A DNA stretch of 51,447 bases from positions 1-51,447 of the forward strand of contig JAAYEJ010000066.1 of NCBI GenBank assembly GCA_012728835.1, in the 5' to 3' direction. This DNA is from Candidatus Brocadiaceae bacterium. Lineage in GTDB: Bacteria; Planctomycetota; Brocadiia; SM23-32. How positions within the stretch are numbered: the first letter of the stretch is position 1; the number at the start of each line of letters is the position of its first letter. Made by a program: the position numbers and the translations under genes. The notes beneath the pieces were generated by a model that ran no database searches, was not told where the DNA came from, and was given only the letters and a program-made list of their open reading frames with translations. This document shows positions 1 through 51,447 of this stretch, piece by piece.

Positions 1-27
1 CCCAGCCGGCCGGAGGCCGGCGCTACG
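1..27 (-). repeat. REP-like palindromic unit, inverted copy
   Basis: Read on the minus strand this is CGTAGCGCCGGC, a TCC-containing spacer, then GCCGGC. It matches the unit at 79-102 in the opposite orientation, and the shared 12-mer CGTAGCGCCGGC is exact. Short extragenic palindromes of this kind are common between genes in GC-rich environmental bacteria. The element may continue beyond the left edge. Confidence 0.55.
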
Positions 28-78
28 AGGCACGCGCATATGACCGCAGACAAACGCGACGATGCTCGCAAGAGCAAG

Positions 79-102
79 CGTAGCGCCGGCGTCCCGCCGG
101 CG
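79..102 (+). repeat. REP-like palindromic unit, direct copy
   Basis: CGTAG is followed by a perfect 8-base palindromic stem, CGCCGGCG, repeated around a TCC loop (84-91 and 95-102). It faces the unit at 1-27, so the two bracket about 50 bases like a BIME-type pair. Function is not inferable from the sequence. Confidence 0.55.
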
Positions 103-105
103 GTG

Positions 106-126
106 CCCGGAGCGTCCCGCTCCGGG
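106..126. repeat. Perfect 9-bp hairpin with TCC loop
   Basis: CCCGGAGCG (106-114) and CGCTCCGGG (118-126) pair perfectly around the loop TCC. The neighbouring REP-like palindrome uses the same loop. No T tract follows on either strand, so I do not call it an intrinsic terminator. Confidence 0.5.
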
Positions 127-133
127 GCCGTAC

Positions 134-175
134 GCCGTTGCGGGGGGGACGTTTGCCGTTGCGGGGGGGACGTAT
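134..175. repeat. Tandem duplication, 2 x 21 bp
   Basis: Two consecutive near-identical 21-base units, GCCGTTGCGGGGGGGACGT plus TT or AT, at 134-154 and 155-175. They are not part of a recognisable gene. Confidence 0.7.
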
Positions 176-347
176 GCCCTTTTCCGGTAGATCGAGGGAC
201 CGCAAACGTCGCGCAGGCAGGGCGTGCGCGGCTGATTGGGCTCTGGATCATCCGCCCCAAACGGCGAACGTAATCAGGGGCGGAGCAGGTTGTCGTCGTG
301 GTTGACATCTGTGGTAGCTTCAATGGGTCACGGGAGAGGTTTCGCCG

Positions 348-1202
348 ATGAGGGCGGGGAATGCCGAGTTGTACGTCGGACCGGCCGGATGGTCCTACAA
401 GGACTGGGAGGGGATCGTCTACCCGCAGCCGAAGCCGCGCGGGTTCCGGCCGCCGCAGTATCTCAGCCGGTGGTTCAACACCATCGAGCTGAACAACACG
501 TTCTACCGGCCGCCGAGCGCCGCCCACTGCGCCCGCTGGGTGGGGGACGTCGACGGGCGGCCGGGCTTCCTCTACACCGCCAAGCTCTGGCAGCGCTTCA
601 CCCACGAGCGCGACGGCGCATGGACCGACGACGAGGTGCGCGCGTTCCACGACGGCATCGAGCCGCTGCGGGAGGCCGGACGCCTCGGGGCGCTGCTGAT
701 GCAGTTCCCGTGGTCGTTCCGCTACGGCGCGCGCAGCGAGGAGCACCTGAAACGGCTCGTGGGCGAGTTCGGCGACCTGCCGCTCGTGCTCGAGGTGCGC
801 CACCGGGGCTGGCTGCAGGACCAGGCCCTGCGCGCCGTCGAGTCGCTGGGCGTCGGGTTCTGCAACATCGACCAGCCGGCGTTCCCGAGCAACCTACCGC
901 TGACGTCCATCGCCTTCGGCCCGGTCGGCTACCTGAGGCTGCACGGCCGCAACGTCGAGACGTGGTTCGCCGAAGGCGCGGGCCGCGACCAGCGCTACGA
1001 CTACCTCTACAAGCCCGCCGAGCTGGACCAGGTCGAGGCGGCGCTCCGGGAGCTTGCCGACCGCGTCGAACGGCTGTTCGTCATCGCCAACAACCATTAC
1101 CGCGGCCAGGCCGTCGCGGCGGGGCTCCAGGTGCTCCAGCGGTTCGGCCACGAGACGGACCCGCCGCCCGGCCGGGTCGGCGAACTCTACGGCATCCCGT
1201 GA
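348..1202 (+). CDS. DUF72 family (YecE-like) TIM-barrel protein
   Basis: 284 aa, close to the usual length of DUF72 proteins. The N-terminus carries the family signature GWSYKDW (about residues 14-20) followed by a YPQPKPRG-type segment. Further along are the conserved WFNTIELNNTFYRPP-like strand, an MQFPWSF segment, an EVRH..W segment and YLRLHGRN, all typical of this TIM-barrel family. The biochemical role of DUF72 is unknown. No signal peptide is seen, so it is probably cytoplasmic. The ATG follows GGGAGAGG at about 7 bases. Alternative upstream frames are Arg-rich shadows. It is followed by an independently promoted gene. Confidence 0.9.
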   Translation: MRAGNAELYVGPAGWSYKDWEGIVYPQPKPRGFRPPQYLSRWFNTIELNNTFYRPPSAAHCARWVGDVDGRPGFLYTAKLWQRFTHERDGAWTDDEVRAFHDGIEPLREAGRLGALLMQFPWSFRYGARSEEHLKRLVGEFGDLPLVLEVRHRGWLQDQALRAVESLGVGFCNIDQPAFPSNLPLTSIAFGPVGYLRLHGRNVETWFAEGAGRDQRYDYLYKPAELDQVEAALRELADRVERLFVIANNHYRGQAVAAGLQVLQRFGHETDPPPGRVGELYGIP

Positions 1203-1262
1203 CCGCCGCTGTCGGCGGGGGATGGGAGAGGGATCAGAAGTGCCGGATGCGTCGAATCAGTA

Positions 1263-1291
1263 TTGACATGCCACCCGCCCCGTGGTAGCCT
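1263..1291 (+). promoter_or_regulatory. Sigma-70 promoter for the secreted protein gene at 1437
   Basis: TTGACA (1263-1268), a 17-nt spacer, then TAGCCT (1286-1291). It leaves a leader of about 140 nt before the ATG at 1437. Confidence 0.6.
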
Positions 1292-1436
1292 CCCGGTGGT
1301 GTTCCCCACGGCATTCCCCCGGGGGGGGCCATGGGCACGCCGGCCGTTCCGTTCAGACCCGCAGAGAGGTGTGGGGACGTGCGGGCTGGTCGGCGGAGGG
1401 TGGCTGAGTCAGCTTCATTTCAAGGAGGTGTGCGTC

Positions 1437-2399
1437 ATGTCGGCGAAGCGTCTTCGCGGGCGAGGTGTGCTGCTTCTGGGAGTCCTTCTGGCCGCCGTCT
1501 GCTGCGCGGATGCGGCCCTGGCGGCCAAGGCTCCGCCGACCATCGACGAGATCGAGGGCGTCTACCAGGTGAAGGCCAAGGGGGCATGGTATGACTTCAC
1601 CGATGGCTATGTGGAAAAGTACAAGGAGGACATCACCTGGCTGGTCGAGGCGGACGGCCCGAACGAGGTGTACGTCTACATTCCTGAGTGGGACTGGGAG
1701 TTCTACGGCTGGTACGAGAACGGCATCATGATCGAGGTGTTCGGCGATCCGTCCACCAGTCCGTCCACAGAGATGGACATCGGCTACGCCGTGTTCTCCG
1801 GCAAGCCGGGCAAGGTTAAGATGAAGGGGGAGTCCGGCTACAGCGGCCTGTGGGACGACTACTACGAATACGACTCGTTCTCCGGAAAGATGCTGCGTGG
1901 AGGCCCCGTTGTTGCCGTCCTGGCCGGCCCGGAGCCCGACCCCGAAGACGACGAGGGGGACGAGCCGGAGGGCGACCTGCTGCTGGGTGCCGACGCGCTC
2001 GCGCTGGCTGCCAAGGGCCCTCTCTCCATCGACGACATCCTCGGCACGTACTCCGGCAAGATGAACGCCACAATCTATGAACCGGGGTCCGGATGGAAGG
2101 GCAAGGCCAAGGAGAACGGGACCTGGGTGGTCACGAAGGTGAATCCCGGGACCGTGAACATTCACATCGTCGAGGAAGGTGTGAACCTCCGGGCCGCCTA
2201 TGGCGCCGGCTTCCTGCTGGTTGCCGAGGTGGCCGATGATTCCGATATCGCCGCGGGCGGCTCCGTCGTGCTGGTGTCCGTCAGGGGCAAGCCCGGCAAG
2301 GTCAAGATGAAGGGCTCGGGCATCTCCGCCGACGACGTCGGCGATCCGGACGGCGAAGTGGAGGCCCTGAAGATGTCCGCCAAGCAGATCGGGCCGTAG
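1437..2399 (+). CDS. Secreted protein with two duplicated domains, function unknown
   Basis: 320 aa. A basic N-terminus and hydrophobic core (residues 5-29) ending in DAALAAK make a classical Sec signal peptide. Two homologous halves follow, beginning TIDEIEGVY (about residue 35) and SIDDILGTY (about 197). Each half later has the identical motif GKPGKVKMKG. An acidic linker rich in Asp/Glu/Pro joins them. The second half is preceded by ALALAAK, which resembles the end of the signal peptide, so the duplication may have included the cleavage region. The start is set by AAGGAGG at 1422-1428; a longer frame opening at 1263 would overlap the promoter. I do not recognise the family. It is probably exported and monocistronic, since a strong hairpin follows. 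Confidence 0.8.
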   Translation: MSAKRLRGRGVLLLGVLLAAVCCADAALAAKAPPTIDEIEGVYQVKAKGAWYDFTDGYVEKYKEDITWLVEADGPNEVYVYIPEWDWEFYGWYENGIMIEVFGDPSTSPSTEMDIGYAVFSGKPGKVKMKGESGYSGLWDDYYEYDSFSGKMLRGGPVVAVLAGPEPDPEDDEGDEPEGDLLLGADALALAAKGPLSIDDILGTYSGKMNATIYEPGSGWKGKAKENGTWVVTKVNPGTVNIHIVEEGVNLRAAYGAGFLLVAEVADDSDIAAGGSVVLVSVRGKPGKVKMKGSGISADDVGDPDGEVEALKMSAKQIGP

Positions 2400-2423
2400 C
2401 GGGCGCGGCCGTGGCCGATGTGA

Positions 2424-2463
2424 GCCCGACGGCGGGCCCCCCCCGGGGGCGCCGCCGTCGGGC
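2424..2463 (+). terminator. GC-rich hairpin downstream of the secreted protein gene
   Basis: GCCCGACGGCGG (2424-2435) pairs perfectly with CCGCCGTCGGGC (2452-2463). No run of T follows, so it would be an atypical terminator. Its place between a stop codon and the next promoter fits transcription termination. Confidence 0.5.
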
Positions 2464-2501
2464 GACGTACGCACAGGGGTGCGCGGCTTCCTCTCCTCCG
2501 A

Positions 2502-2530
2502 TTGCCGGTGCCGGCCGGGCCGTCTATAAT
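2502..2530 (+). promoter_or_regulatory. Sigma-70 promoter for pyrD-pyrK
   Basis: TTGCCG (2502-2507), 17 nt, consensus TATAAT (2525-2530). Transcription would begin near 2537, which rules out the longer upstream reading frame and supports the ATG at 2570. Confidence 0.75.
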
Positions 2531-2569
2531 GGGTGCGTTCCCCCCAGACTCAGGAAGGCCTGCAGGCGC

Positions 2570-3529
2570 ATGACCCCGGCGACGCCCGAGATTCCCGTGG
2601 ACCTGTGCGGCATCCGTCTGCGCAATCCCGTCATCCTGGCCAGCGGCGTCCTGGGCGTGTCCCGCGACCTGATCGCCCGCGTGGCCGCGGCGGGGGCGGG
2701 GGCGGCCATCATCAAGTCGGTGAGCCTGGAGCCGCGCGAGGGGCACAGGAACCCGACCGTCATCGCCTACGAAGCCGGCATGCTGAACGCGGTGGGCTAC
2801 GCCAACCAGGGCGTGGAGGACGCCGTGCGGGAGTTCGAAGGCGTGGGCGACCTGCCCATCCCCGTGTTCGCCAGCGCCGTCGGGCAGGACGCCGACGAGT
2901 TCGCGCGCGTGGCCGAGCGGCTGATGGGCTGTGGGTTCGCGGGGCTGGAGGTTCCGCTCTCGTGCCCGCACACGCCGGGATACGGCACGCTGGCCGGCCA
3001 CGGCACGCCCGAGGCGACCGAACGGATCGCCCGCGCCGTGCGCAACACGACCGACCGGCCGGTCTTCGTCAAGCTCTCGCCGAACGTGCCGGCCATCGGC
3101 GACCTGGCCGTGGCCGCGCTGGAGGGCGGGGCGGACGGCATCTCGGCGGTCAACACGCTCGGGCCGGGCATGGTCATCAACGTCGAGGCGCGGCGGCCCG
3201 TGCTGGGCTTCGGCGTCGGCGGCGTCTCGGGCCCGGCGCTCAGGCCCGTCGCCGTCCGTTGCGTCTTCGACGTGGCCGTCGCCTTGCGCGAGGTCGACCT
3301 GGAGGTGCCCATCATCGGCGTGGGCGGCGTGGCCGCCGGGCGCGATGCGCTGGAGATGATCATGGCGGGCGCCTCGGCCGTGGCGGTCGGCACGGCCGTC
3401 TACCAGCGGGGCCTCGGCGTGTTCGGCACGATCGCCCGCGAACTGGCGGACCTGTGCGCGCGCCTGGGGATCGGCTCGACGGCCGAGGTCTGCGGCGCCG
3501 CCCTGCGCCATCACAAGGAGCCCGTGTGA
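2570..3529 (+). CDS. pyrD: Dihydroorotate dehydrogenase, class 1B catalytic subunit
   Basis: 319 aa, typical for PyrD. It oxidises dihydroorotate to orotate in pyrimidine synthesis, using FMN, and passes electrons to the PyrK partner encoded 2 nt downstream. Visible family features are LRNPVILASG (17-26), Lys49 in IIKSV, the active-site segment SCPH with Cys132 (Cys rather than Ser is the class 1 base), VKLSPNV, and the C-terminal phosphate-binding GVGGV and GASAVAVGTA loops. One deviation is SCPH where most class 1B enzymes have SCPN. That form is also seen in dihydropyrimidine dehydrogenase/PreA enzymes, but the coupled pyrK makes orotate synthesis the better call. The ATG is preceded by CAGGAAGG. 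Confidence 0.88.
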   Translation: MTPATPEIPVDLCGIRLRNPVILASGVLGVSRDLIARVAAAGAGAAIIKSVSLEPREGHRNPTVIAYEAGMLNAVGYANQGVEDAVREFEGVGDLPIPVFASAVGQDADEFARVAERLMGCGFAGLEVPLSCPHTPGYGTLAGHGTPEATERIARAVRNTTDRPVFVKLSPNVPAIGDLAVAALEGGADGISAVNTLGPGMVINVEARRPVLGFGVGGVSGPALRPVAVRCVFDVAVALREVDLEVPIIGVGGVAAGRDALEMIMAGASAVAVGTAVYQRGLGVFGTIARELADLCARLGIGSTAEVCGAALRHHKEPV

Positions 3530-3531
3530 CC

Positions 3532-4410
3532 ATGCCCGACGAACGTCCCCCCGCCGGCGTGCGCCCGGCGCTGCCCGTCATGCTCCGCGTCGTCGAGGTG
3601 TGCCGCGAGAACGACGAGATGGTGACGGTGTACCTGGCCCGGGCCGACGAGGCCGAGGCGGCGGCGATGGGCCTGGAGCTGGCGGCGTTCGTGCCGGGCC
3701 GGTTCTTCATGGTCTGGCTGCCGGGCCTGGACGAGAAGCCCTACGCCGTGAGCAGCCTGGACGCCGAACGAGTCGGCCTGACCGTGCAGCAGCGGGGCCC
3801 GTTCTCGACGGCGATGGGCGCCCTGCGCCCGGGCGAACGGGTGGGGCTGCGCGGGCCGTTCGGCCGGGGGTTCTGGGGCCTGCAGGACCATGGGGACGGC
3901 GGGCGCGTCGCCCTGATCGGCGGCGGCTGCGGCACGGGCGTGGTGGCGCCGATGCGGGAACTCCTGCCGCAGGCGGCCGTCGTCCAAGGCTCCCGCACCG
4001 CCGGCGTCGTGCTGCGCCTGCCGGCGCTCGACGGGCAGGTCGTTTTCACGGACGACGGGACGGAGGGCTGCCGGGGCTTCCCCACCGAATGGCTGGCCGC
4101 GCAGTTGCGCGCCGGTGCGCTGGACGCCGTCTACACGTGCGGGCCGGAGGCGATGATGGTCGGCGTGGCGACGCTCTGCCGCGAGGCGGGCGTGCCGTGC
4201 CAGGTCTGCATGGAGCGCTACATGAAGTGCGGCATCGGCGTCTGCGGGCAGTGCGAGTGCGACGGGCGGCGCGTCTGCGTCGAAGGCCCCGTCTTCACCA
4301 CCGAGGAACTGGCCGAGATGCCGTCCTTCGGGCGCCGGCGGCGCGACAAGGCAGGCCGCATCATCGTTCTGGACAGTTGCCCGTCCGGGTCGCAGGCGGC
4401 GCCCTCGTAG
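3532..4410 (+). CDS. pyrK: Dihydroorotate dehydrogenase electron transfer subunit
   Basis: 292 aa, somewhat longer than the usual roughly 250-270. It is an FAD- and 2Fe-2S-containing subunit that carries electrons from PyrD to NAD. The N-terminal half is a ferredoxin-reductase-like FAD barrel, with KPYAVSS as the flavin-binding RxYS-like motif. The nucleotide-binding domain has GGGCGTG, and TCGPEAMM comes further along. The C-terminal cluster-binding segment is CMERYMKCGIGVCGQC followed by RVC, giving the four Cys ligands. It starts 2 nt after pyrD behind AAGGAG (3515-3520), so the two are translated from one message. It has an unusually short, basic and disordered tail. Confidence 0.92.
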   Translation: MPDERPPAGVRPALPVMLRVVEVCRENDEMVTVYLARADEAEAAAMGLELAAFVPGRFFMVWLPGLDEKPYAVSSLDAERVGLTVQQRGPFSTAMGALRPGERVGLRGPFGRGFWGLQDHGDGGRVALIGGGCGTGVVAPMRELLPQAAVVQGSRTAGVVLRLPALDGQVVFTDDGTEGCRGFPTEWLAAQLRAGALDAVYTCGPEAMMVGVATLCREAGVPCQVCMERYMKCGIGVCGQCECDGRRVCVEGPVFTTEELAEMPSFGRRRRDKAGRIIVLDSCPSGSQAAPS

Positions 4411-4420
4411 CGGGGGCCGG

Positions 4421-5086
4421 TCAGAGCGGGGCGTCCGTCCCCAGCACGCGCCAGGCGGCCGCCGTCTCCTCGAACATCGCCCGGCGCAGCGCCGTGCAGA
4501 ACGCGTGCCGGTCCGGGTAGTCGGCCACGTGCAGCGCCGGCCCGAAGCGGACGATGATGCGCGTGAACGGCTTCGGAATCACGAAGGCGTCCCAACTGCG
4601 CGCCGTCCACGCCTCCCGCACGGCCACTCCGACCGGGTAGACGGGCATGCCCGTGCGCCGCGCCAGCATCCAGATGCCCGGCTGGACGGAGAACCGCGGC
4701 CCGCGCGGGCCGTCCGGCGTCAGCACCGGGCTGTAGCCCTGCTCGACCATCGCCATCATGTCGCGCAGCAGCCGGGCCCCGCCGCGGGAGGACGAGCCGC
4801 GCACCGTGGCGATGCCGTAGTGCCGCATGACTTGGGCCACGTACTCGCCGTCGCGATGCTCGCTGACCGGCACACAGACGCGGCTGTTGCGGAAGTGCCC
4901 CAGCATGCCGGGGATCTGCCGGTGCCAGAAGGCGGCGATGGCCAGGCGGGAGCCCGAACGGAACGCCTGCTCCACCCCCGGCGGGCCGGTGGATTCCGTG
5001 CGCCACGTGGCGTCGAACGTGCGCACCGCCAGGCTGCCGAGACGGCCGACCAGACGGAACCCGACGTTCTGTTGCAGGATGGGCAT
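4421..5086 (-). CDS. DUF374 lysophospholipid acyltransferase family protein
   Basis: 221 aa, usual size for DUF374 proteins of the LPLAT superfamily, which probably acylate a lipid or lipid A precursor at the inner membrane. Family segments in order are AFWHRQI (active-site His region), VSEHRDGEYVAQV, VRGSSSRGG, and the strongly conserved TPDGPRGPRF with the following QPG.W.LARRTGMPVYPVGV. The start is the ATG at 5086. The longer frame upstream overlaps the TauE-like gene, which ends 5 nt before this ATG, so the two are probably co-transcribed. The upstream ribosome site is weak, consistent with translational coupling. Confidence 0.85.
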   Translation of the reverse strand: MPILQQNVGFRLVGRLGSLAVRTFDATWRTESTGPPGVEQAFRSGSRLAIAAFWHRQIPGMLGHFRNSRVCVPVSEHRDGEYVAQVMRHYGIATVRGSSSRGGARLLRDMMAMVEQGYSPVLTPDGPRGPRFSVQPGIWMLARRTGMPVYPVGVAVREAWTARSWDAFVIPKPFTRIIVRFGPALHVADYPDRHAFCTALRRAMFEETAAAWRVLGTDAPL

Positions 5087-5091
5087 GGGGT

Positions 5092-5550
5092 TCAGGCGGC
5101 ATCCTCGCCGCCGGGGCCGGTGTCGCCGCTCTGGGCGGGAACGTTGATCGCCGGCACGTCGGGCGGGGCGGCGTTCCGCATCTCGCGCCAGCCGCCCAGG
5201 CTGAGCCGGACGCCCACAACGACCATCAGGAGGCCGAAGATGACCTTCAGTTGGGTGTTGGAGATATGCGACTTGGTCACCGTGCCCAGTTGCGCGCCGA
5301 TGATGCCGGCCGGCAGCGCCATCAGCACGAGGATCCACCGGATGTCCTCACCGCGCCGCCACTGGAGCAGGGTGCCGGTCAGGGCCACGGGTACGATATA
5401 GGCCAGGGACGTCGACGCCGCCGCCTTGGCCGGCAGATGGAACAGCAGGAGCAGCATCGGCACCATGACGATGCCGCCGCCGATTCCCAGAAGGGCGCTT
5501 GCGAAACCCGTCGTCAGGCCGACCACACAGTACGCCACGTAAGTCCACAT
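5092..5550 (-). CDS. Half-length TauE/SafE-type membrane permease
   Basis: 152 aa, about 60 % of the usual 240-270 aa for the sulfite exporter TauE/SafE family. It has about four hydrophobic helices. The first repeat carries the family signature GFASALLGIGGG followed by VPMLLLL, then AAASTSLAYIVPVALTG. After the fourth helix (VIFGLLMVVVGVRL) the protein ends in a soluble Pro/Gly-rich tail instead of a second four-helix repeat. Family members move sulfite, sulfonates or organic anions. A half-length protein would have to dimerise, and the substrate cannot be inferred. The ATG at 5550 follows GGGAGA. It heads a two-gene minus-strand unit with the acyltransferase. Confidence 0.8.
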   Translation of the reverse strand: MWTYVAYCVVGLTTGFASALLGIGGGIVMVPMLLLLFHLPAKAAASTSLAYIVPVALTGTLLQWRRGEDIRWILVLMALPAGIIGAQLGTVTKSHISNTQLKVIFGLLMVVVGVRLSLGGWREMRNAAPPDVPAINVPAQSGDTGPGGEDAA

Positions 5551-5658
5551 CGGGGACGTCTCCCGGAGAGAAGTGACCGCCGCATGCGGGCGGCGCAACC
5601 CCGTCCAAGATAGGGCACCCCGGGCGGTGTGTCAATCCGAACGGCCGGGCGGTGGAGT

Positions 5659-5709
5659 ACACACGGACACACGGACGAACACAGACGGACACGGACGGAC
5701 ACAGACACA
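5659..5709. repeat. Degenerate ACGGACAC short tandem repeat
   Basis: About 50 bases built from imperfect ACGGACAC/ACAGACAC units between two divergently transcribed genes. It is not spacer-repeat structured. The rest of the 272-nt gap holds the sppA promoter and nothing else I can recognise. Confidence 0.6.
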
Positions 5710-5746
5710 AGGGCTTGTCTGGACGGGGCACTGCGGCCGCCCGAGC

Positions 5747-5775
5747 TTGACTGAGCGGCCCACAGCCCCGAGAAT
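5747..5775 (+). promoter_or_regulatory. Sigma-70 promoter for sppA
   Basis: TTGACT (5747-5752), 17 nt, GAGAAT (5770-5775). The predicted start of transcription near 5782 lies upstream of the chosen ATG at 5823. Confidence 0.5.
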
Positions 5776-5822
5776 GGTGGGGCATGGCGCCTGTGCGCCT
5801 CCTTCCGACCCGGAGATGCCGA

Positions 5823-6917
5823 ATGACCGAGCCGCACGCAGATGCGCCGTTGAACACCGCCGCCGGTGCCGCGCCGGCCCCCCTGCCGGCGCCGCAGAGG
5901 CGCCGCCGCAGCTTTGGCACGGGGTGCCTTGTGATCGCCGTGGCGGGCGCCTGCATGGGCGTCCTGTGCCTCGTGGCCTTTGTGCTGCTGCTGGCGGTGG
6001 CGCTGGTGGGGGCCGGCGCTCAGGGCGTGTCCGGCGGCCTGCGGATCGAGGAGGTGCCCCTGTCCGGCCGGGCGGGTGCGCGGAAGGTGGTCATCGTGCC
6101 CGTGCACGGCGTGCTCATGCGCGGGGCCGGCTCGATGGCGCTCCGGGACCCCGTCGAGACGCTGAAGACGATGCTGGAGTCCGCCGAGGCCGATCCGAAG
6201 GTCGCCGCCGTGCTGCTGGAAGTGGACAGTCCGGGCGGGGCGATCACGGCCTGCGACGTGATGTACAAGCAGATCCGCGACTACCGGGGCCGCACGGGCG
6301 TTCCGGTCGTGGCCTGCATGCACGACGTGGCGGCCTCGGGCGGCTACTACATCAGTTGCGCGGCGGACCGCATCCTGGCGCACCGCACGACGCTCACGGG
6401 CAGCATCGGGGTCGTCATGCCCATGGTCAACGCCTCCGGCCTGCTGGAAACGGTCGGCGTCTCCGACCGTACGATCAAGAGCGGCCGGTTCAAGGACATG
6501 GGCTCGGTTCTGGCCGCGAAGACCGAAGAGGAGTGGCAGGAGGAGGCCCGCATCTTCCAGTCGGTCGTGCAGGACATGTATGAGCGGTTCGTGGAGGTCG
6601 TCGCCACCGGCCGCGGGATGACGCCGGAGCGGGTGCGCGAACTGGCCGACGGGCGCATCTACACCAGCAGCCAGGCGTTCATGCACGGCCTGATCGACGG
6701 GCTCGGCTACGAGGACGATGCGATTCGCGCCGCGGCCGAACTGGCCAACGTCGACGACTACGAGGTGGTGCGCTACGTGCGCATGCGCTCCCTGGTGGAG
6801 ACGCTGCTGGCGGGCGCCGAGAGCCAGCCGGTCGGGCTGAGCGCGCTGCCGGGCGTCCTGGCCGCTCCCCGGCCGATGTACCTGTGGTGTCCGCAGGCGA
6901 CGTTCGGGTCGCCGTAG
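5823..6917 (+). CDS. sppA: Signal peptide peptidase SppA, S49 family
   Basis: 364 aa, single-domain (Bacillus-type) SppA that degrades cleaved signal peptides at the membrane. After a Pro/Ala-rich cytoplasmic N-terminus there is one membrane segment (about residues 33-66), with the peptidase domain outside. The catalytic dyad is visible as Ser172 in AASGGYYIS and Lys224 in SGRFKD. The 52-residue spacing equals that of the characterised short SppA enzymes. LLEVDSPGG and TGSIGVVMP are also conserved. The ATG at 5823 follows a GGAGAT site. The longer frame from 5784 starts at about the predicted transcription start. cysS follows after 44 nt. Confidence 0.92.
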   Translation: MTEPHADAPLNTAAGAAPAPLPAPQRRRRSFGTGCLVIAVAGACMGVLCLVAFVLLLAVALVGAGAQGVSGGLRIEEVPLSGRAGARKVVIVPVHGVLMRGAGSMALRDPVETLKTMLESAEADPKVAAVLLEVDSPGGAITACDVMYKQIRDYRGRTGVPVVACMHDVAASGGYYISCAADRILAHRTTLTGSIGVVMPMVNASGLLETVGVSDRTIKSGRFKDMGSVLAAKTEEEWQEEARIFQSVVQDMYERFVEVVATGRGMTPERVRELADGRIYTSSQAFMHGLIDGLGYEDDAIRAAAELANVDDYEVVRYVRMRSLVETLLAGAESQPVGLSALPGVLAAPRPMYLWCPQATFGSP

Positions 6918-6961
6918 GCCCCCGGACGGCCGCGCGCGCCGTCAGATTCCGGAGACACAGC

Positions 6962-8431
6962 ATGCTGAAGGTCTACAACAGCCTGGGCCGTGAACTCCAG
7001 GAGTTCAAGCCGCTGCACGAGGGGTTCGTGGGCGTCTACGTCTGCGGGCCCACCGTGTACGGCCACAGCCACCTCGGTCACGCGAAGAGCTACATCAGCT
7101 TCGACGTGGTCGTGCGCTACCTGCGCCACCGCTTCCCCGACTGCCGTGTGCGCTACGTGCAGAACATCACGGATGTCGGCCACCTGCTGGAGGACGTAGG
7201 CGAGGACCGCGTGCTCAAGAAGGCGCGGGAGACCGGCCTCCAGCCGATGGAGGTCGTGGAGGAGTTCACGCGCAGCTACTTCGAGGACATGGACGCGCTG
7301 AACGTCCAGCGCCCGGACATCAGCCCGCGCGCCAGCGGCCACGTGCCGGAGCAGATCAAGCTCGTCCGGACTCTCCTGGACCGGGGGCACGCCTACGAGG
7401 TGGACGGCAGCGTCTACTTCGACGTGTCCAGCTTCCCCGAGTACGGCAGGCTGAGCGGACGCAGCGCGCAGGACGTCACCGAAGCCGTGCGCGTCGAGGA
7501 GCGGGAGGAGAAGCGCCGCCCGGCCGACTTCGCGATCTGGAAGCGCGCCGAGCCCGCCCACATCATGCGCTGGTCCAGCCCCTGGGGCGAGGGCTTCCCC
7601 GGCTGGCACGCGGAATGCTCCGCCATGTCCATGAAGTACCTCGGCGAGACGGTGGACATCCACGGCGGCGGGCTCGACAACATCTTCCCGCACCACGAGG
7701 ATGAAGTCGCGCAGTCCGAGGCCGCCACCGGCCGGCCGTTCGCGCGCTACTGGCTGCACAACGGCATGGTCACCGTGAACGGCCAGAAGATGAGCAAGAG
7801 CCTCGGCAACTACATCACGATCAAGGACGCGTTCTCCGGCGACTCGCCGCTCGGCAAGCCGGTCCGGCCGATGGTGCTGCGCTACTTCATCCTCACCAGC
7901 CATTACCGGAGCCCGATGGACATCTCCGTCGAGGCGCTCGACGCAGCCGAGAAGGGCCTGGAACGGATCGAGACCACGGTGGCGCGCGTGCGCCGCATGA
8001 CGGGCGGAGCCGGCCAGGGCGACGTGCCCGACGAGGTCGCCGCGCTCGTCGAGGACACGAGGACGAAGTTCCTCGCCGAGATGGACAACGACTTCAACAC
8101 CGCCGGCGCGCTCGGCGTGCTGAGCACGTTCACGCGCGAGGCGAACCGGCTCCTGGACGAGCAGCCCGACATGCCGCAGGCCGCCCTGCAGGCGATGGAC
8201 GCGCTCTACGACGAACTCGGCGGGCAGGTGCTCGGGATCGTCACCGCCGAGACGGCGCAGGGCGCCAGCGCCGGCATCGAGGCGGGGCTGATCGAGGCGA
8301 TGCTCGACGTGCGCGAGGAACTCCGCAAGGCAAAGCAGTTCGAGCTGGCCGACCGGATCCGCGACCGGCTCGGCGAACTGGGCGTCGAGGTGAAGGACGG
8401 GCCCGACGGGGCCGCGTGGCAGTGGAAATAG
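6962..8431 (+). CDS. cysS: Cysteinyl-tRNA synthetase
   Basis: 489 aa, normal length. It charges tRNA-Cys with cysteine using ATP. The class I motifs are present: the HIGH-type HSHLGH after the zinc-ligand segment YVCGPTVYG, and KMSKS at 276-280. The other zinc ligands lie in [10 protein letters not shown] and FPHHEDE. A DALR-type helical domain follows in the C-terminal third. The ATG is preceded by GGAGA at 6951-6955, while the frame open further upstream overlaps sppA. It is probably co-transcribed with sppA and the M28 peptidase downstream. Confidence 0.97.
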
Positions 8432-8452
8432 ACAACCGAGCAGGAGCCGCCG

Positions 8453-9397
8453 ATGGACGCCGACGAGACGCGCCGCCGTACGGATCGTGTGGACGCGGAC
8501 CGCATCCGCCATGACGTCTTCTACCTGGCGAAGGACCCGCTGCCGTTCCGGAAGCTGAACTACACGGTGCCCGGGCACGAGAAGTGCACGCTCTACGAGG
8601 CCGACGACTTCCTCCGGCGCGAGCTGGAGGCGGCCGGTTGGAGCGTGGACGCCGAGGGCGTGCAGGTGCAGGCGTTCCGCTGCGACGCCTCCAAGCCGAA
8701 GGCACAGCAGTACTCGCCGCCCGCGCCGGACGACCCGTGGTACACGGCCTACAACCTGTGGGCGCGCAGGCAGGGGCGGCGGCACCCGGACGAGATCATC
8801 CAGCTCTGCGCGCACAAGGACTCGCAGAGCTGGGTCGACTCGCCCGGCGCGCACGACAACGCCGGCGGCACCGCCGGGCTGCTGGAGCTGGCGCGGGTGC
8901 TCGCCGACTACGAGCCGGAGCGCTCCCTCCGGCTGCTGTTCTGCAACGAGGAGCACACGCCGTGGACGAGCGTCGCCGCCGCCCGGGGGTGCCGGGCGCG
9001 CGGCGACGACCTGATCGCGGTGCTCAACTGCGACGGGTTCGGCGCGCGGTCCGAGGCGCAGGCGCAGGCCGACGAGAAGTCGAACGGCATCCGCTACACG
9101 TGCGACGAAAGCCGGTGGCTGGCCGACCTCATCGTGGAGATGAACGAGCGCTACGGCATCGGCCTGACGCAGTACGTGGCCAGGCGCGACCGGCCGGGCG
9201 ACGACGACGGCTCGTTCGTCAACGCCGGCTATGCCTCCGCCGTCTTCCACGGGGGAAACGGGGCGGGCGTCTATCCGTACTACCATCGCGAGGACGACGT
9301 GCCCGAGCACGTGGACGTGGACAGCGTGCGGCGGCTGGTCCAGGTGACGGCGGCGACGGTCCTGCACCTGGACCGCCGGGGCGCGCCGCGCGTGTGA
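8453..9397 (+). CDS. M28 family zinc peptidase (aminopeptidase-like)
   Basis: 314 aa. The binuclear zinc site of M28 peptidases is readable: H..D in AHKDSQSW, Asp in PGAHDNAGG, the catalytic Glu pair in FCNEEHTPW, Asp in LNCDGFG, and the last His in YYHREDD. Most secreted M28 enzymes have a signal peptide. None is visible here, so the protein is probably cytoplasmic, and the peptide or amide substrate is unknown. AGGAG sits 7 nt before the ATG. It is the third gene after sppA and cysS, 21 nt from cysS. Confidence 0.87.
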   Translation: MDADETRRRTDRVDADRIRHDVFYLAKDPLPFRKLNYTVPGHEKCTLYEADDFLRRELEAAGWSVDAEGVQVQAFRCDASKPKAQQYSPPAPDDPWYTAYNLWARRQGRRHPDEIIQLCAHKDSQSWVDSPGAHDNAGGTAGLLELARVLADYEPERSLRLLFCNEEHTPWTSVAAARGCRARGDDLIAVLNCDGFGARSEAQAQADEKSNGIRYTCDESRWLADLIVEMNERYGIGLTQYVARRDRPGDDDGSFVNAGYASAVFHGGNGAGVYPYYHREDDVPEHVDVDSVRRLVQVTAATVLHLDRRGAPRV

Positions 9398-9445
9398 GCG
9401 GGCCCCGCGGGGCGCGCGGCCGACGCAGCGAATTCCGTACCACAC

Positions 9446-9474
9446 TTGCACAATGCCCCGTCACGGGTTAGAAT
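9446..9474 (+). promoter_or_regulatory. Sigma-70 promoter for rpsU
   Basis: TTGCAC (9446-9451), 17 nt, TAGAAT (9469-9474), giving a leader of roughly 65 nt before the S21 start. Confidence 0.65.
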
Positions 9475-9544
9475 GAGGCGAATGTGTGCTTGAACATGTG
9501 ATCCGGACGATTCCGTGCGTCCCCAAGCGACCGATGGAGGGGGG

Positions 9545-9754
9545 GTGAACTCGCTCGATATGGCTAAGATACTGGTGCAGCCGCGGGAGTCCGTGAAGGA
9601 CGCTCTGCGGCGTTTCAAGAAGTTGTGCGATCGCGAAGGCATCGTGAACCGAAGCAAGCGCGTGGCACGATTCGAGAAGCCGTCCGTTCAGCGTCGTCGG
9701 GAGAAGAACGAACGGCTCAAGAACATCCGCAAGGCCCAGCGTGCGGCGCGTTGA
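9545..9754 (+). CDS. rpsU: Ribosomal protein bS21
   Basis: 69 aa if the GTG at 9545 is used, or 64 aa from the internal ATG at 9560. This small, very basic protein of the 30S subunit helps initiation. The pattern ESVKDALRRFKKLCDREGI followed by a long Arg/Lys-rich helix is diagnostic. GGAGG at 9536-9540 lies 4 nt before the GTG but 19 nt before the ATG, so the GTG is the better start, with short extra residues NSLD before MAKIL. It is transcribed alone, with its own promoter and terminator. Confidence 0.93.
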   Translation: MNSLDMAKILVQPRESVKDALRRFKKLCDREGIVNRSKRVARFEKPSVQRRREKNERLKNIRKAQRAAR

Positions 9755-9770
9755 CGCGAGCAGATGCAGC

Positions 9771-9816
9771 GAGCGGCCTGCCGTGTGCGATTGACGGCGG
9801 GCCGCTCGTCTTGTGT
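9771..9816 (+). terminator. Intrinsic terminator after rpsU
   Basis: GAGCGGCCTGCCG (9771-9783) pairs with CGGCGGGCCGCTC (9795-9807) with one G-T mismatch, followed by the T-rich GTCTTGTGT. Confidence 0.7.
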
Positions 9817-9833
9817 ACGGCCGGGCGCGGCCG

Positions 9834-10727
9834 TCAGTACCCGCCCGGGCGGGAGGTCAGGAGCCGGCCGAGCACGGCGGCGGGGGGCTGGTCGGAGTCG
9901 GCCGGCACGTAGTCGACGCCCTCCTGCAGGCACCTCGCCTCCACCGACTGCCGGAACCGCCGGAACGAGTCGAGGTAGGCCGCCCGGACCTGCCGCGCCT
10001 CGGCCGGGATGCCGCCGGAGCCCTCCATGTCCTCGAAGCGCACGGGGCCGTCGAACGGGAAGTCCCGCTCCGCCGGATCGACCACGTGCACGACCACCAC
10101 CGAGTGCCCGTCGTAGCGCAGACGGCGCAGGGCCGAGACCACGTCGGGCAGGGGCGCCAGCAGGTCGCTGACGAGCACCACGAGGCCCCGCCGGGCCAGC
10201 CGGTCCGCCGCGGCGTGCGCCACGTCGGCCAGTTGCGTGGGGCGGCCGGGCGCGGTCTCTTCCAGCAGCCGGCAGAACACGGACAGCGCCGCCGGGTTGG
10301 CCGACGGCGGCATCTGCGCGCGCATCTCCGTGTCGAACAGCGCCAGCCCCACGGCGTCCTGCTGCATCAGCAGCAGGCAGGCCAGCGACGAGGCGAGTAC
10401 GGCCCCGCAGGCGTACTTGGTGCAGTCCCCGGACGCGTAGCCCATCGACGCGCTGGCGTCCACAAGGAAGTGGGCGCGGACGTTCGTCTCCTCTTCGTAG
10501 AGCTTGACGTAGAAGCGGTCCGTGCGTGCCCACAGCCGCCAGTCCACGTGGCGCAGCTCGTGGCCGGGCGTGTAGGGGCGGTGCTCGGCGAACTCGACGC
10601 TGCGTCCGTGCAGAGGGCTCCGGTGCAGGCCGGTCAGGTAGCCCTCCACGATGTGCCGCGCCCGAACCTTCAGGCCGGACAGGCTACCGAGCGTCGCGGG
10701 GTCGAAGTACCTGCTGTACCTGCTCAT
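9834..10727 (-). CDS. DUF58 domain protein (MoxR-associated, vWA-like)
   Basis: 297 aa. DUF58 proteins are partners of MoxR AAA ATPases. The hallmark is visible at HRPYTPGHELRHVDWRLWARTDRFYVK, and a von Willebrand A fold begins at VDASASMG, a DxSxS metal site. Unlike the longer DUF58 proteins there are no N-terminal membrane helices, so it is soluble. The stop codon and body of moxR overlap its start by 44 nt, so translation is coupled. Family members are inferred to assemble or insert metals or cofactors, but the target here is unknown. Confidence 0.88.
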   Translation of the reverse strand: MSRYSRYFDPATLGSLSGLKVRARHIVEGYLTGLHRSPLHGRSVEFAEHRPYTPGHELRHVDWRLWARTDRFYVKLYEEETNVRAHFLVDASASMGYASGDCTKYACGAVLASSLACLLLMQQDAVGLALFDTEMRAQMPPSANPAALSVFCRLLEETAPGRPTQLADVAHAAADRLARRGLVVLVSDLLAPLPDVVSALRRLRYDGHSVVVVHVVDPAERDFPFDGPVRFEDMEGSGGIPAEARQVRAAYLDSFRRFRQSVEARCLQEGVDYVPADSDQPPAAVLGRLLTSRPGGY

Positions 10728-11757
10728 CGTGCGAGAGATCCCCGTCGTGGGCCGGCGTGTGCTCGATCAGCCGGGCGACGACGTCGTCCGGCGTGACCCC
10801 TTCGCTGGCGGCCGTGAACGTGGTTACGAGCCGATGGCGCATGATCGGCGCCGCCACCGCGTCGATATCCTCCGCGCCGGCATACGGCCGGCCGCGCAGC
10901 AGCGCGCGCGCACGCGCCGCCTGGATCATCTGCTGGCAGGCGCGCGGCCCGACGCCCCAGCGCACCCATTCGGCGATGAACGCCGGCGTCTCGTCGTGGC
11001 CGACCCGCGTGGCGCGCGCCAGGCGCATGGCGTAGTGGACCACGTAGTCGGCGACCGGCACGCGCGCGACCAGATCCTGCAGCTCCAGTATCTCGCGGGC
11101 GTCGAGCACCGGTTCCGGCCGGGGCGCCCGCGCGCCCGTCCCGCGCATCACGGCGAACTCCTCGTCCCAGGACGGGTAGGGCACCAGGATCTTGAACATG
11201 AACCGGTCCTGCTGGGCCTCCGGCAGCGGGTACGTGCCCTCCTGCTCGATGGGGTTCTGCGTGGCCAGCACGACGAACGGCGCGGGCAGCTCGAAGCGGC
11301 GACCGCCCGCCGTGACCTGCCGCTCCTGCATCGCTTCCAGCAGCGCGGCCTGCGTCTTCGGAGGCGTCCGGTTGATCTCGTCGGCCAGCACGACGTTGGC
11401 GAAGATCGGCCCCTGCAGGAAGCGCGTCTCGCGGCCGCCGGTCGATCGGTTCTCCTCGATGACCTCCGTGCCCGTGATGTCGCCCGGCATCAGGTCCGGA
11501 GTGAACTGGATGCGGCGGAAGCTCAGCGACAGGCAGTCGGCCAGCGTGCGGACCATCAGCGTCTTGGCCAGCCCCGGCACGCCCTCCAGGATGGCATGGC
11601 CGGAGGCCAGGACGCACGTGACCATCTGCTCGATCACGTCGTCCTGTCCGACAACGACGCCGGAGACGGCCGCGCGGATCCTCTCGTAGGCCGTCTGCAG
11701 CTTCCGGACGGAGTCGTGGTCATCGCCGCAGAGCGGGGCGTGCGCCGCTTGAGGCAT
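10684..11757 (-). CDS. MoxR family AAA+ ATPase
   Basis: 357 aa. It is a hexameric AAA+ chaperone of the MoxR group. Walker A is GVPGLAKT (59-66), Walker B VVLADEINR (about 120-128), sensor 1 in VLATQNPIEQEGTYPLPEAQ, and the arginine-finger region is QDRFMFKI. A C-terminal lid domain follows. The ATG at 11757 follows AAGGGAG. A very long in-frame extension upstream is only a shadow of the gene before it. It forms a coupled pair with the DUF58 gene and probably belongs to the unit that begins with the secreted propeller protein. Confidence 0.93.
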   Translation of the reverse strand: MPQAAHAPLCGDDHDSVRKLQTAYERIRAAVSGVVVGQDDVIEQMVTCVLASGHAILEGVPGLAKTLMVRTLADCLSLSFRRIQFTPDLMPGDITGTEVIEENRSTGGRETRFLQGPIFANVVLADEINRTPPKTQAALLEAMQERQVTAGGRRFELPAPFVVLATQNPIEQEGTYPLPEAQQDRFMFKILVPYPSWDEEFAVMRGTGARAPRPEPVLDAREILELQDLVARVPVADYVVHYAMRLARATRVGHDETPAFIAEWVRWGVGPRACQQMIQAARARALLRGRPYAGAEDIDAVAAPIMRHRLVTTFTAASEGVTPDDVVARLIEHTPAHDGDLSHDEQVQQVLRPRDAR

Positions 11758-11792
11758 CGTCGGGTCTCCCTTCTGGTTGCGGGAAGGCGGTC

Positions 11793-12836
11793 TCACCTCT
11801 GGAGAACGGGCAGGTGGTTGTAGGGGAGTTGCAGTATGAGCAGGGCCGCGGCCGTGCCGTAGGCCCGCCCGATGTACTCGCCCTGCCAGCTGCCGTCGGC
11901 GGCCTGTGCGCCGACCAGCCACGTGCGGATGCCCGCGAAGTAGTCGCGCCACTGCGGGCCGCCGCGAAAGTACATCACCTGCGACAGGTACATGTGGGAG
12001 TAGAAGAAGTGCGTGCCGCCGGCCGGCGTGCGCCCCGCCGACGGCACGTTGCGGCGGGCATACGCGAGCGCGCCGTCGATCAGAGGGTCCTCGTAGAGGC
12101 CGCCGGCGAGCAGCACCGCCAGGGCCGCGCACGTCACGCCCGCCCGGCTGTCCTCGCTCTCGTGCGCCCGGTACGCGATGCCGCCGTCCGGGCGCGCCGA
12201 GAGCCGGATGTAGCCGAGCGCCCGCGCGACCGTCTCCGCCGGCACCGGCAGGCCCGCGTTCGCACAGGCGCGGAGCCCCTGCATCTGCGTGACGGTCACC
12301 GCCCCCTCGTCCAGCGTGGAGTCCGGTGTGTAGTACCACCCTCCGACCGCGCTCTGGCTGCGTGCCGTCAGCGCGATCGCGCCGGTAAGCGTGTCGCGCA
12401 CGCGCCGCTCCAGCGCCCCCTGGCCCGTCGACCCGTACACCTCGGCCAGGAAGAGCATGGCGAACCCGTGCCCGAACATCGGCCGCCCGGGGTCCTGCTC
12501 GCCGATCAGGCCCGTCTCCGCGTCGCTGTTCCTGAGCACGTATTCGACGGCCGCGCGCACGGCCGCCGCGTGCGGCCCGCCCGCGCAGGTGCTTCCGTTC
12601 GACAGCAGGGCGAGCCCGCACAACGACGTGATGGCCACCGGGTAGCGGCCCGATGCTCCGTCGCTCAGCCAGCTCCCGTCGGCCGCCTGCGTGCCGATCA
12701 GGAAGCCCACCCCCGCCCGGATGGCCCGCTCGGCATCCGGCGGCAGGTCGCGCGGGCCCGACGGGCCCGCCGCCCACGCGATCCCGGCCGCGCACAGGGC
12801 CGCCAGGACCGCACAGATCGAGCCTCCGCGTTGCAC
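11793..12836 (-). CDS. Secreted prenyltransferase/squalene-oxidase-repeat protein
   Basis: 347 aa from GTG at 12836, placed behind GGGAG. A short signal peptide (SICAVLAALCAAGIAWAAG) leads into an alpha/alpha-toroid of the terpene-cyclase/prenyltransferase-repeat type. It has repeated QAADGSW motifs near both ends (about residues 55 and 315) and ARSQSAVGGWYY in the middle. Secreted proteins with this fold usually lack enzymatic terpene-cyclase motifs (no DxDD seen) and may bind substrates or proteins. It lies 35 nt upstream of moxR. A -10-like TACAAT is present at 12868-12873 (minus strand) without a clear -35. Confidence 0.8.
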   Translation of the reverse strand: MQRGGSICAVLAALCAAGIAWAAGPSGPRDLPPDAERAIRAGVGFLIGTQAADGSWLSDGASGRYPVAITSLCGLALLSNGSTCAGGPHAAAVRAAVEYVLRNSDAETGLIGEQDPGRPMFGHGFAMLFLAEVYGSTGQGALERRVRDTLTGAIALTARSQSAVGGWYYTPDSTLDEGAVTVTQMQGLRACANAGLPVPAETVARALGYIRLSARPDGGIAYRAHESEDSRAGVTCAALAVLLAGGLYEDPLIDGALAYARRNVPSAGRTPAGGTHFFYSHMYLSQVMYFRGGPQWRDYFAGIRTWLVGAQAADGSWQGEYIGRAYGTAAALLILQLPYNHLPVLQR

Positions 12837-12903
12837 TCGCCGCTCCCGGTTCGAGTCTCCTGCGCGTATTGTAGCATGTGCGCACGCCGCACGCCGCAAA
12901 CCG

Positions 12904-15900
12904 CTACGGGCCCGTCGCAAGGGCCTCGCCGGGCTCCAGCGCCGTCACACGGTCGCCCAGGCCCACGACGACCCTCCCGGCCTCGACCACGAACGGCAAG
13001 GCTCGCACACCCGCGCCGCCGGCCAGCTCGACGTCAAACACCACCGCTCCCGACGCCGCCTCCACCCCCAGAACGCGTGCACGCTCGGCCTCGGATGCCG
13101 TCAGCAGCCACAGCCGGCCGCATCGGAGCGGCTCCGAGACCATGGCGGGGCCCGTCACGTGCAGGTCCGTGTCCCAGACGGCCCGGCCGTCCGCCAGGTG
13201 CCGTGCGTGCAGCGAGAAGCCGGACCCGTGCACGTGCCGGCCGGGGCCATGGTACTGCACGCCGCTGTCCTGCGCGGCCCGGAGCAGGCAGACGCGGTCG
13301 CCCCGGCGGTCCGCCCAGAGGGCGCCGTCCGCCAGGTCCACCGCCGGGCCGCCCGGCAGCGGCACCGCACGCGCGGCGCCCGTCAGCGTGCGCACCACCA
13401 GCCACTCGTCGTCCGCGTGCAGAACGCGGTCGATGCCGTCCGGCACCCGCAGGCGCCGGACCACGCGCAGCGCGCCGGGGTCGAACAGGTGGGCCGCCGC
13501 CGCCTCGGCAACCACCAGTCGGCCGGACGGCGTGACCAGAACGGACGACGGGTTCGGAGTCGCCGGCAGCTCCCGGCGCGCCAGCAGCCGTCCCGAACGG
13601 GCCTCCCGGACCGTCAGAATGGGCGGCGGCTCCGTCAGGATGCACAGGCGGTCGCCGCTGACGGCCATCAGCGAGCCCGTCGCGGCCGGCAGCGCCTCGG
13701 CTCCCGGGAGTTCAAACAGGACCTGGCCGTCGGCGGCGTCGATCCCGAGCAGCCGCCGGCCCCCGGCGGCGCGGCAGACCACGCCCGAGCCCCAGGCCCC
13801 GGGCGGCTGGAGAACGGGTTCGCCCGCCGGGCGCGGCGGCCGCAGCGGCAGGCCCCGCGTCGCCCACCGGATCATCTGCAGCCGCGTCGGCTCCCGGAAC
13901 GATCCGCCCGCCTGCAGGGAGTGCTCGCGGCGCCACGTCACCTGCCCGTCGTCCATACGGACGCCCAGCGTGACGGCGTCGAGCGTGACGGTGACGCCGT
14001 CCGGCGCCGCCAGGCAGGCCGGGTATCCCCATCCGTGCCGGTCGGGGTGTGCGCTCGGGACGCGCGTGCTCCAGAGAACCCGTCCCGTGGCGGCATCGAG
14101 GCACGAGAGGCCGTCCCCCTGCCGCACGAGCACCCGGCCGGACAGGCCCGGCCCGGCCGTCCGGTCCGGCAGCACGGGCATGCCCGGCGCCTCCCAGGCC
14201 GGCCGCGGCGTCGGCGCGTGCGTCAACTCCTCCTCGGGCGCCGGGCCGCCCGGCGCGTGCACGTCTGCCCGGGGTTCCTGAGCCGGTGTCCGGGCCGGGC
14301 GGACGGCCGGATCCACCCGGGAGGACCCCAGCAGGGCGATGCGCTCCGGCGTGCAGAGCGCCAGACCGCCGTCCGTCACCGTCAGGTTGCCCCGGCCGTC
14401 GAGCCCCGCGGGCCACGGCAGGGGATCCAGCGCCCGGCCGGAGTCCAGCTCGACACGCCGCAGGGCGTCGCGCTGCGGCAGGCAGGCGACGTGCGCGCCC
14501 AGCGCGCCCAGCCCCGTCGTCGGCGCCTCGAAGGGCGTGCGCCAGAGCGAGGCCCCCGTGGACGCGTCCAGGCAACTGAGGCCCTCATGCTGCACGTACA
14601 GGCGTCCGTCGCGGACCCCGAGCAGTGCCACGCCGTCGTGGAACTCGGCGCTCCAGACCGGCGCGCCCGTGCGGCGCGAGAGCGCCAGCACGCGGCGGCT
14701 GTCGCAGGGGGCCACGATGCACAGGTCGCCGGCGAACAGCGGCGCGCCCGGCCTCCACGGGCCGTTCGGCACGCTGAGCTGCAGGCCCAGGCGGTTCACG
14801 CTCACGTCCGCGCGCGGGTAGGCGGCGATCCACAGCAGGCGGCCGTCCAGCGCGTCCAGTGCGGCCACCAGCCCGCGCCCGGTGGGGTAGACGGCCAGCC
14901 CGCCCTCCACGGCCGGGGGGCCGCAGTCCTCCACGAACAGCTCCGCCGCCGAGCGCTGCCCCTCCTGTCGGCCCAGCACCGCCCCGATCGGCGTGTCCCA
15001 GAGCAGCCGGCCGGTCGCCGCGTCCAGGCAGACCGCCCGCACCTGGCCCCGCTCCAGGCTCAGGGCGTGCGCGCGTCCGCCGGCAACGGCCGGCGCCGAC
15101 ACGAACCACCGATCCCGCAGGGCGGCGTCCGGGCCGTGCGCCGTCGACCACAGAGGGGAGCCGTCGGCGGCGTCGAAGCAGCGCAACTCGTTCGCCAGAC
15201 GGAAGTCGTCCTGGGTCGCCGTCCAGGGTTCGTCCGGGAACTCCTGCGCGAGGGGGTCCGTCTGCACCGCGTACAGGCGTCCGTCCGCACAGCTCAGCGT
15301 GGCGAGCCCGTGGTTGTCGAACGTGCGGAAGTGGGCCAGGTTCTCCACGGGCAGGTAGGAGGGCAGCACGTACTCGCCAGGCGGTCGGCGGGTGGCGATG
15401 GCCAGTGCGATCTCGCGCGGTCCGTCCAGCGGAGGAACCCCCCAGCGCAGCCGCGCCGTCTGCGTGTCGACGCACAGGATCGCGTCGTCCCGCTGGACGA
15501 ACAACGAGCCGTTGCGGCACACCGGCCGGAGCGCCGGCACCGACGGCCAGTCGGGAGCCACCCGCCCCGGCCAGGCCAGGTCGATGACGGTTGCGGCGAG
15601 GGCCGGGCCCGTCAGGTCCGCTCCGCGCGGCGCCGGGTTGTCGTCGTCGGCCGTCGCCGACTGTGCCGCCGCCAGGTCGGCGAGCGAGAGGCGCGCCCCA
15701 GCGATCTCCACGCTGTCCAGGCCGGCCTCGTGCAGCCGCGCGGCCGCACGTTCGGCCTCGTTGCGCCGGCCGAGTCGGGCTAGGCAGAGCAGCGTGCGCA
15801 CGGCGGCGGCCCGTCCCGGCTCGGACCGGACATCGACCTCGCCGGCGGCCTGCAGCGTCCGCAGAGCGGCGCCGAACTCGCCGGCATCCATCCGCAGGGC

Positions 15901-16356
15901 CGCCAGGGCGCCGACGGCGCGCAGCCCGTATTCGGTGTTCGGGTAACGGCCGGCCGCCTCGCGCAGGATCTCCGCCGAGCGTGCCGCCAGGCCGTCCTCG
16001 AACAGGCGGCGCGCCGCCGCCCTGTAGAGCACCTGGTAGGCCGCGCGTGCCTCAGGGGGCAGCGCGGCGATCCGGCGCGCCGCGAACTCGCGCACGGGCA
16101 CGTAGACCTGCCCGTCCCACACGAGCCCGTCGTCCGCGTCGGCCATGGCCTGCAGCAGGGGGAGGGCGCGGGGCCAGTCGGCCGAGGCGATCAGGCGTTC
16201 GGCCGTCTCCAGGCGGCTCTCGGCATCCGGCGCGATCGGCGGCTCGATGCGGCCGGCCCGCCACAGCCGGCCGGCGCCTGCTGCGGACGGGGCGGCCGAG
16301 GCCGCCGTCAGCAGCGCCAGGAGGGCCAGCACGGCCCGGCAGAGGTGGCTTGCCAT
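12904..16356 (-). CDS. Large secreted PQQ-type beta-propeller repeat protein
   Basis: 1150 aa. A signal peptide occupies residues 1-27 (AVLALLALLTAASAAPSAAG). An alpha-helical region of about 250 residues follows, resembling TPR-like repeats (AERLIASADWPRALPLLQ, LRTLQAAGEVD, ACLARLGRRNEA-like helices). The rest is a long run of propeller blades with the motif (L/C)DA.TG.LLW, for example CVDTQTARLRWG, FDAADGSPLWS, LDAATGRLLWD, LDALDGRLLWI, LDASTGASLWR and LDAATGRVLWS. There are enough blades for two propellers. Such proteins need not bind PQQ and often act as extracellular binding scaffolds. It is the first gene of the minus-strand run with the prenyltransferase-repeat, MoxR and DUF58 genes. 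Confidence 0.85.
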   Translation of the reverse strand: MASHLCRAVLALLALLTAASAAPSAAGAGRLWRAGRIEPPIAPDAESRLETAERLIASADWPRALPLLQAMADADDGLVWDGQVYVPVREFAARRIAALPPEARAAYQVLYRAAARRLFEDGLAARSAEILREAAGRYPNTEYGLRAVGALAALRMDAGEFGAALRTLQAAGEVDVRSEPGRAAAVRTLLCLARLGRRNEAERAAARLHEAGLDSVEIAGARLSLADLAAAQSATADDDNPAPRGADLTGPALAATVIDLAWPGRVAPDWPSVPALRPVCRNGSLFVQRDDAILCVDTQTARLRWGVPPLDGPREIALAIATRRPPGEYVLPSYLPVENLAHFRTFDNHGLATLSCADGRLYAVQTDPLAQEFPDEPWTATQDDFRLANELRCFDAADGSPLWSTAHGPDAALRDRWFVSAPAVAGGRAHALSLERGQVRAVCLDAATGRLLWDTPIGAVLGRQEGQRSAAELFVEDCGPPAVEGGLAVYPTGRGLVAALDALDGRLLWIAAYPRADVSVNRLGLQLSVPNGPWRPGAPLFAGDLCIVAPCDSRRVLALSRRTGAPVWSAEFHDGVALLGVRDGRLYVQHEGLSCLDASTGASLWRTPFEAPTTGLGALGAHVACLPQRDALRRVELDSGRALDPLPWPAGLDGRGNLTVTDGGLALCTPERIALLGSSRVDPAVRPARTPAQEPRADVHAPGGPAPEEELTHAPTPRPAWEAPGMPVLPDRTAGPGLSGRVLVRQGDGLSCLDAATGRVLWSTRVPSAHPDRHGWGYPACLAAPDGVTVTLDAVTLGVRMDDGQVTWRREHSLQAGGSFREPTRLQMIRWATRGLPLRPPRPAGEPVLQPPGAWGSGVVCRAAGGRRLLGIDAADGQVLFELPGAEALPAATGSLMAVSGDRLCILTEPPPILTVREARSGRLLARRELPATPNPSSVLVTPSGRLVVAEAAAAHLFDPGALRVVRRLRVPDGIDRVLHADDEWLVVRTLTGAARAVPLPGGPAVDLADGALWADRRGDRVCLLRAAQDSGVQYHGPGRHVHGSGFSLHARHLADGRAVWDTDLHVTGPAMVSEPLRCGRLWLLTASEAERARVLGVEAASGAVVFDVELAGGAGVRALPFVVEAGRVVVGLGDRVTALEPGEALATGP

Positions 16357-16386
16357 CGCAGTCCGTCGAAGGAGTTCTCTTGTGTG

Positions 16387-16426
16387 GCACAGGCGCCCCG
16401 CCCCGTCGGGCGGTCCTCGCCTGTGC
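16387..16426 (-). other. Stem-loop in the leader of the propeller gene
   Basis: GCACAGGCG (16387-16395) pairs perfectly with CGCCTGTGC (16418-16426), with a second smaller GC-rich palindrome inside the loop. It lies between the zinc-ribbon gene and the ATG at 16356. No T tract follows, so it could be a leader structure or a weak terminator. Confidence 0.4.
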
Positions 16427-16480
16427 GTTCCGGCCCACGAGCGGGCCGTTCCGCACTTCTGCCAATGGGCTGCCGGGGTG

Positions 16481-17185
16481 CTAACTGTCCAGCATGAGCA
16501 TGCGGCCGCAGCTGTGGCAGTAGACGATCTCGTGGCCGCGCATCAGCAGGTTCTCCGTCTGCTTGGTGATGCGCGTGTGGCAGCCCTGGCAGACGCGGTT
16601 GTGGACGGCGGCCAGCGGCTGCGACCGCGCGTGGCCGCGCAGGCGGTCGTAGGCGGCCAGGGGGCCCGGGGGGATCTCCTTGCGCAGCTCGGCCACCTCC
16701 GCCTCCAGTTGCTCGATCTGCCGCACCAGCTCGCGTTCGTCCTCGGCGACGCGCAGCCGGACCTGTTCGAGTTCCGTCTGTGCGGCCTCGACTTCCTGCT
16801 CCATGCGCGTGCAGTCCTGGTGCAGGTCGTCGGCGGCCTGCAGGGCGGTCAGCCCTTCGTCTTCCCACTTCTTGATGTCTGCGCGATGGCTCAGGACGGT
16901 GTGCTGGAGCGCGTCGTACTCCTTCTGGGTGCGCATGGAGTTGAGCTGGACGTTCAGGCGGGCGATCTCCGATTCGGCCTGCTGGATGTCCAGTTGGGTG
17001 CGGTCCGCGCGCTTGGCGGCCTCGACCTGCTGACGGCGGGCCTGCTCGGCTCGGCGCTGTTTCTCGTCGCAGACGCGCTGCTGGTTGCGTACGTCGATGG
17101 CCAGCGCGTCGCGGTCGCGCCGGAGCTGCTCCAGGCGCTGGTTGAGTTCCTGCAACTGCATGATCTGTTCAAGGGTCCGCTTCAT
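16481..17185 (-). CDS. C4-type zinc ribbon, coiled-coil protein (DUF164/CdsZ-like)
   Basis: 234 aa, normal for the family. A long coiled coil (about residues 1-190, heptads rich in Gln, Glu and Arg) ends in a four-cysteine zinc ribbon, CQGCHTRI and YCHSCGRML. Related proteins bind nucleic acid or hibernating ribosomes in some bacteria, and the role here is unproven. The ATG at 17185 begins the typical MKRTLEQIMQLQELNQ. The longer frame runs through the rpoD terminator and is rejected. It lies directly downstream of rpoD but after a strong terminator, so it may need its own promoter, which I cannot see. Confidence 0.85.
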   Translation of the reverse strand: MKRTLEQIMQLQELNQRLEQLRRDRDALAIDVRNQQRVCDEKQRRAEQARRQQVEAAKRADRTQLDIQQAESEIARLNVQLNSMRTQKEYDALQHTVLSHRADIKKWEDEGLTALQAADDLHQDCTRMEQEVEAAQTELEQVRLRVAEDERELVRQIEQLEAEVAELRKEIPPGPLAAYDRLRGHARSQPLAAVHNRVCQGCHTRITKQTENLLMRGHEIVYCHSCGRMLMLDS

Positions 17186-17227
17186 GGGCGTGTGTGTCCG
17201 GGGAAGGGTCGCTGTGGCCCGGGGGCC

Positions 17228-17263
17228 AAAAGAAAAAGGCCCGAACTCCGTGGAGTTCGGGCC
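17228..17263 (-). terminator. Rho-independent terminator downstream of rpoD
   Basis: On the minus strand GGCCCGAACTCC and GGAGTTCGGGCC (17238-17263) form a perfect 12-bp stem with a 2-nt AC loop, immediately followed by TTTTTCTTTT (17237-17228). It is the best intrinsic terminator in the window. Confidence 0.9.
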
Positions 17264-17389
17264 GTGCAGTCCGGCACGGGGCACGCGCCGCGCGTGCGTG
17301 CGGCGCCGTGTAGGCAGATTCCGCAGGTGGTGTGGGCCTCCGTCATGGTTCGCCGGGCGGCTCCGCTGGTGTTCCCGAAAGCTCGTAGT

Positions 17390-19084
<1,695 letters not shown>

Positions 19085-19103
19085 GACCATCGGACTCCTG
19101 ACC

Positions 19104-20876
19104 CTATCGGGGCTGTGCCGATCTTCTGTCGTCTTCCTTGAGGCGGCGCACATACTCGCGCAGTTCCTCGTCCGTCTGCAGCGGGCGGCGCCCGGTTGCG
19201 CCTCGCTGCCGGGACCGCGCGTAGCCGAGGTAGCCGTCCAGCCGCGCCTCGGCCGTGGTCTCTGCAATGCGTTCCAGCCGCGCCTGTTCCTCGGCCAGGG
19301 CGGCCGAGGCCGTCCCGGCCAGGTCCGCGTCGCTCAGGCCGCCGAGGAACCGCTCGAGGTCCGGCGCGCGGCCGTTGCCGGCCTGCTCCAGCAGGGCGGT
19401 CAGCAGGCGCGCTTCCGGGCCGTCTCCCAGCGTCGTCCTGTCCATGCCGGCGGCCCGCGGCGCCAGTTCCGGGTGCGCCAGCAGCAGCCCGAGCAGTTCA
19501 CGGACGAACGTCTCCCGTGCCGTGGGCGGCCTGCGGGGGGCGTCGGGCCGGGCCTCCCCGCTCCGGTGCGGCCGCCGGCGGCGGTGGCGGTCCAGCCATG
19601 CCCAGGCGTTGCCCTCGCGCACGCCCAGTTCATGTGCCAGGCGGCGCACGATCAGGTCGCGCCGGGCCGGGTCGTTCACCTGCAGCGCCAGTTCGGCCAC
19701 CTCGCCGAAGACGCGCATCCGGGCCTCCGGCGAGTCGTCCGCCTCCCGGGCGCGCGCGTGCGCCAGCCGGTACTCGAAGAAGCCGCGGCTCTCGTCCAGG
19801 CGCCTGCGGAACGCCTCGGCGCCTTCGGCGCGGACGAAGTCGCACGGGTCCTGTCCCGCCGGCAGGTCGGCGACTCGGACCTCGAGTTCCTCGTTCAGCA
19901 GCGTCTCGATGCTGCGCGCGGCGGACTTCTGGCCGGCCTCGTCGGCGTCGAAGACCAGAACCACCTGCGCGCACAGCCGCCGCAGCGTCCGCGCATGGTC
20001 CTGCGTCAGGGCTGTGCCGAGCACGGCGAGCGTGTGCGTCACGCCGGCCTGGTGAGCCATCAGGACGTCGGTGTAGCCCTCCAGGATGACCGCCGTGTCG
20101 GCCGAGCGCATGGCGTCGCGCGCCCGGGCCAGGCCGAAGAAGTTCCGGCCCTTGTGGAACAGGGGCGTCTCCGGGGTGTTCAGGTACTTCGGTTCGTCCT
20201 CGGGCTGCAGGGCGCGGGCGCCGAAGGCGATGACGCGTTCGGCCCCGTCGGCAATCGGGAAGATCAGGCGGTTGCGGAACCGATCGTAGTGGCCCGGTGC
20301 GCCCTGACGGGGCACGGCCAGGCCGGCCTCCTGGACCTCCTCGGGGGAGAAGCCGCGCGCGGTCGCGCACTTGAGGAAGTTCTCCCACCCGTCCGGGGCG
20401 TACCCGAGCCGCCAGCGCTCGATGGTCTCGTCCGTGAATCCGCGTTCTTTCAAATAGCGCCGGGCGAGGTCCGCGCCCCGGGCCTTCTCCAGGCACTTCT
20501 CGTAGTAGCCGGCGGCCAGCTCGTTGACCCGGCGCAGCCGGGCGGCCTGCCCGGGCGGCTCGGCCGGGCCGCTGCGGTAGGGGCCCAGGTCCACCCCGAC
20601 CTCACGCGCCAGCCTCTCCAGGGCCTCGGCGAACCCCAGGCCTTCCAGCTTCTCCAGCAGCGTGAAGACGTTGCCGCCCTCCTTGCAGCCGAAGCAGTAG
20701 TAGAGCCCGTTGTCCGGGTCGACGGAGAACGACGGGGTCTTCTCCTGGTGGAACGGGCAGAGGCCCCAATATTTCTTGCCCTTCCGAGTCAGTTCGCAGT
20801 GCCGCTCCACGAGGCGGACGATGTCCACGCCGGCCACGATCTGCTGGATGACGTGCTCGGGAACTCGACCGGCCAC
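19104..20876 (-). CDS. dnaG: DNA primase
   Basis: 590 aa. It makes RNA primers at the replication fork. The N-terminal CHC2 zinc finger has ligands Cys40, His43, Cys61 and Cys64 in [15 protein letters not shown] and YYCFGC. A Toprim catalytic core follows with [10 protein letters not shown] and VFDADEAGQ. The C-terminal third is the less conserved helicase-binding part. The start is GTG at 20876, 5 nt behind GAGGAA, giving [13 protein letters not shown]. It is the first gene of a dnaG-rpoD operon, an ancient macromolecule-synthesis arrangement but without rpsU, which sits elsewhere in the window. Confidence 0.96.
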
Positions 20877-20942
20877 CCGATTCCTCGGAGGTCAGAAGAA
20901 CCTGCTAACGGAGGGTGCGCCCTGCCCGAGCCGGCGAAAGGT

Positions 20943-20971
20943 ACAATACCACCATTCTCCCGCTCGTACAA
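20943..20971 (-). promoter_or_regulatory. Sigma-70 promoter for dnaG-rpoD
   Basis: On the minus strand TTGTAC (20971-20966), 17 nt, TATTGT (20948-20943). It lies about 65 bases before the dnaG GTG in a locally AT-rich patch. Confidence 0.6.
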
Positions 20972-21014
20972 AATCAAGTATACAACACGTCGAGCGATCT
21001 GGCAAATCCGGAGT

Positions 21015-21878
21015 TCACGAATTGGCCTCCAGGTAGGCGCCGGCCGTGGTGAAGGCGACGCCGGGCAGGGCCACGAGGCGGTCCAGGAACTCGTGCAGCC
21101 GGCGCACCGGTGCGTCGCCCGTCGCGACGCCCTCGGCGGAGACCGTCAGGTGCCAGGGGTGCAGCGCGATCTGCAGCAGGCCGCCGGGGCACCGGGCGCG
21201 GGCCGTCCGGACCAGGGCCAGGTAGTCGTCCGGCGGCCGGCGCCCCTCGAGCATCTGCCACAGGTAGGCGGAGATGGGGCGGCCTCGGGCGTCGAGCGAG
21301 CGGCAGAGGCTCAGCTCACGCAGCCGCGGCTCGCCGGGCACCGCATACGGCCGCAGGTCGCAGCCGGCATCGAGCGACCGCGTGAGGCTGGCGTCGTAGT
21401 GCCAGCCGGCATCGGCCAGGGCGTGCGCCAGGCCGGGGGTGAGGCGGCAATAGGGGGCGCGGAAGCCCCGGGGCTGCACCCCGAGGACGTCCCGCACGGC
21501 CTCGGCCGTGCGCCGGACGGCCTCGGCGGTCTCGGCGGCATCCGGGGGGCGTCCGCCGGCGACGCCGGCGAAGTCCTCGTGGAGGTAGCCGTGGCCGCCG
21601 TGTTCCAGTGTGATCGCGGCCGGCAGGGCGGGCAGGCCGCCGGGCCCGTCGCTCAGTTCGCGGAGGGTGCGTCCCTCCCAGAACAGCGTGGCCGGGAGCC
21701 CGCGTGCCTCCAGGGCGTCCAGGAGGACGGCCAGGCCGGTGCGGCAGGCGGCGAAGGCGGCGCGGCCCTCCGCGCCCGGGCTGACGGCGCCGAGGCGGCC
21801 GGGCGCGGCCCGGTTGGAGTCCGGGTCCACGTCGACCGTGACGGCGACGAACAGGCTGTCCCGCGCCTCCGGCGTCAT
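21015..21878 (-). CDS. Polysaccharide deacetylase family protein (NodB-like)
   Basis: 287 aa, no signal peptide. A NodB-type fold is suggested by TVDVDPDSN near the N-terminus (metal Asp pair), GLPATLFWEGRTL, EHGGHGYLHEDF (metal His), RGFRAPY, LAHALADAGWHYDASL, and LQIALHPWHL near the end. It probably hydrolyses N- or O-acetyl groups, or belongs to the cytoplasmic amidase branch of this superfamily. It begins 35 nt after the ATP-citrate-lyase-like large subunit on the same strand, so it is likely in that operon, although a functional link is unclear. Confidence 0.8.
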   Translation of the reverse strand: MTPEARDSLFVAVTVDVDPDSNRAAPGRLGAVSPGAEGRAAFAACRTGLAVLLDALEARGLPATLFWEGRTLRELSDGPGGLPALPAAITLEHGGHGYLHEDFAGVAGGRPPDAAETAEAVRRTAEAVRDVLGVQPRGFRAPYCRLTPGLAHALADAGWHYDASLTRSLDAGCDLRPYAVPGEPRLRELSLCRSLDARGRPISAYLWQMLEGRRPPDDYLALVRTARARCPGGLLQIALHPWHLTVSAEGVATGDAPVRRLHEFLDRLVALPGVAFTTAGAYLEANS

Positions 21879-21913
21879 GGCGGACCCCAGTCTACGGGCG
21901 GGCGGGCGGCCCG

Positions 21914-24001
21914 TCAATCCGCCTGGGGCGCCGGGCGCGTCAGGGCGATGCACTCGCTGACGGGCACGCGCATGTCCATCTCGGTGCCGAAATCCTGGTG
22001 GTCGAGGAACTCGGCGGCGCCGCCGGCCGCCCGTCCGAGTGCGAAGACGAGGAACGCCAGGTCGCAGGCGCGGCGCACGGTCATGCGCCGGTCGCGCAGG
22101 GCCGGCCAGCAGATGGCCAGCACCACGCAGGCGATGGCGCCGTCCAGGTTCAGCGCCCAGACGTTGCGCGAGATGCCGGCCTGCTTGACCAGCGCGGGGA
22201 GGCGGCCGTAGAAGTCCAGGAAGAAGTTGTAGAGCCCGTGCGCCTCCAGGTATTCGGCGATCACGCGTTCGCGGGGGTCGTAGTTCACGGGTTTGTCGCG
22301 GAAGATCGGATGGCCGAGGCAGGGGATGCGTTCGTATTCGACGCCGGCCTCCTTGGCGGCGGCGCGCACGCGGGCGAACCGTGCCACCTCGTCGTCGGCC
22401 AGCTTCTGCAGGTCGATGCCGTGGTGCGGATCGTAGGGGTCCTCCAGTTGCGTGTCGGCCAGCACGCGCAGGAGGTATTCGACCCCGCGCCGGCCGTTGC
22501 CGCCATGGACCTGCCCGATGCAGGCCAGCGTGGCGATCATGGCCGTGTTGGGCGTGTTGCCGGCCGAGGTGGACAGCTTGGCGCCCTGTGCGGAGATCGT
22601 GCCGGGGCCGTTGGTCACCGAGGCGATCAGGCATCGCTCCAGCAGTTCCACCTCGAAGTCGTGCTCCGGCTGCTGGCCGGTCCATGCGAGCAGCAGTGTT
22701 CGGGCCAGGGAGCCGCGGCGCATCTCCTCCTCCACCGTGCGGTCGTAGATGCGCGTCACGGCTGCGTCGCTGGCGGAGGCATGGCTGGTGTTGCGCATCG
22801 AGCGGCGTGTCGGCTGGCCGCCCAGCGACGTTGCCCCGGCCCGGGCGACCTGGGCGGCGTAGGGTTCGGGGATGGTGCCCGGGTGCCGCAGGAGTCCGGC
22901 CGGCAGCATGCGTGCGAGGGGCTTCAGGTTGACGAACCAGGGGTTGAGGCGCAGCGGGCGGCCGGGACGGAAGTCGCGCGGGATGCCCAGGCGGGTCAGG
23001 ATCGTGTCGGCGGCCGCCGGCAGGTGGTGCAGTGCCTGGATGCGTATGCCGCGCGCGAGGGCGGCCGCGAGTTCGGGGGCGTTCCGGTCGGTGCGGTCGG
23101 GGTGGAAGGGCTCGATGCCGAAGTAGTCGTCGAAGAGCTTCATCTTCGCGGCGGCCGTCGTGCCGCCGCCCTCGACGACGGCGCCCGCGTGGCCCAGGCT
23201 GAGCTGCCGGGTGCCGAGCACGTCGCCGGTCACGTAGGCGACGATGGGCTTGGGGTAATCGCCGGCACGGAGCATCTCGACGGCCTCCTGCTCGTAGAGC
23301 CCTCCGGGCTCGACGTAGAGGACGATGATGCGGGTGCGTTCGTCGTCGCGGGCCAGTTCGAGCAGGGCGCGCAGCGGCGTCAGGATGAGCACGTCCTTGC
23401 CCGTGGAGATGCCGTAGGAGGTGCCGATGCCGGCGCTCTGCAGGTAGGAGGCCATCGTGTTGACCATGTTGCCGCTGTTGGACATGATGGTGGCCGAGCC
23501 CGGGCGGAAGCTCTCGGCCGGCATGTCGCCGCCGACGGCGCCGATCCGGACGGCGTCGTGTGCGTTGATCATGCCCAGGGTGTTGCATCCGACGACGTCG
23601 ATGCCGGCGTCGGCGCAGAGGCGGGCGATCTTCGCGGTCACCTCCACCGAGACGTGCTCGGTGATGATGAAGATCGTCTCGATGCGTCCGGCGCCGAACT
23701 GCACCACCTCCTTGACCTCGCCGTAGACGGCGGGGGGAGGGGAGTAGGCGATGACCTTGTTGGGCAGCTTCTCGGCCGGCAGGCCGGCCATCAGTTCCTC
23801 GACGGTGCCGAAGACGGGGATCGGCTCTCCCCCGGGCACCTCGATCGCCTGGCCGTCCTTGCCCAGGGCCCAGCCGCCGACGATGTTGCCGCAGTAGCGC
23901 TGGGAGGCGACGGTGACGGCGCCGGCCTCGCGCCCGGTGATGTTCGAGACGGCCACGCGGTCGCCGGCCTTCAGCAGGCCGCTCAGTGTCCTGGCTCTCA
24001 C
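21914..24001 (-). CDS. ATP-citrate-lyase-like large subunit (CoA-ligase alpha plus citrate-synthase-like domains)
   Basis: 695 aa. The first half is a CoA-binding, succinyl-CoA-synthetase-alpha-like module. The phosphohistidine loop SLGHAGA has His271, and NTLGMINAHD and IMSNSGNM are family segments. The second half (about 410-695) is a citrate-synthase-like module resembling that of ATP citrate lyase. It keeps His564 in CLGHPIF and Asp620 in LNLDGAIA, but the ADHGP segment that carries the first catalytic His reads VTNGPGT, with Asn464. So acyl-CoA formation looks intact, while C-C cleavage chemistry is altered. The GTG start overlaps the upstream stop as GTGA. Alternatives are a divergent ATP citrate lyase, or a different acyl-CoA synthetase/lyase. 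Confidence 0.78.
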   Translation of the reverse strand: MRARTLSGLLKAGDRVAVSNITGREAGAVTVASQRYCGNIVGGWALGKDGQAIEVPGGEPIPVFGTVEELMAGLPAEKLPNKVIAYSPPPAVYGEVKEVVQFGAGRIETIFIITEHVSVEVTAKIARLCADAGIDVVGCNTLGMINAHDAVRIGAVGGDMPAESFRPGSATIMSNSGNMVNTMASYLQSAGIGTSYGISTGKDVLILTPLRALLELARDDERTRIIVLYVEPGGLYEQEAVEMLRAGDYPKPIVAYVTGDVLGTRQLSLGHAGAVVEGGGTTAAAKMKLFDDYFGIEPFHPDRTDRNAPELAAALARGIRIQALHHLPAAADTILTRLGIPRDFRPGRPLRLNPWFVNLKPLARMLPAGLLRHPGTIPEPYAAQVARAGATSLGGQPTRRSMRNTSHASASDAAVTRIYDRTVEEEMRRGSLARTLLLAWTGQQPEHDFEVELLERCLIASVTNGPGTISAQGAKLSTSAGNTPNTAMIATLACIGQVHGGNGRRGVEYLLRVLADTQLEDPYDPHHGIDLQKLADDEVARFARVRAAAKEAGVEYERIPCLGHPIFRDKPVNYDPRERVIAEYLEAHGLYNFFLDFYGRLPALVKQAGISRNVWALNLDGAIACVVLAICWPALRDRRMTVRRACDLAFLVFALGRAAGGAAEFLDHQDFGTEMDMRVPVSECIALTRPAPQAD

Positions 24002-25272
24002 GAGATTCCTCCGTTGTCCGCACTCACGTGCACGTCCTCAGCTTCCCGGATCTGCACGCAGGCCCGGGCGAGCCGGGCGGCGTATTCGGCGACCAGCGTC
24101 ACCGGCGTGTCGGGTCCGAACATGACGTAGGGAAGGCCCAGCGACTCCAGGGCGTCCCGGAGCGTCAGGAGCCCCTGCACGAGCCGCGGGCCGCCCCGCC
24201 CGATGACGAACGGGGTCGAGACGGGGCCGTGTTCGTCCACATAGGCCTGCAGGGCGTCGCCGACGGCCCGGAAGGTCACGTCGATCAGGGTGTTGTTCGC
24301 CTTGCCGCCGAGCAGCAGGACGAGCCCGGCGCGGGCCAGGTTATGGGCGAAGCAGATGCGGGCCGTGCCGAACATGCGCTCATAGGGCGGGTTGCCGCCG
24401 AAGTCCGAGAGGAACATCGGGTCCCCGCCGTTCCGGATGAGCGTCTCGATGATGATGGTCGAGGCGCCGCCGCCGAACAGGATGGGCAGGATCAGCCGTC
24501 CGCCCAGGTCGGCGACGTGGGCCTGGCCCTGGTGGCTGGCGGCGTTCCACTCGGCCATCTCCTCCTCGAACGGCGTGGTGTTGGCCGGGTAGTCGGGCAG
24601 GTCGAAGCCGAGTTGGCGGAACTTGAAGTTCGCCTCATCGAAGACCGCCTTCATGTCGCATGCGTAGGGTTCCCCCTGCGAGGTGATCCGCCAGGGGTTG
24701 ACCTCGCACATGCGCATGCCCGTGGTCGCGAACATGTCCCAGTAGTTGACGAGGACCTGCGAGAGCCGGCTGACCATCGCCTTCGGGCATCCGAGCCGGC
24801 CGAGCATCTGGCCGGCGCGGTAGGCGTCCAGGCCGCGGAAGACGTCCACCGGCATGGTGATCTTGTCGTCGTCGGACACCTCTTCGATGTCCACGCCGCC
24901 GCGCAGGGACAGCGTGATCGAGGGGCCGAGGGTCAGGGAGTTGTAGGTGATGGCGCTGTACATCTCGAGTTCGGCGGGGACGTAGCGCACCATGTAGGCG
25001 GTGCGCGGCAGGCGGCCGTCCACCTCGACGGCCTGCACGCGCTTGAGTTCCCGCTGGGCCTGCACGTAGTCGGAGACCTCGCGCACGACGCCGGCCTTGC
25101 CGCGGCGGCCGGTCAGCACGTCCGGCTTGACCACCGCGCGGCCGCCCCACTGCTGCAGGGCGTCGCGGATCCGGTGGCCGGAGGCGTCGGCCGTCAGGTA
25201 CTCGGGGACCGGGATGGCGAAGCGCCCGGCGAGGTGTTCAAGGAACGTCAGTTCCGTGATCTGTGGAGACAT
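23998..25272 (-). CDS. ATP-citrate-lyase-like small subunit (ATP-grasp, succinyl-CoA-ligase beta type)
   Basis: 424 aa, similar in size to the separate AclB-type subunit of green sulfur bacteria. The ATP-grasp N-terminal part has AVVKPDVLTGRRGKAG, GVDIEEV and MCEVNPWRI (metal-binding Glu-Asn). The C-terminal flavodoxin-like domain has ILFGGGASTIII and FLSDFGGNPPYERM. It would bind ATP and, with the large subunit, form a phosphohistidine and acyl-phosphate. The ATG at 25272 follows GAGGAG and overlaps the end of the regulator gene by 35 nt. The next gene overlaps by 4 nt, so all three are coupled. Confidence 0.82.
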   Translation of the reverse strand: MSPQITELTFLEHLAGRFAIPVPEYLTADASGHRIRDALQQWGGRAVVKPDVLTGRRGKAGVVREVSDYVQAQRELKRVQAVEVDGRLPRTAYMVRYVPAELEMYSAITYNSLTLGPSITLSLRGGVDIEEVSDDDKITMPVDVFRGLDAYRAGQMLGRLGCPKAMVSRLSQVLVNYWDMFATTGMRMCEVNPWRITSQGEPYACDMKAVFDEANFKFRQLGFDLPDYPANTTPFEEEMAEWNAASHQGQAHVADLGGRLILPILFGGGASTIIIETLIRNGGDPMFLSDFGGNPPYERMFGTARICFAHNLARAGLVLLLGGKANNTLIDVTFRAVGDALQAYVDEHGPVSTPFVIGRGGPRLVQGLLTLRDALESLGLPYVMFGPDTPVTLVAEYAARLARACVQIREAEDVHVSADNGGIS

Positions 25273-26266
25273 GTCTCTCCTCGCTCCCCTGGCGCCGCTT
25301 CAGGTCGACCAGGGCGATGCGGATGTGGTTGACCGACGTGCTGTCGGGTGCGAACAGGAACTCGACCAGCGGCTTGCCGTCGGCAAGGGCCTCGACGGAC
25401 CGGCGCCGCGACGGCGAGACCACCAGCGCGTCGACGCCGGCGATGAACTCCGAGAGCAGCGGGCCGTCCGGGGCCACCGACTCGGCCAGGCGGCGCGGAT
25501 CGACGTCCATCTGGCGGAGCGTCTTGTGCATCTCCGCCAGGAAGCGGCGGGAGGCGGCCACCAGCCCGATGCGCGCGTGCGGCGGAATGCGGGCGATGCT
25601 CACGATGGTGGGCATCTCCGGCTGCAGGTTCACGCTGACCAGCGGCTTGTCCGAATCGGCCAGCGTGCGGCGCAGCTCGTCGGTGTGGTAGAAGGAGGTG
25701 ACCACGACGTCGGCGCTGCGCAGGGCGGAGAGGGCGCTCTCGCGGCGGCCGCGCAGGTCGTCCAGCAGCACGGGCACGGTCAGCACGCCGGGCTCCAGGC
25801 GCAGGTGCTGCGTGTAGTAGGTGAGCTGCTCCTGGTTGCACTCGACGAAGACCAGGCAGATGTGGTCGAGCATCCGCCGCTTCTCCTTCAGGTAGGCGGC
25901 GGTCGCCTCCGCATACTGGTCCAGGTTGAAGCCAAGCGTCAGGGCCTCTTCGGCGGCGTGCTCGATCACCCGGGCCAGGGCCTCGTCGCGGCTGCGGCTC
26001 TCGGCCTTGCGGGCAGGGTCGACCACCAGCGTGCCGCGCCCGGCCTCGGCCACGACCAGCCCCTCCCGCTCCAGCTCCGCATAGGCCATGCTCACGGTGT
26101 TGCGGCTGACCCTCAGCCTCTGGGCCAGGTCCCGCTGGGGCGGAAGCGCGAGTTCCCGCTCGCCGGTGGAGTTCAAGATGGCCTCGCGCAGGGCCTCCTT
26201 GATCTGGACGTAGAGGGCGACGCCGCTCTTGCGTTCGAGCGAGACATGGATCGTCTCGGCTTCCAC
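25238..26266 (-). CDS. GntR-family transcriptional regulator
   Basis: 342 aa from GTG at 26266 behind GGAGGAG. The N-terminal winged helix-turn-helix is clear: ALYVQIKEALREAIL, then LPPQRDLAQRLRVSRNTVSMAYAELEREGLV and the wing GRGTLVV (about residues 15-85). The C-terminal domain of about 250 residues is not an aminotransferase or a typical FCD domain. It resembles a periplasmic-binding or UTRA-like sensor and I cannot name its ligand. It is the first gene of the ATP-citrate-lyase-like operon, whose product probably supplies or consumes the effector. A palindrome at the transcription start suggests autoregulation. Confidence 0.85.
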   Translation of the reverse strand: MEAETIHVSLERKSGVALYVQIKEALREAILNSTGERELALPPQRDLAQRLRVSRNTVSMAYAELEREGLVVAEAGRGTLVVDPARKAESRSRDEALARVIEHAAEEALTLGFNLDQYAEATAAYLKEKRRMLDHICLVFVECNQEQLTYYTQHLRLEPGVLTVPVLLDDLRGRRESALSALRSADVVVTSFYHTDELRRTLADSDKPLVSVNLQPEMPTIVSIARIPPHARIGLVAASRRFLAEMHKTLRQMDVDPRRLAESVAPDGPLLSEFIAGVDALVVSPSRRRSVEALADGKPLVEFLFAPDSTSVNHIRIALVDLKRRQGSEERHVSTDHGTDVP

Positions 26267-26286
26267 GGCTCCTCCGGGAAAGGACT

Positions 26287-26302
26287 AAAGGACCAAGCCT
26301 TT
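26287..26302. promoter_or_regulatory. Candidate operator of the GntR-type regulator
   Basis: AAAGG (26287-26291), 6 nt, CCTTT (26298-26302) form a perfect inverted repeat. It sits across the predicted transcription start of the regulator operon. A direct repeat AAAGGAC at 26279-26285 and 26287-26293 overlaps it. Confidence 0.45.
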
Positions 26303-26306
26303 ACAC

Positions 26307-26335
26307 ATCATATCGGCCACCCCGCCCGCCGTCAA
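26307..26335 (-). promoter_or_regulatory. Sigma-70 promoter for the GntR / ATP-citrate-lyase-like operon
   Basis: On the minus strand TTGACG (26335-26330), 17 nt, TATGAT (26312-26307). It is back to back with the topA promoter. Confidence 0.7.
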
Positions 26336-26362
26336 GCCTCCCGGGAAAGGCCATCATGCCGG

Positions 26363-26392
26363 TTGACAAGCGGCGTCTCCGGGACCTACAAT
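26363..26392 (+). promoter_or_regulatory. Sigma-70 promoter for topA
   Basis: Consensus TTGACA (26363-26368), 18 nt, TACAAT (26387-26392), with the topA ATG 43 nt further on. Confidence 0.75.
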
Positions 26393-26435
26393 CCGACCCT
26401 TGCGGTACTGTCCGCCTTTCCTTCAGGGGCATTGC

Positions 26436-29003
26436 ATGGCGAAGAAAGTCGTCATCGTCGAATCGGGTGCCAAGGCCAAGACCATCGCGAAGTACCTGGG
26501 CGGCGCCTTCGTGGTGAAGGCGTGCCGCGGGCACGTGCGCGACCTGCCGCGCGGCACGTTCGGCGTGGAGGTCGAGAACGGCTTCGAGCCGACCTACACC
26601 ACGCTGCCGGAGAGCCGCAGCATCGTGGGGCAGTTGAAGAAGGCCGCCGCCTCCGCGCCCGAGGTCTACCTGGCCCCCGACCCCGACCGCGAAGGCGAGG
26701 CCATCGCCTGGCACCTGAGGCACGTGCTGGAGCTGCCCGCCGAGAAGGTGCGGCGCGTCACGTTCAACGAGATCACGCGCAGCGCCGTGCGCAACGCCTT
26801 CGAGCGGCCGCGCGAGATCGACATGAACCTGGTCGACGCGCAGCAGGCGCGGCGGATACTGGACCGCATCGTCGGCTACGAGCTGAGCCCGCTGGTCAGC
26901 CGGCGGATCGTGCGCGGCCTCAGCGCCGGACGCGTCCAGAGCGTCGCCCTGCGGATTGTCGTCGAGCGCGAGCGCGAGCGGCTGGCCTTCGTGCCGGAGG
27001 AGTACTGGGAGCTGACGGCCCTCCTGACGGCCGAGGACGGGGGACCGCGCTTCGAGGCCATGCTCAAGGAACTGAACGGCCAGGACGTGCGCGTCGGCAA
27101 CGGGGACGAGGCCCGCGCGCTGGTCGAGCGGCTGAGCGAGGAGGCCTTCGGCGTGGCGGACGTCGAGACGCGCACGACGCGTTCGAGCGCCCCGCCGCCG
27201 TTCATCACCAGCACGCTCCAGCAGGCGGCCTACAGCCGGCTGCGGTTCTCGACCGCCCAGACGATGCGCCTGGCCCAGCAGTTGTACGAGGGCATCGAGG
27301 TCGGCGGCGAGACGGCCGGCCTGATCACCTACATGCGAACCGACAGCACCCGCGTGGCCGACGCCGCCCTGGGCGCCTGCCGCAGCTTCATCGGCGAGAC
27401 GCACGGGGACGCCTACCTGCCGGCGAAGCCGAACACCTTCCGCAGCCCGCGCGGCGCCCAGGCGGCCCACGAGGCCATCCGGCCCACCGAGGTGTTCCGG
27501 CGCCCCGAGGACGTCAAGCCGTTCCTGTCCGACCGCCAGTACAGGCTCTACGACCTGATCTGGCGGCGCTTCGTGGCCAGCCAGATGACGCCGGCGCAGT
27601 ACGAGGTGACCACCGCCCGCATCCAGGCCGGGCCGGCCGTGTTCGTGGCCCGCGGGCGGCGCATGGTCTTTGACGGCCACACGCGCGTCGGCGGTGCCGA
27701 CAAGCGCGAGGACCAGGAGCTTCCCGCACTGTCCCGGGGCGACGGCCTCACGCTGGTCGAGCTGACGCCGTCGCAGCACTTCACCCAGCCGCCCGCCCGC
27801 TACACGGAGGCCTCGCTCGTGCGCGAGCTGGAGAAGCAGGGCATCGGCCGCCCCAGCACCTACGCGCCCACCATCTCGACGCTGCTGAAGCGCAACTACG
27901 TGCGGCGCAGCCAGCGGGCGCTCGAGCCGACCGACCTGGGCATGGCCGTGACCGACCTGCTGGTGGCCAGCTTCCCCCGCGAGATGGACGTCGGGTTCAC
28001 CAGCCGGATGGAGCAGGAACTCGACGAGGTCGAGGAGGGTAAGCGCGACTGGCGGGCCACCCTGCAGGAGTTCTACGAGCAGTTCCGCAAGGACCTGGAG
28101 AAGGCCAAGGCAGGCCCGGCGGCGCACGTCGCCGGCGATTCGCCGGCACCGCCCGCGTGCCCCGAGTGCGGCGAGACGATGGGCGTGAAGTTCAGCCGCA
28201 AGGGCGACCGGTTCTACGGATGTCCGCGCTTCCCCGAGTGCAAGGGCACGGCGAGCATCCCGCGCGAGGGCGAGCCCGAGCCGGACCTGACCGAACACGC
28301 CTGCGACAAGTGCGGCGCGCCGATGATCCGGCGCGTGGGCCGGCGCGGGCGGGAGTACCTGGCCTGCTCCGCCTATCCGCAGTGCCGCAACATCATGGGA
28401 CTGGACCGCGAGGGCAATCCCGTCAAGCTGCCGCCCCGGGTGCAGACGACGTTCGCCTGCCCCAAGTGCGGCGCGGAGATGCACCTGCCGGGCGAGGGCG
28501 ATGCCTCCGAGCTGACCTGCTCGCGCTGCAAGAACACGGCCCCGCTCCTGAGCATCGCCGAAGCCCTGGAGAAGACCGAGATCCCGGACGGGGAGTCGCT
28601 GGGAAGCTGCCCGGAGTGCGACGGCCCGATGGACCTGAAGAAGAGCCGCAAGGGCATGTTCCTGGGCTGCCGCCGCTACCCCGAGTGCAAGGGGACGTCG
28701 CCGCTGGCCAAGGACACCCTGCCGGCGCCCCAGCCGACCCACGAGCGCTGCGACAAGTGCGGCCGGCCCCTGCTGATGCGCTGGGGGCAGTACGGGCGGT
28801 TCCTGGCGTGCAGCGGCTTCCCGCGCTGCCGCAACCTCTGGAAGGTGCCGGCCCGCGGGCGCAAGTGCCCGCGCGAGGGGTGCGACGGCCGGCTGATCCC
28901 GAAGGTCGACTCGGACGGGCACGCCTACCTGGGCTGCACCCGCTACCCGGAGTGCGCGCACACCGAACCGGCCCCCGAGCCGGCCCCGAAGAAGGGCAAG
29001 TGA
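26436..29003 (+). CDS. topA: DNA topoisomerase I with six zinc-ribbon modules
   Basis: 855 aa. It relaxes negative supercoils by a 5'-phosphotyrosine mechanism. The Toprim domain opens with VVIVESGAKAKTIAKYLGG and has APDPDREGEAIAWHL as the acidic metal site. The catalytic Tyr299 is in LITYMRTDS. GIGRPSTYAPTI is also conserved. The C-terminal 260 residues hold six successive four-Cys modules, each like CPECG...GCPRFPECKGT, starting near 28160, 28303, 28459, 28609, 28750 and 28867. Most homologues have three or four. Pro is replaced by Gly in the usual VESPAKAKT motif. A Lys-rich tail ends the protein. Confidence 0.95.
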   Translation: MAKKVVIVESGAKAKTIAKYLGGAFVVKACRGHVRDLPRGTFGVEVENGFEPTYTTLPESRSIVGQLKKAAASAPEVYLAPDPDREGEAIAWHLRHVLELPAEKVRRVTFNEITRSAVRNAFERPREIDMNLVDAQQARRILDRIVGYELSPLVSRRIVRGLSAGRVQSVALRIVVERERERLAFVPEEYWELTALLTAEDGGPRFEAMLKELNGQDVRVGNGDEARALVERLSEEAFGVADVETRTTRSSAPPPFITSTLQQAAYSRLRFSTAQTMRLAQQLYEGIEVGGETAGLITYMRTDSTRVADAALGACRSFIGETHGDAYLPAKPNTFRSPRGAQAAHEAIRPTEVFRRPEDVKPFLSDRQYRLYDLIWRRFVASQMTPAQYEVTTARIQAGPAVFVARGRRMVFDGHTRVGGADKREDQELPALSRGDGLTLVELTPSQHFTQPPARYTEASLVRELEKQGIGRPSTYAPTISTLLKRNYVRRSQRALEPTDLGMAVTDLLVASFPREMDVGFTSRMEQELDEVEEGKRDWRATLQEFYEQFRKDLEKAKAGPAAHVAGDSPAPPACPECGETMGVKFSRKGDRFYGCPRFPECKGTASIPREGEPEPDLTEHACDKCGAPMIRRVGRRGREYLACSAYPQCRNIMGLDREGNPVKLPPRVQTTFACPKCGAEMHLPGEGDASELTCSRCKNTAPLLSIAEALEKTEIPDGESLGSCPECDGPMDLKKSRKGMFLGCRRYPECKGTSPLAKDTLPAPQPTHERCDKCGRPLLMRWGQYGRFLACSGFPRCRNLWKVPARGRKCPREGCDGRLIPKVDSDGHAYLGCTRYPECAHTEPAPEPAPKKGK

Positions 29004-29020
29004 GGCGGGGCGCCGCGCGC

Positions 29021-29311
29021 TCAGTAGTCGACGCGGAAGTCCGAGAACTCGCCGGTCGGCTCGCCCCAGTGCAGGTCCACGCGCGTGACGTGCGCCAGGG
29101 GCGGGCCCTGATGGCACCAGACGACCATCTGCTGGACGCGGGAGCGGTCGCCTTCGAACACAGCCTCGACGGTGCCGTCCGGGCGGTTGCGCACCCAGCC
29201 GGTCAAGCTCTGCCGCAGGGCCTCGTTGCGCGTCCTGCCCCGGAACCACACCCCCTGCACGCGCCCGTGCACGACCACGTGCGCCCTGACCGGCTTGTCG
29301 CTCTCGGCCAT
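29021..29311 (-). CDS. acyP: Acylphosphatase
   Basis: 96 aa, normal size. It hydrolyses carboxyl-phosphate bonds such as acetyl phosphate or carbamoyl phosphate. The signature HGRVQGVWFR holds the phosphate-binding Arg, and GWVRNRPDGTVEAVFEG includes the catalytic Asn. It ends convergently 17 nt from topA. The start ATG at 29311 is the first plausible one. No neighbouring gene tells which acyl phosphate matters. Confidence 0.95.
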   Translation of the reverse strand: MAESDKPVRAHVVVHGRVQGVWFRGRTRNEALRQSLTGWVRNRPDGTVEAVFEGDRSRVQQMVVWCHQGPPLAHVTRVDLHWGEPTGEFSDFRVDY

Positions 29312-29343
29312 GGTCCCGTCTCCGTCGCAGTCGGCCGGTGCCC

Positions 29344-29372
29344 TTTACTTCGCGCGAGCGGCGGCCTATCAT
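29344..29372 (+). promoter_or_regulatory. Candidate sigma-70 promoter for the methyltransferase gene
   Basis: TTTACT (29344-29349), 17 nt, TATCAT (29367-29372), about 65 nt before the GTG start. Confidence 0.5.
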
Positions 29373-29438
29373 CGCGGGCACCAGTGTAGCGGCCCGGCCG
29401 GGCGCCTGCAACGGGCCCTGGCCGGCGGGAGGGCGTGC

Positions 29439-30191
29439 GTGGAACGGACGCCGCAGCAACCGGTCGTGAATGACTTCGGCGCGATCGCCGACGTCTACGA
29501 CCACCTTGTGGACTGGGCGCCGTATGGACTTTGGATCGCCGACCTGGAGCCCCGGCTGCGGCGGGCGGGGCTGTCGCGCGGGGGCCGGTTGCTCGACGCC
29601 GCCTGCGGCACCGGGCTGTCCACGCTGCCGTGGCTCGAACGCGGCTACCGGGTGGTGGGCGCGGACGTCTCGGAAGGCATGCTGGCGCGCTGCCGCCGGC
29701 GCGTCGAGGCGGCCGGGCATCGGGCCGAATTGCTGCGCCGCGACCTGCTGCACCTGGACCCGGGACGGACCTTCGATGCCGTCGTCTGCATCCACAGCGG
29801 CCTGGACTACATCCTCGATGACGGCGACCTGGCCGCGGCGTTTCGGTCCATGCGCGGCTGTCTTGAACCGGGTGGCCTGCTTGCGTTCGACAAGTGCCTG
29901 GACGAGCCGGAGTTCTACCGCCGGGACTACGGCGAGCGGCGGAACCTCCCCGGCGGCCACGTGGAGTTCCGCTACCACTGGGACCGTGCCGCGCGGCTGA
30001 TGGAACAGCGCCTGACGCTCGTGCGCGCCACCGAGGGGCGGCCCGCCCGGACGGAGGTGCTCTTCCGGCTGCGCAGCACCCCGCCGAACCTGCTGGTGGC
30101 GATGGTGGAGGCGGCGGGGTTCGAGATGGTGGAGCCGCTGAAGCCGTTCACGCCGTCGGACCCCGGCATCGGCATCTTCCGCGCCGTGTGA
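29439..30191 (+). CDS. Class I SAM-dependent methyltransferase
   Basis: 250 aa from GTG at 29439, 5 nt behind GGGAGGG. The Rossmann motif I is LLDAACGTGLSTL, with acidic motif II VVGADVSEGML, and motif IV region FDAVVCIHSGLDYI. The C-terminal part, with YHWDRAARLMEQRLTLVR and FEMVEPLKPF, is shared by small-molecule methyltransferases. The substrate is unknown. It has its own promoter and runs towards a convergent membrane-protein gene, so it seems to stand alone. Confidence 0.87.
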   Translation: MERTPQQPVVNDFGAIADVYDHLVDWAPYGLWIADLEPRLRRAGLSRGGRLLDAACGTGLSTLPWLERGYRVVGADVSEGMLARCRRRVEAAGHRAELLRRDLLHLDPGRTFDAVVCIHSGLDYILDDGDLAAAFRSMRGCLEPGGLLAFDKCLDEPEFYRRDYGERRNLPGGHVEFRYHWDRAARLMEQRLTLVRATEGRPARTEVLFRLRSTPPNLLVAMVEAAGFEMVEPLKPFTPSDPGIGIFRAV

Positions 30192-30243
30192 GGGGCTGAA
30201 ACGACCGCCAAGCCCCTGCCGGTGCTCTTGAAGAGCTACGGGC

Positions 30244-31341
30244 CTAACCGACTGCCGGACGCGGCCGGAGCAGTCCCGACTCGACCAGTGCGCTGACCAT
30301 CTGAATGAGGAGCCCGAGCACGGTGAAGTAGAGGCCCAGCGTGAGGAAGTAGCCGTGCATCCAGATCGTAACGATCATCGACACAGTGAACGCCAGACCC
30401 AGGGCGCTCAGCAGAAGGCGGATCATTCCCTGCCGGAGGTGCCGATCCAGAGCGGTGATGCAGGCCAGAAGGGCCGGCAACAGCCCCAGGCACAGTATCA
30501 GCCAGCCCAGGAAGCCGACGTTGTAGCCCATCTGATAGGCGCTGACGGAGGCTGCCATCGGGCCTTTGACTTCTATGGAGACATGATTCCATGGAAGCAT
30601 GAAGCCGACCACGATCAGCAGCGCTCCGACAACCGAGGCCAGCGTGCCAGACCGTATGGGCAGGCGATCGCCGGGCGGCTCGTGTCCCCCCAACGCTTCC
30701 AGGAGTTGCGCCGCCTCCTGAGTGGACACCTTGCCCTCAGCGACCATGGCCAGCACCAGCTGTCGGTCGGCCTCGGCTTCTTCCGTGCGAGTGGCCGGTT
30801 GATCGAGGTGCTTGCCTGCCCGTCGCAGAGCGGCGTTGCCTGCCCGTCGCAGAGCGGCGACAAGCAACCTCATGCCGGCCGCGATCAGCAGAAGGAACAA
30901 CGCAGTCACTACAGAGGCGGGCATCAGGTACAACACCCAATACCCATGCACCATGGTCATGGGACGGCCGAACAGGCTCAGGAACGGGAAAACGATCCTC
31001 AGGAACGGGAAGACGATCCTCAGGAACGGGAAAACGATCAGAGAGTCTGCTATGCCCGCGATGGCGGCCACTGCGGGACCGTACCCCATCCGCTTCCACC
31101 GGAAAAGCGCATAGCCGACCATCCCCGCTGCAGATACCTCAAGGAAGAGGACAACCGACCATATCGGGTCTTCGTTACCCCACCCGCATGCGTACAGCGC
31201 ACAGGCCAGCAAGAGCGCGCCTGCGAATATCGCGTAAGGCGCCCTGTCCCGTCGAAAGGCAATGCAGACCAACATGATGACGATGATGGCGATGGAGCCC
31301 ATGGTCCACTCAAGCCACCAGGCAATTTCAGTGTTCGGCAT
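30244..31341 (-). CDS. Multi-pass membrane protein with SHOCT-like motif, partner of DUF2089 regulator
   Basis: 365 aa. About eight hydrophobic segments are split into two groups by a soluble loop of about 60 residues (roughly 165-225). The loop contains VLAMVAEGKVSTQEAAQLLEAL, similar to the short helical motif found at the N-terminus of LiaX/YvlB-type envelope-stress proteins. The preceding DUF2089 protein ends with a similar motif. In-frame DNA duplications give the repeats FPFLRIV (x2-3) and ALRRAG(N/K) (x2). The ATG at 31341 follows GGGGAG and lies 1 nt after the upstream stop, so translation is coupled. Function is unknown. An envelope-stress sensor or effector is an inference. Confidence 0.75.
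   Translation of the reverse strand: MPNTEIAWWLEWTMGSIAIIVIMLVCIAFRRDRAPYAIFAGALLLACALYACGWGNEDPIWSVVLFLEVSAAGMVGYALFRWKRMGYGPAVAAIAGIADSLIVFPFLRIVFPFLRIVFPFLSLFGRPMTMVHGYWVLYLMPASVVTALFLLLIAAGMRLLVAALRRAGNAALRRAGKHLDQPATRTEEAEADRQLVLAMVAEGKVSTQEAAQLLEALGGHEPPGDRLPIRSGTLASVVGALLIVVGFMLPWNHVSIEVKGPMAASVSAYQMGYNVGFLGWLILCLGLLPALLACITALDRHLRQGMIRLLLSALGLAFTVSMIVTIWMHGYFLTLGLYFTVLGLLIQMVSALVESGLLRPRPAVG
30812..30859. repeat. In-frame tandem duplication, 2 x 24 bp
   Basis: Two identical 24-base units (30812-30835, 30836-30859) inside the membrane-protein gene, encoding an 8-residue basic repeat in its cytoplasmic loop. Confidence 0.85.
30977..31039. repeat. In-frame tandem repeat, 3 x 21 bp
   Basis: Three 21-base units of CTCAGGAACGGGAAAACGAT plus C, with a single change (AGA for AAA) in the middle copy, inside the membrane-protein gene. 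They encode a 7-residue hydrophobic repeat within a membrane segment. Confidence 0.88.
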
Positions 31342-31342
31342 C

Positions 31343-31723
31343 TCATCTCTCCCCATTAGATTGTCTCTGCAGCAGGTCGACGGCTTCCGCCACGGTCAGG
31401 TCGCCCGCCTCGAGCTGGCGGAGGATGCGTGACCGGGCCTCGTTTTCGCTTCCCATTGCAGCCAGGAGCAGGTTTACGGCGTCCAGTTTCTTTGAGACGG
31501 TGGGGTAGCTGATGCCCAGCCGTCGCTCGACCTCCTTGATGTTGCCCCGGCAGCTCAAGAACACCTCGACCACGTCCTGAAGTTCGCGCGGGAGCCTGGC
31601 CAGGCGGGGGAGGGAGAAGCTGCCGCGGAGTTCAGTCCCGCACGCGTCGCACCGCATTCCAGTGACGCGCATGCTCTCCGAACAGATCGGGCAGGTCGTC
31701 ACAAACTCTCGGGGCGATCCCAT
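31343..31723 (-). CDS. DUF2089 family zinc-ribbon HTH regulator
   Basis: 126 aa, typical of DUF2089. An N-terminal zinc ribbon (TCPICSESM and MRCDACGTEL) precedes a sigma-70 region 4-like helix-turn-helix, RGNIKEVERRLGISYPTVSKKLDAV. It ends with a helical motif LEAGDLTVAEAVDLLQ that also occurs in the adjacent membrane protein. Predicted to be a DNA-binding regulator of its own two-gene operon. The start ATG 31723 follows GAGGTTGAGG. The frame open further upstream runs back through the promoter and is rejected. Confidence 0.85.
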   Translation of the reverse strand: MGSPREFVTTCPICSESMRVTGMRCDACGTELRGSFSLPRLARLPRELQDVVEVFLSCRGNIKEVERRLGISYPTVSKKLDAVNLLLAAMGSENEARSRILRQLEAGDLTVAEAVDLLQRQSNGER

Positions 31724-31753
31724 GTCCTCAACCTCAATAAACGTTTGAGAGAA

Positions 31754-31782
31754 ATAATAAACAATCATCTTAACGTTGTCAA
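31754..31782 (-). promoter_or_regulatory. Near-consensus sigma-70 promoter for the DUF2089 operon
   Basis: On the minus strand TTGACA (31782-31777), 17 nt, TATTAT (31759-31754), in the most AT-rich stretch of the window. Such a strong promoter suggests that repression is the regulated step. Confidence 0.8.
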
Positions 31783-31929
31783 TATGAATTTCTGAGGGAG
31801 TATCATTCATTGATGGGCAGGCCCAGCAGGGGAAGATCGGCGGCCGGGTTCGGCGGAACTATGGGCCGGCGGCCTCACAGAGCTGACCGACGGCGCCGGC
31901 CCCGCCGGGCGGCCCCATGCGACGGCGCA

Positions 31930-31958
31930 TTGCGGATGGTCTTCGGCTGTGTTAGCCT
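31930..31958 (+). promoter_or_regulatory. Candidate promoter for the MFS transporter gene
   Basis: TTGCGG (31930-31935), 17 nt, TAGCCT (31953-31958). The -10 is the same as in the promoter at 1263-1291. Confidence 0.45.
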
Positions 31959-31991
31959 CAGAGGATCGTTCCTCTCCAAGGTGATCCCGCC

Positions 31992-33323
31992 GTGGCCCGC
32001 AGGTCCTTCCGGAACGCGCCATTGCCCCCAGCGGGCCGGACCCGCGTGGTCTTCCCGTGGGAACTGCCCACCATCATGCGCAAGCACATCGTCACGGGGG
32101 CGATGGGCACGGTCTACGTCTTCCTGCTGGCGGGCATGTACCTGGTTGCGTTCGGCAACCACATCGGCATGGATTACTGGCGGTGGGGGGTGCTCTCCGG
32201 CGTCACGTCCTTCACGCTGGTGCTGCAGCTTGTCTCGGCCCTGCTGGTGCGGCGGCTGGCCAACCGCAAGCCGCTCTGGTTCGCCGCGGCGATGGCGGCG
32301 CGCCTGCTGCGCGGGGCCGCCATCGTGGCCGCATTCCTGTTGGTGGACGTCTCGACATCGGCCTCCAGCGGGGCGTTCATCCTCCTGCTGATCCTCTCAA
32401 GCTGCTTCGACGCCATCGCCGCCCCCCCGTGGCTTTCCTGGCTGGCCGCCCTGATCCCGAGGGACCAGCACGGGGCCTTCATGGGGCGGCGCAGCGCCTG
32501 GATCGCCGTGGCGAACGCCTCGGTCCTCGTCCCGATCGGCTGGGCGGTGGACCGATTCGGACAGCACGGGGCGGCCGTGGCACCGCTGCTGGCCGTCTTC
32601 GCCTTCGGCCTTGTCGTCGGCGTCCTGGACCTGGTCATCCACCGGACGATCCCCGAGCCGCCGATGGTGCCGACGCAGCCGCGCCCGTTCCGTGAGGCGC
32701 TGATGACGGCTCTGAAGGACGCGGAGTTCCGTCCGTGGCTCCAGTTCAACGGGATCTGGACGTTCGGGATGAACTTCGGCGGGGCGCTGGCGACCATCTA
32801 CTTCGTGGAGGACCTGGGCATCCGGCACAACTTCCTGGGCGGCGCGCTGGTGCTGATCCTGGTGCCTGTGGCGGCCACGGCCCTGTCGGCGCGTCGGCTG
32901 GGACGGGCGGTGGACCGGTACGGGGTGCGTCGGATGCTCCTGTACGGGCACTGGCTCTGGGCCGTGCTGCCGCTCTTCTGGGTGTTCGCCACGCCGGCCA
33001 ACGCGTTATGGATGCTGGCGTTGGGCGCGTTCGTCGGCGGGGTGGGCAGCGAGGGGGCGCTGCTGGCGGCCAACAAGCTGATCCTGCGCCTGCGCCCGGC
33101 CGAGGACGTGCCGATGTACGCCGCCGTCTCGACCTGCATCGGGAGCCTGGCCGGGGGGCTCGGGAGCCTGACCGGGGGCCTGGTCCTTCATGCTCTGAGG
33201 GACGCGACGTGGAGCGTGGCGGGCCTGACGGTCGGGGGGTTCCACGTCCTGTTCCTGGCGTCGTTTGTGCTCCGGAGCACCTCCATCGTGCTGATCCGGC
33301 GCATACCGGAGGTGGCGGACTGA
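31992..33323 (+). CDS. Major facilitator superfamily transporter
   Basis: 443 aa with about twelve hydrophobic helices. The loop motif IPRDQHGAFMGRRSAWIAVANA and the second-half LGRAVDRYGVRRMLLYG correspond to the conserved cytoplasmic loops of MFS proteins. IPEPP marks the central loop. The substrate is not inferable. The GTG start at 31992 is preceded by AAGGTGAT. A basic, unstructured N-terminus of about 30 residues comes before the first helix. It ends 13 nt from a convergent glycosyltransferase gene. Confidence 0.85.
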   Translation: MARRSFRNAPLPPAGRTRVVFPWELPTIMRKHIVTGAMGTVYVFLLAGMYLVAFGNHIGMDYWRWGVLSGVTSFTLVLQLVSALLVRRLANRKPLWFAAAMAARLLRGAAIVAAFLLVDVSTSASSGAFILLLILSSCFDAIAAPPWLSWLAALIPRDQHGAFMGRRSAWIAVANASVLVPIGWAVDRFGQHGAAVAPLLAVFAFGLVVGVLDLVIHRTIPEPPMVPTQPRPFREALMTALKDAEFRPWLQFNGIWTFGMNFGGALATIYFVEDLGIRHNFLGGALVLILVPVAATALSARRLGRAVDRYGVRRMLLYGHWLWAVLPLFWVFATPANALWMLALGAFVGGVGSEGALLAANKLILRLRPAEDVPMYAAVSTCIGSLAGGLGSLTGGLVLHALRDATWSVAGLTVGGFHVLFLASFVLRSTSIVLIRRIPEVAD

Positions 33324-33336
33324 GCCGCGCGGCGCC

Positions 33337-34299
33337 TCAGCGCGACGCGCGGCCGCCGGTCTGTCGCGCGGGGCGGCCCCGCAGCCGGATCAGGTGGCGC
33401 GCCCACTGCACCGCGAAGCAGAGCCGGAGCGCCCAGGCGATGGCGCGCTCATGGACGCGCAGGCGCATCCGCCATGCCCGGAAGGGCGACGTCGCCGCCA
33501 GCGCCAGGGGGCCGGCCATGCCCATCCGGCGCCACTCGCTTCGGCTCCACTGCCTCTGGGCGTACGCCGTTCCGATGGCGTGTCGCTCCTGTCGCCGTAC
33601 CGACCGCAGGAAGGTGGCCGGATACTGCGTCGTCACCACGACGTGCTCCAGGTTGACCACGGGGATCTCCCGGGCGATCAGCTCCGTGGAGAGCTGGAAG
33701 TCCTCGGTCGTGTTGAGGGGGTCGTCGTCGACGAGGCGCAGGAGTTCGCTCGGCGCCGCCATGTTGGAGACCGTGGGGTAACGGCGGGAGCCGCCGGGCA
33801 GCGCGGCGGAGTTGCGGAGGCGGTCGATCTCCTGTTGCACGCGCACATAGGCGTTCCTCGGGCCGTCGTCCGACTCCACGTGGCCGCTGACCACCCGGTG
33901 ACCGGCGGCGGCCGCCGCCATCGTCGCGACCCAGTCGACGGGTACCCGGCAGTCGGCATCGGTCAGCAGGATGAGGTCGGCCCGGGCCGTGCGGATGCCC
34001 AGGCAGCGCGCCGGGGCCGAGCCGAGCCGCTCGGGGTGTTCCAGCAGCCGCACGGCCGGATGCGCGACGACGGCGTCGAGCCCCCGGCGCTGGTCCGTGC
34101 TCAGCCCGTTGAACACCAGGACGGCCTCCGCTTCGCCTTCGAAGGCGTCGATCGAGCGAAGGAGGGCGCTCAGGCACTCGTGCGTGAAGGCGCCTCCCGT
34201 GCCCACGGGGACCACGATCGAGACGGTGGGGCCGCGTCCCTCCGTCGGCGGCTCTGGTGCGAGGGACACCGCCTCGTGGTCTGCGGCCGGCGTCCGCAT
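33337..34299 (-). CDS. Family 2 glycosyltransferase
   Basis: 320 aa. GT-A fold: the N-terminal strand TVSIVVPVGTGG, the metal-binding DADCR (from LILLTDADCRVPVDW), and NTTEDFQLSTELI as the acceptor-site ED motif. These make it a GT2-type enzyme transferring a sugar from a nucleotide donor. The C-terminus RQERHAIGTAYAQRQWSR is the QxxRW-like region, and no long membrane helices are seen. The start ATG (34299) lies 2 nt after the aminotransferase stop and behind GGAGG, so the pair is coupled. The acceptor is unknown. Confidence 0.85.
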   Translation of the reverse strand: MRTPAADHEAVSLAPEPPTEGRGPTVSIVVPVGTGGAFTHECLSALLRSIDAFEGEAEAVLVFNGLSTDQRRGLDAVVAHPAVRLLEHPERLGSAPARCLGIRTARADLILLTDADCRVPVDWVATMAAAAAGHRVVSGHVESDDGPRNAYVRVQQEIDRLRNSAALPGGSRRYPTVSNMAAPSELLRLVDDDPLNTTEDFQLSTELIAREIPVVNLEHVVVTTQYPATFLRSVRRQERHAIGTAYAQRQWSRSEWRRMGMAGPLALAATSPFRAWRMRLRVHERAIAWALRLCFAVQWARHLIRLRGRPARQTGGRASR

Positions 34300-34301
34300 G
34301 G

Positions 34302-35495
34302 CTACCGGCCTCCGGCGGCGAACCGCGCGAGGCGTTCCAGGCCCCGGCGGATCGTCTGTTCGGACGTGGCGTAGGAGAACCGGACGTAGCCGTCCACGCC
34401 GAAGGCGATGCCCGGCACGGCGGCCACGTGGACCTGGTCGAGCAACGCCTCGCAGAGTTCGACGCTGTTGTCGACGGGGTGGTCGCCGTAGGTCTTCCCC
34501 AGCAGGGCGCGGCAGTCGGCGAAGGCGTAGAAGGCGCCCTGCGGCATGGCGCAGCGGACGCCGGGGATGGCGTTGAGCCCGTCGACGATGAGGCGGCGCC
34601 GGCGGTCGAATGCCTCCCGCATCCGGTCCACGGACGCCTGGGGGCCCGTGAGGGCCTCCAGGGCGGCCTTCTGGGCCATGCTGTTGGGCCCGCTCGACAG
34701 GTTGCTCTGGAGCTTGACGGCGGCGGCGATGACGTCCCGGGGGCCGGCCGCATAGCCGATGCGCCAGCCGGTCATGGCGTAGGTCTTCGAGACGCCGTTG
34801 ACGGTGACGACCTTCTCCATGGCCCGCCGGCCGAAGGAAGCCGGGCTGACGTGCTGCAGGCCGTCGTAGATGAGCTTCTCGTAGATCTCGTCGGAGAGGA
34901 TCCAGAGGTCGTGCGCCAGGGCGATCTCGACCAGGGGACGCAGTTCGTCCTCCGTGAGCACCGCGCCGGTGGGGTTGCACGGGGAGTTCAGGACGAGCAG
35001 CCGGGCGCGGTCGGTGCAGGCGGCCTCGAGCCGGTCCGGCGTCAGCTTCATGTCCGGATCGGTGCTGCAGTCGATGGCGACGGGTTCGGCGCCGCACATG
35101 CGCGCCTGGTCGGCGTAGCTGACCCAATAGGGGGCGGGCAGGAGCACCTGGTCGCCGGGCTGTACGAGGGCCAGGAGGATCATGTAGATCGTCTGCTTGC
35201 CGCCGTTGGAGACGAGGACCTGCTCGGGGGTGCAGTCGAGGGCGTTGTCGGTTCTGAACTTCCGGGCGACGGCGGCGCGCAGTTCGGGCATGCCGGCGGG
35301 GGCGGTGTACTTCGTGAAGCCGTCGCGGATGGCGCGGCAGCCGGCCTCCTTGATGTGGTCGGGCGTGTCGAAGTCCGGCTCGCCGACGGTGAAGGCGACG
35401 ACGTCGACGCCGTCGCGGACCAGTTGCCTGGCCCGGGCGTCGACCGCCATGGTGGCCGATGGTTGGACGTGCTGCGCGATTCTGGACAAGGCCAT
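34302..35495 (-). CDS. Pyridoxal-phosphate aminotransferase, class I (aspartate aminotransferase-like)
   Basis: 397 aa. The fold-type I signature is complete: VSNGGKQTIYM, LNSPCNPTGAV, SDEIYEKLIYDG, and the PLP lysine Lys237 in NGVSKTYAMTGWRIGYAAG. The C-terminal Arg in VRFSYATS binds the substrate carboxylate. Closest in pattern to prokaryotic Igamma/Ibeta aspartate aminotransferases, which convert aspartate or prephenate with 2-oxoglutarate. The exact substrate cannot be fixed from sequence. It has a clear promoter upstream and is followed by the coupled glycosyltransferase gene. Confidence 0.92.
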   Translation of the reverse strand: MALSRIAQHVQPSATMAVDARARQLVRDGVDVVAFTVGEPDFDTPDHIKEAGCRAIRDGFTKYTAPAGMPELRAAVARKFRTDNALDCTPEQVLVSNGGKQTIYMILLALVQPGDQVLLPAPYWVSYADQARMCGAEPVAIDCSTDPDMKLTPDRLEAACTDRARLLVLNSPCNPTGAVLTEDELRPLVEIALAHDLWILSDEIYEKLIYDGLQHVSPASFGRRAMEKVVTVNGVSKTYAMTGWRIGYAAGPRDVIAAAVKLQSNLSSGPNSMAQKAALEALTGPQASVDRMREAFDRRRRLIVDGLNAIPGVRCAMPQGAFYAFADCRALLGKTYGDHPVDNSVELCEALLDQVHVAAVPGIAFGVDGYVRFSYATSEQTIRRGLERLARFAAGGR

Positions 35496-35557
35496 GTGGC
35501 AGTCAGCCTGCGAACGTCCTGTGGGGGTCTCCGGACGCCGTCCGGCCGGGAGCGATC

Positions 35558-35586
35558 ATATTAGCGGAGCAGAGGGCCGTCTGCAA
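35558..35586 (-). promoter_or_regulatory. Sigma-70 promoter for the aminotransferase gene
   Basis: On the minus strand TTGCAG (35586-35581), 17 nt, TAATAT (35563-35558). It is divergent from the kinase promoter 16 nt away. Confidence 0.7.
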
Positions 35587-35601
35587 CGCGCGGGGCGCGG
35601 G

Positions 35602-35630
35602 TTGAAGCGGGGGTGCTCTCCGGCTACCAT
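35602..35630 (+). promoter_or_regulatory. Sigma-70 promoter for the Ser/Thr kinase gene
   Basis: TTGAAG (35602-35607), 17 nt, TACCAT (35625-35630). It overlaps the 5' end of a longer reading frame and so supports the ATG at 35673. Confidence 0.6.
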
Positions 35631-35672
35631 GGTGGGTCAGTCAATGCCCCGGGACTTCCTCGCGGAGGCGAC

Positions 35673-36542
35673 ATGGCCAAGGGCGGTCAGGTGCAGATTG
35701 CCGAGCTGCTGCGCGACTACTGGGTCGGCGATCTGCTGGGGACCGGCGCGCGCAGTCAGATCTACGCCGTCAAGCGCAGGAGCGACGGCTACGACTTCGC
35801 CGTCAAGTTCGTCCAGGTGCGCACGGCCCAGGACCGGCGCATCGTCGACCATCTCGAGAACGAATTCCAGGTGCTCCAGGCCGTGCACAACCCCAAGCGG
35901 CAGCCCTCGGAGTTCATCATCTTCCCGGTCGAGTTCCGCAAGGTCAAGTCGATGCTCAAGCTCCAGGCCGCCTACCTGGTCATGGAGCGCGCCGGCGGCC
36001 GCTCGCTGTTCGACCGGCGCGACTACCCCCTGGAGGACGTGCTGACCATCTTCCGCCAGGCGTGCCACGCCCTGCAGCACATCCACAGCGTGGGCTACGT
36101 CCACGCGGACCTGAAGCCGCAGCAGATACTGGTCGACGATCTGAAGATGATCAAGATGATCGACTTCGGCTTCGCCGCGCCGATCGGCTCGAAGCTGGAC
36201 ACGTCCAAGGGCACCTTCGGCTACCTTGCGCCCGAACAGGCCGGCGGCCGGCTGACGGCCAAGACGGACGTGTTCAACCTGGGCGCGGCCCTCTACTGGG
36301 TCCTGACCGGCCGGAACCTGCCCTCGATCATGCCCGGACGGCACGACCGCAGCGGGTTCGTGCCCGGCGAGGCGGTCAGCATCCCGCCGCCGTCGGTCCT
36401 GAACCCCACGGTGCCCGAGGAGCTGTCCGAGATGGTGCTGCGCTGCTGCCATCCGGACGGGCATGCGCGCCCGACGGCCCAGGAGCTGAAGCGCTACCTC
36501 TACGGTCTGGCGCTGCGCCTGGACTACGGAGCGGTCGCCTGA
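35673..36542 (+). CDS. Hanks-type Ser/Thr protein kinase, soluble, catalytic loop Asn replaced
   Basis: 289 aa, kinase domain only, with no membrane anchor or sensor domain. The P-loop is GTGARSQIY (23-31), ATP-binding Lys45 is in FAVKFVQ, and the metal-binding DFG is in MIDFGFAAP. YLAPEQ matches the APE motif and TDVFNLGAALY is subdomain IX. The catalytic loop is HADLKPQQ (144-151): Asp146 and Lys148 are kept, but the metal-binding Asn is Gln151. Activity may be reduced or metal-dependent in another way. The ATG lies behind GGAGG. The receiver-like gene follows on the same strand with its own promoter. Confidence 0.9.
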   Translation: MAKGGQVQIAELLRDYWVGDLLGTGARSQIYAVKRRSDGYDFAVKFVQVRTAQDRRIVDHLENEFQVLQAVHNPKRQPSEFIIFPVEFRKVKSMLKLQAAYLVMERAGGRSLFDRRDYPLEDVLTIFRQACHALQHIHSVGYVHADLKPQQILVDDLKMIKMIDFGFAAPIGSKLDTSKGTFGYLAPEQAGGRLTAKTDVFNLGAALYWVLTGRNLPSIMPGRHDRSGFVPGEAVSIPPPSVLNPTVPEELSEMVLRCCHPDGHARPTAQELKRYLYGLALRLDYGAVA

Positions 36543-36583
36543 CATCACTGAAGTGCTTTGCCGGAAACCACTTGGGACGGGTG

Positions 36584-36612
36584 TTGACGGGTCGCTGCCG
36601 TGTTGTTACACT
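36584..36612 (+). promoter_or_regulatory. Sigma-70 promoter for the receiver-like gene
   Basis: TTGACG (36584-36589), 17 nt, TACACT (36607-36612). It gives a leader of about 100 nt. Confidence 0.7.
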
Positions 36613-36718
36613 TAGTGGGCCTGCCGGACGCCGCAGGTGACGTCCGCACGCGTCCGCCCGACGCGCGTCGACCGGCCGCGACGGGCGCACGTCTCCTTCC
36701 ACTGCCGGGAGGAGGTAC

Positions 36719-37147
36719 ATGGGAACCGGCCGCCAGAGTGTCGTCGTTCGACGGCTGCTGCTTGTCGAGAACGAGCGGCACCGGATCGACGAACTGCGCG
36801 ATGCCTTCGCCGACGACGGCTACGAGTGCGAGGTCGCCCTGGACTTCGCAACGGCGCGCTACATCGTCGGCGAACGGCTGATGGACCTGGCCGTCGTCAA
36901 CTCCACCCTCGTCGAGATGCCCGACGAGCGGCTCGTCGGCGAGCTGAAGGCGGCCAACCCCGAGATGGCCCTGGTGATCTACCACGGGAAGGCGACCAAG
37001 GCGCGGCAGCGGAAGTTGCGCCGTCTGGGGGCGGACAGCTACCTGAGCAAGGCGAGCGACACGATCTCGATCATCCGGGCCGTCCGTTCCCTGGGCGAGC
37101 GCCGGGGGACGCGTCCGTCGCCCCCGGCGGCCCCTGCAGATCGATGA
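36719..37147 (+). CDS. Receiver-like (pseudo-receiver) protein without phospho-acceptor Asp
   Basis: 142 aa. The sequence follows the CheY-like pattern LLLVEN ... DLAVVNSTLVEMP ... ALVIYHGKAT ... GADSYLSKASD. The phospho-acceptor position is Asn61 instead of Asp, and the acidic pocket at the N-terminus is Glu-Asn. The conserved Lys before the last helix is kept (YLSK). It therefore probably does not use phosphoryl transfer and may act as a protein-binding module. GGAGG at 36711-36715 sets the ATG. Its 3' end overlaps the convergent metallophosphatase gene by 77 nt. No histidine kinase is nearby. The neighbour upstream is a Ser/Thr kinase. Confidence 0.75.
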   Translation: MGTGRQSVVVRRLLLVENERHRIDELRDAFADDGYECEVALDFATARYIVGERLMDLAVVNSTLVEMPDERLVGELKAANPEMALVIYHGKATKARQRKLRRLGADSYLSKASDTISIIRAVRSLGERRGTRPSPPAAPADR

Positions 37148-37925
37148 AGGCCACCTCGGCCGGGCAGTGCCACCGCACCGGCAGCGTGCGGGCCGTGCCG
37201 AACCCCCGGTTGACGTACAGGTGCCCCCACGGCATGGCGTAGAGCCCGCCGGCGAATCCCGCGCTGAAGGGCGGCAGGGCCGCGCGCCAGAGCAGCGGGA
37301 CGCGTATCTGCCCGCCGTGCGTGTGGCCGCTCAGGATCACGTCCGGCGGGCGCCCCGCCGGCGTCCTGTGCGCGCCCGCCACAAGGTGCGCGGCCGCCGC
37401 AAGGTGCGCGGCCAGCGGTGCGTGGGCCAGCAGCAGGGCGCAGTCGGCCGGCTCCGTGGCCGAAAGGGCCGCCGCCGAGTCCGGCCAGCCCAGCGACACG
37501 TCGTCGAGGCCGCCGACCAGGACGGTGCCGGACTCCGCGCGGACCATGCGCGACTCGTTCACGAGGAGTTCCACGCCCCAGTCGGCCATCATCGCGCGGA
37601 GGGCCGACAGACGCTCGCTGCGCCGCATCTCGCCGTTGCCCCGGCAGGCGAAGGTGCCGAGCCGCCCCCGCAGGCGGGGCAGGAGGGCGGCCGCCACGCG
37701 CGCCGACGACGCCTCACGCACCAGCACGTCGCCGGTGAGCGCCACCAGGTCCGGCGCCCGCTCGGTCACCAGGTCGGCCAGCCCGTCCTGGCGCGTGCTG
37801 CGGCGGCGCAGGTGAAGGTCGCTCAGGTGGCAGATGCGCAGGGGAGGGCGGCCGGGCGGCAGCGAAGGCACGGTCAGCCGGACGTGTTCCACCCTGGTGC
37901 CGTGCGGACGCTGACCGTTTCTCAT
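37071..37925 (-). CDS. Metallophosphatase with altered GNH motif
   Basis: 284 aa. Calcineurin-like metallophosphoesterase pattern: CHLSDLHL (DxH), LVALTGDVLV (GD), CRGNGEMR where GNH(D/E) is expected, LLLAHAP, and SGHTHGGQIRVP (GHxH). The GHTHGGQ ending is typical of YkuE/UDP-diacylglucosamine-hydrolase-like and related enzymes. The His of the GNH motif, normally a proton donor, is replaced by Gly. No signal peptide or anchor is seen. The ATG at 37925 is only about 6 nt from the predicted transcription start, so the message may be essentially leaderless. Confidence 0.8.
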   Translation of the reverse strand: MRNGQRPHGTRVEHVRLTVPSLPPGRPPLRICHLSDLHLRRRSTRQDGLADLVTERAPDLVALTGDVLVREASSARVAAALLPRLRGRLGTFACRGNGEMRRSERLSALRAMMADWGVELLVNESRMVRAESGTVLVGGLDDVSLGWPDSAAALSATEPADCALLLAHAPLAAHLAAAAHLVAGAHRTPAGRPPDVILSGHTHGGQIRVPLLWRAALPPFSAGFAGGLYAMPWGHLYVNRGFGTARTLPVRWHCPAEVAFIDLQGPPGATDASPGARPGNGRPG

Positions 37926-37938
37926 CGTCGGGCTGCCG

Positions 37939-37967
37939 ATTATAGCGATCCCCTGGCCGGCCCACAA
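37939..37967 (-). promoter_or_regulatory. Sigma-70 promoter for the metallophosphatase gene
   Basis: On the minus strand TTGTGG (37967-37962), 17 nt, consensus TATAAT (37944-37939). Confidence 0.65.
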
Positions 37968-37987
37968 CGGCCGTCGGCCTCCGAGGT

Positions 37988-38016
37988 TTGAGTTCCGGTC
38001 CGGCAGCGTCTATAAT
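37988..38016 (+). promoter_or_regulatory. Sigma-70 promoter for alr
   Basis: TTGAGT (37988-37993), 17 nt, consensus TATAAT (38011-38016). Transcription would start near 38023, upstream of the ATG at 38055. Confidence 0.75.
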
Positions 38017-38054
38017 CCCCCCGTGGCAGTCCGCCCGTGGTTCCGGAGGCGTCG

Positions 38055-39284
38055 ATGGCTCCCCCGATCGTGGCCAGCGTCGATCTGAACGCAATCATGC
38101 ACAATGCGCGGATGGTCCGCGCACTGGTCCGTCCGGCAGGGCTCTGTGCGGTGGTCAAGGCGAACGCCTACGGACACGGCGCTGCGGCGGCGGCGCACGT
38201 GCTGGCGGCGGCCGGCACCGACATGTTCGCCGTGGCGGCCATCGAGGAGGCCGTGGACCTGCGCGAGGCGGGCATCCGCGCGCCGATCCTCCTGTTCGGC
38301 GCCCTGGCTTCGAGCGACGTGGCCGAGGTGCTGCAGCATGACGTGACCGCCTGCGTGACCGACGAGCCCTCTGCGCGCGAACTGGCCGGCCGGGCCCGCG
38401 CCCGGCACGCGCAGGCGTGCGTGCACGTGAAGGTGGACACGGGCATGCATCGCCTGGGCTTCGATTGGGAGACGGCGGCCGAGGCCGTGCTGCGGCTGGC
38501 CGGGCTGGAGGGGCTGCGCGTCACCGGCATCTTTACGCACTACGCGTGTGCCGACGCGGCCGACCCGGCCGTCACCGAGGGCCAGACGCGGCGCTTCCGC
38601 TCGGTGCTCAGCCGGCTCGAGCAGGCGGGGATGGCGCTCCCGCTCGCGCACGCGGCCAACAGCGCGACCGTGCTGCGCATGCCGGACGCCCGCTTCGACG
38701 CCGTGCGCCCCGGGCTGATCCTGTACGGGATGCGGCCGGCCGCCGGGATGGCCCCGGAGGTGGACCTGCACCCCGCCCTGTGCCTGCGGACGTCGGTGGG
38801 CTACTGCCGGCGCGTGAAGCGCGGCGAGGCGCTCGGCTACGGGCACACCTTCACCGCCTGGCGCGATTCGCTCATCGGCGTGCTGCCCGCGGGCTACGCG
38901 GACGGCTACGGGCGCTGGTTCTCGAACCTCGGCGAGGTGCTCGTGCGCGGCACGCGCGTGCCGGTCGTCGGCCGCGTCTGCATGGACCAGACGCTCGTGG
39001 ACCTGACCGACCTCCCCGGTGTGCAGCCGGGGGAGGAGGCCGTGCTCTACGGCCGGCAGGGCGATGCGTGCATTCGCGTGGAGGACATGGCCGCGCGCGT
39101 CGGCACCATCCCCTACGAGCTGACCTGCGCCGTGGGGCGCCGCGTGCGCCGGGAGTACGTCCTTAACGGAATGGTCGTGGCGGACGCGGGCCGTGCGGCG
39201 TCCATCTCGGCGGACGCGCTCGAACGGCTGGCCACCCTTGCCGCCGGCACAGTCCATGAACACCTTCCTGAAACGCCTGCTTGA
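38055..39284 (+). CDS. alr: Alanine racemase
   Basis: 409 aa, fold-type III PLP enzyme that interconverts L- and D-alanine for peptidoglycan. The PLP lysine is Lys35 in AVVKANAYGHG. VKVDTGMHRLGF and THYACAD are conserved. The C-terminal domain carries the catalytic Tyr in AGYADGYGR, and VGRVCMDQTLVDLTD. The ATG at 38055 is placed by GGAGG at 38045-38049, and an in-frame GTG at 38037 lacks such a site. The reading frame overlaps the next gene by 29 nt, making an apparent three-gene operon with the P-loop kinase and DUF6504. Confidence 0.95.
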   Translation: MAPPIVASVDLNAIMHNARMVRALVRPAGLCAVVKANAYGHGAAAAAHVLAAAGTDMFAVAAIEEAVDLREAGIRAPILLFGALASSDVAEVLQHDVTACVTDEPSARELAGRARARHAQACVHVKVDTGMHRLGFDWETAAEAVLRLAGLEGLRVTGIFTHYACADAADPAVTEGQTRRFRSVLSRLEQAGMALPLAHAANSATVLRMPDARFDAVRPGLILYGMRPAAGMAPEVDLHPALCLRTSVGYCRRVKRGEALGYGHTFTAWRDSLIGVLPAGYADGYGRWFSNLGEVLVRGTRVPVVGRVCMDQTLVDLTDLPGVQPGEEAVLYGRQGDACIRVEDMAARVGTIPYELTCAVGRRVRREYVLNGMVVADAGRAASISADALERLATLAAGTVHEHLPETPA

Positions 39285-40530
39285 GGCCGAACGCGTCGAC
39301 CTGGCCGGCGCCCTGGCCGGCGCCGGGCCCGACGTGCCGGCCGCCCTGCTCCTGCTTGCGGGCCTGACGCCCGAGAAGTGCCCCCTGACAGAGCACGTTC
39401 AGGCGGCCATGGACGCCCTGCTGGCGGACGCGCCGCCCGAGGCCGCCCCGCCCGAGGCGGACGCCGAGTCCGCCCTGAGTCCCTGGTGGACGGCCATGCC
39501 GGCGGCCTACGTGGCCGCCGCCTTCCGGCACGTCGGCCTGGCTGAGGTGTGCACGCCCGGGGCGCCGTCCGCGCGGCTGTCGCGGCCGCACGCGCGCGAG
39601 AGCGTGCGCGCCATGCGGGAGGTGCTGCGCGGGGGCGGCGTGCCGTTCACCGTGCGCGAGCATGCGGCGTCGCTCATCCTGGGGGCCGGTCGCATCGCCC
39701 GGCCGGGCGCCCGTGCGGATGAGACGTGCCGGAAGCTGTCGTGCCGGGCGGACCTGCGGGCGCTCTACCACCTGGAGCGTGCGGAGCTGTGCGCGCTCGG
39801 CCGCGGGCCGCACGAGGCGCCCATGCAGCGCCTCGAGGCCTTCCGCGAGCGGGCGGAGCGGTGCGGCGTCTTCGGCGAGCCCTGCGCTCCGCCGCTCTCG
39901 GCTGCGGAGGTCCGTGCGGCGGGCTTTGAGGACCCGGTGCAGCGCCACCGGGTGCTCAACGCCCTGCGCTACTTCGGGCTGGTCGCCCGCGTGGACGAGC
40001 ACGACTGGTTCGTCGAGCGGCTGCAGGAGGAGCCCGTCGTGCCCGGTGGCCGCCTGCACCTTCTGATCGGGCCGGCCGGCTGCGGCAAGTCCACGTGGGC
40101 GCGGCTGCACCGGCCCGAGGTCGAGGTGGTCTCGACCGACCGGATGCGCGAGGTGCTGACGGGCGATCCGTCCGACCAGAGCCAGAACTACCTGGTTTTT
40201 CAGCGGTGCATGGACCGCCTGCGTGCCCTGCTCGGCGAGGGACGCGACGTGGTGTTCGACGCCACGAACTACTGCGAGGCCGTCCGGGCGCTGCCCGTGC
40301 AGGCGGGGCGCTGGTCGGGGGCGGAGATCAGCAGTCACCTCTTCGACGTCGGCCTGGCCGAGTCGCTCCGGCGCAACCTGCTGCGCCCGCGCACCGTCCC
40401 GGAGGACGTGATCCGCAAGCAGTACCGCCTCCTGCAGGCGCCGGCCCTCTATGAGGCCGACCGCCAGTACATCGTCGACCCCGACGGGCGCCTCGCCCAG
40501 TACTGGCCGTTGCCGGAGGACGGGCAGTGA
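39256..40530 (+). CDS. Protein with C-terminal P-loop (polynucleotide-kinase-like) domain
   Basis: 424 aa. The N-terminal 250 residues are largely helical and unrecognised, with Cys/Arg-rich patches such as DETCRKLSCRADL and ALYHLERAEL that recall HD- or poly(A)-polymerase-associated regions. The C-terminal domain is a P-loop kinase like that of T4-type Pnkp. Walker A is GPAGCGKST (272-280), followed by STDRMREVL, the Walker-B-like VVFDATN, and a lid RPRTVPEDVIRKQYR. Predicted to phosphorylate a nucleic acid or small hydroxyl compound, but the substrate is unknown. The ATG overlaps alr, with no obvious ribosome site, which suggests coupling. A short 29-residue overlap-free start is not visible. 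Confidence 0.72.
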   Translation: MNTFLKRLLEAERVDLAGALAGAGPDVPAALLLLAGLTPEKCPLTEHVQAAMDALLADAPPEAAPPEADAESALSPWWTAMPAAYVAAAFRHVGLAEVCTPGAPSARLSRPHARESVRAMREVLRGGGVPFTVREHAASLILGAGRIARPGARADETCRKLSCRADLRALYHLERAELCALGRGPHEAPMQRLEAFRERAERCGVFGEPCAPPLSAAEVRAAGFEDPVQRHRVLNALRYFGLVARVDEHDWFVERLQEEPVVPGGRLHLLIGPAGCGKSTWARLHRPEVEVVSTDRMREVLTGDPSDQSQNYLVFQRCMDRLRALLGEGRDVVFDATNYCEAVRALPVQAGRWSGAEISSHLFDVGLAESLRRNLLRPRTVPEDVIRKQYRLLQAPALYEADRQYIVDPDGRLAQYWPLPEDGQ

Positions 40531-40793
40531 CCGAGTTCATCGGAGAGGAGGTCGAGGTGACCCGGCAGGGCCCTGCCGGGCCGCCCGCGTCGTTCGTCTG
40601 GCGCGATCGGCCGTACCGGGTCGCCCGCGTCCGGCGGCGCTGGCGGCATCTGGACCTGCGCCGGCAGTGGTGGCAGCGTCGCCACCGGGATCACTTCGTG
40701 GTCGAGGCCGAGTCGGGAGAGCTGTTCGAACTCTACTTCCACCGCGGCTACGGCCGCCGCTACTGGGTGCTCTCGCGGCGCCTTGACACCTGA
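40527..40793 (+). CDS. DUF6504 family small protein
   Basis: 88 aa, small and basic. The pattern EFIGEEVEV at the N-terminus, then FVWRDRPYRVARV, a WWQRR segment, FVVEAESGELFELYFHR and a final YWVLSRR fits DUF6504, a family without known function that in other genomes is often near DNA-repair or polymerase genes. It starts with GTG overlapping the upstream TGA (GTGA), 7 nt behind GGAGGA, so it is co-translated with the P-loop kinase. Confidence 0.78.
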   Translation: MTEFIGEEVEVTRQGPAGPPASFVWRDRPYRVARVRRRWRHLDLRRQWWQRRHRDHFVVEAESGELFELYFHRGYGRRYWVLSRRLDT

Positions 40794-40842
40794 GGGCGCC
40801 GTTGCAGGACGGCGTCCGCTCGAGGCGCACAAGGGGGCTGCT

Positions 40843-41652
40843 TCAGCGGCCCGCCATGCCTCCCCGGGCGGCGCGTTCGTAGAACTCGCGCTGCATCTCG
40901 GGGGTGGCGGCATCGGCCTTGACGGCCCGGATGGCCTGAACGAGCCGTCGGACCTGGGCTTCGATGGCGAAGGCGCCCTTCTCGGCGTTGGCGGCGCGGC
41001 CGTCGCCGGCGTAGTGGTTCGGGTAGTTGGCGTACCAGCCAAACGGGCTGCCGAGCCCCTCCAGGGCGTCCTGGCGGCCCAGGCGCCGGCCGGCGTCGGG
41101 GTCCTTGATGTCCTCCAGGTGGACCAGTTCCGGGCGCAGGTAGCAGATGCAGCTGCTCTCGGTCTCGCCGCCGTGGCCGCCCTGGGTTTCGAGCATGGCG
41201 GCGAGTCGCTCCCGGTCCTCCGGGCCGATCTGGTAGGGGGAGACGGTGTAGGTGAGGTAGTCGCGGGGCTCCTGGAGGAGGGACATGGTCAAGTAGCCGA
41301 GCAGGCCGCTGTTGCCGCCGTGGCCGTTGGCGATGATGATCTTGCGGAAGCCGTTGCGGCCGATCTCGTCGAGGACGGCCCGCAGCATCTGCAGGAGCAG
41401 GTCATGCGGAAGGGAGATGGTGCCGGGCTGGTGGCGGGCCTCGGCGATCTGGCCGAAGTAGTAGGAGGGGAACACGACGGCCGGTTCCTCTTCGGCGGCG
41501 CGCCTGGCGACGGCGTCGATGACGAACTGGTCGGTGCCGAGCGGCAGGTGCGGCCCGTGCCGTTCGATGCAGCCGATGGGCAGGACGCAGACGCAGTCGG
41601 CCTGCCGGATGGCCTCCGGCATCCGCTCCGAGCTGATTTCGATCCACTGCAT
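40843..41652 (-). CDS. Creatininase/creatinine amidohydrolase family protein
   Basis: 269 aa. The metal-binding signature GCIERHGPHLPLGTD, the later IIANGHGGNSG, and GGHGGETESS identify the creatinine amidohydrolase fold, which includes amidohydrolases of cyclic amides, MftE-like peptidases and riboflavin-pathway enzymes. The physiological substrate is not predictable. The ATG at 41652 follows AGGGAG. It is the last gene of a minus-strand run after an acyl carrier protein gene 68 nt upstream. Confidence 0.88.
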   Translation of the reverse strand: MQWIEISSERMPEAIRQADCVCVLPIGCIERHGPHLPLGTDQFVIDAVARRAAEEEPAVVFPSYYFGQIAEARHQPGTISLPHDLLLQMLRAVLDEIGRNGFRKIIIANGHGGNSGLLGYLTMSLLQEPRDYLTYTVSPYQIGPEDRERLAAMLETQGGHGGETESSCICYLRPELVHLEDIKDPDAGRRLGRQDALEGLGSPFGWYANYPNHYAGDGRAANAEKGAFAIEAQVRRLVQAIRAVKADAATPEMQREFYERAARGGMAGR

Positions 41653-41720
41653 GGTCCTACTCCCTGCGTGCTGGTGTGGCGCAACGACGGGCCCGGCGGC
41701 TGCGTCGTGCGGCCGGCGAC

Positions 41721-41966
41721 TCACGTCTCCAGGTACTGCATGATGAACTCCACGACGTCGCCGACCGTCTGCACCTGCAGGGCGGCGTCCTCGTCCATCT
41801 CGACGTCGAACTCGACCTCGTAGGCGGCCACCAGCTCGATGCTCTGGATCGACTCGGCGCCCAGGTCGCCCACGAATTCGCTCTCTTCCCGGATGTCGCC
41901 CAGGGGGCAGCCGAGCACGTCGGCGGTCACCTCGATGACTCTGTTCAAGACCTCTTCTCTTTCCAT
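41721..41966 (-). CDS. Acyl carrier protein
   Basis: 81 aa, acidic, four-helix ACP. The phosphopantetheine Ser lies in DLGAESIQSIEL, where most fatty-acid ACPs read DSL. VEFDVEMDED and VGDVVEFI are also conserved. It stands alone, with no fab genes or polyketide modules in the window, so it may serve a special acylation rather than bulk fatty-acid synthesis. The ATG follows AAGGGA. A weak TTGACG-17-GAAGAT promoter (42067-42039) may drive it. Confidence 0.9.
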   Translation of the reverse strand: MEREEVLNRVIEVTADVLGCPLGDIREESEFVGDLGAESIQSIELVAAYEVEFDVEMDEDAALQVQTVGDVVEFIMQYLET

Positions 41967-42038
41967 TGTGGTCCCTTCGCGCTGGAGTCGCGTGGCCGCG
42001 GGCCTCTCCGTCCTGGACGCACGCTGTGATCGCGTTCG

Positions 42039-42067
42039 ATCTTCCCCCTTCGGTCCGTGCGCGTCAA
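42039..42067 (-). promoter_or_regulatory. Weak candidate promoter for the acyl carrier protein gene
   Basis: On the minus strand TTGACG (42067-42062), 17 nt, GAAGAT (42044-42039). The -10 matches consensus at only three positions. Confidence 0.35.
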
Positions 42068-42107
42068 GTTCCCGGCGTGCGCGGACCGGGCCGCCGTCCG
42101 GGGCGGT

Positions 42108-43553
42108 CTACGGCTTCATCGAGTCGAGCACGGCGCGGAGCATGGTGTTGGCCAGCCTGGGGTCCGCCTTTCCGCCGGTCAGGCGCATCACCTGGCCGAC
42201 CAGCGGCCCGACGGCCTGCTTGCGGCCGGCGTGGTAGTCGCGGACGACGTCCGGGTTCTCGGCGACCACCTGGCGGACGACGGGCTCCAGTGCCGACTCG
42301 TCGTTGACCTGCTCCAGGCCGTCCTCGGCGACCAGGGCGGCGGCGTCGCGCCCGGTCTCGATCATGCGGGCCATGAGGTCGCGGGCGACGGCGGCGTTGA
42401 TCGTGCCGGCGTCGAGGAGGCGGACGAGGCCGGCCAGGCGTTCGGGGCCGAGTTCGAACTCCTCGATGCCGATGCGGCGCTCGTTCAACTGTGCGAGCAC
42501 GAGGTTCATGATCCAGTTGGCCAGGCTCTTGGGCGCGTTGTGCGTCTCCAGGCACTGCTCGAAGTAGTCGGCGACCTCGCGCAGGTCGGTCAGGACGTCG
42601 GCGTCGTATGCGCTCAGCCCGTGGTCGCGCTGGAAACGCTCGCGGCGTTCGACGGGGGCCTCGGCCAGGCGCGTGCGCACGCGTTCGAGCATCTCGTCGG
42701 TGATCTGGACCGGCAGCAGGTCGGGGTCAGGGAAGTAGCGGTAGTCGTGCGCCTCTTCCTTGGTGCGCATGCGGGCGGTGCGGCCGGCGGTCTCGTCCCA
42801 CAGGCGCGTCTCCTGGGCGACGGGCTCCCCGGCGGCGAGGCGGCGGGACTGGCGGGCGATCTCGTATTCGAGGGCGCTGCGGACGGCCTTCATCGAGTTG
42901 AGGTTCTTGATCTCCACGCGGGCGCCGAGGGTCTGCGCGCCGGCCGGGCGCATGCTGATGCTGGCCTCGAACCGCAGGGAGCCTTCCTGCATCTTGCAGT
43001 CGGAGACGCGGTTGTGGAGCAGCGTTCGGCGCAGGGCCTGCATGTAGGCGTCGGCCTGCTGGACGGTGCGCATGTCGGGGGCGCTGACGACCTCGAGCAG
43101 CGGCATGCAGGCGCGGTTCAGGTCCACGAGGCTGTAATCGGCGCCGGGCACGCCGGCGTGCAGGTTCTTGCCGGCGTCTTCTTCCAGGTGCACGTTCGTG
43201 ATGCCCACGCGGAGGGGCTGGCCGTCAACGCGGATCGTCAGGGCGCCGTCGATGCCGAGATTGCAGGTGTTCTGGGAGATCTGGTAGTTCTTCGGCAGGT
43301 CGGGGTAGTAGTAGTTCTTGCGGTCGAAGAACGTGGTGCGGTTGACCGTGCAGCCCAGGGCGAGCGCGGCCTGCAGGGCCAGCTCGAAGGCGCGCACGTT
43401 GAGCACCGGCAGCGCGCCGGGCAGCCCCAGGCAGACGGGGCAGGTCTGCGAATTGGGGGGTTGGCCGAACCGGGTGCTGCACGGGCACCAGAGTTTGCTC
43501 TCGGTGAGCAGCTCGCAATGCGTCTCCAGGCCTATGACGGATTCGTAGTCCAT
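42108..43553 (-). CDS. gatB: Aspartyl/glutamyl-tRNA amidotransferase subunit B
   Basis: 481 aa, normal length. GatB binds mischarged Glu-tRNA-Gln or Asp-tRNA-Asn and activates it in the GatCAB complex. The signatures are VIGLETHCEL, CPCSTRFGQPPN with TCPVCLGLPGALPVLN (zinc Cys), FDRKNYYYPDLPKNYQISQ, and VEIKNLNSMKAV. The C-terminal YqeY-like tail domain ends MLRAVLDS. gatA and gatC are not in the window, so the operon is split here. The ATG is 3 nt after GGAGGA, and the gene lies 59 nt after the radical SAM gene. Confidence 0.97.
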   Translation of the reverse strand: MDYESVIGLETHCELLTESKLWCPCSTRFGQPPNSQTCPVCLGLPGALPVLNVRAFELALQAALALGCTVNRTTFFDRKNYYYPDLPKNYQISQNTCNLGIDGALTIRVDGQPLRVGITNVHLEEDAGKNLHAGVPGADYSLVDLNRACMPLLEVVSAPDMRTVQQADAYMQALRRTLLHNRVSDCKMQEGSLRFEASISMRPAGAQTLGARVEIKNLNSMKAVRSALEYEIARQSRRLAAGEPVAQETRLWDETAGRTARMRTKEEAHDYRYFPDPDLLPVQITDEMLERVRTRLAEAPVERRERFQRDHGLSAYDADVLTDLREVADYFEQCLETHNAPKSLANWIMNLVLAQLNERRIGIEEFELGPERLAGLVRLLDAGTINAAVARDLMARMIETGRDAAALVAEDGLEQVNDESALEPVVRQVVAENPDVVRDYHAGRKQAVGPLVGQVMRLTGGKADPRLANTMLRAVLDSMKP

Positions 43554-43612
43554 CGGTCCTCCGGGCAATGGGCACACGGGGGTTTCAATGGTATACCGGC
43601 CGGCGAGGCCGG

Positions 43613-45478
43613 TCAACGGACTTCGTGCCGCCGGGCGTCGGCGCAGACGCCGCAGCCGGAGCAGGGCCCGGTGAGGCAGTCGGGGGTGACCAGGGCGCGG
43701 TGGGCGCGTTCGCGTTCCTGGAGCAGGAACTCGGGGCGCAGGCCGAAGTCCAGATGCTGCCACGGCAGGACCTCGTCGGTCGGGCGTTCGCGCAGGGCGT
43801 AGAAGGCCATCGAGAGCCCCTCGGTGTCGAAGGCGTCTTGCCAGCGCTGGAAGGAGAAGTGCTCCATCCAGGCGTCGAACTGCCCGCCCGCCTCGTGGAC
43901 GCGCCGGAGCACGCGGCCCAGGCGCCGGTCGCCCCGGGCCAGCGCGGCCTCCACCAGGCTGGTCTCGACGTCGTGGAATCTGTGCCGGATCGCCTTGTGC
44001 CGGGTGGCCTTGCGGATCAGGTCGCGCGCGCGCAGCAGGTAGTCGGGCGGGGCCATCGCCTCCCACTGGAAGGGGGTGTGGGGTTTGGGGACGAACGAGG
44101 CGATGCTGACGTTGACGCCGGCGCGGGGCAGGCCGGCGTCGCGGCCGGCGGTGCTGACGGCCTCGCTCAGGTCGGCGATGGCGCGCAGGTCCTGGTCGGT
44201 CTCGGTGGGCAGGCCGATCATGAAGTAGAGCTTGATGTGCCGCCACCCCTCGCGGAAGGCCGCGCGGGCGCCTTCGAGCAGTTCTTCGTCGGTAACCGGT
44301 TTGTTGATGACCGCACGCAGCCGCTCGGTGGCCGCCTCGGGGGCGACGGTCAGCCCGCTCTTGCGCACCTGTCCGAGCAGGCCGGGCAGCAGGCGCAACT
44401 GGTCGCCGACCCGCAGGCTGGAGAGCGAGAGGGCCACGCCGTGCGGTGTGGTGAGTTCGCCCATGCGCTCCAGGAGGCGGTGGAACTCCGGGTAGTCGCT
44501 CGAGGAGAGGGAGGCCAGCGCGATCTCGTGGTGTCCGGTCTTCGCGTAGGCTTCGCGCGCCAGGGCCGTCAGTTGCCCGGGCGGGCGCGGGCGGAGCGGC
44601 CGGCGCAGCATGCCGGCCTGGCAGAATCGGCAGCCGCGCACGCAGCCGCGCATGATCTCCAGCGTGATACGGTCGTGGACCGTCTCGACGAAGGGCACGA
44701 TCAGGTCGGTGGGGTAGTGGGCCTGGCCCAGGTCGGCCACCTTGGCCGCCCGGATGCGTGCGGGCACGCCGTCCCCGGCGGGCCGCACGGCCGAGACGGT
44801 GCCGTCGGCGTTGTAGCTCACGTCGTAGTGGCCGGGCGCGTAGACGCCGGTCACGCGGCGGGCGGCCTGGAGGACGATCTCTTCGCGCGGTCGCCCCTCC
44901 GCCTTCATCCGGCGCACAAGGCGGGCGAACTCCGCGATGCTCTCCTCGCCGTCACCGAGGAAGAACAGGTCGATGAAGTCCGCCATCGGCTCGGGAGACG
45001 CCGCGCCCGGGCCGCCGGCGATGACGATCGGGTCCTCCGGGCCGCGTTCGGTGCGCCCCAGGGGGATGCCGGCCAGCTCGAGCATGGCCAGGACGTTGGT
45101 GTAGAGCAGCTCGTACTGGAGGCTGAAGCCCACCACGTCGAACTCGCGCACGGGGCGGAAGCTCTCCAGGGCGTAGAGCGGCACGCCGTGCTCGCGCATC
45201 TTCGCCTGCATGTCGGGCCAGACGGCGTAGGCGCGTTCGGCGGCGGCCCAGTCCAGGCGGTTGACGACCGAATAGAGGATCTGGCCCCCGAGGTGGGACA
45301 TGCCGATGCCGTAGAGGTCCGGGAAGAGCAGGGCGAAGGAGACGTCGACCCGGGCGGGGTCCTTGCGGATGGAGTTCTTCTCGCCGCCCAGGTACCGGGC
45401 CGGGGTCTCGACGTCGGCGAGGATCCGCTCATCCAGCAGGCGGCGGATGCGGTCCGGATCCGTCACGCGAGGCTCCAT
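43613..45478 (-). CDS. Radical SAM protein with N-terminal B12-binding-like domain (TIGR03960-type)
   Basis: 621 aa. An N-terminal cobalamin-binding-like domain (LFPDLYGIGMSHLG, IVIAGGPGAASPEP) precedes a radical SAM barrel. The barrel's cluster motif RGCVRGCRFCQAG gives the three Cys of the 4Fe-4S site. The C-terminus has a second Cys-rich stretch, CLTGPCSGCGVC. In other bacteria this family sits beside a DUF2344 protein or ribonuclease E/G. That partner is not here; gatB follows instead. Substrate unknown. The ATG at 45478 is placed by GGAG and removes a Pro/Ala-rich upstream extension. Confidence 0.88.
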   Translation of the reverse strand: MEPRVTDPDRIRRLLDERILADVETPARYLGGEKNSIRKDPARVDVSFALLFPDLYGIGMSHLGGQILYSVVNRLDWAAAERAYAVWPDMQAKMREHGVPLYALESFRPVREFDVVGFSLQYELLYTNVLAMLELAGIPLGRTERGPEDPIVIAGGPGAASPEPMADFIDLFFLGDGEESIAEFARLVRRMKAEGRPREEIVLQAARRVTGVYAPGHYDVSYNADGTVSAVRPAGDGVPARIRAAKVADLGQAHYPTDLIVPFVETVHDRITLEIMRGCVRGCRFCQAGMLRRPLRPRPPGQLTALAREAYAKTGHHEIALASLSSSDYPEFHRLLERMGELTTPHGVALSLSSLRVGDQLRLLPGLLGQVRKSGLTVAPEAATERLRAVINKPVTDEELLEGARAAFREGWRHIKLYFMIGLPTETDQDLRAIADLSEAVSTAGRDAGLPRAGVNVSIASFVPKPHTPFQWEAMAPPDYLLRARDLIRKATRHKAIRHRFHDVETSLVEAALARGDRRLGRVLRRVHEAGGQFDAWMEHFSFQRWQDAFDTEGLSMAFYALRERPTDEVLPWQHLDFGLRPEFLLQERERAHRALVTPDCLTGPCSGCGVCADARRHEVR

Positions 45479-45661
45479 GGCAGGCTCCGTCGTGCAGGGT
45501 CGGGAAGGCGCCGTTCGGCCGGCGGGCGCGGCGCCGGAGCGGGCTGGGGATGCGCCGGGGGGCATCTGAGCCTGCGTCCAGTCTATCAGACGGGCGTCCT
45601 GGAATCCACCGACGGGGCGGGCCGTCGTCTCTTACCGGGGCGATTGTGGAGGATTACGGTC

Positions 45662-45690
45662 TTGCGCGGGTGCCGGGCGGGCTGTAGAAT
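45662..45690 (+). promoter_or_regulatory. Sigma-70 promoter for the zinc-ribbon gene at 45713
   Basis: TTGCGC (45662-45667), 17 nt, TAGAAT (45685-45690). It rules out an ATG at 45689 that overlaps the -10. Confidence 0.6.
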
Positions 45691-45712
45691 GGACCCCTGG
45701 GGACAGGAGACC

Positions 45713-46297
45713 ATGGCACGTCAAACCGTCATTCGTGGAACGGTGAGTCTGCGTTGCGTGTGCGGCCGCACGGTGGAGTTCGAGCAGGGGCTGCTCGGGC
45801 GCGTCTTCCGCTGTCCGCACTGCGGGCGACTCCTGCGGCCGGCGCTGCAGTTCCTGCTGATCGACCGGCGTATGGCCCCCAATCTGACCGCCCAGTGCGC
45901 CTGCGGCCACTTCGTGGTGGAGGAACGCGGCCGCGTCGGGGCGCGCGTGCGGTGCACGGCCTGCGGGGCCCAACTGATCATGCCGCAGCCGACCGTCAGC
46001 TTCGGGGCCGCCCCGGTCGCGCGCGTGCCCCGCAAGGCGCTCCAGGAGCGCATGAAGCGCTCTGCGCGGCCGCACGAGCGCGTGCCGCCCAACGTCGAGC
46101 GGCTCACGGCGCCCGTGCCGCCGGTCGCCTCCACCCTGCGCCCGGGCGAGACCGTCTGCGTCAACCCCGAGTGCGGCGCGCTGCTGACGCCCCGCGCCAT
46201 CGTCTGTTCCCGGTGCGGCACAAACCGCTTCACCGGCCAGCGCTACACCGGACCCGGGCCGGCGGGGGATCCGCGCGGCCGGTGGCTGCCCGTGTGA
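45713..46297 (+). CDS. Triple zinc-ribbon protein, function unknown
   Basis: 194 aa, cytoplasmic. Three separate four-Cys modules: CVCGRTVEF ... FRCPHCGRLL (about 15-40), CACGHFVVEE ... VRCTACGAQL (about 62-88), and CVNPECGALL ... VCSRCGTN at the end (about 150-180), with basic linkers. This is not a known enzyme. Such ribbons bind nucleic acid or proteins. AGGAG lies just before the ATG. The next gene, a GHMP-like protein, follows after 67 nt on the same strand. Both may be co-transcribed. Confidence 0.72.
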   Translation: MARQTVIRGTVSLRCVCGRTVEFEQGLLGRVFRCPHCGRLLRPALQFLLIDRRMAPNLTAQCACGHFVVEERGRVGARVRCTACGAQLIMPQPTVSFGAAPVARVPRKALQERMKRSARPHERVPPNVERLTAPVPPVASTLRPGETVCVNPECGALLTPRAIVCSRCGTNRFTGQRYTGPGPAGDPRGRWLPV

Positions 46298-46364
46298 CGC
46301 CGCTCACGGAATCGGCCCGGCGACGGGCCTCCCCGATAGGATCAGCGAGGACGGAGCCGTTGTC

Positions 46365-47531
46365 ATGGGATCGCAGCCGGTGCTTGCGCTGCAGGAGTGG
46401 GAGCAGTTCGTGTTGCCGCACAGCCTGCGGCTGCTGGGCGAGTACCAGCACCTGATCGGCGCCGGGGCGGTCGTGGCCGCCACCAACCTTCGCCTTCGCG
46501 TGACTGCGGAGGCGACCGGCGGGCCGCCGGCCATCGAACTCGGGCGCTGGGCCGATACGGACACGGGCTGGTCGCCCTTCGAGGGCGATTCCATCGCCGC
46601 CCGGGTCGTTTGCTGGGAACGGGCCCTGCAGGTGGCCGTGGACGGGGAACCGGGCGCCCTGCACGGGCTGGCCGTGCGGCTGGACTTCGGCCCGCTCGCC
46701 GGCCTGGTGCCGGCCGACGTGCTGGCCGCCTCGCCGGCCGTGGCGCTTGCGCTGGCGGTGGCCGGCACGGGCTTCCGAGGCGAGGGCGACAGGGCCACGG
46801 CCGAGGACCTGGCCCGCCTGGCGTGCCGCATCAAGGCCCTGGCCGATCCGCCCGGCACCTCCCACGCCGATCGGTTCCATGCGGAGATGCTCCAGAGCAT
46901 CCTGGGCGGCGTGGCGTTCGTGAGCTCCGAAGGCGACCGGCTCAACGTGCAGCCCCTGCTGCCGCCCGACTCTCTGCTGCTGGGCGTCGTGCCCGACCCG
47001 CAGGCGCCGCCGGTGGCTCCCGAACCGCTGGCCCGGGTGGCCGAGGCCCTCGCGCGGGTGCGGGGGCGCAACGGCCGCCTGGCCGGAGGCGATGAGGGGA
47101 TGGCCGAGCTGTTCCGCATCGGCAGGGACGAGCTGACAGATGAACAGACCGGGCTGCTCTACGGGCTGATGCGCGTGCGGGAGATGGCCGACGGCTTCCT
47201 GGAGGGGCTCGGCGACGAGGTTGTGGACAACGACCGGCTGGCCGAGATCTGCGACGAGGAAAGCGCCATCCTGACCGACTACCTGGGGCTGGCCCCGGGG
47301 CCGTATGCGGCCGTGCGGGCGGCCGCTTCGGAGGCCGGCGCGCTGGGCCTGCGCCTGACCTGGGCCTTCGGCGGATGCCTGGCCGCCCTGATCATCGCGC
47401 CCGGCCGCAGGGAGCAGGTCGGCGAGGCGCTCGCGCGCCGATTCCCGCGCGCGAGCTTCCTGGTCATCAACGTCGAGCCGGAAGGCCTGCGCCCGGCCCC
47501 CGAGGAGGACGACTGGGATCCGGGTCCGTAG
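46365..47531 (+). CDS. GHMP-kinase-like protein with degenerate ATP loop
   Basis: 388 aa. The C-terminal 100 residues match the galactokinase/mevalonate-kinase fold: LAEICDEESAILTDYLGL, then GALGLRLTWAFGGCLAALI, which is motif 3 of GHMP kinases, here WAFGG instead of GGGFGG. The region corresponding to the ATP-binding GLSSSAA loop reads AASPAVALAL, and the N-terminal PGRVNLIGEH motif is not recognisable. I infer a catalytically weak or inactive family member, perhaps a regulatory or sugar-binding protein. The ATG follows GGAG. A minus-strand lipoprotein gene converges 5 nt downstream. Confidence 0.55.
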   Translation: MGSQPVLALQEWEQFVLPHSLRLLGEYQHLIGAGAVVAATNLRLRVTAEATGGPPAIELGRWADTDTGWSPFEGDSIAARVVCWERALQVAVDGEPGALHGLAVRLDFGPLAGLVPADVLAASPAVALALAVAGTGFRGEGDRATAEDLARLACRIKALADPPGTSHADRFHAEMLQSILGGVAFVSSEGDRLNVQPLLPPDSLLLGVVPDPQAPPVAPEPLARVAEALARVRGRNGRLAGGDEGMAELFRIGRDELTDEQTGLLYGLMRVREMADGFLEGLGDEVVDNDRLAEICDEESAILTDYLGLAPGPYAAVRAAASEAGALGLRLTWAFGGCLAALIIAPGRREQVGEALARRFPRASFLVINVEPEGLRPAPEEDDWDPGP

Positions 47532-47536
47532 AGGCT

Positions 47537-48049
47537 TCAGTCGGCCGCGCCGGTCATGGCCGCCTCGGCCGGCGCCGGAAGTTCCGCCTCGCCGGGCCCC
47601 GTCGGGGGCATGCGGCTCGGGTAGACGAGGGCGATGGCCTGGATCGGCAGGCTCTGCACGAACGGCGCCTCCTGCTGGAAGTCCTCACGCAGCCGCGTGT
47701 GCAGCAGGTAGGCGGCCTCCGGCGGGCCCACCAGCAGGAGCAGGTCGTTGACTTCCTGCAGGACGCCTGTCTGCCCGGGCGGCACCCAGCCGCCCATAAC
47801 GTCCGGAATCAGCGTGTAGCCGCCGGCCAGGCCGGCCAGTTCGGCCAGCAGCGCATCCCGCTGCGGCGCCGACGAGGTGCCGTCCGGCAGCAGTTGCGGG
47901 AGCGCTGCGATGTGCAGCATCCGCCCGCTGCCGAACTGGACGGTGATCTGGGGCTGGTTCGCCGAGTTGAGCAGACAACCCGGAGCGGCGACCAGCAGGG
48001 CGGCGACAGCGACCACCAGGACGATCCGATGCACCCGTGAACGACGCAT
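47537..48049 (-). CDS. Lipoprotein, function unknown
   Basis: 170 aa. After a basic start (RRSRVHR) and hydrophobic core VLVVAVAALLVAAPGC, Cys27 fits a lipobox (A-P-G-C), so the protein should be lipid-anchored outside the cytoplasmic membrane. The mature part has no family I recognise. It contains IPDVMGGWVPPGQTG and a Pro/Ala-rich tail. Two in-frame ATGs occur at 48055 and 48049. GGAGG is 8 nt before the second, which I chose. It lies downstream of tRNA-Val on the same strand and may be read from that promoter. Confidence 0.65.
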   Translation of the reverse strand: MRRSRVHRIVLVVAVAALLVAAPGCLLNSANQPQITVQFGSGRMLHIAALPQLLPDGTSSAPQRDALLAELAGLAGGYTLIPDVMGGWVPPGQTGVLQEVNDLLLLVGPPEAAYLLHTRLREDFQQEAPFVQSLPIQAIALVYPSRMPPTGPGEAELPAPAEAAMTGAAD

Positions 48050-48170
48050 GGACATCTCCTCCAGTGTGAGGGCCACCGACGCCCGGCCGGGCTCCCGGAC
48101 CGTCGAGCGCCGTGCGCACGCGCACGCGGCGGCGTCTCCGGGGCTCTGCATCCGGGCGCCGTACATGCGA

Positions 48171-48246
48171 TGGTGGGCGCAGCAGGACTCGAACCTGCGA
48201 CTTCTACCGTGTGAAGGTAGCGCTCTCGCCACTGAGCTATGCGCCC
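48171..48246 (-). tRNA. tRNA-Val(CAC)
   Basis: Complete cloverleaf on the minus strand. The acceptor stem is GGGCGCA with TGCGCCC, and the anticodon stem CTACC/GGTAG encloses the loop TTCACAC, whose anticodon CAC (48213-48211) reads GUG for valine. The T arm is CGCAGGTTCGAGTCCTGC. Discriminator A and the genomically encoded CCA are present at 48174-48171. Confidence 0.96.
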
Positions 48247-48260
48247 ACCGAACGCCCCTC

Positions 48261-48290
48261 AGTATAGCGGGGCCGCCCCCCGGCCGTCAA
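48261..48290 (-). promoter_or_regulatory. Sigma-70 promoter for tRNA-Val
   Basis: On the minus strand TTGACG (48290-48285), 18 nt, TATACT (48266-48261), 15 nt before the tRNA 5' end. A GC-rich run lies in the spacer. Confidence 0.75.
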
Positions 48291-48311
48291 CTGGCGCTTG
48301 CGCGTCCGGCG

Positions 48312-48923
48312 CTACGGCTCCGTGTGCCCGCCCTGCGCCCCGATGGCCACCGCTTCGGCCAGGGCGCTGAGCAGCAGCAGGGGCAGGATCACGGCGGCGT
48401 AGGCGGCGGCGCGCGCGCCCAGGGCGTGCGGGTAGGACGCGGCGCCGGACCGGACGGCATGCCCCATGCTCATGCCCATCGCCAGGGCGAGCCAGAAGCA
48501 GGGCAGTTCGAGCAGCAGCACGAGCAGGCCGCACGCGGCGGCCAGTCCGGGGGGCGGTCTCCATCGGTCGTCGGCGGGGCGCAGAGCGCCCAGGAGGTTC
48601 CCCCGGCCGGCGACGGCGCTGACGACGCAGACGTTGAAGCCCGTCCAGAGTGCGAAGAGCTTCGGCAGAACGGGGTGGATGCCGGAGGCCATGTACAGGA
48701 AGATCGCCAGGCCGTTGAACCCGAAGATGACGGCGGCCACGCGCAGGATGCCGGGCGCCGGCCCCATGAGGCGCACGAGGAACCGGAGCATCGCCAGGGG
48801 CAGGCGGGCCAGCGCCTGCCACCGGTAGCAGACCGCCGGGCCGGCCGCGAAGGCCCCGGCGGCGAACAGCAGCGCGGCGTGCACGGCCAGGCGCGCGTGA
48901 TCGCGAAAGACGAAGCTCAGCAT
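48312..48923 (-). CDS. Membrane protein, possibly stage II sporulation protein M-like
   Basis: 203 aa with about four or five hydrophobic helices. FGFNGLAIFLYMASGIHPVLPKLFALWTGFNV and ELPCFWLALAMGMSMG resemble the helices of SpoIIM/DUF95 membrane proteins, but the match is only suggestive. It begins 10 nt after folD, behind GAGGG, so it is the last gene of the MBL-folD-membrane protein run. Role unknown. Confidence 0.6.
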   Translation of the reverse strand: MLSFVFRDHARLAVHAALLFAAGAFAAGPAVCYRWQALARLPLAMLRFLVRLMGPAPGILRVAAVIFGFNGLAIFLYMASGIHPVLPKLFALWTGFNVCVVSAVAGRGNLLGALRPADDRWRPPPGLAAACGLLVLLLELPCFWLALAMGMSMGHAVRSGAASYPHALGARAAAYAAVILPLLLLSALAEAVAIGAQGGHTEP

Positions 48924-48933
48924 CGGCGTGCCC

Positions 48934-49803
48934 TCACGCCTGGCGGCGCGCGCACTCGACCGTGTGCTTCAGGAGCATCGCGGTCGTGACGAGGCCGACG
49001 CCGCCCGGCACGGGCGTGATCATCGAGGCGCGCTCGGCGGCCGCGTCGAACTCGACGTCGCCGACGATCTGCGTCTTCGTCTTGCCGTCGACCTTGACCC
49101 TGGCGCGGTTGATGCCGACGTCGATGACGACGGCGCCCTCGCGGACCATGTCGCCCGTGACCAGGCCCGCCTTGCCGGCGGCCACGATCAGGACCTCGGC
49201 CCGGCGCGTGTGCGCGGCCAGGTCGCGCGTGGCGATGTGGCAGCAGGTGACCGTCGGCGACTCCCGGATCGACTGCAGCAGCATGACCACCATGGGCTTC
49301 CCAACGATCTCGCTGTGGCTGACGACGACCGTTTCCTTGCCCTTCAGGTCGACCCCGGCGTGGCGGAGCAGGGCGACGACGGCGTGGGGCGTGCACGGGC
49401 CCAGCGAGAGGTCTCCATAGAAGAGCCGGCCGATGTTGGCGGGGTGGAGACCTTCGACGTCCTTGTCGGGGTGGATGGTCTGCTGGACGTGGCGCGAGTC
49501 GATGCCCTCGGGCAGCGGCATGAGCAGGATGACGCCGGTGGCCGCCGGGTCGGCGTTGAGGCCGGCGACGTGGGCCTCCAGGTCCTTCTGGCTCGAGTCG
49601 CGAGGCAGTTCGTGCAGTTCGTAGGCGATGCCCACCTCGCGGCAGGCCTTCTCCTGGTTGGCGGCGTAGTACTTGGCGCCGGCGTTGTCGCCGAGGACCA
49701 CACCGACGAGTTTCGGCGTCCGGCCGAGCGTCCGGATGTCCGCCATCGCCTGGTCCTTGATGGCGTCGGCGATCGGCTTCCCCTTGATCAGCTTTGCGCG
49801 CAT
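48934..49803 (-). CDS. folD: FolD-family protein with altered active site
   Basis: 289 aa, full length. The family normally interconverts methylene- and methenyl-tetrahydrofolate (dehydrogenase) and 10-formyl-tetrahydrofolate (cyclohydrolase). The scaffold is intact: KDVEGLHPANIGRL, IVGKPM, VVAAGK, VIDVGIN, ITPVPGGVG. Against the human enzyme, however, Lys56 of the YxxxK motif is Gln50 (Tyr46 kept), Gln100 is Leu94, Asp125 is Glu117, and the NADP-contact GRS is SHS. So cyclohydrolase activity is doubtful and cofactor or substrate may differ. It starts with ATG behind GGAGA, after the MBL gene, in the same unit. No second folD is in the window. Confidence 0.88.
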   Translation of the reverse strand: MRAKLIKGKPIADAIKDQAMADIRTLGRTPKLVGVVLGDNAGAKYYAANQEKACREVGIAYELHELPRDSSQKDLEAHVAGLNADPAATGVILLMPLPEGIDSRHVQQTIHPDKDVEGLHPANIGRLFYGDLSLGPCTPHAVVALLRHAGVDLKGKETVVVSHSEIVGKPMVVMLLQSIRESPTVTCCHIATRDLAAHTRRAEVLIVAAGKAGLVTGDMVREGAVVIDVGINRARVKVDGKTKTQIVGDVEFDAAAERASMITPVPGGVGLVTTAMLLKHTVECARRQA

Positions 49804-49848
49804 GGCGTGTTCTCCGGCCTCTGGCGGCGCACGGCGGGCCGTGTGCGG

Positions 49849-50556
49849 TCACCGGCCCGAACGCAGCAGCTTCTTGAGTTCCTCTTCGATCCAGTGTTCC
49901 GGCCTGGACAGGCAGAAGGCGCCGTGTCCGGGGTAGAGGACGTCCGGCGGGTCCTCCAGAAGTCGCTGCAGCGTGGCCAGGTACGCCTCGGCGTCGTAGT
50001 CGGGGCGATTGCGGAACTGCTCCATGGCGGGCGAGCGGACGGCGTCTCCGCAGAACAGCATGCGCCGGCCCTCGCACGTCACCTCGTAGCCGACCGAGTC
50101 GGCCGAGTGGCCCGGCAGGGCGAGGGCGCGTATCCGGCAGGTGCCGAGCGTCAGCGTCTCGCCGTCGGCCATCTTGGTGACGGCCCGCACGGGCCGGAAG
50201 CGGCGGTGATAGTGGTAGGCGACGGTGGCCAGGCCGCCGGTGCGGAGGGCCTCGGCCGCGGCCGGCCCGGCGAGGACCTCGACGCCGTTGCGCTGCAGGT
50301 CGTCGGCGGCGCCGGCGTGCGGCAGATGGGCATGGGTCAGCAACACGTGGGTGAGGTCGCGGGGGTCCATCTCCATCTCGCGGAGGTTCCCCAGGATGCC
50401 CGGCAGGCTGTCGCCGCAGCCGCAGTCGATCAGCACGAGGGGATCGCCCGTGTTCAGCAGGTAGGTGTTGCAGTCATTGGCGGGCCAGTCCAGGTACACC
50501 ATGTTGTAGTCCTGGCCGCCGACGAGGTAGACGGGTCCGATCAGCCGCATCCCCAT
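49849..50556 (-). CDS. Metallo-beta-lactamase fold hydrolase, altered metal site
   Basis: 235 aa, MBL superfamily, hydroxyacylglutathione-hydrolase-like size. The signature is THAHLPH where THxHxDH is usual, followed by LPGHSADS, LFCGDAV and YPGHGAF as the other metal ligands. The Asp of HxHxDH is Pro, so the second metal may be missing or differently bound. Substrate unknown. ATGs at 50556 and 50550 are both possible, with no clear ribosome site. It is the first gene of the run with folD. Confidence 0.82.
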   Translation of the reverse strand: MGMRLIGPVYLVGGQDYNMVYLDWPANDCNTYLLNTGDPLVLIDCGCGDSLPGILGNLREMEMDPRDLTHVLLTHAHLPHAGAADDLQRNGVEVLAGPAAAEALRTGGLATVAYHYHRRFRPVRAVTKMADGETLTLGTCRIRALALPGHSADSVGYEVTCEGRRMLFCGDAVRSPAMEQFRNRPDYDAEAYLATLQRLLEDPPDVLYPGHGAFCLSRPEHWIEEELKKLLRSGR

Positions 50557-50678
50557 ACCGGAATCTCATCACTGCCAGATGCCATGGAGGCCGCAATCCG
50601 AACGCTCGGGCGGCCATTTAAGGCGATGTTGCCGACGTTGTCAATGGCAGGGCACGGCGGTGCGCAGTGGGTGGCCGG

Positions 50679-51236
50679 TCAGGCGGGCAGCGTGAGCCGG
50701 TAGATGACGAACGCGAGGAGGCCGAGCCCGGACAGCATGCCGATGGCCACCAGCAGCCAGAGGGGGACGGGGAGCGCGTGCTTCCTGCGGTGTTCGATGT
50801 AGGCGCCGACGAGCCCGCGCGGCCCGACGTTGTCGAACAGATCCAGTGAGCCGTTCGGCGCCTCCGGCTCGGGGGCGGCGTCGGCGGCCGGGTCTTCGTC
50901 GGAGTCGACTGTGAAGGGGCCCTGGGGCAGGGGGACGGCGCGCGTGGGGTCGGAGTCGGGCGGGGCGTCCGCAGCCGCCGTCTCGGCCTGCGGATCACGG
51001 GGGAGAGGTGCCTCAGCCGGAGGGGCCTGGGTCCGCGGGGCAGGGCGGGGCCGAACGGGCTGCGGCGGGGGCGCCGGCGGCGAGGGGGCCTGGCGTGCGG
51101 ACAGGACGGAGAACGTGGCGACCGAGACTTCCACATGGGTTCCGCATCGGCGGCAGGTTCCGGACGGCTTCCGTTCGTCTTCGTAGACGGACAGCGAACC
51201 GCCGCAGACGGGGCAGGTCAGTTCCACCTGTTCCAT
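50679..51236 (-). CDS. Tail-anchored zinc-ribbon protein
   Basis: 185 aa. An N-terminal zinc ribbon, LTCPVCGGSL ... TCRRCGTHV, is followed by a long Pro/Ala/Glu-rich disordered stretch. It ends with a single hydrophobic helix (LWLLVAIGMLSGLGLLAFVIY) three or so residues from the C-terminus. The architecture puts the ribbon in the cytoplasm and the helix in the membrane. No known family is recognised. The ATG at 51236 follows GGAGAG. A -10-like TATACT at 51279-51274 may belong to its promoter. Confidence 0.72.
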   Translation of the reverse strand: MEQVELTCPVCGGSLSVYEDERKPSGTCRRCGTHVEVSVATFSVLSARQAPSPPAPPPQPVRPRPAPRTQAPPAEAPLPRDPQAETAAADAPPDSDPTRAVPLPQGPFTVDSDEDPAADAAPEPEAPNGSLDLFDNVGPRGLVGAYIEHRRKHALPVPLWLLVAIGMLSGLGLLAFVIYRLTLPA

Positions 51237-51273
51237 GGGACTCTCTCCGGAAGCCTTCACGCGTCTGCATGTG

Positions 51274-51279
51274 AGTATA
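51274..51279 (-). promoter_or_regulatory. -10-like element of the tail-anchored zinc-ribbon gene
   Basis: TATACT on the minus strand, 38 nt before the ATG. I find no good -35 at standard spacing. Confidence 0.4.
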
Positions 51280-51332
51280 CCATCTGCGGCGGCTCTGAGT
51301 ATGCGCTATGGGGGGGGCGGGCCTGTCATACG

Positions 51333-51372
51333 CGGATAGTAATGTCCGGTCTTCGGCGGATAGAAATGTCCG
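51333..51372 (+). mobile_element. Left end of an ISNCY-like insertion sequence with paired repeats
   Basis: CGGATAGTAATGTCCG (51333-51348) and CGGATAGAAATGTCCG (51357-51372) are near-identical 16-mers 24 nt apart, just upstream of a transposase start. They look like transposase-binding repeats of the element's left end. The exact terminal base is unknown, although the boundary probably lies near 51320-51333. Confidence 0.6.
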
Positions 51373-51398
51373 CTTTCCTTCGGGTGGAAGGAGAGCGG

Positions 51399-51447
51399 AT
51401 GGAGGGAGACCGGATCGAGATGAGCCAGAAGGAGCGGGATCGGCTCA
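51399..51447 (+). CDS. Transposase, N-terminal fragment running off the window
   Basis: Only the first 16 codons are present. After AGGAG (51388-51392) an ATG opens the frame MEGDRIEMSQKERDRL, which continues past 51447. The MSQKERDRL start is characteristic of ISNCY-type transposases with an integrase core. The open frame and the paired repeats just upstream suggest an intact element begins here. Confidence 0.6.
   Translation, partial: MEGDRIEMSQKERDRL

Follow-up and report, generated by a model that had tools for sequence, protein, structure and literature searches.

A FolD homologue with altered catalytic residues in Planctomycetota: a probable monofunctional methylene-tetrahydrofolate dehydrogenase paired with a separate FchA

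Introduction

Can a FolD homologue in which the three classical catalytic residues are all replaced still be a bifunctional methylene-tetrahydrofolate (methylene-THF) dehydrogenase and cyclohydrolase, and if not, which protein supplies the missing step? The question is raised by a gene in a stretch of 51,447 nucleotides from Candidatus Brocadiaceae bacterium (contig JAAYEJ010000066.1), here called the window. A sequence-only reading of this gene had proposed that it is selected rather than decayed and that its product is either dehydrogenase-only or uses another pterin or cofactor. Our analysis indicates that the protein is very probably a monofunctional 5,10-methylene-THF dehydrogenase, likely to prefer NAD, and that the cyclohydrolase step would be performed by FchA. 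Acetogens and Clostridium perfringens are already known to split the two steps between a FolD-type dehydrogenase and FchA. Residues are numbered below as in human MTHFD1 unless the window protein is meant.

Results

The gene and its flanking genes are arranged as follows.

48312..48923, minus strand: small SpoIIM-like membrane protein, downstream of folD (weak PF01944 match)
48934..49803, minus strand: folD homologue of the Gln56/Glu125 type
49849..50556, minus strand: metallo-beta-lactamase-fold hydrolase (PF00753), upstream of folD

The folD reading frame is intact and encodes 289 aa from an ATG. Both FolD domains are present in order and at full length (PF00763, E=1.4e-30; PF02882, E=1.2e-59), well above the Pfam gathering scores, which places the protein in the FolD/MTHFD superfamily. 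Its AlphaFold2 (AF2) model has a mean pLDDT of 91.5, with FolD and MTHFD crystal structures as best matches. Among close relatives the dN/dS of folD is 0.13-0.30, showing that the gene is under purifying selection, and together with the fold match this indicates a gene that is neither broken nor drifting, in agreement with the sequence-only reading. That several active-site residues are altered in the window protein could point to a non-catalytic or decaying remnant, but this is extremely improbable given the dN/dS, the intact fold, the fact that no other FolD serves this genome, and the spread of its clade over about 29 Planctomycetota families.

Alignment to solved FolDs runs without gaps across the key segments and identifies these codons.

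49654..49656, minus strand: Gln50, at the catalytic lysine (Lys56 in human, Lys54 in E. coli); Gln in 69/69 clade members
49522..49524, minus strand: Leu94, at the Gln100 (E. coli Gln98) position; Gln, His, Leu, Ser, Thr, Ala or Ile in the clade
49453..49455, minus strand: Glu117, at the pterin-binding Asp125 (E. coli Asp121), carboxylate kept; Glu in 68/69 of the clade
49315..49317, minus strand: His163, the middle residue of SHS, where the NADP-contacting GRS motif has Arg; 47/69 clade members have His and 72/88 Lys56 enzymes have Arg
49234..49236, minus strand: Ile190, where human MTHFD1 has Ser197, which binds the 2'-phosphate; usually Ile, Val, Lys or His in the clade and usually Ser or Thr in Lys56 enzymes

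The window protein thus reads YAANQ for YxxxK, GVILLMP for GILVQLP, KDVEG for KDVDG and SHS (residues 162-164) for GRS, and the residue assignments made by eye in the sequence-only reading were all correct. A realignment restoring the catalytic lysine was considered and rejected, since neither tyrosine has a lysine at +4; the basic residue (Lys or Arg) two positions after residue 50 is found in normal FolDs as well. Compared with the bifunctional enzymes of E. coli, P. aeruginosa and human (MTHFD1), the window protein has the same fold, both domains, Tyr52, the dehydrogenase cofactor domain and the PVPGGVG motif, but it lacks Lys56 and Gln100, has Glu for Asp125, and at the NADP-phosphate site has His for Arg and Ile for Ser. 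The protein falls short of the curated NCBIfam equivalog score for bifunctional FolD: the best score among the 25 models listed is 285 bits, where 411 are required, and none of these models reaches its cut-off.

In order to interpret these changes we relied on mutants of the E. coli enzyme, in which K54N leaves about 19% of dehydrogenase and no detectable cyclohydrolase activity, and Q98H leaves about 8% and about 1%, respectively (PMC5688156). Of the other two residues, Gln98/100 holds the lysine in place and Asp121/125 is a pterin ligand (PMC3338484). On these data and residue roles, a Gln56 protein is expected to keep the dehydrogenase and lose the cyclohydrolase, and with Lys56 lost Gln100 is expected to be dispensable.

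Comparison of 171 non-redundant FolDs (pairwise identity < 85%) agrees with the latter expectation. Lys56 is present in 88 of them, always together with Gln100 and Asp125. In a further 69 the residue is Gln56, accompanied by Glu125 in 68, while position 100 varies freely and keeps Gln in 37. Hence the view that three classical residues are lost is right for the window protein and does not extend to the whole clade: the change of Gln100 to Leu is not clade-wide, and the change of Asp125 to Glu retains a carboxylate. Gln50 and Glu117 are invariant among 14 relatives with identities down to 47%, and the eight family members in which a FolD is present, seven relatives plus the window, all have Gln56 and Glu125. 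Beyond the key positions, only the columns of the CTPxG motif, CTAxA in the Gln56 type, sharply separate the two types; SHS is specific to the window protein, and most of the clade has GHS.

A quick maximum-likelihood tree, from which positions 56, 100 and 125 were left out, groups the Gln56 sequences, with one nested Ile56 member, into one clade (SH-aLRT 100); the window protein therefore belongs to this clade and not with the Lys56 enzymes. The nested member (L235, G133) is an Ile56/Gln100/Glu125 FolD. The clade covers Planctomycetota, Omnitrophota, SAR324 and Alphaproteobacteria. In a scan of named genomes the Gln56/Glu125 pair was seen in Omnitrophota, SAR324, Mesorhizobium, another Hyphomicrobiales genome, Notoacmeibacter and other Planctomycetota, and it is also present in a large share of the window's own class. 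A survey of 294 Planctomycetota genomes, in about 85 of which the residues were read directly, places the Gln56 type in the roughly 29 families mentioned above. Separately, two loci of family f33 (L243 and L255, genomes G173 and G194) encode a very divergent Gln56/His100 FolD with ITSPKGGSGPVT or ITSAKGGTGPVT replacing ITPVPGGVGPMT.

If the cyclohydrolase has been lost, another protein should provide it, and the genome search suggested in the sequence-only reading gave a clear picture. The window's genome yielded no second FolD, one formate-THF ligase (fhs) and one stand-alone FchA-family protein of 222 aa (PF04961), so that it combines a separate FchA with no other FolD. The best PDB match of this FchA is the methenyl-THF cyclohydrolase 7vg4, which we take to be the Fch of Methylobacterium; its sole NCBIfam match is FchA, at 134.7 bits, below the cut-off of 275. 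The Gln56 FolD would convert 5,10-methylene-THF and NAD(P)+, with NAD the probable cofactor, to 5,10-methenyl-THF, or run in reverse; the separate FchA, encoded elsewhere in the genome, would interconvert methenyl-THF and 10-formyl-THF, and Fhs would link 10-formyl-THF to formate. We make no claim of a Wood-Ljungdahl pathway (CODH/ACS) in this genome, where a single weak CdhD match (27.8 bits) was all that was found of it.

FchA co-occurs with the Gln56 type far beyond this genome: FchA-family proteins are present in 62 of 65 genomes in which it is the only FolD detected. Among the residue-checked Planctomycetota, PF04961 is present in 57/60 Gln56-only against about 15/30 Lys56-only genomes (Fisher p=4e-6), five of the latter matches lying in frames of fused-FTCD length and G032 being excluded because it also carries an Ile56 copy; in Gln56 genomes, too, some matches lie in frames long enough for a fused FTCD. 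Named genomes, mostly of other phyla, give 5/5 against 5/38 (Fisher p=3e-4). In genomes carrying both FolD types, FchA is present in 0/9, or in 2/11 if two doubtful genomes are included (G026 and G314, both with FchA and with Gln56 copies that seem fragmentary; Fisher p<1e-7). At the level of families, 29/29 with the Gln56 type and 8/18 with Lys56 have FchA (p=8e-6). Genome and family assignments in these tables were tallied by hand, and because the Gln56 sequences form one clade the events are not phylogenetically independent and the p-values overstate the certainty. Anammox-like relatives have FchA alongside a Lys56 FolD.

These observations bear on whether the enzyme is still bifunctional, with the Gln56/Glu125 pair or another group supporting the cyclohydrolase by a different mechanism. 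Such an alternative catalytic arrangement would fit the co-conservation of Gln56 and Glu125, which is as tight as that of Lys56, Gln100 and Asp125 in normal FolDs, and the apparent absence of FchA from three Gln56-only genomes (G337, G203 and G012, 92-95% complete). We nevertheless consider it unlikely, as the clade shows no constraint at position 100, genomes that have no Lys56 FolD almost always encode FchA, and engineered loss of Lys54 abolishes cyclohydrolase activity (PMC5688156). The dehydrogenase-only explanation of the sequence-only reading is well supported by these lines of inference.

In three genomes of genus g16, of the same class as the window (G020, G028 and G037; loci L174, L175 and L195), a Gln56 FolD is accompanied by a normal FolD encoded elsewhere in the genome, and FchA is absent. 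In these Gln56 copies two otherwise invariant motifs are altered, GGVGPVT to GGVEPVT/A and GINR to GINH, which may reflect another shift in function.

Gene order provides a further connection with FchA. The gene immediately upstream of the Gln56 folD, in the same orientation, is fchA in one genome from Armatimonadota and two from Omnitrophota (L047, L053 and L110). A phylum survey of Omnitrophota, comprising only 7 genomes, gave no further fchA-folD adjacencies. In the window's genome fchA does not adjoin folD, and we found no operon of the two in the window's family; adjacency is frequent in such pairs and not obligatory. The hydrolase precedes folD in the same order in four relatives (L162-L165) and shows no sign of a role in the folate pathway; the SpoIIM-like frame follows folD there, directly or one gene away, and likewise has no obvious folate role. 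Another family member (L166) has, about 3 kb from its Gln56 folD, a frame judged by eye to resemble a methyltetrahydrofolate methyltransferase (4672-5463).

Clostridia carry a comparable pairing. Among 30 retrieved fchA loci, 12 have a folD in the roughly 1.5 kb of flanking sequence that was retrieved with them; all 12 of these FolDs lack Lys56, having Ala or Ile at 56, Phe or Leu at 100, and Asp125. They share with the window protein the missing lysine and, as proposed for the latter, a cyclohydrolase supplied by a separate FchA, yet they are placed elsewhere in the tree, so that Lys56 has been lost independently beside FchA more than once and by different substitutions. In our judgement this repeated loss is the strongest evidence that loss of Lys56 means reliance on FchA.

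The second part of the question concerns the cofactor and carrier. Ser197 of human MTHFD1 binds the 2'-phosphate of NADP (PMC9173628). Across the clade both contacts to this phosphate are altered, the Arg of GRS mostly to His and the Ser197 position mostly to Ile, Val, Lys or His; in the window protein, His163 and Ile190 replace Arg173 and Ser197, which is consistent with NAD use but no proof of it. As both contacts shift across the clade, the Gln56 FolDs probably prefer NAD over NADP, and the proposal of another cofactor is plausible in that form. The proposal of another pterin found no support. A dehydrogenase acting on a different C1 carrier, such as tetrahydromethanopterin (H4MPT), or on a different substrate could explain why the pterin-contacting Asp is Glu throughout the clade, but it is very improbable: no H4MPT cyclohydrolase (Mch) was found in the genome, which encodes THF-type Fhs and FchA, the window FolD retains Tyr52 and the carboxylate, and a marine plasmid relative lies in a THF C1 cluster with fhs, a canonical folD and tdm.

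Discussion

Taken together, loss of the cyclohydrolase, retention of the dehydrogenase and a preference for NAD are what we infer for the window FolD. For the clade as a whole we favour, with some reservation, a distinct NAD-linked methylene-THF dehydrogenase family defined by the coupled changes K56Q and D125E. It would have replaced bifunctional FolD widely in Planctomycetota and in several further phyla, obliging the hosts to keep FchA, and would have been added beside a normal FolD in alphaproteobacteria and SAR324, possibly to serve methyl-group catabolism as an oxidation module. In these latter two groups the Gln56 enzyme is indeed found in addition to a normal FolD. The gene order on a Ponticoccus plasmid (L124, 6027-12347) is fdhF (formate dehydrogenase), fhs, folD (Lys56), folD (Gln56) and tdm (TMAO demethylase), which suggests a role of the Gln56 FolD in oxidising TMAO methyl groups.

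Several known systems divide the two activities in a similar way. In Methylobacterium, MtdA and Fch likewise form a split dehydrogenase and FchA-family cyclohydrolase; MtdA, however, is not a FolD. The C. perfringens FolD is reportedly dehydrogenase-only. Yeast MTD1 (1edz), a monofunctional NAD-dependent methylene-THF dehydrogenase, belongs to the FolD family and lacks the cyclohydrolase, as predicted for the window protein, but it is very distant (E=7.7e-14 across part of the window protein) and has arrived at a different residue solution. The function of MTD1 is taken from titles cited in PMC11064299, and the C. perfringens FolD/FchA pair is that of Aluri et al. 2016, as cited in PMC7219735. 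The cluster of the acetogen A. woodii has the order fhs-fchA-folD (PMC10472528).

The literature that we searched, which is limited in coverage and hence no proof of absence, contained no description of the Gln56/Glu125 clade. Its members, the plasmid copies for example, are annotated as bifunctional. As a consequence, models of planctomycetotal metabolism would assign the 10-formyl-THF step to the wrong gene and miss FchA, which we predict to be essential in Planctomycetota with a Gln56 FolD. These residues have been described as strictly conserved (PMC3338484) and position 125 as aspartate in MTHFDs (PMC6443876), statements that the clade contradicts. Furthermore, with Lys56 gone, Gln100 freed and FchA needed, the clade offers a natural experiment on the usual joining of the two FolD activities. 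Since carolacton hydrogen-bonds to the FolD lysine (PMC5688156), the Gln56 enzymes are predicted to be naturally insensitive to it.

A different arrangement was observed in a Chloroflexi genome (G069, also the source of L115). No FchA was found in this genome, and two divergent folD genes lie in tandem (L136, 1501-4000), the first encoding Ile56/Phe100/Asp125 with GTGAVT for GVGPMT and the second Lys56/Gln100/Asp125 with VDN for GRS. To judge from these residues, it looks like a case in which the two activities are divided between two FolD copies.
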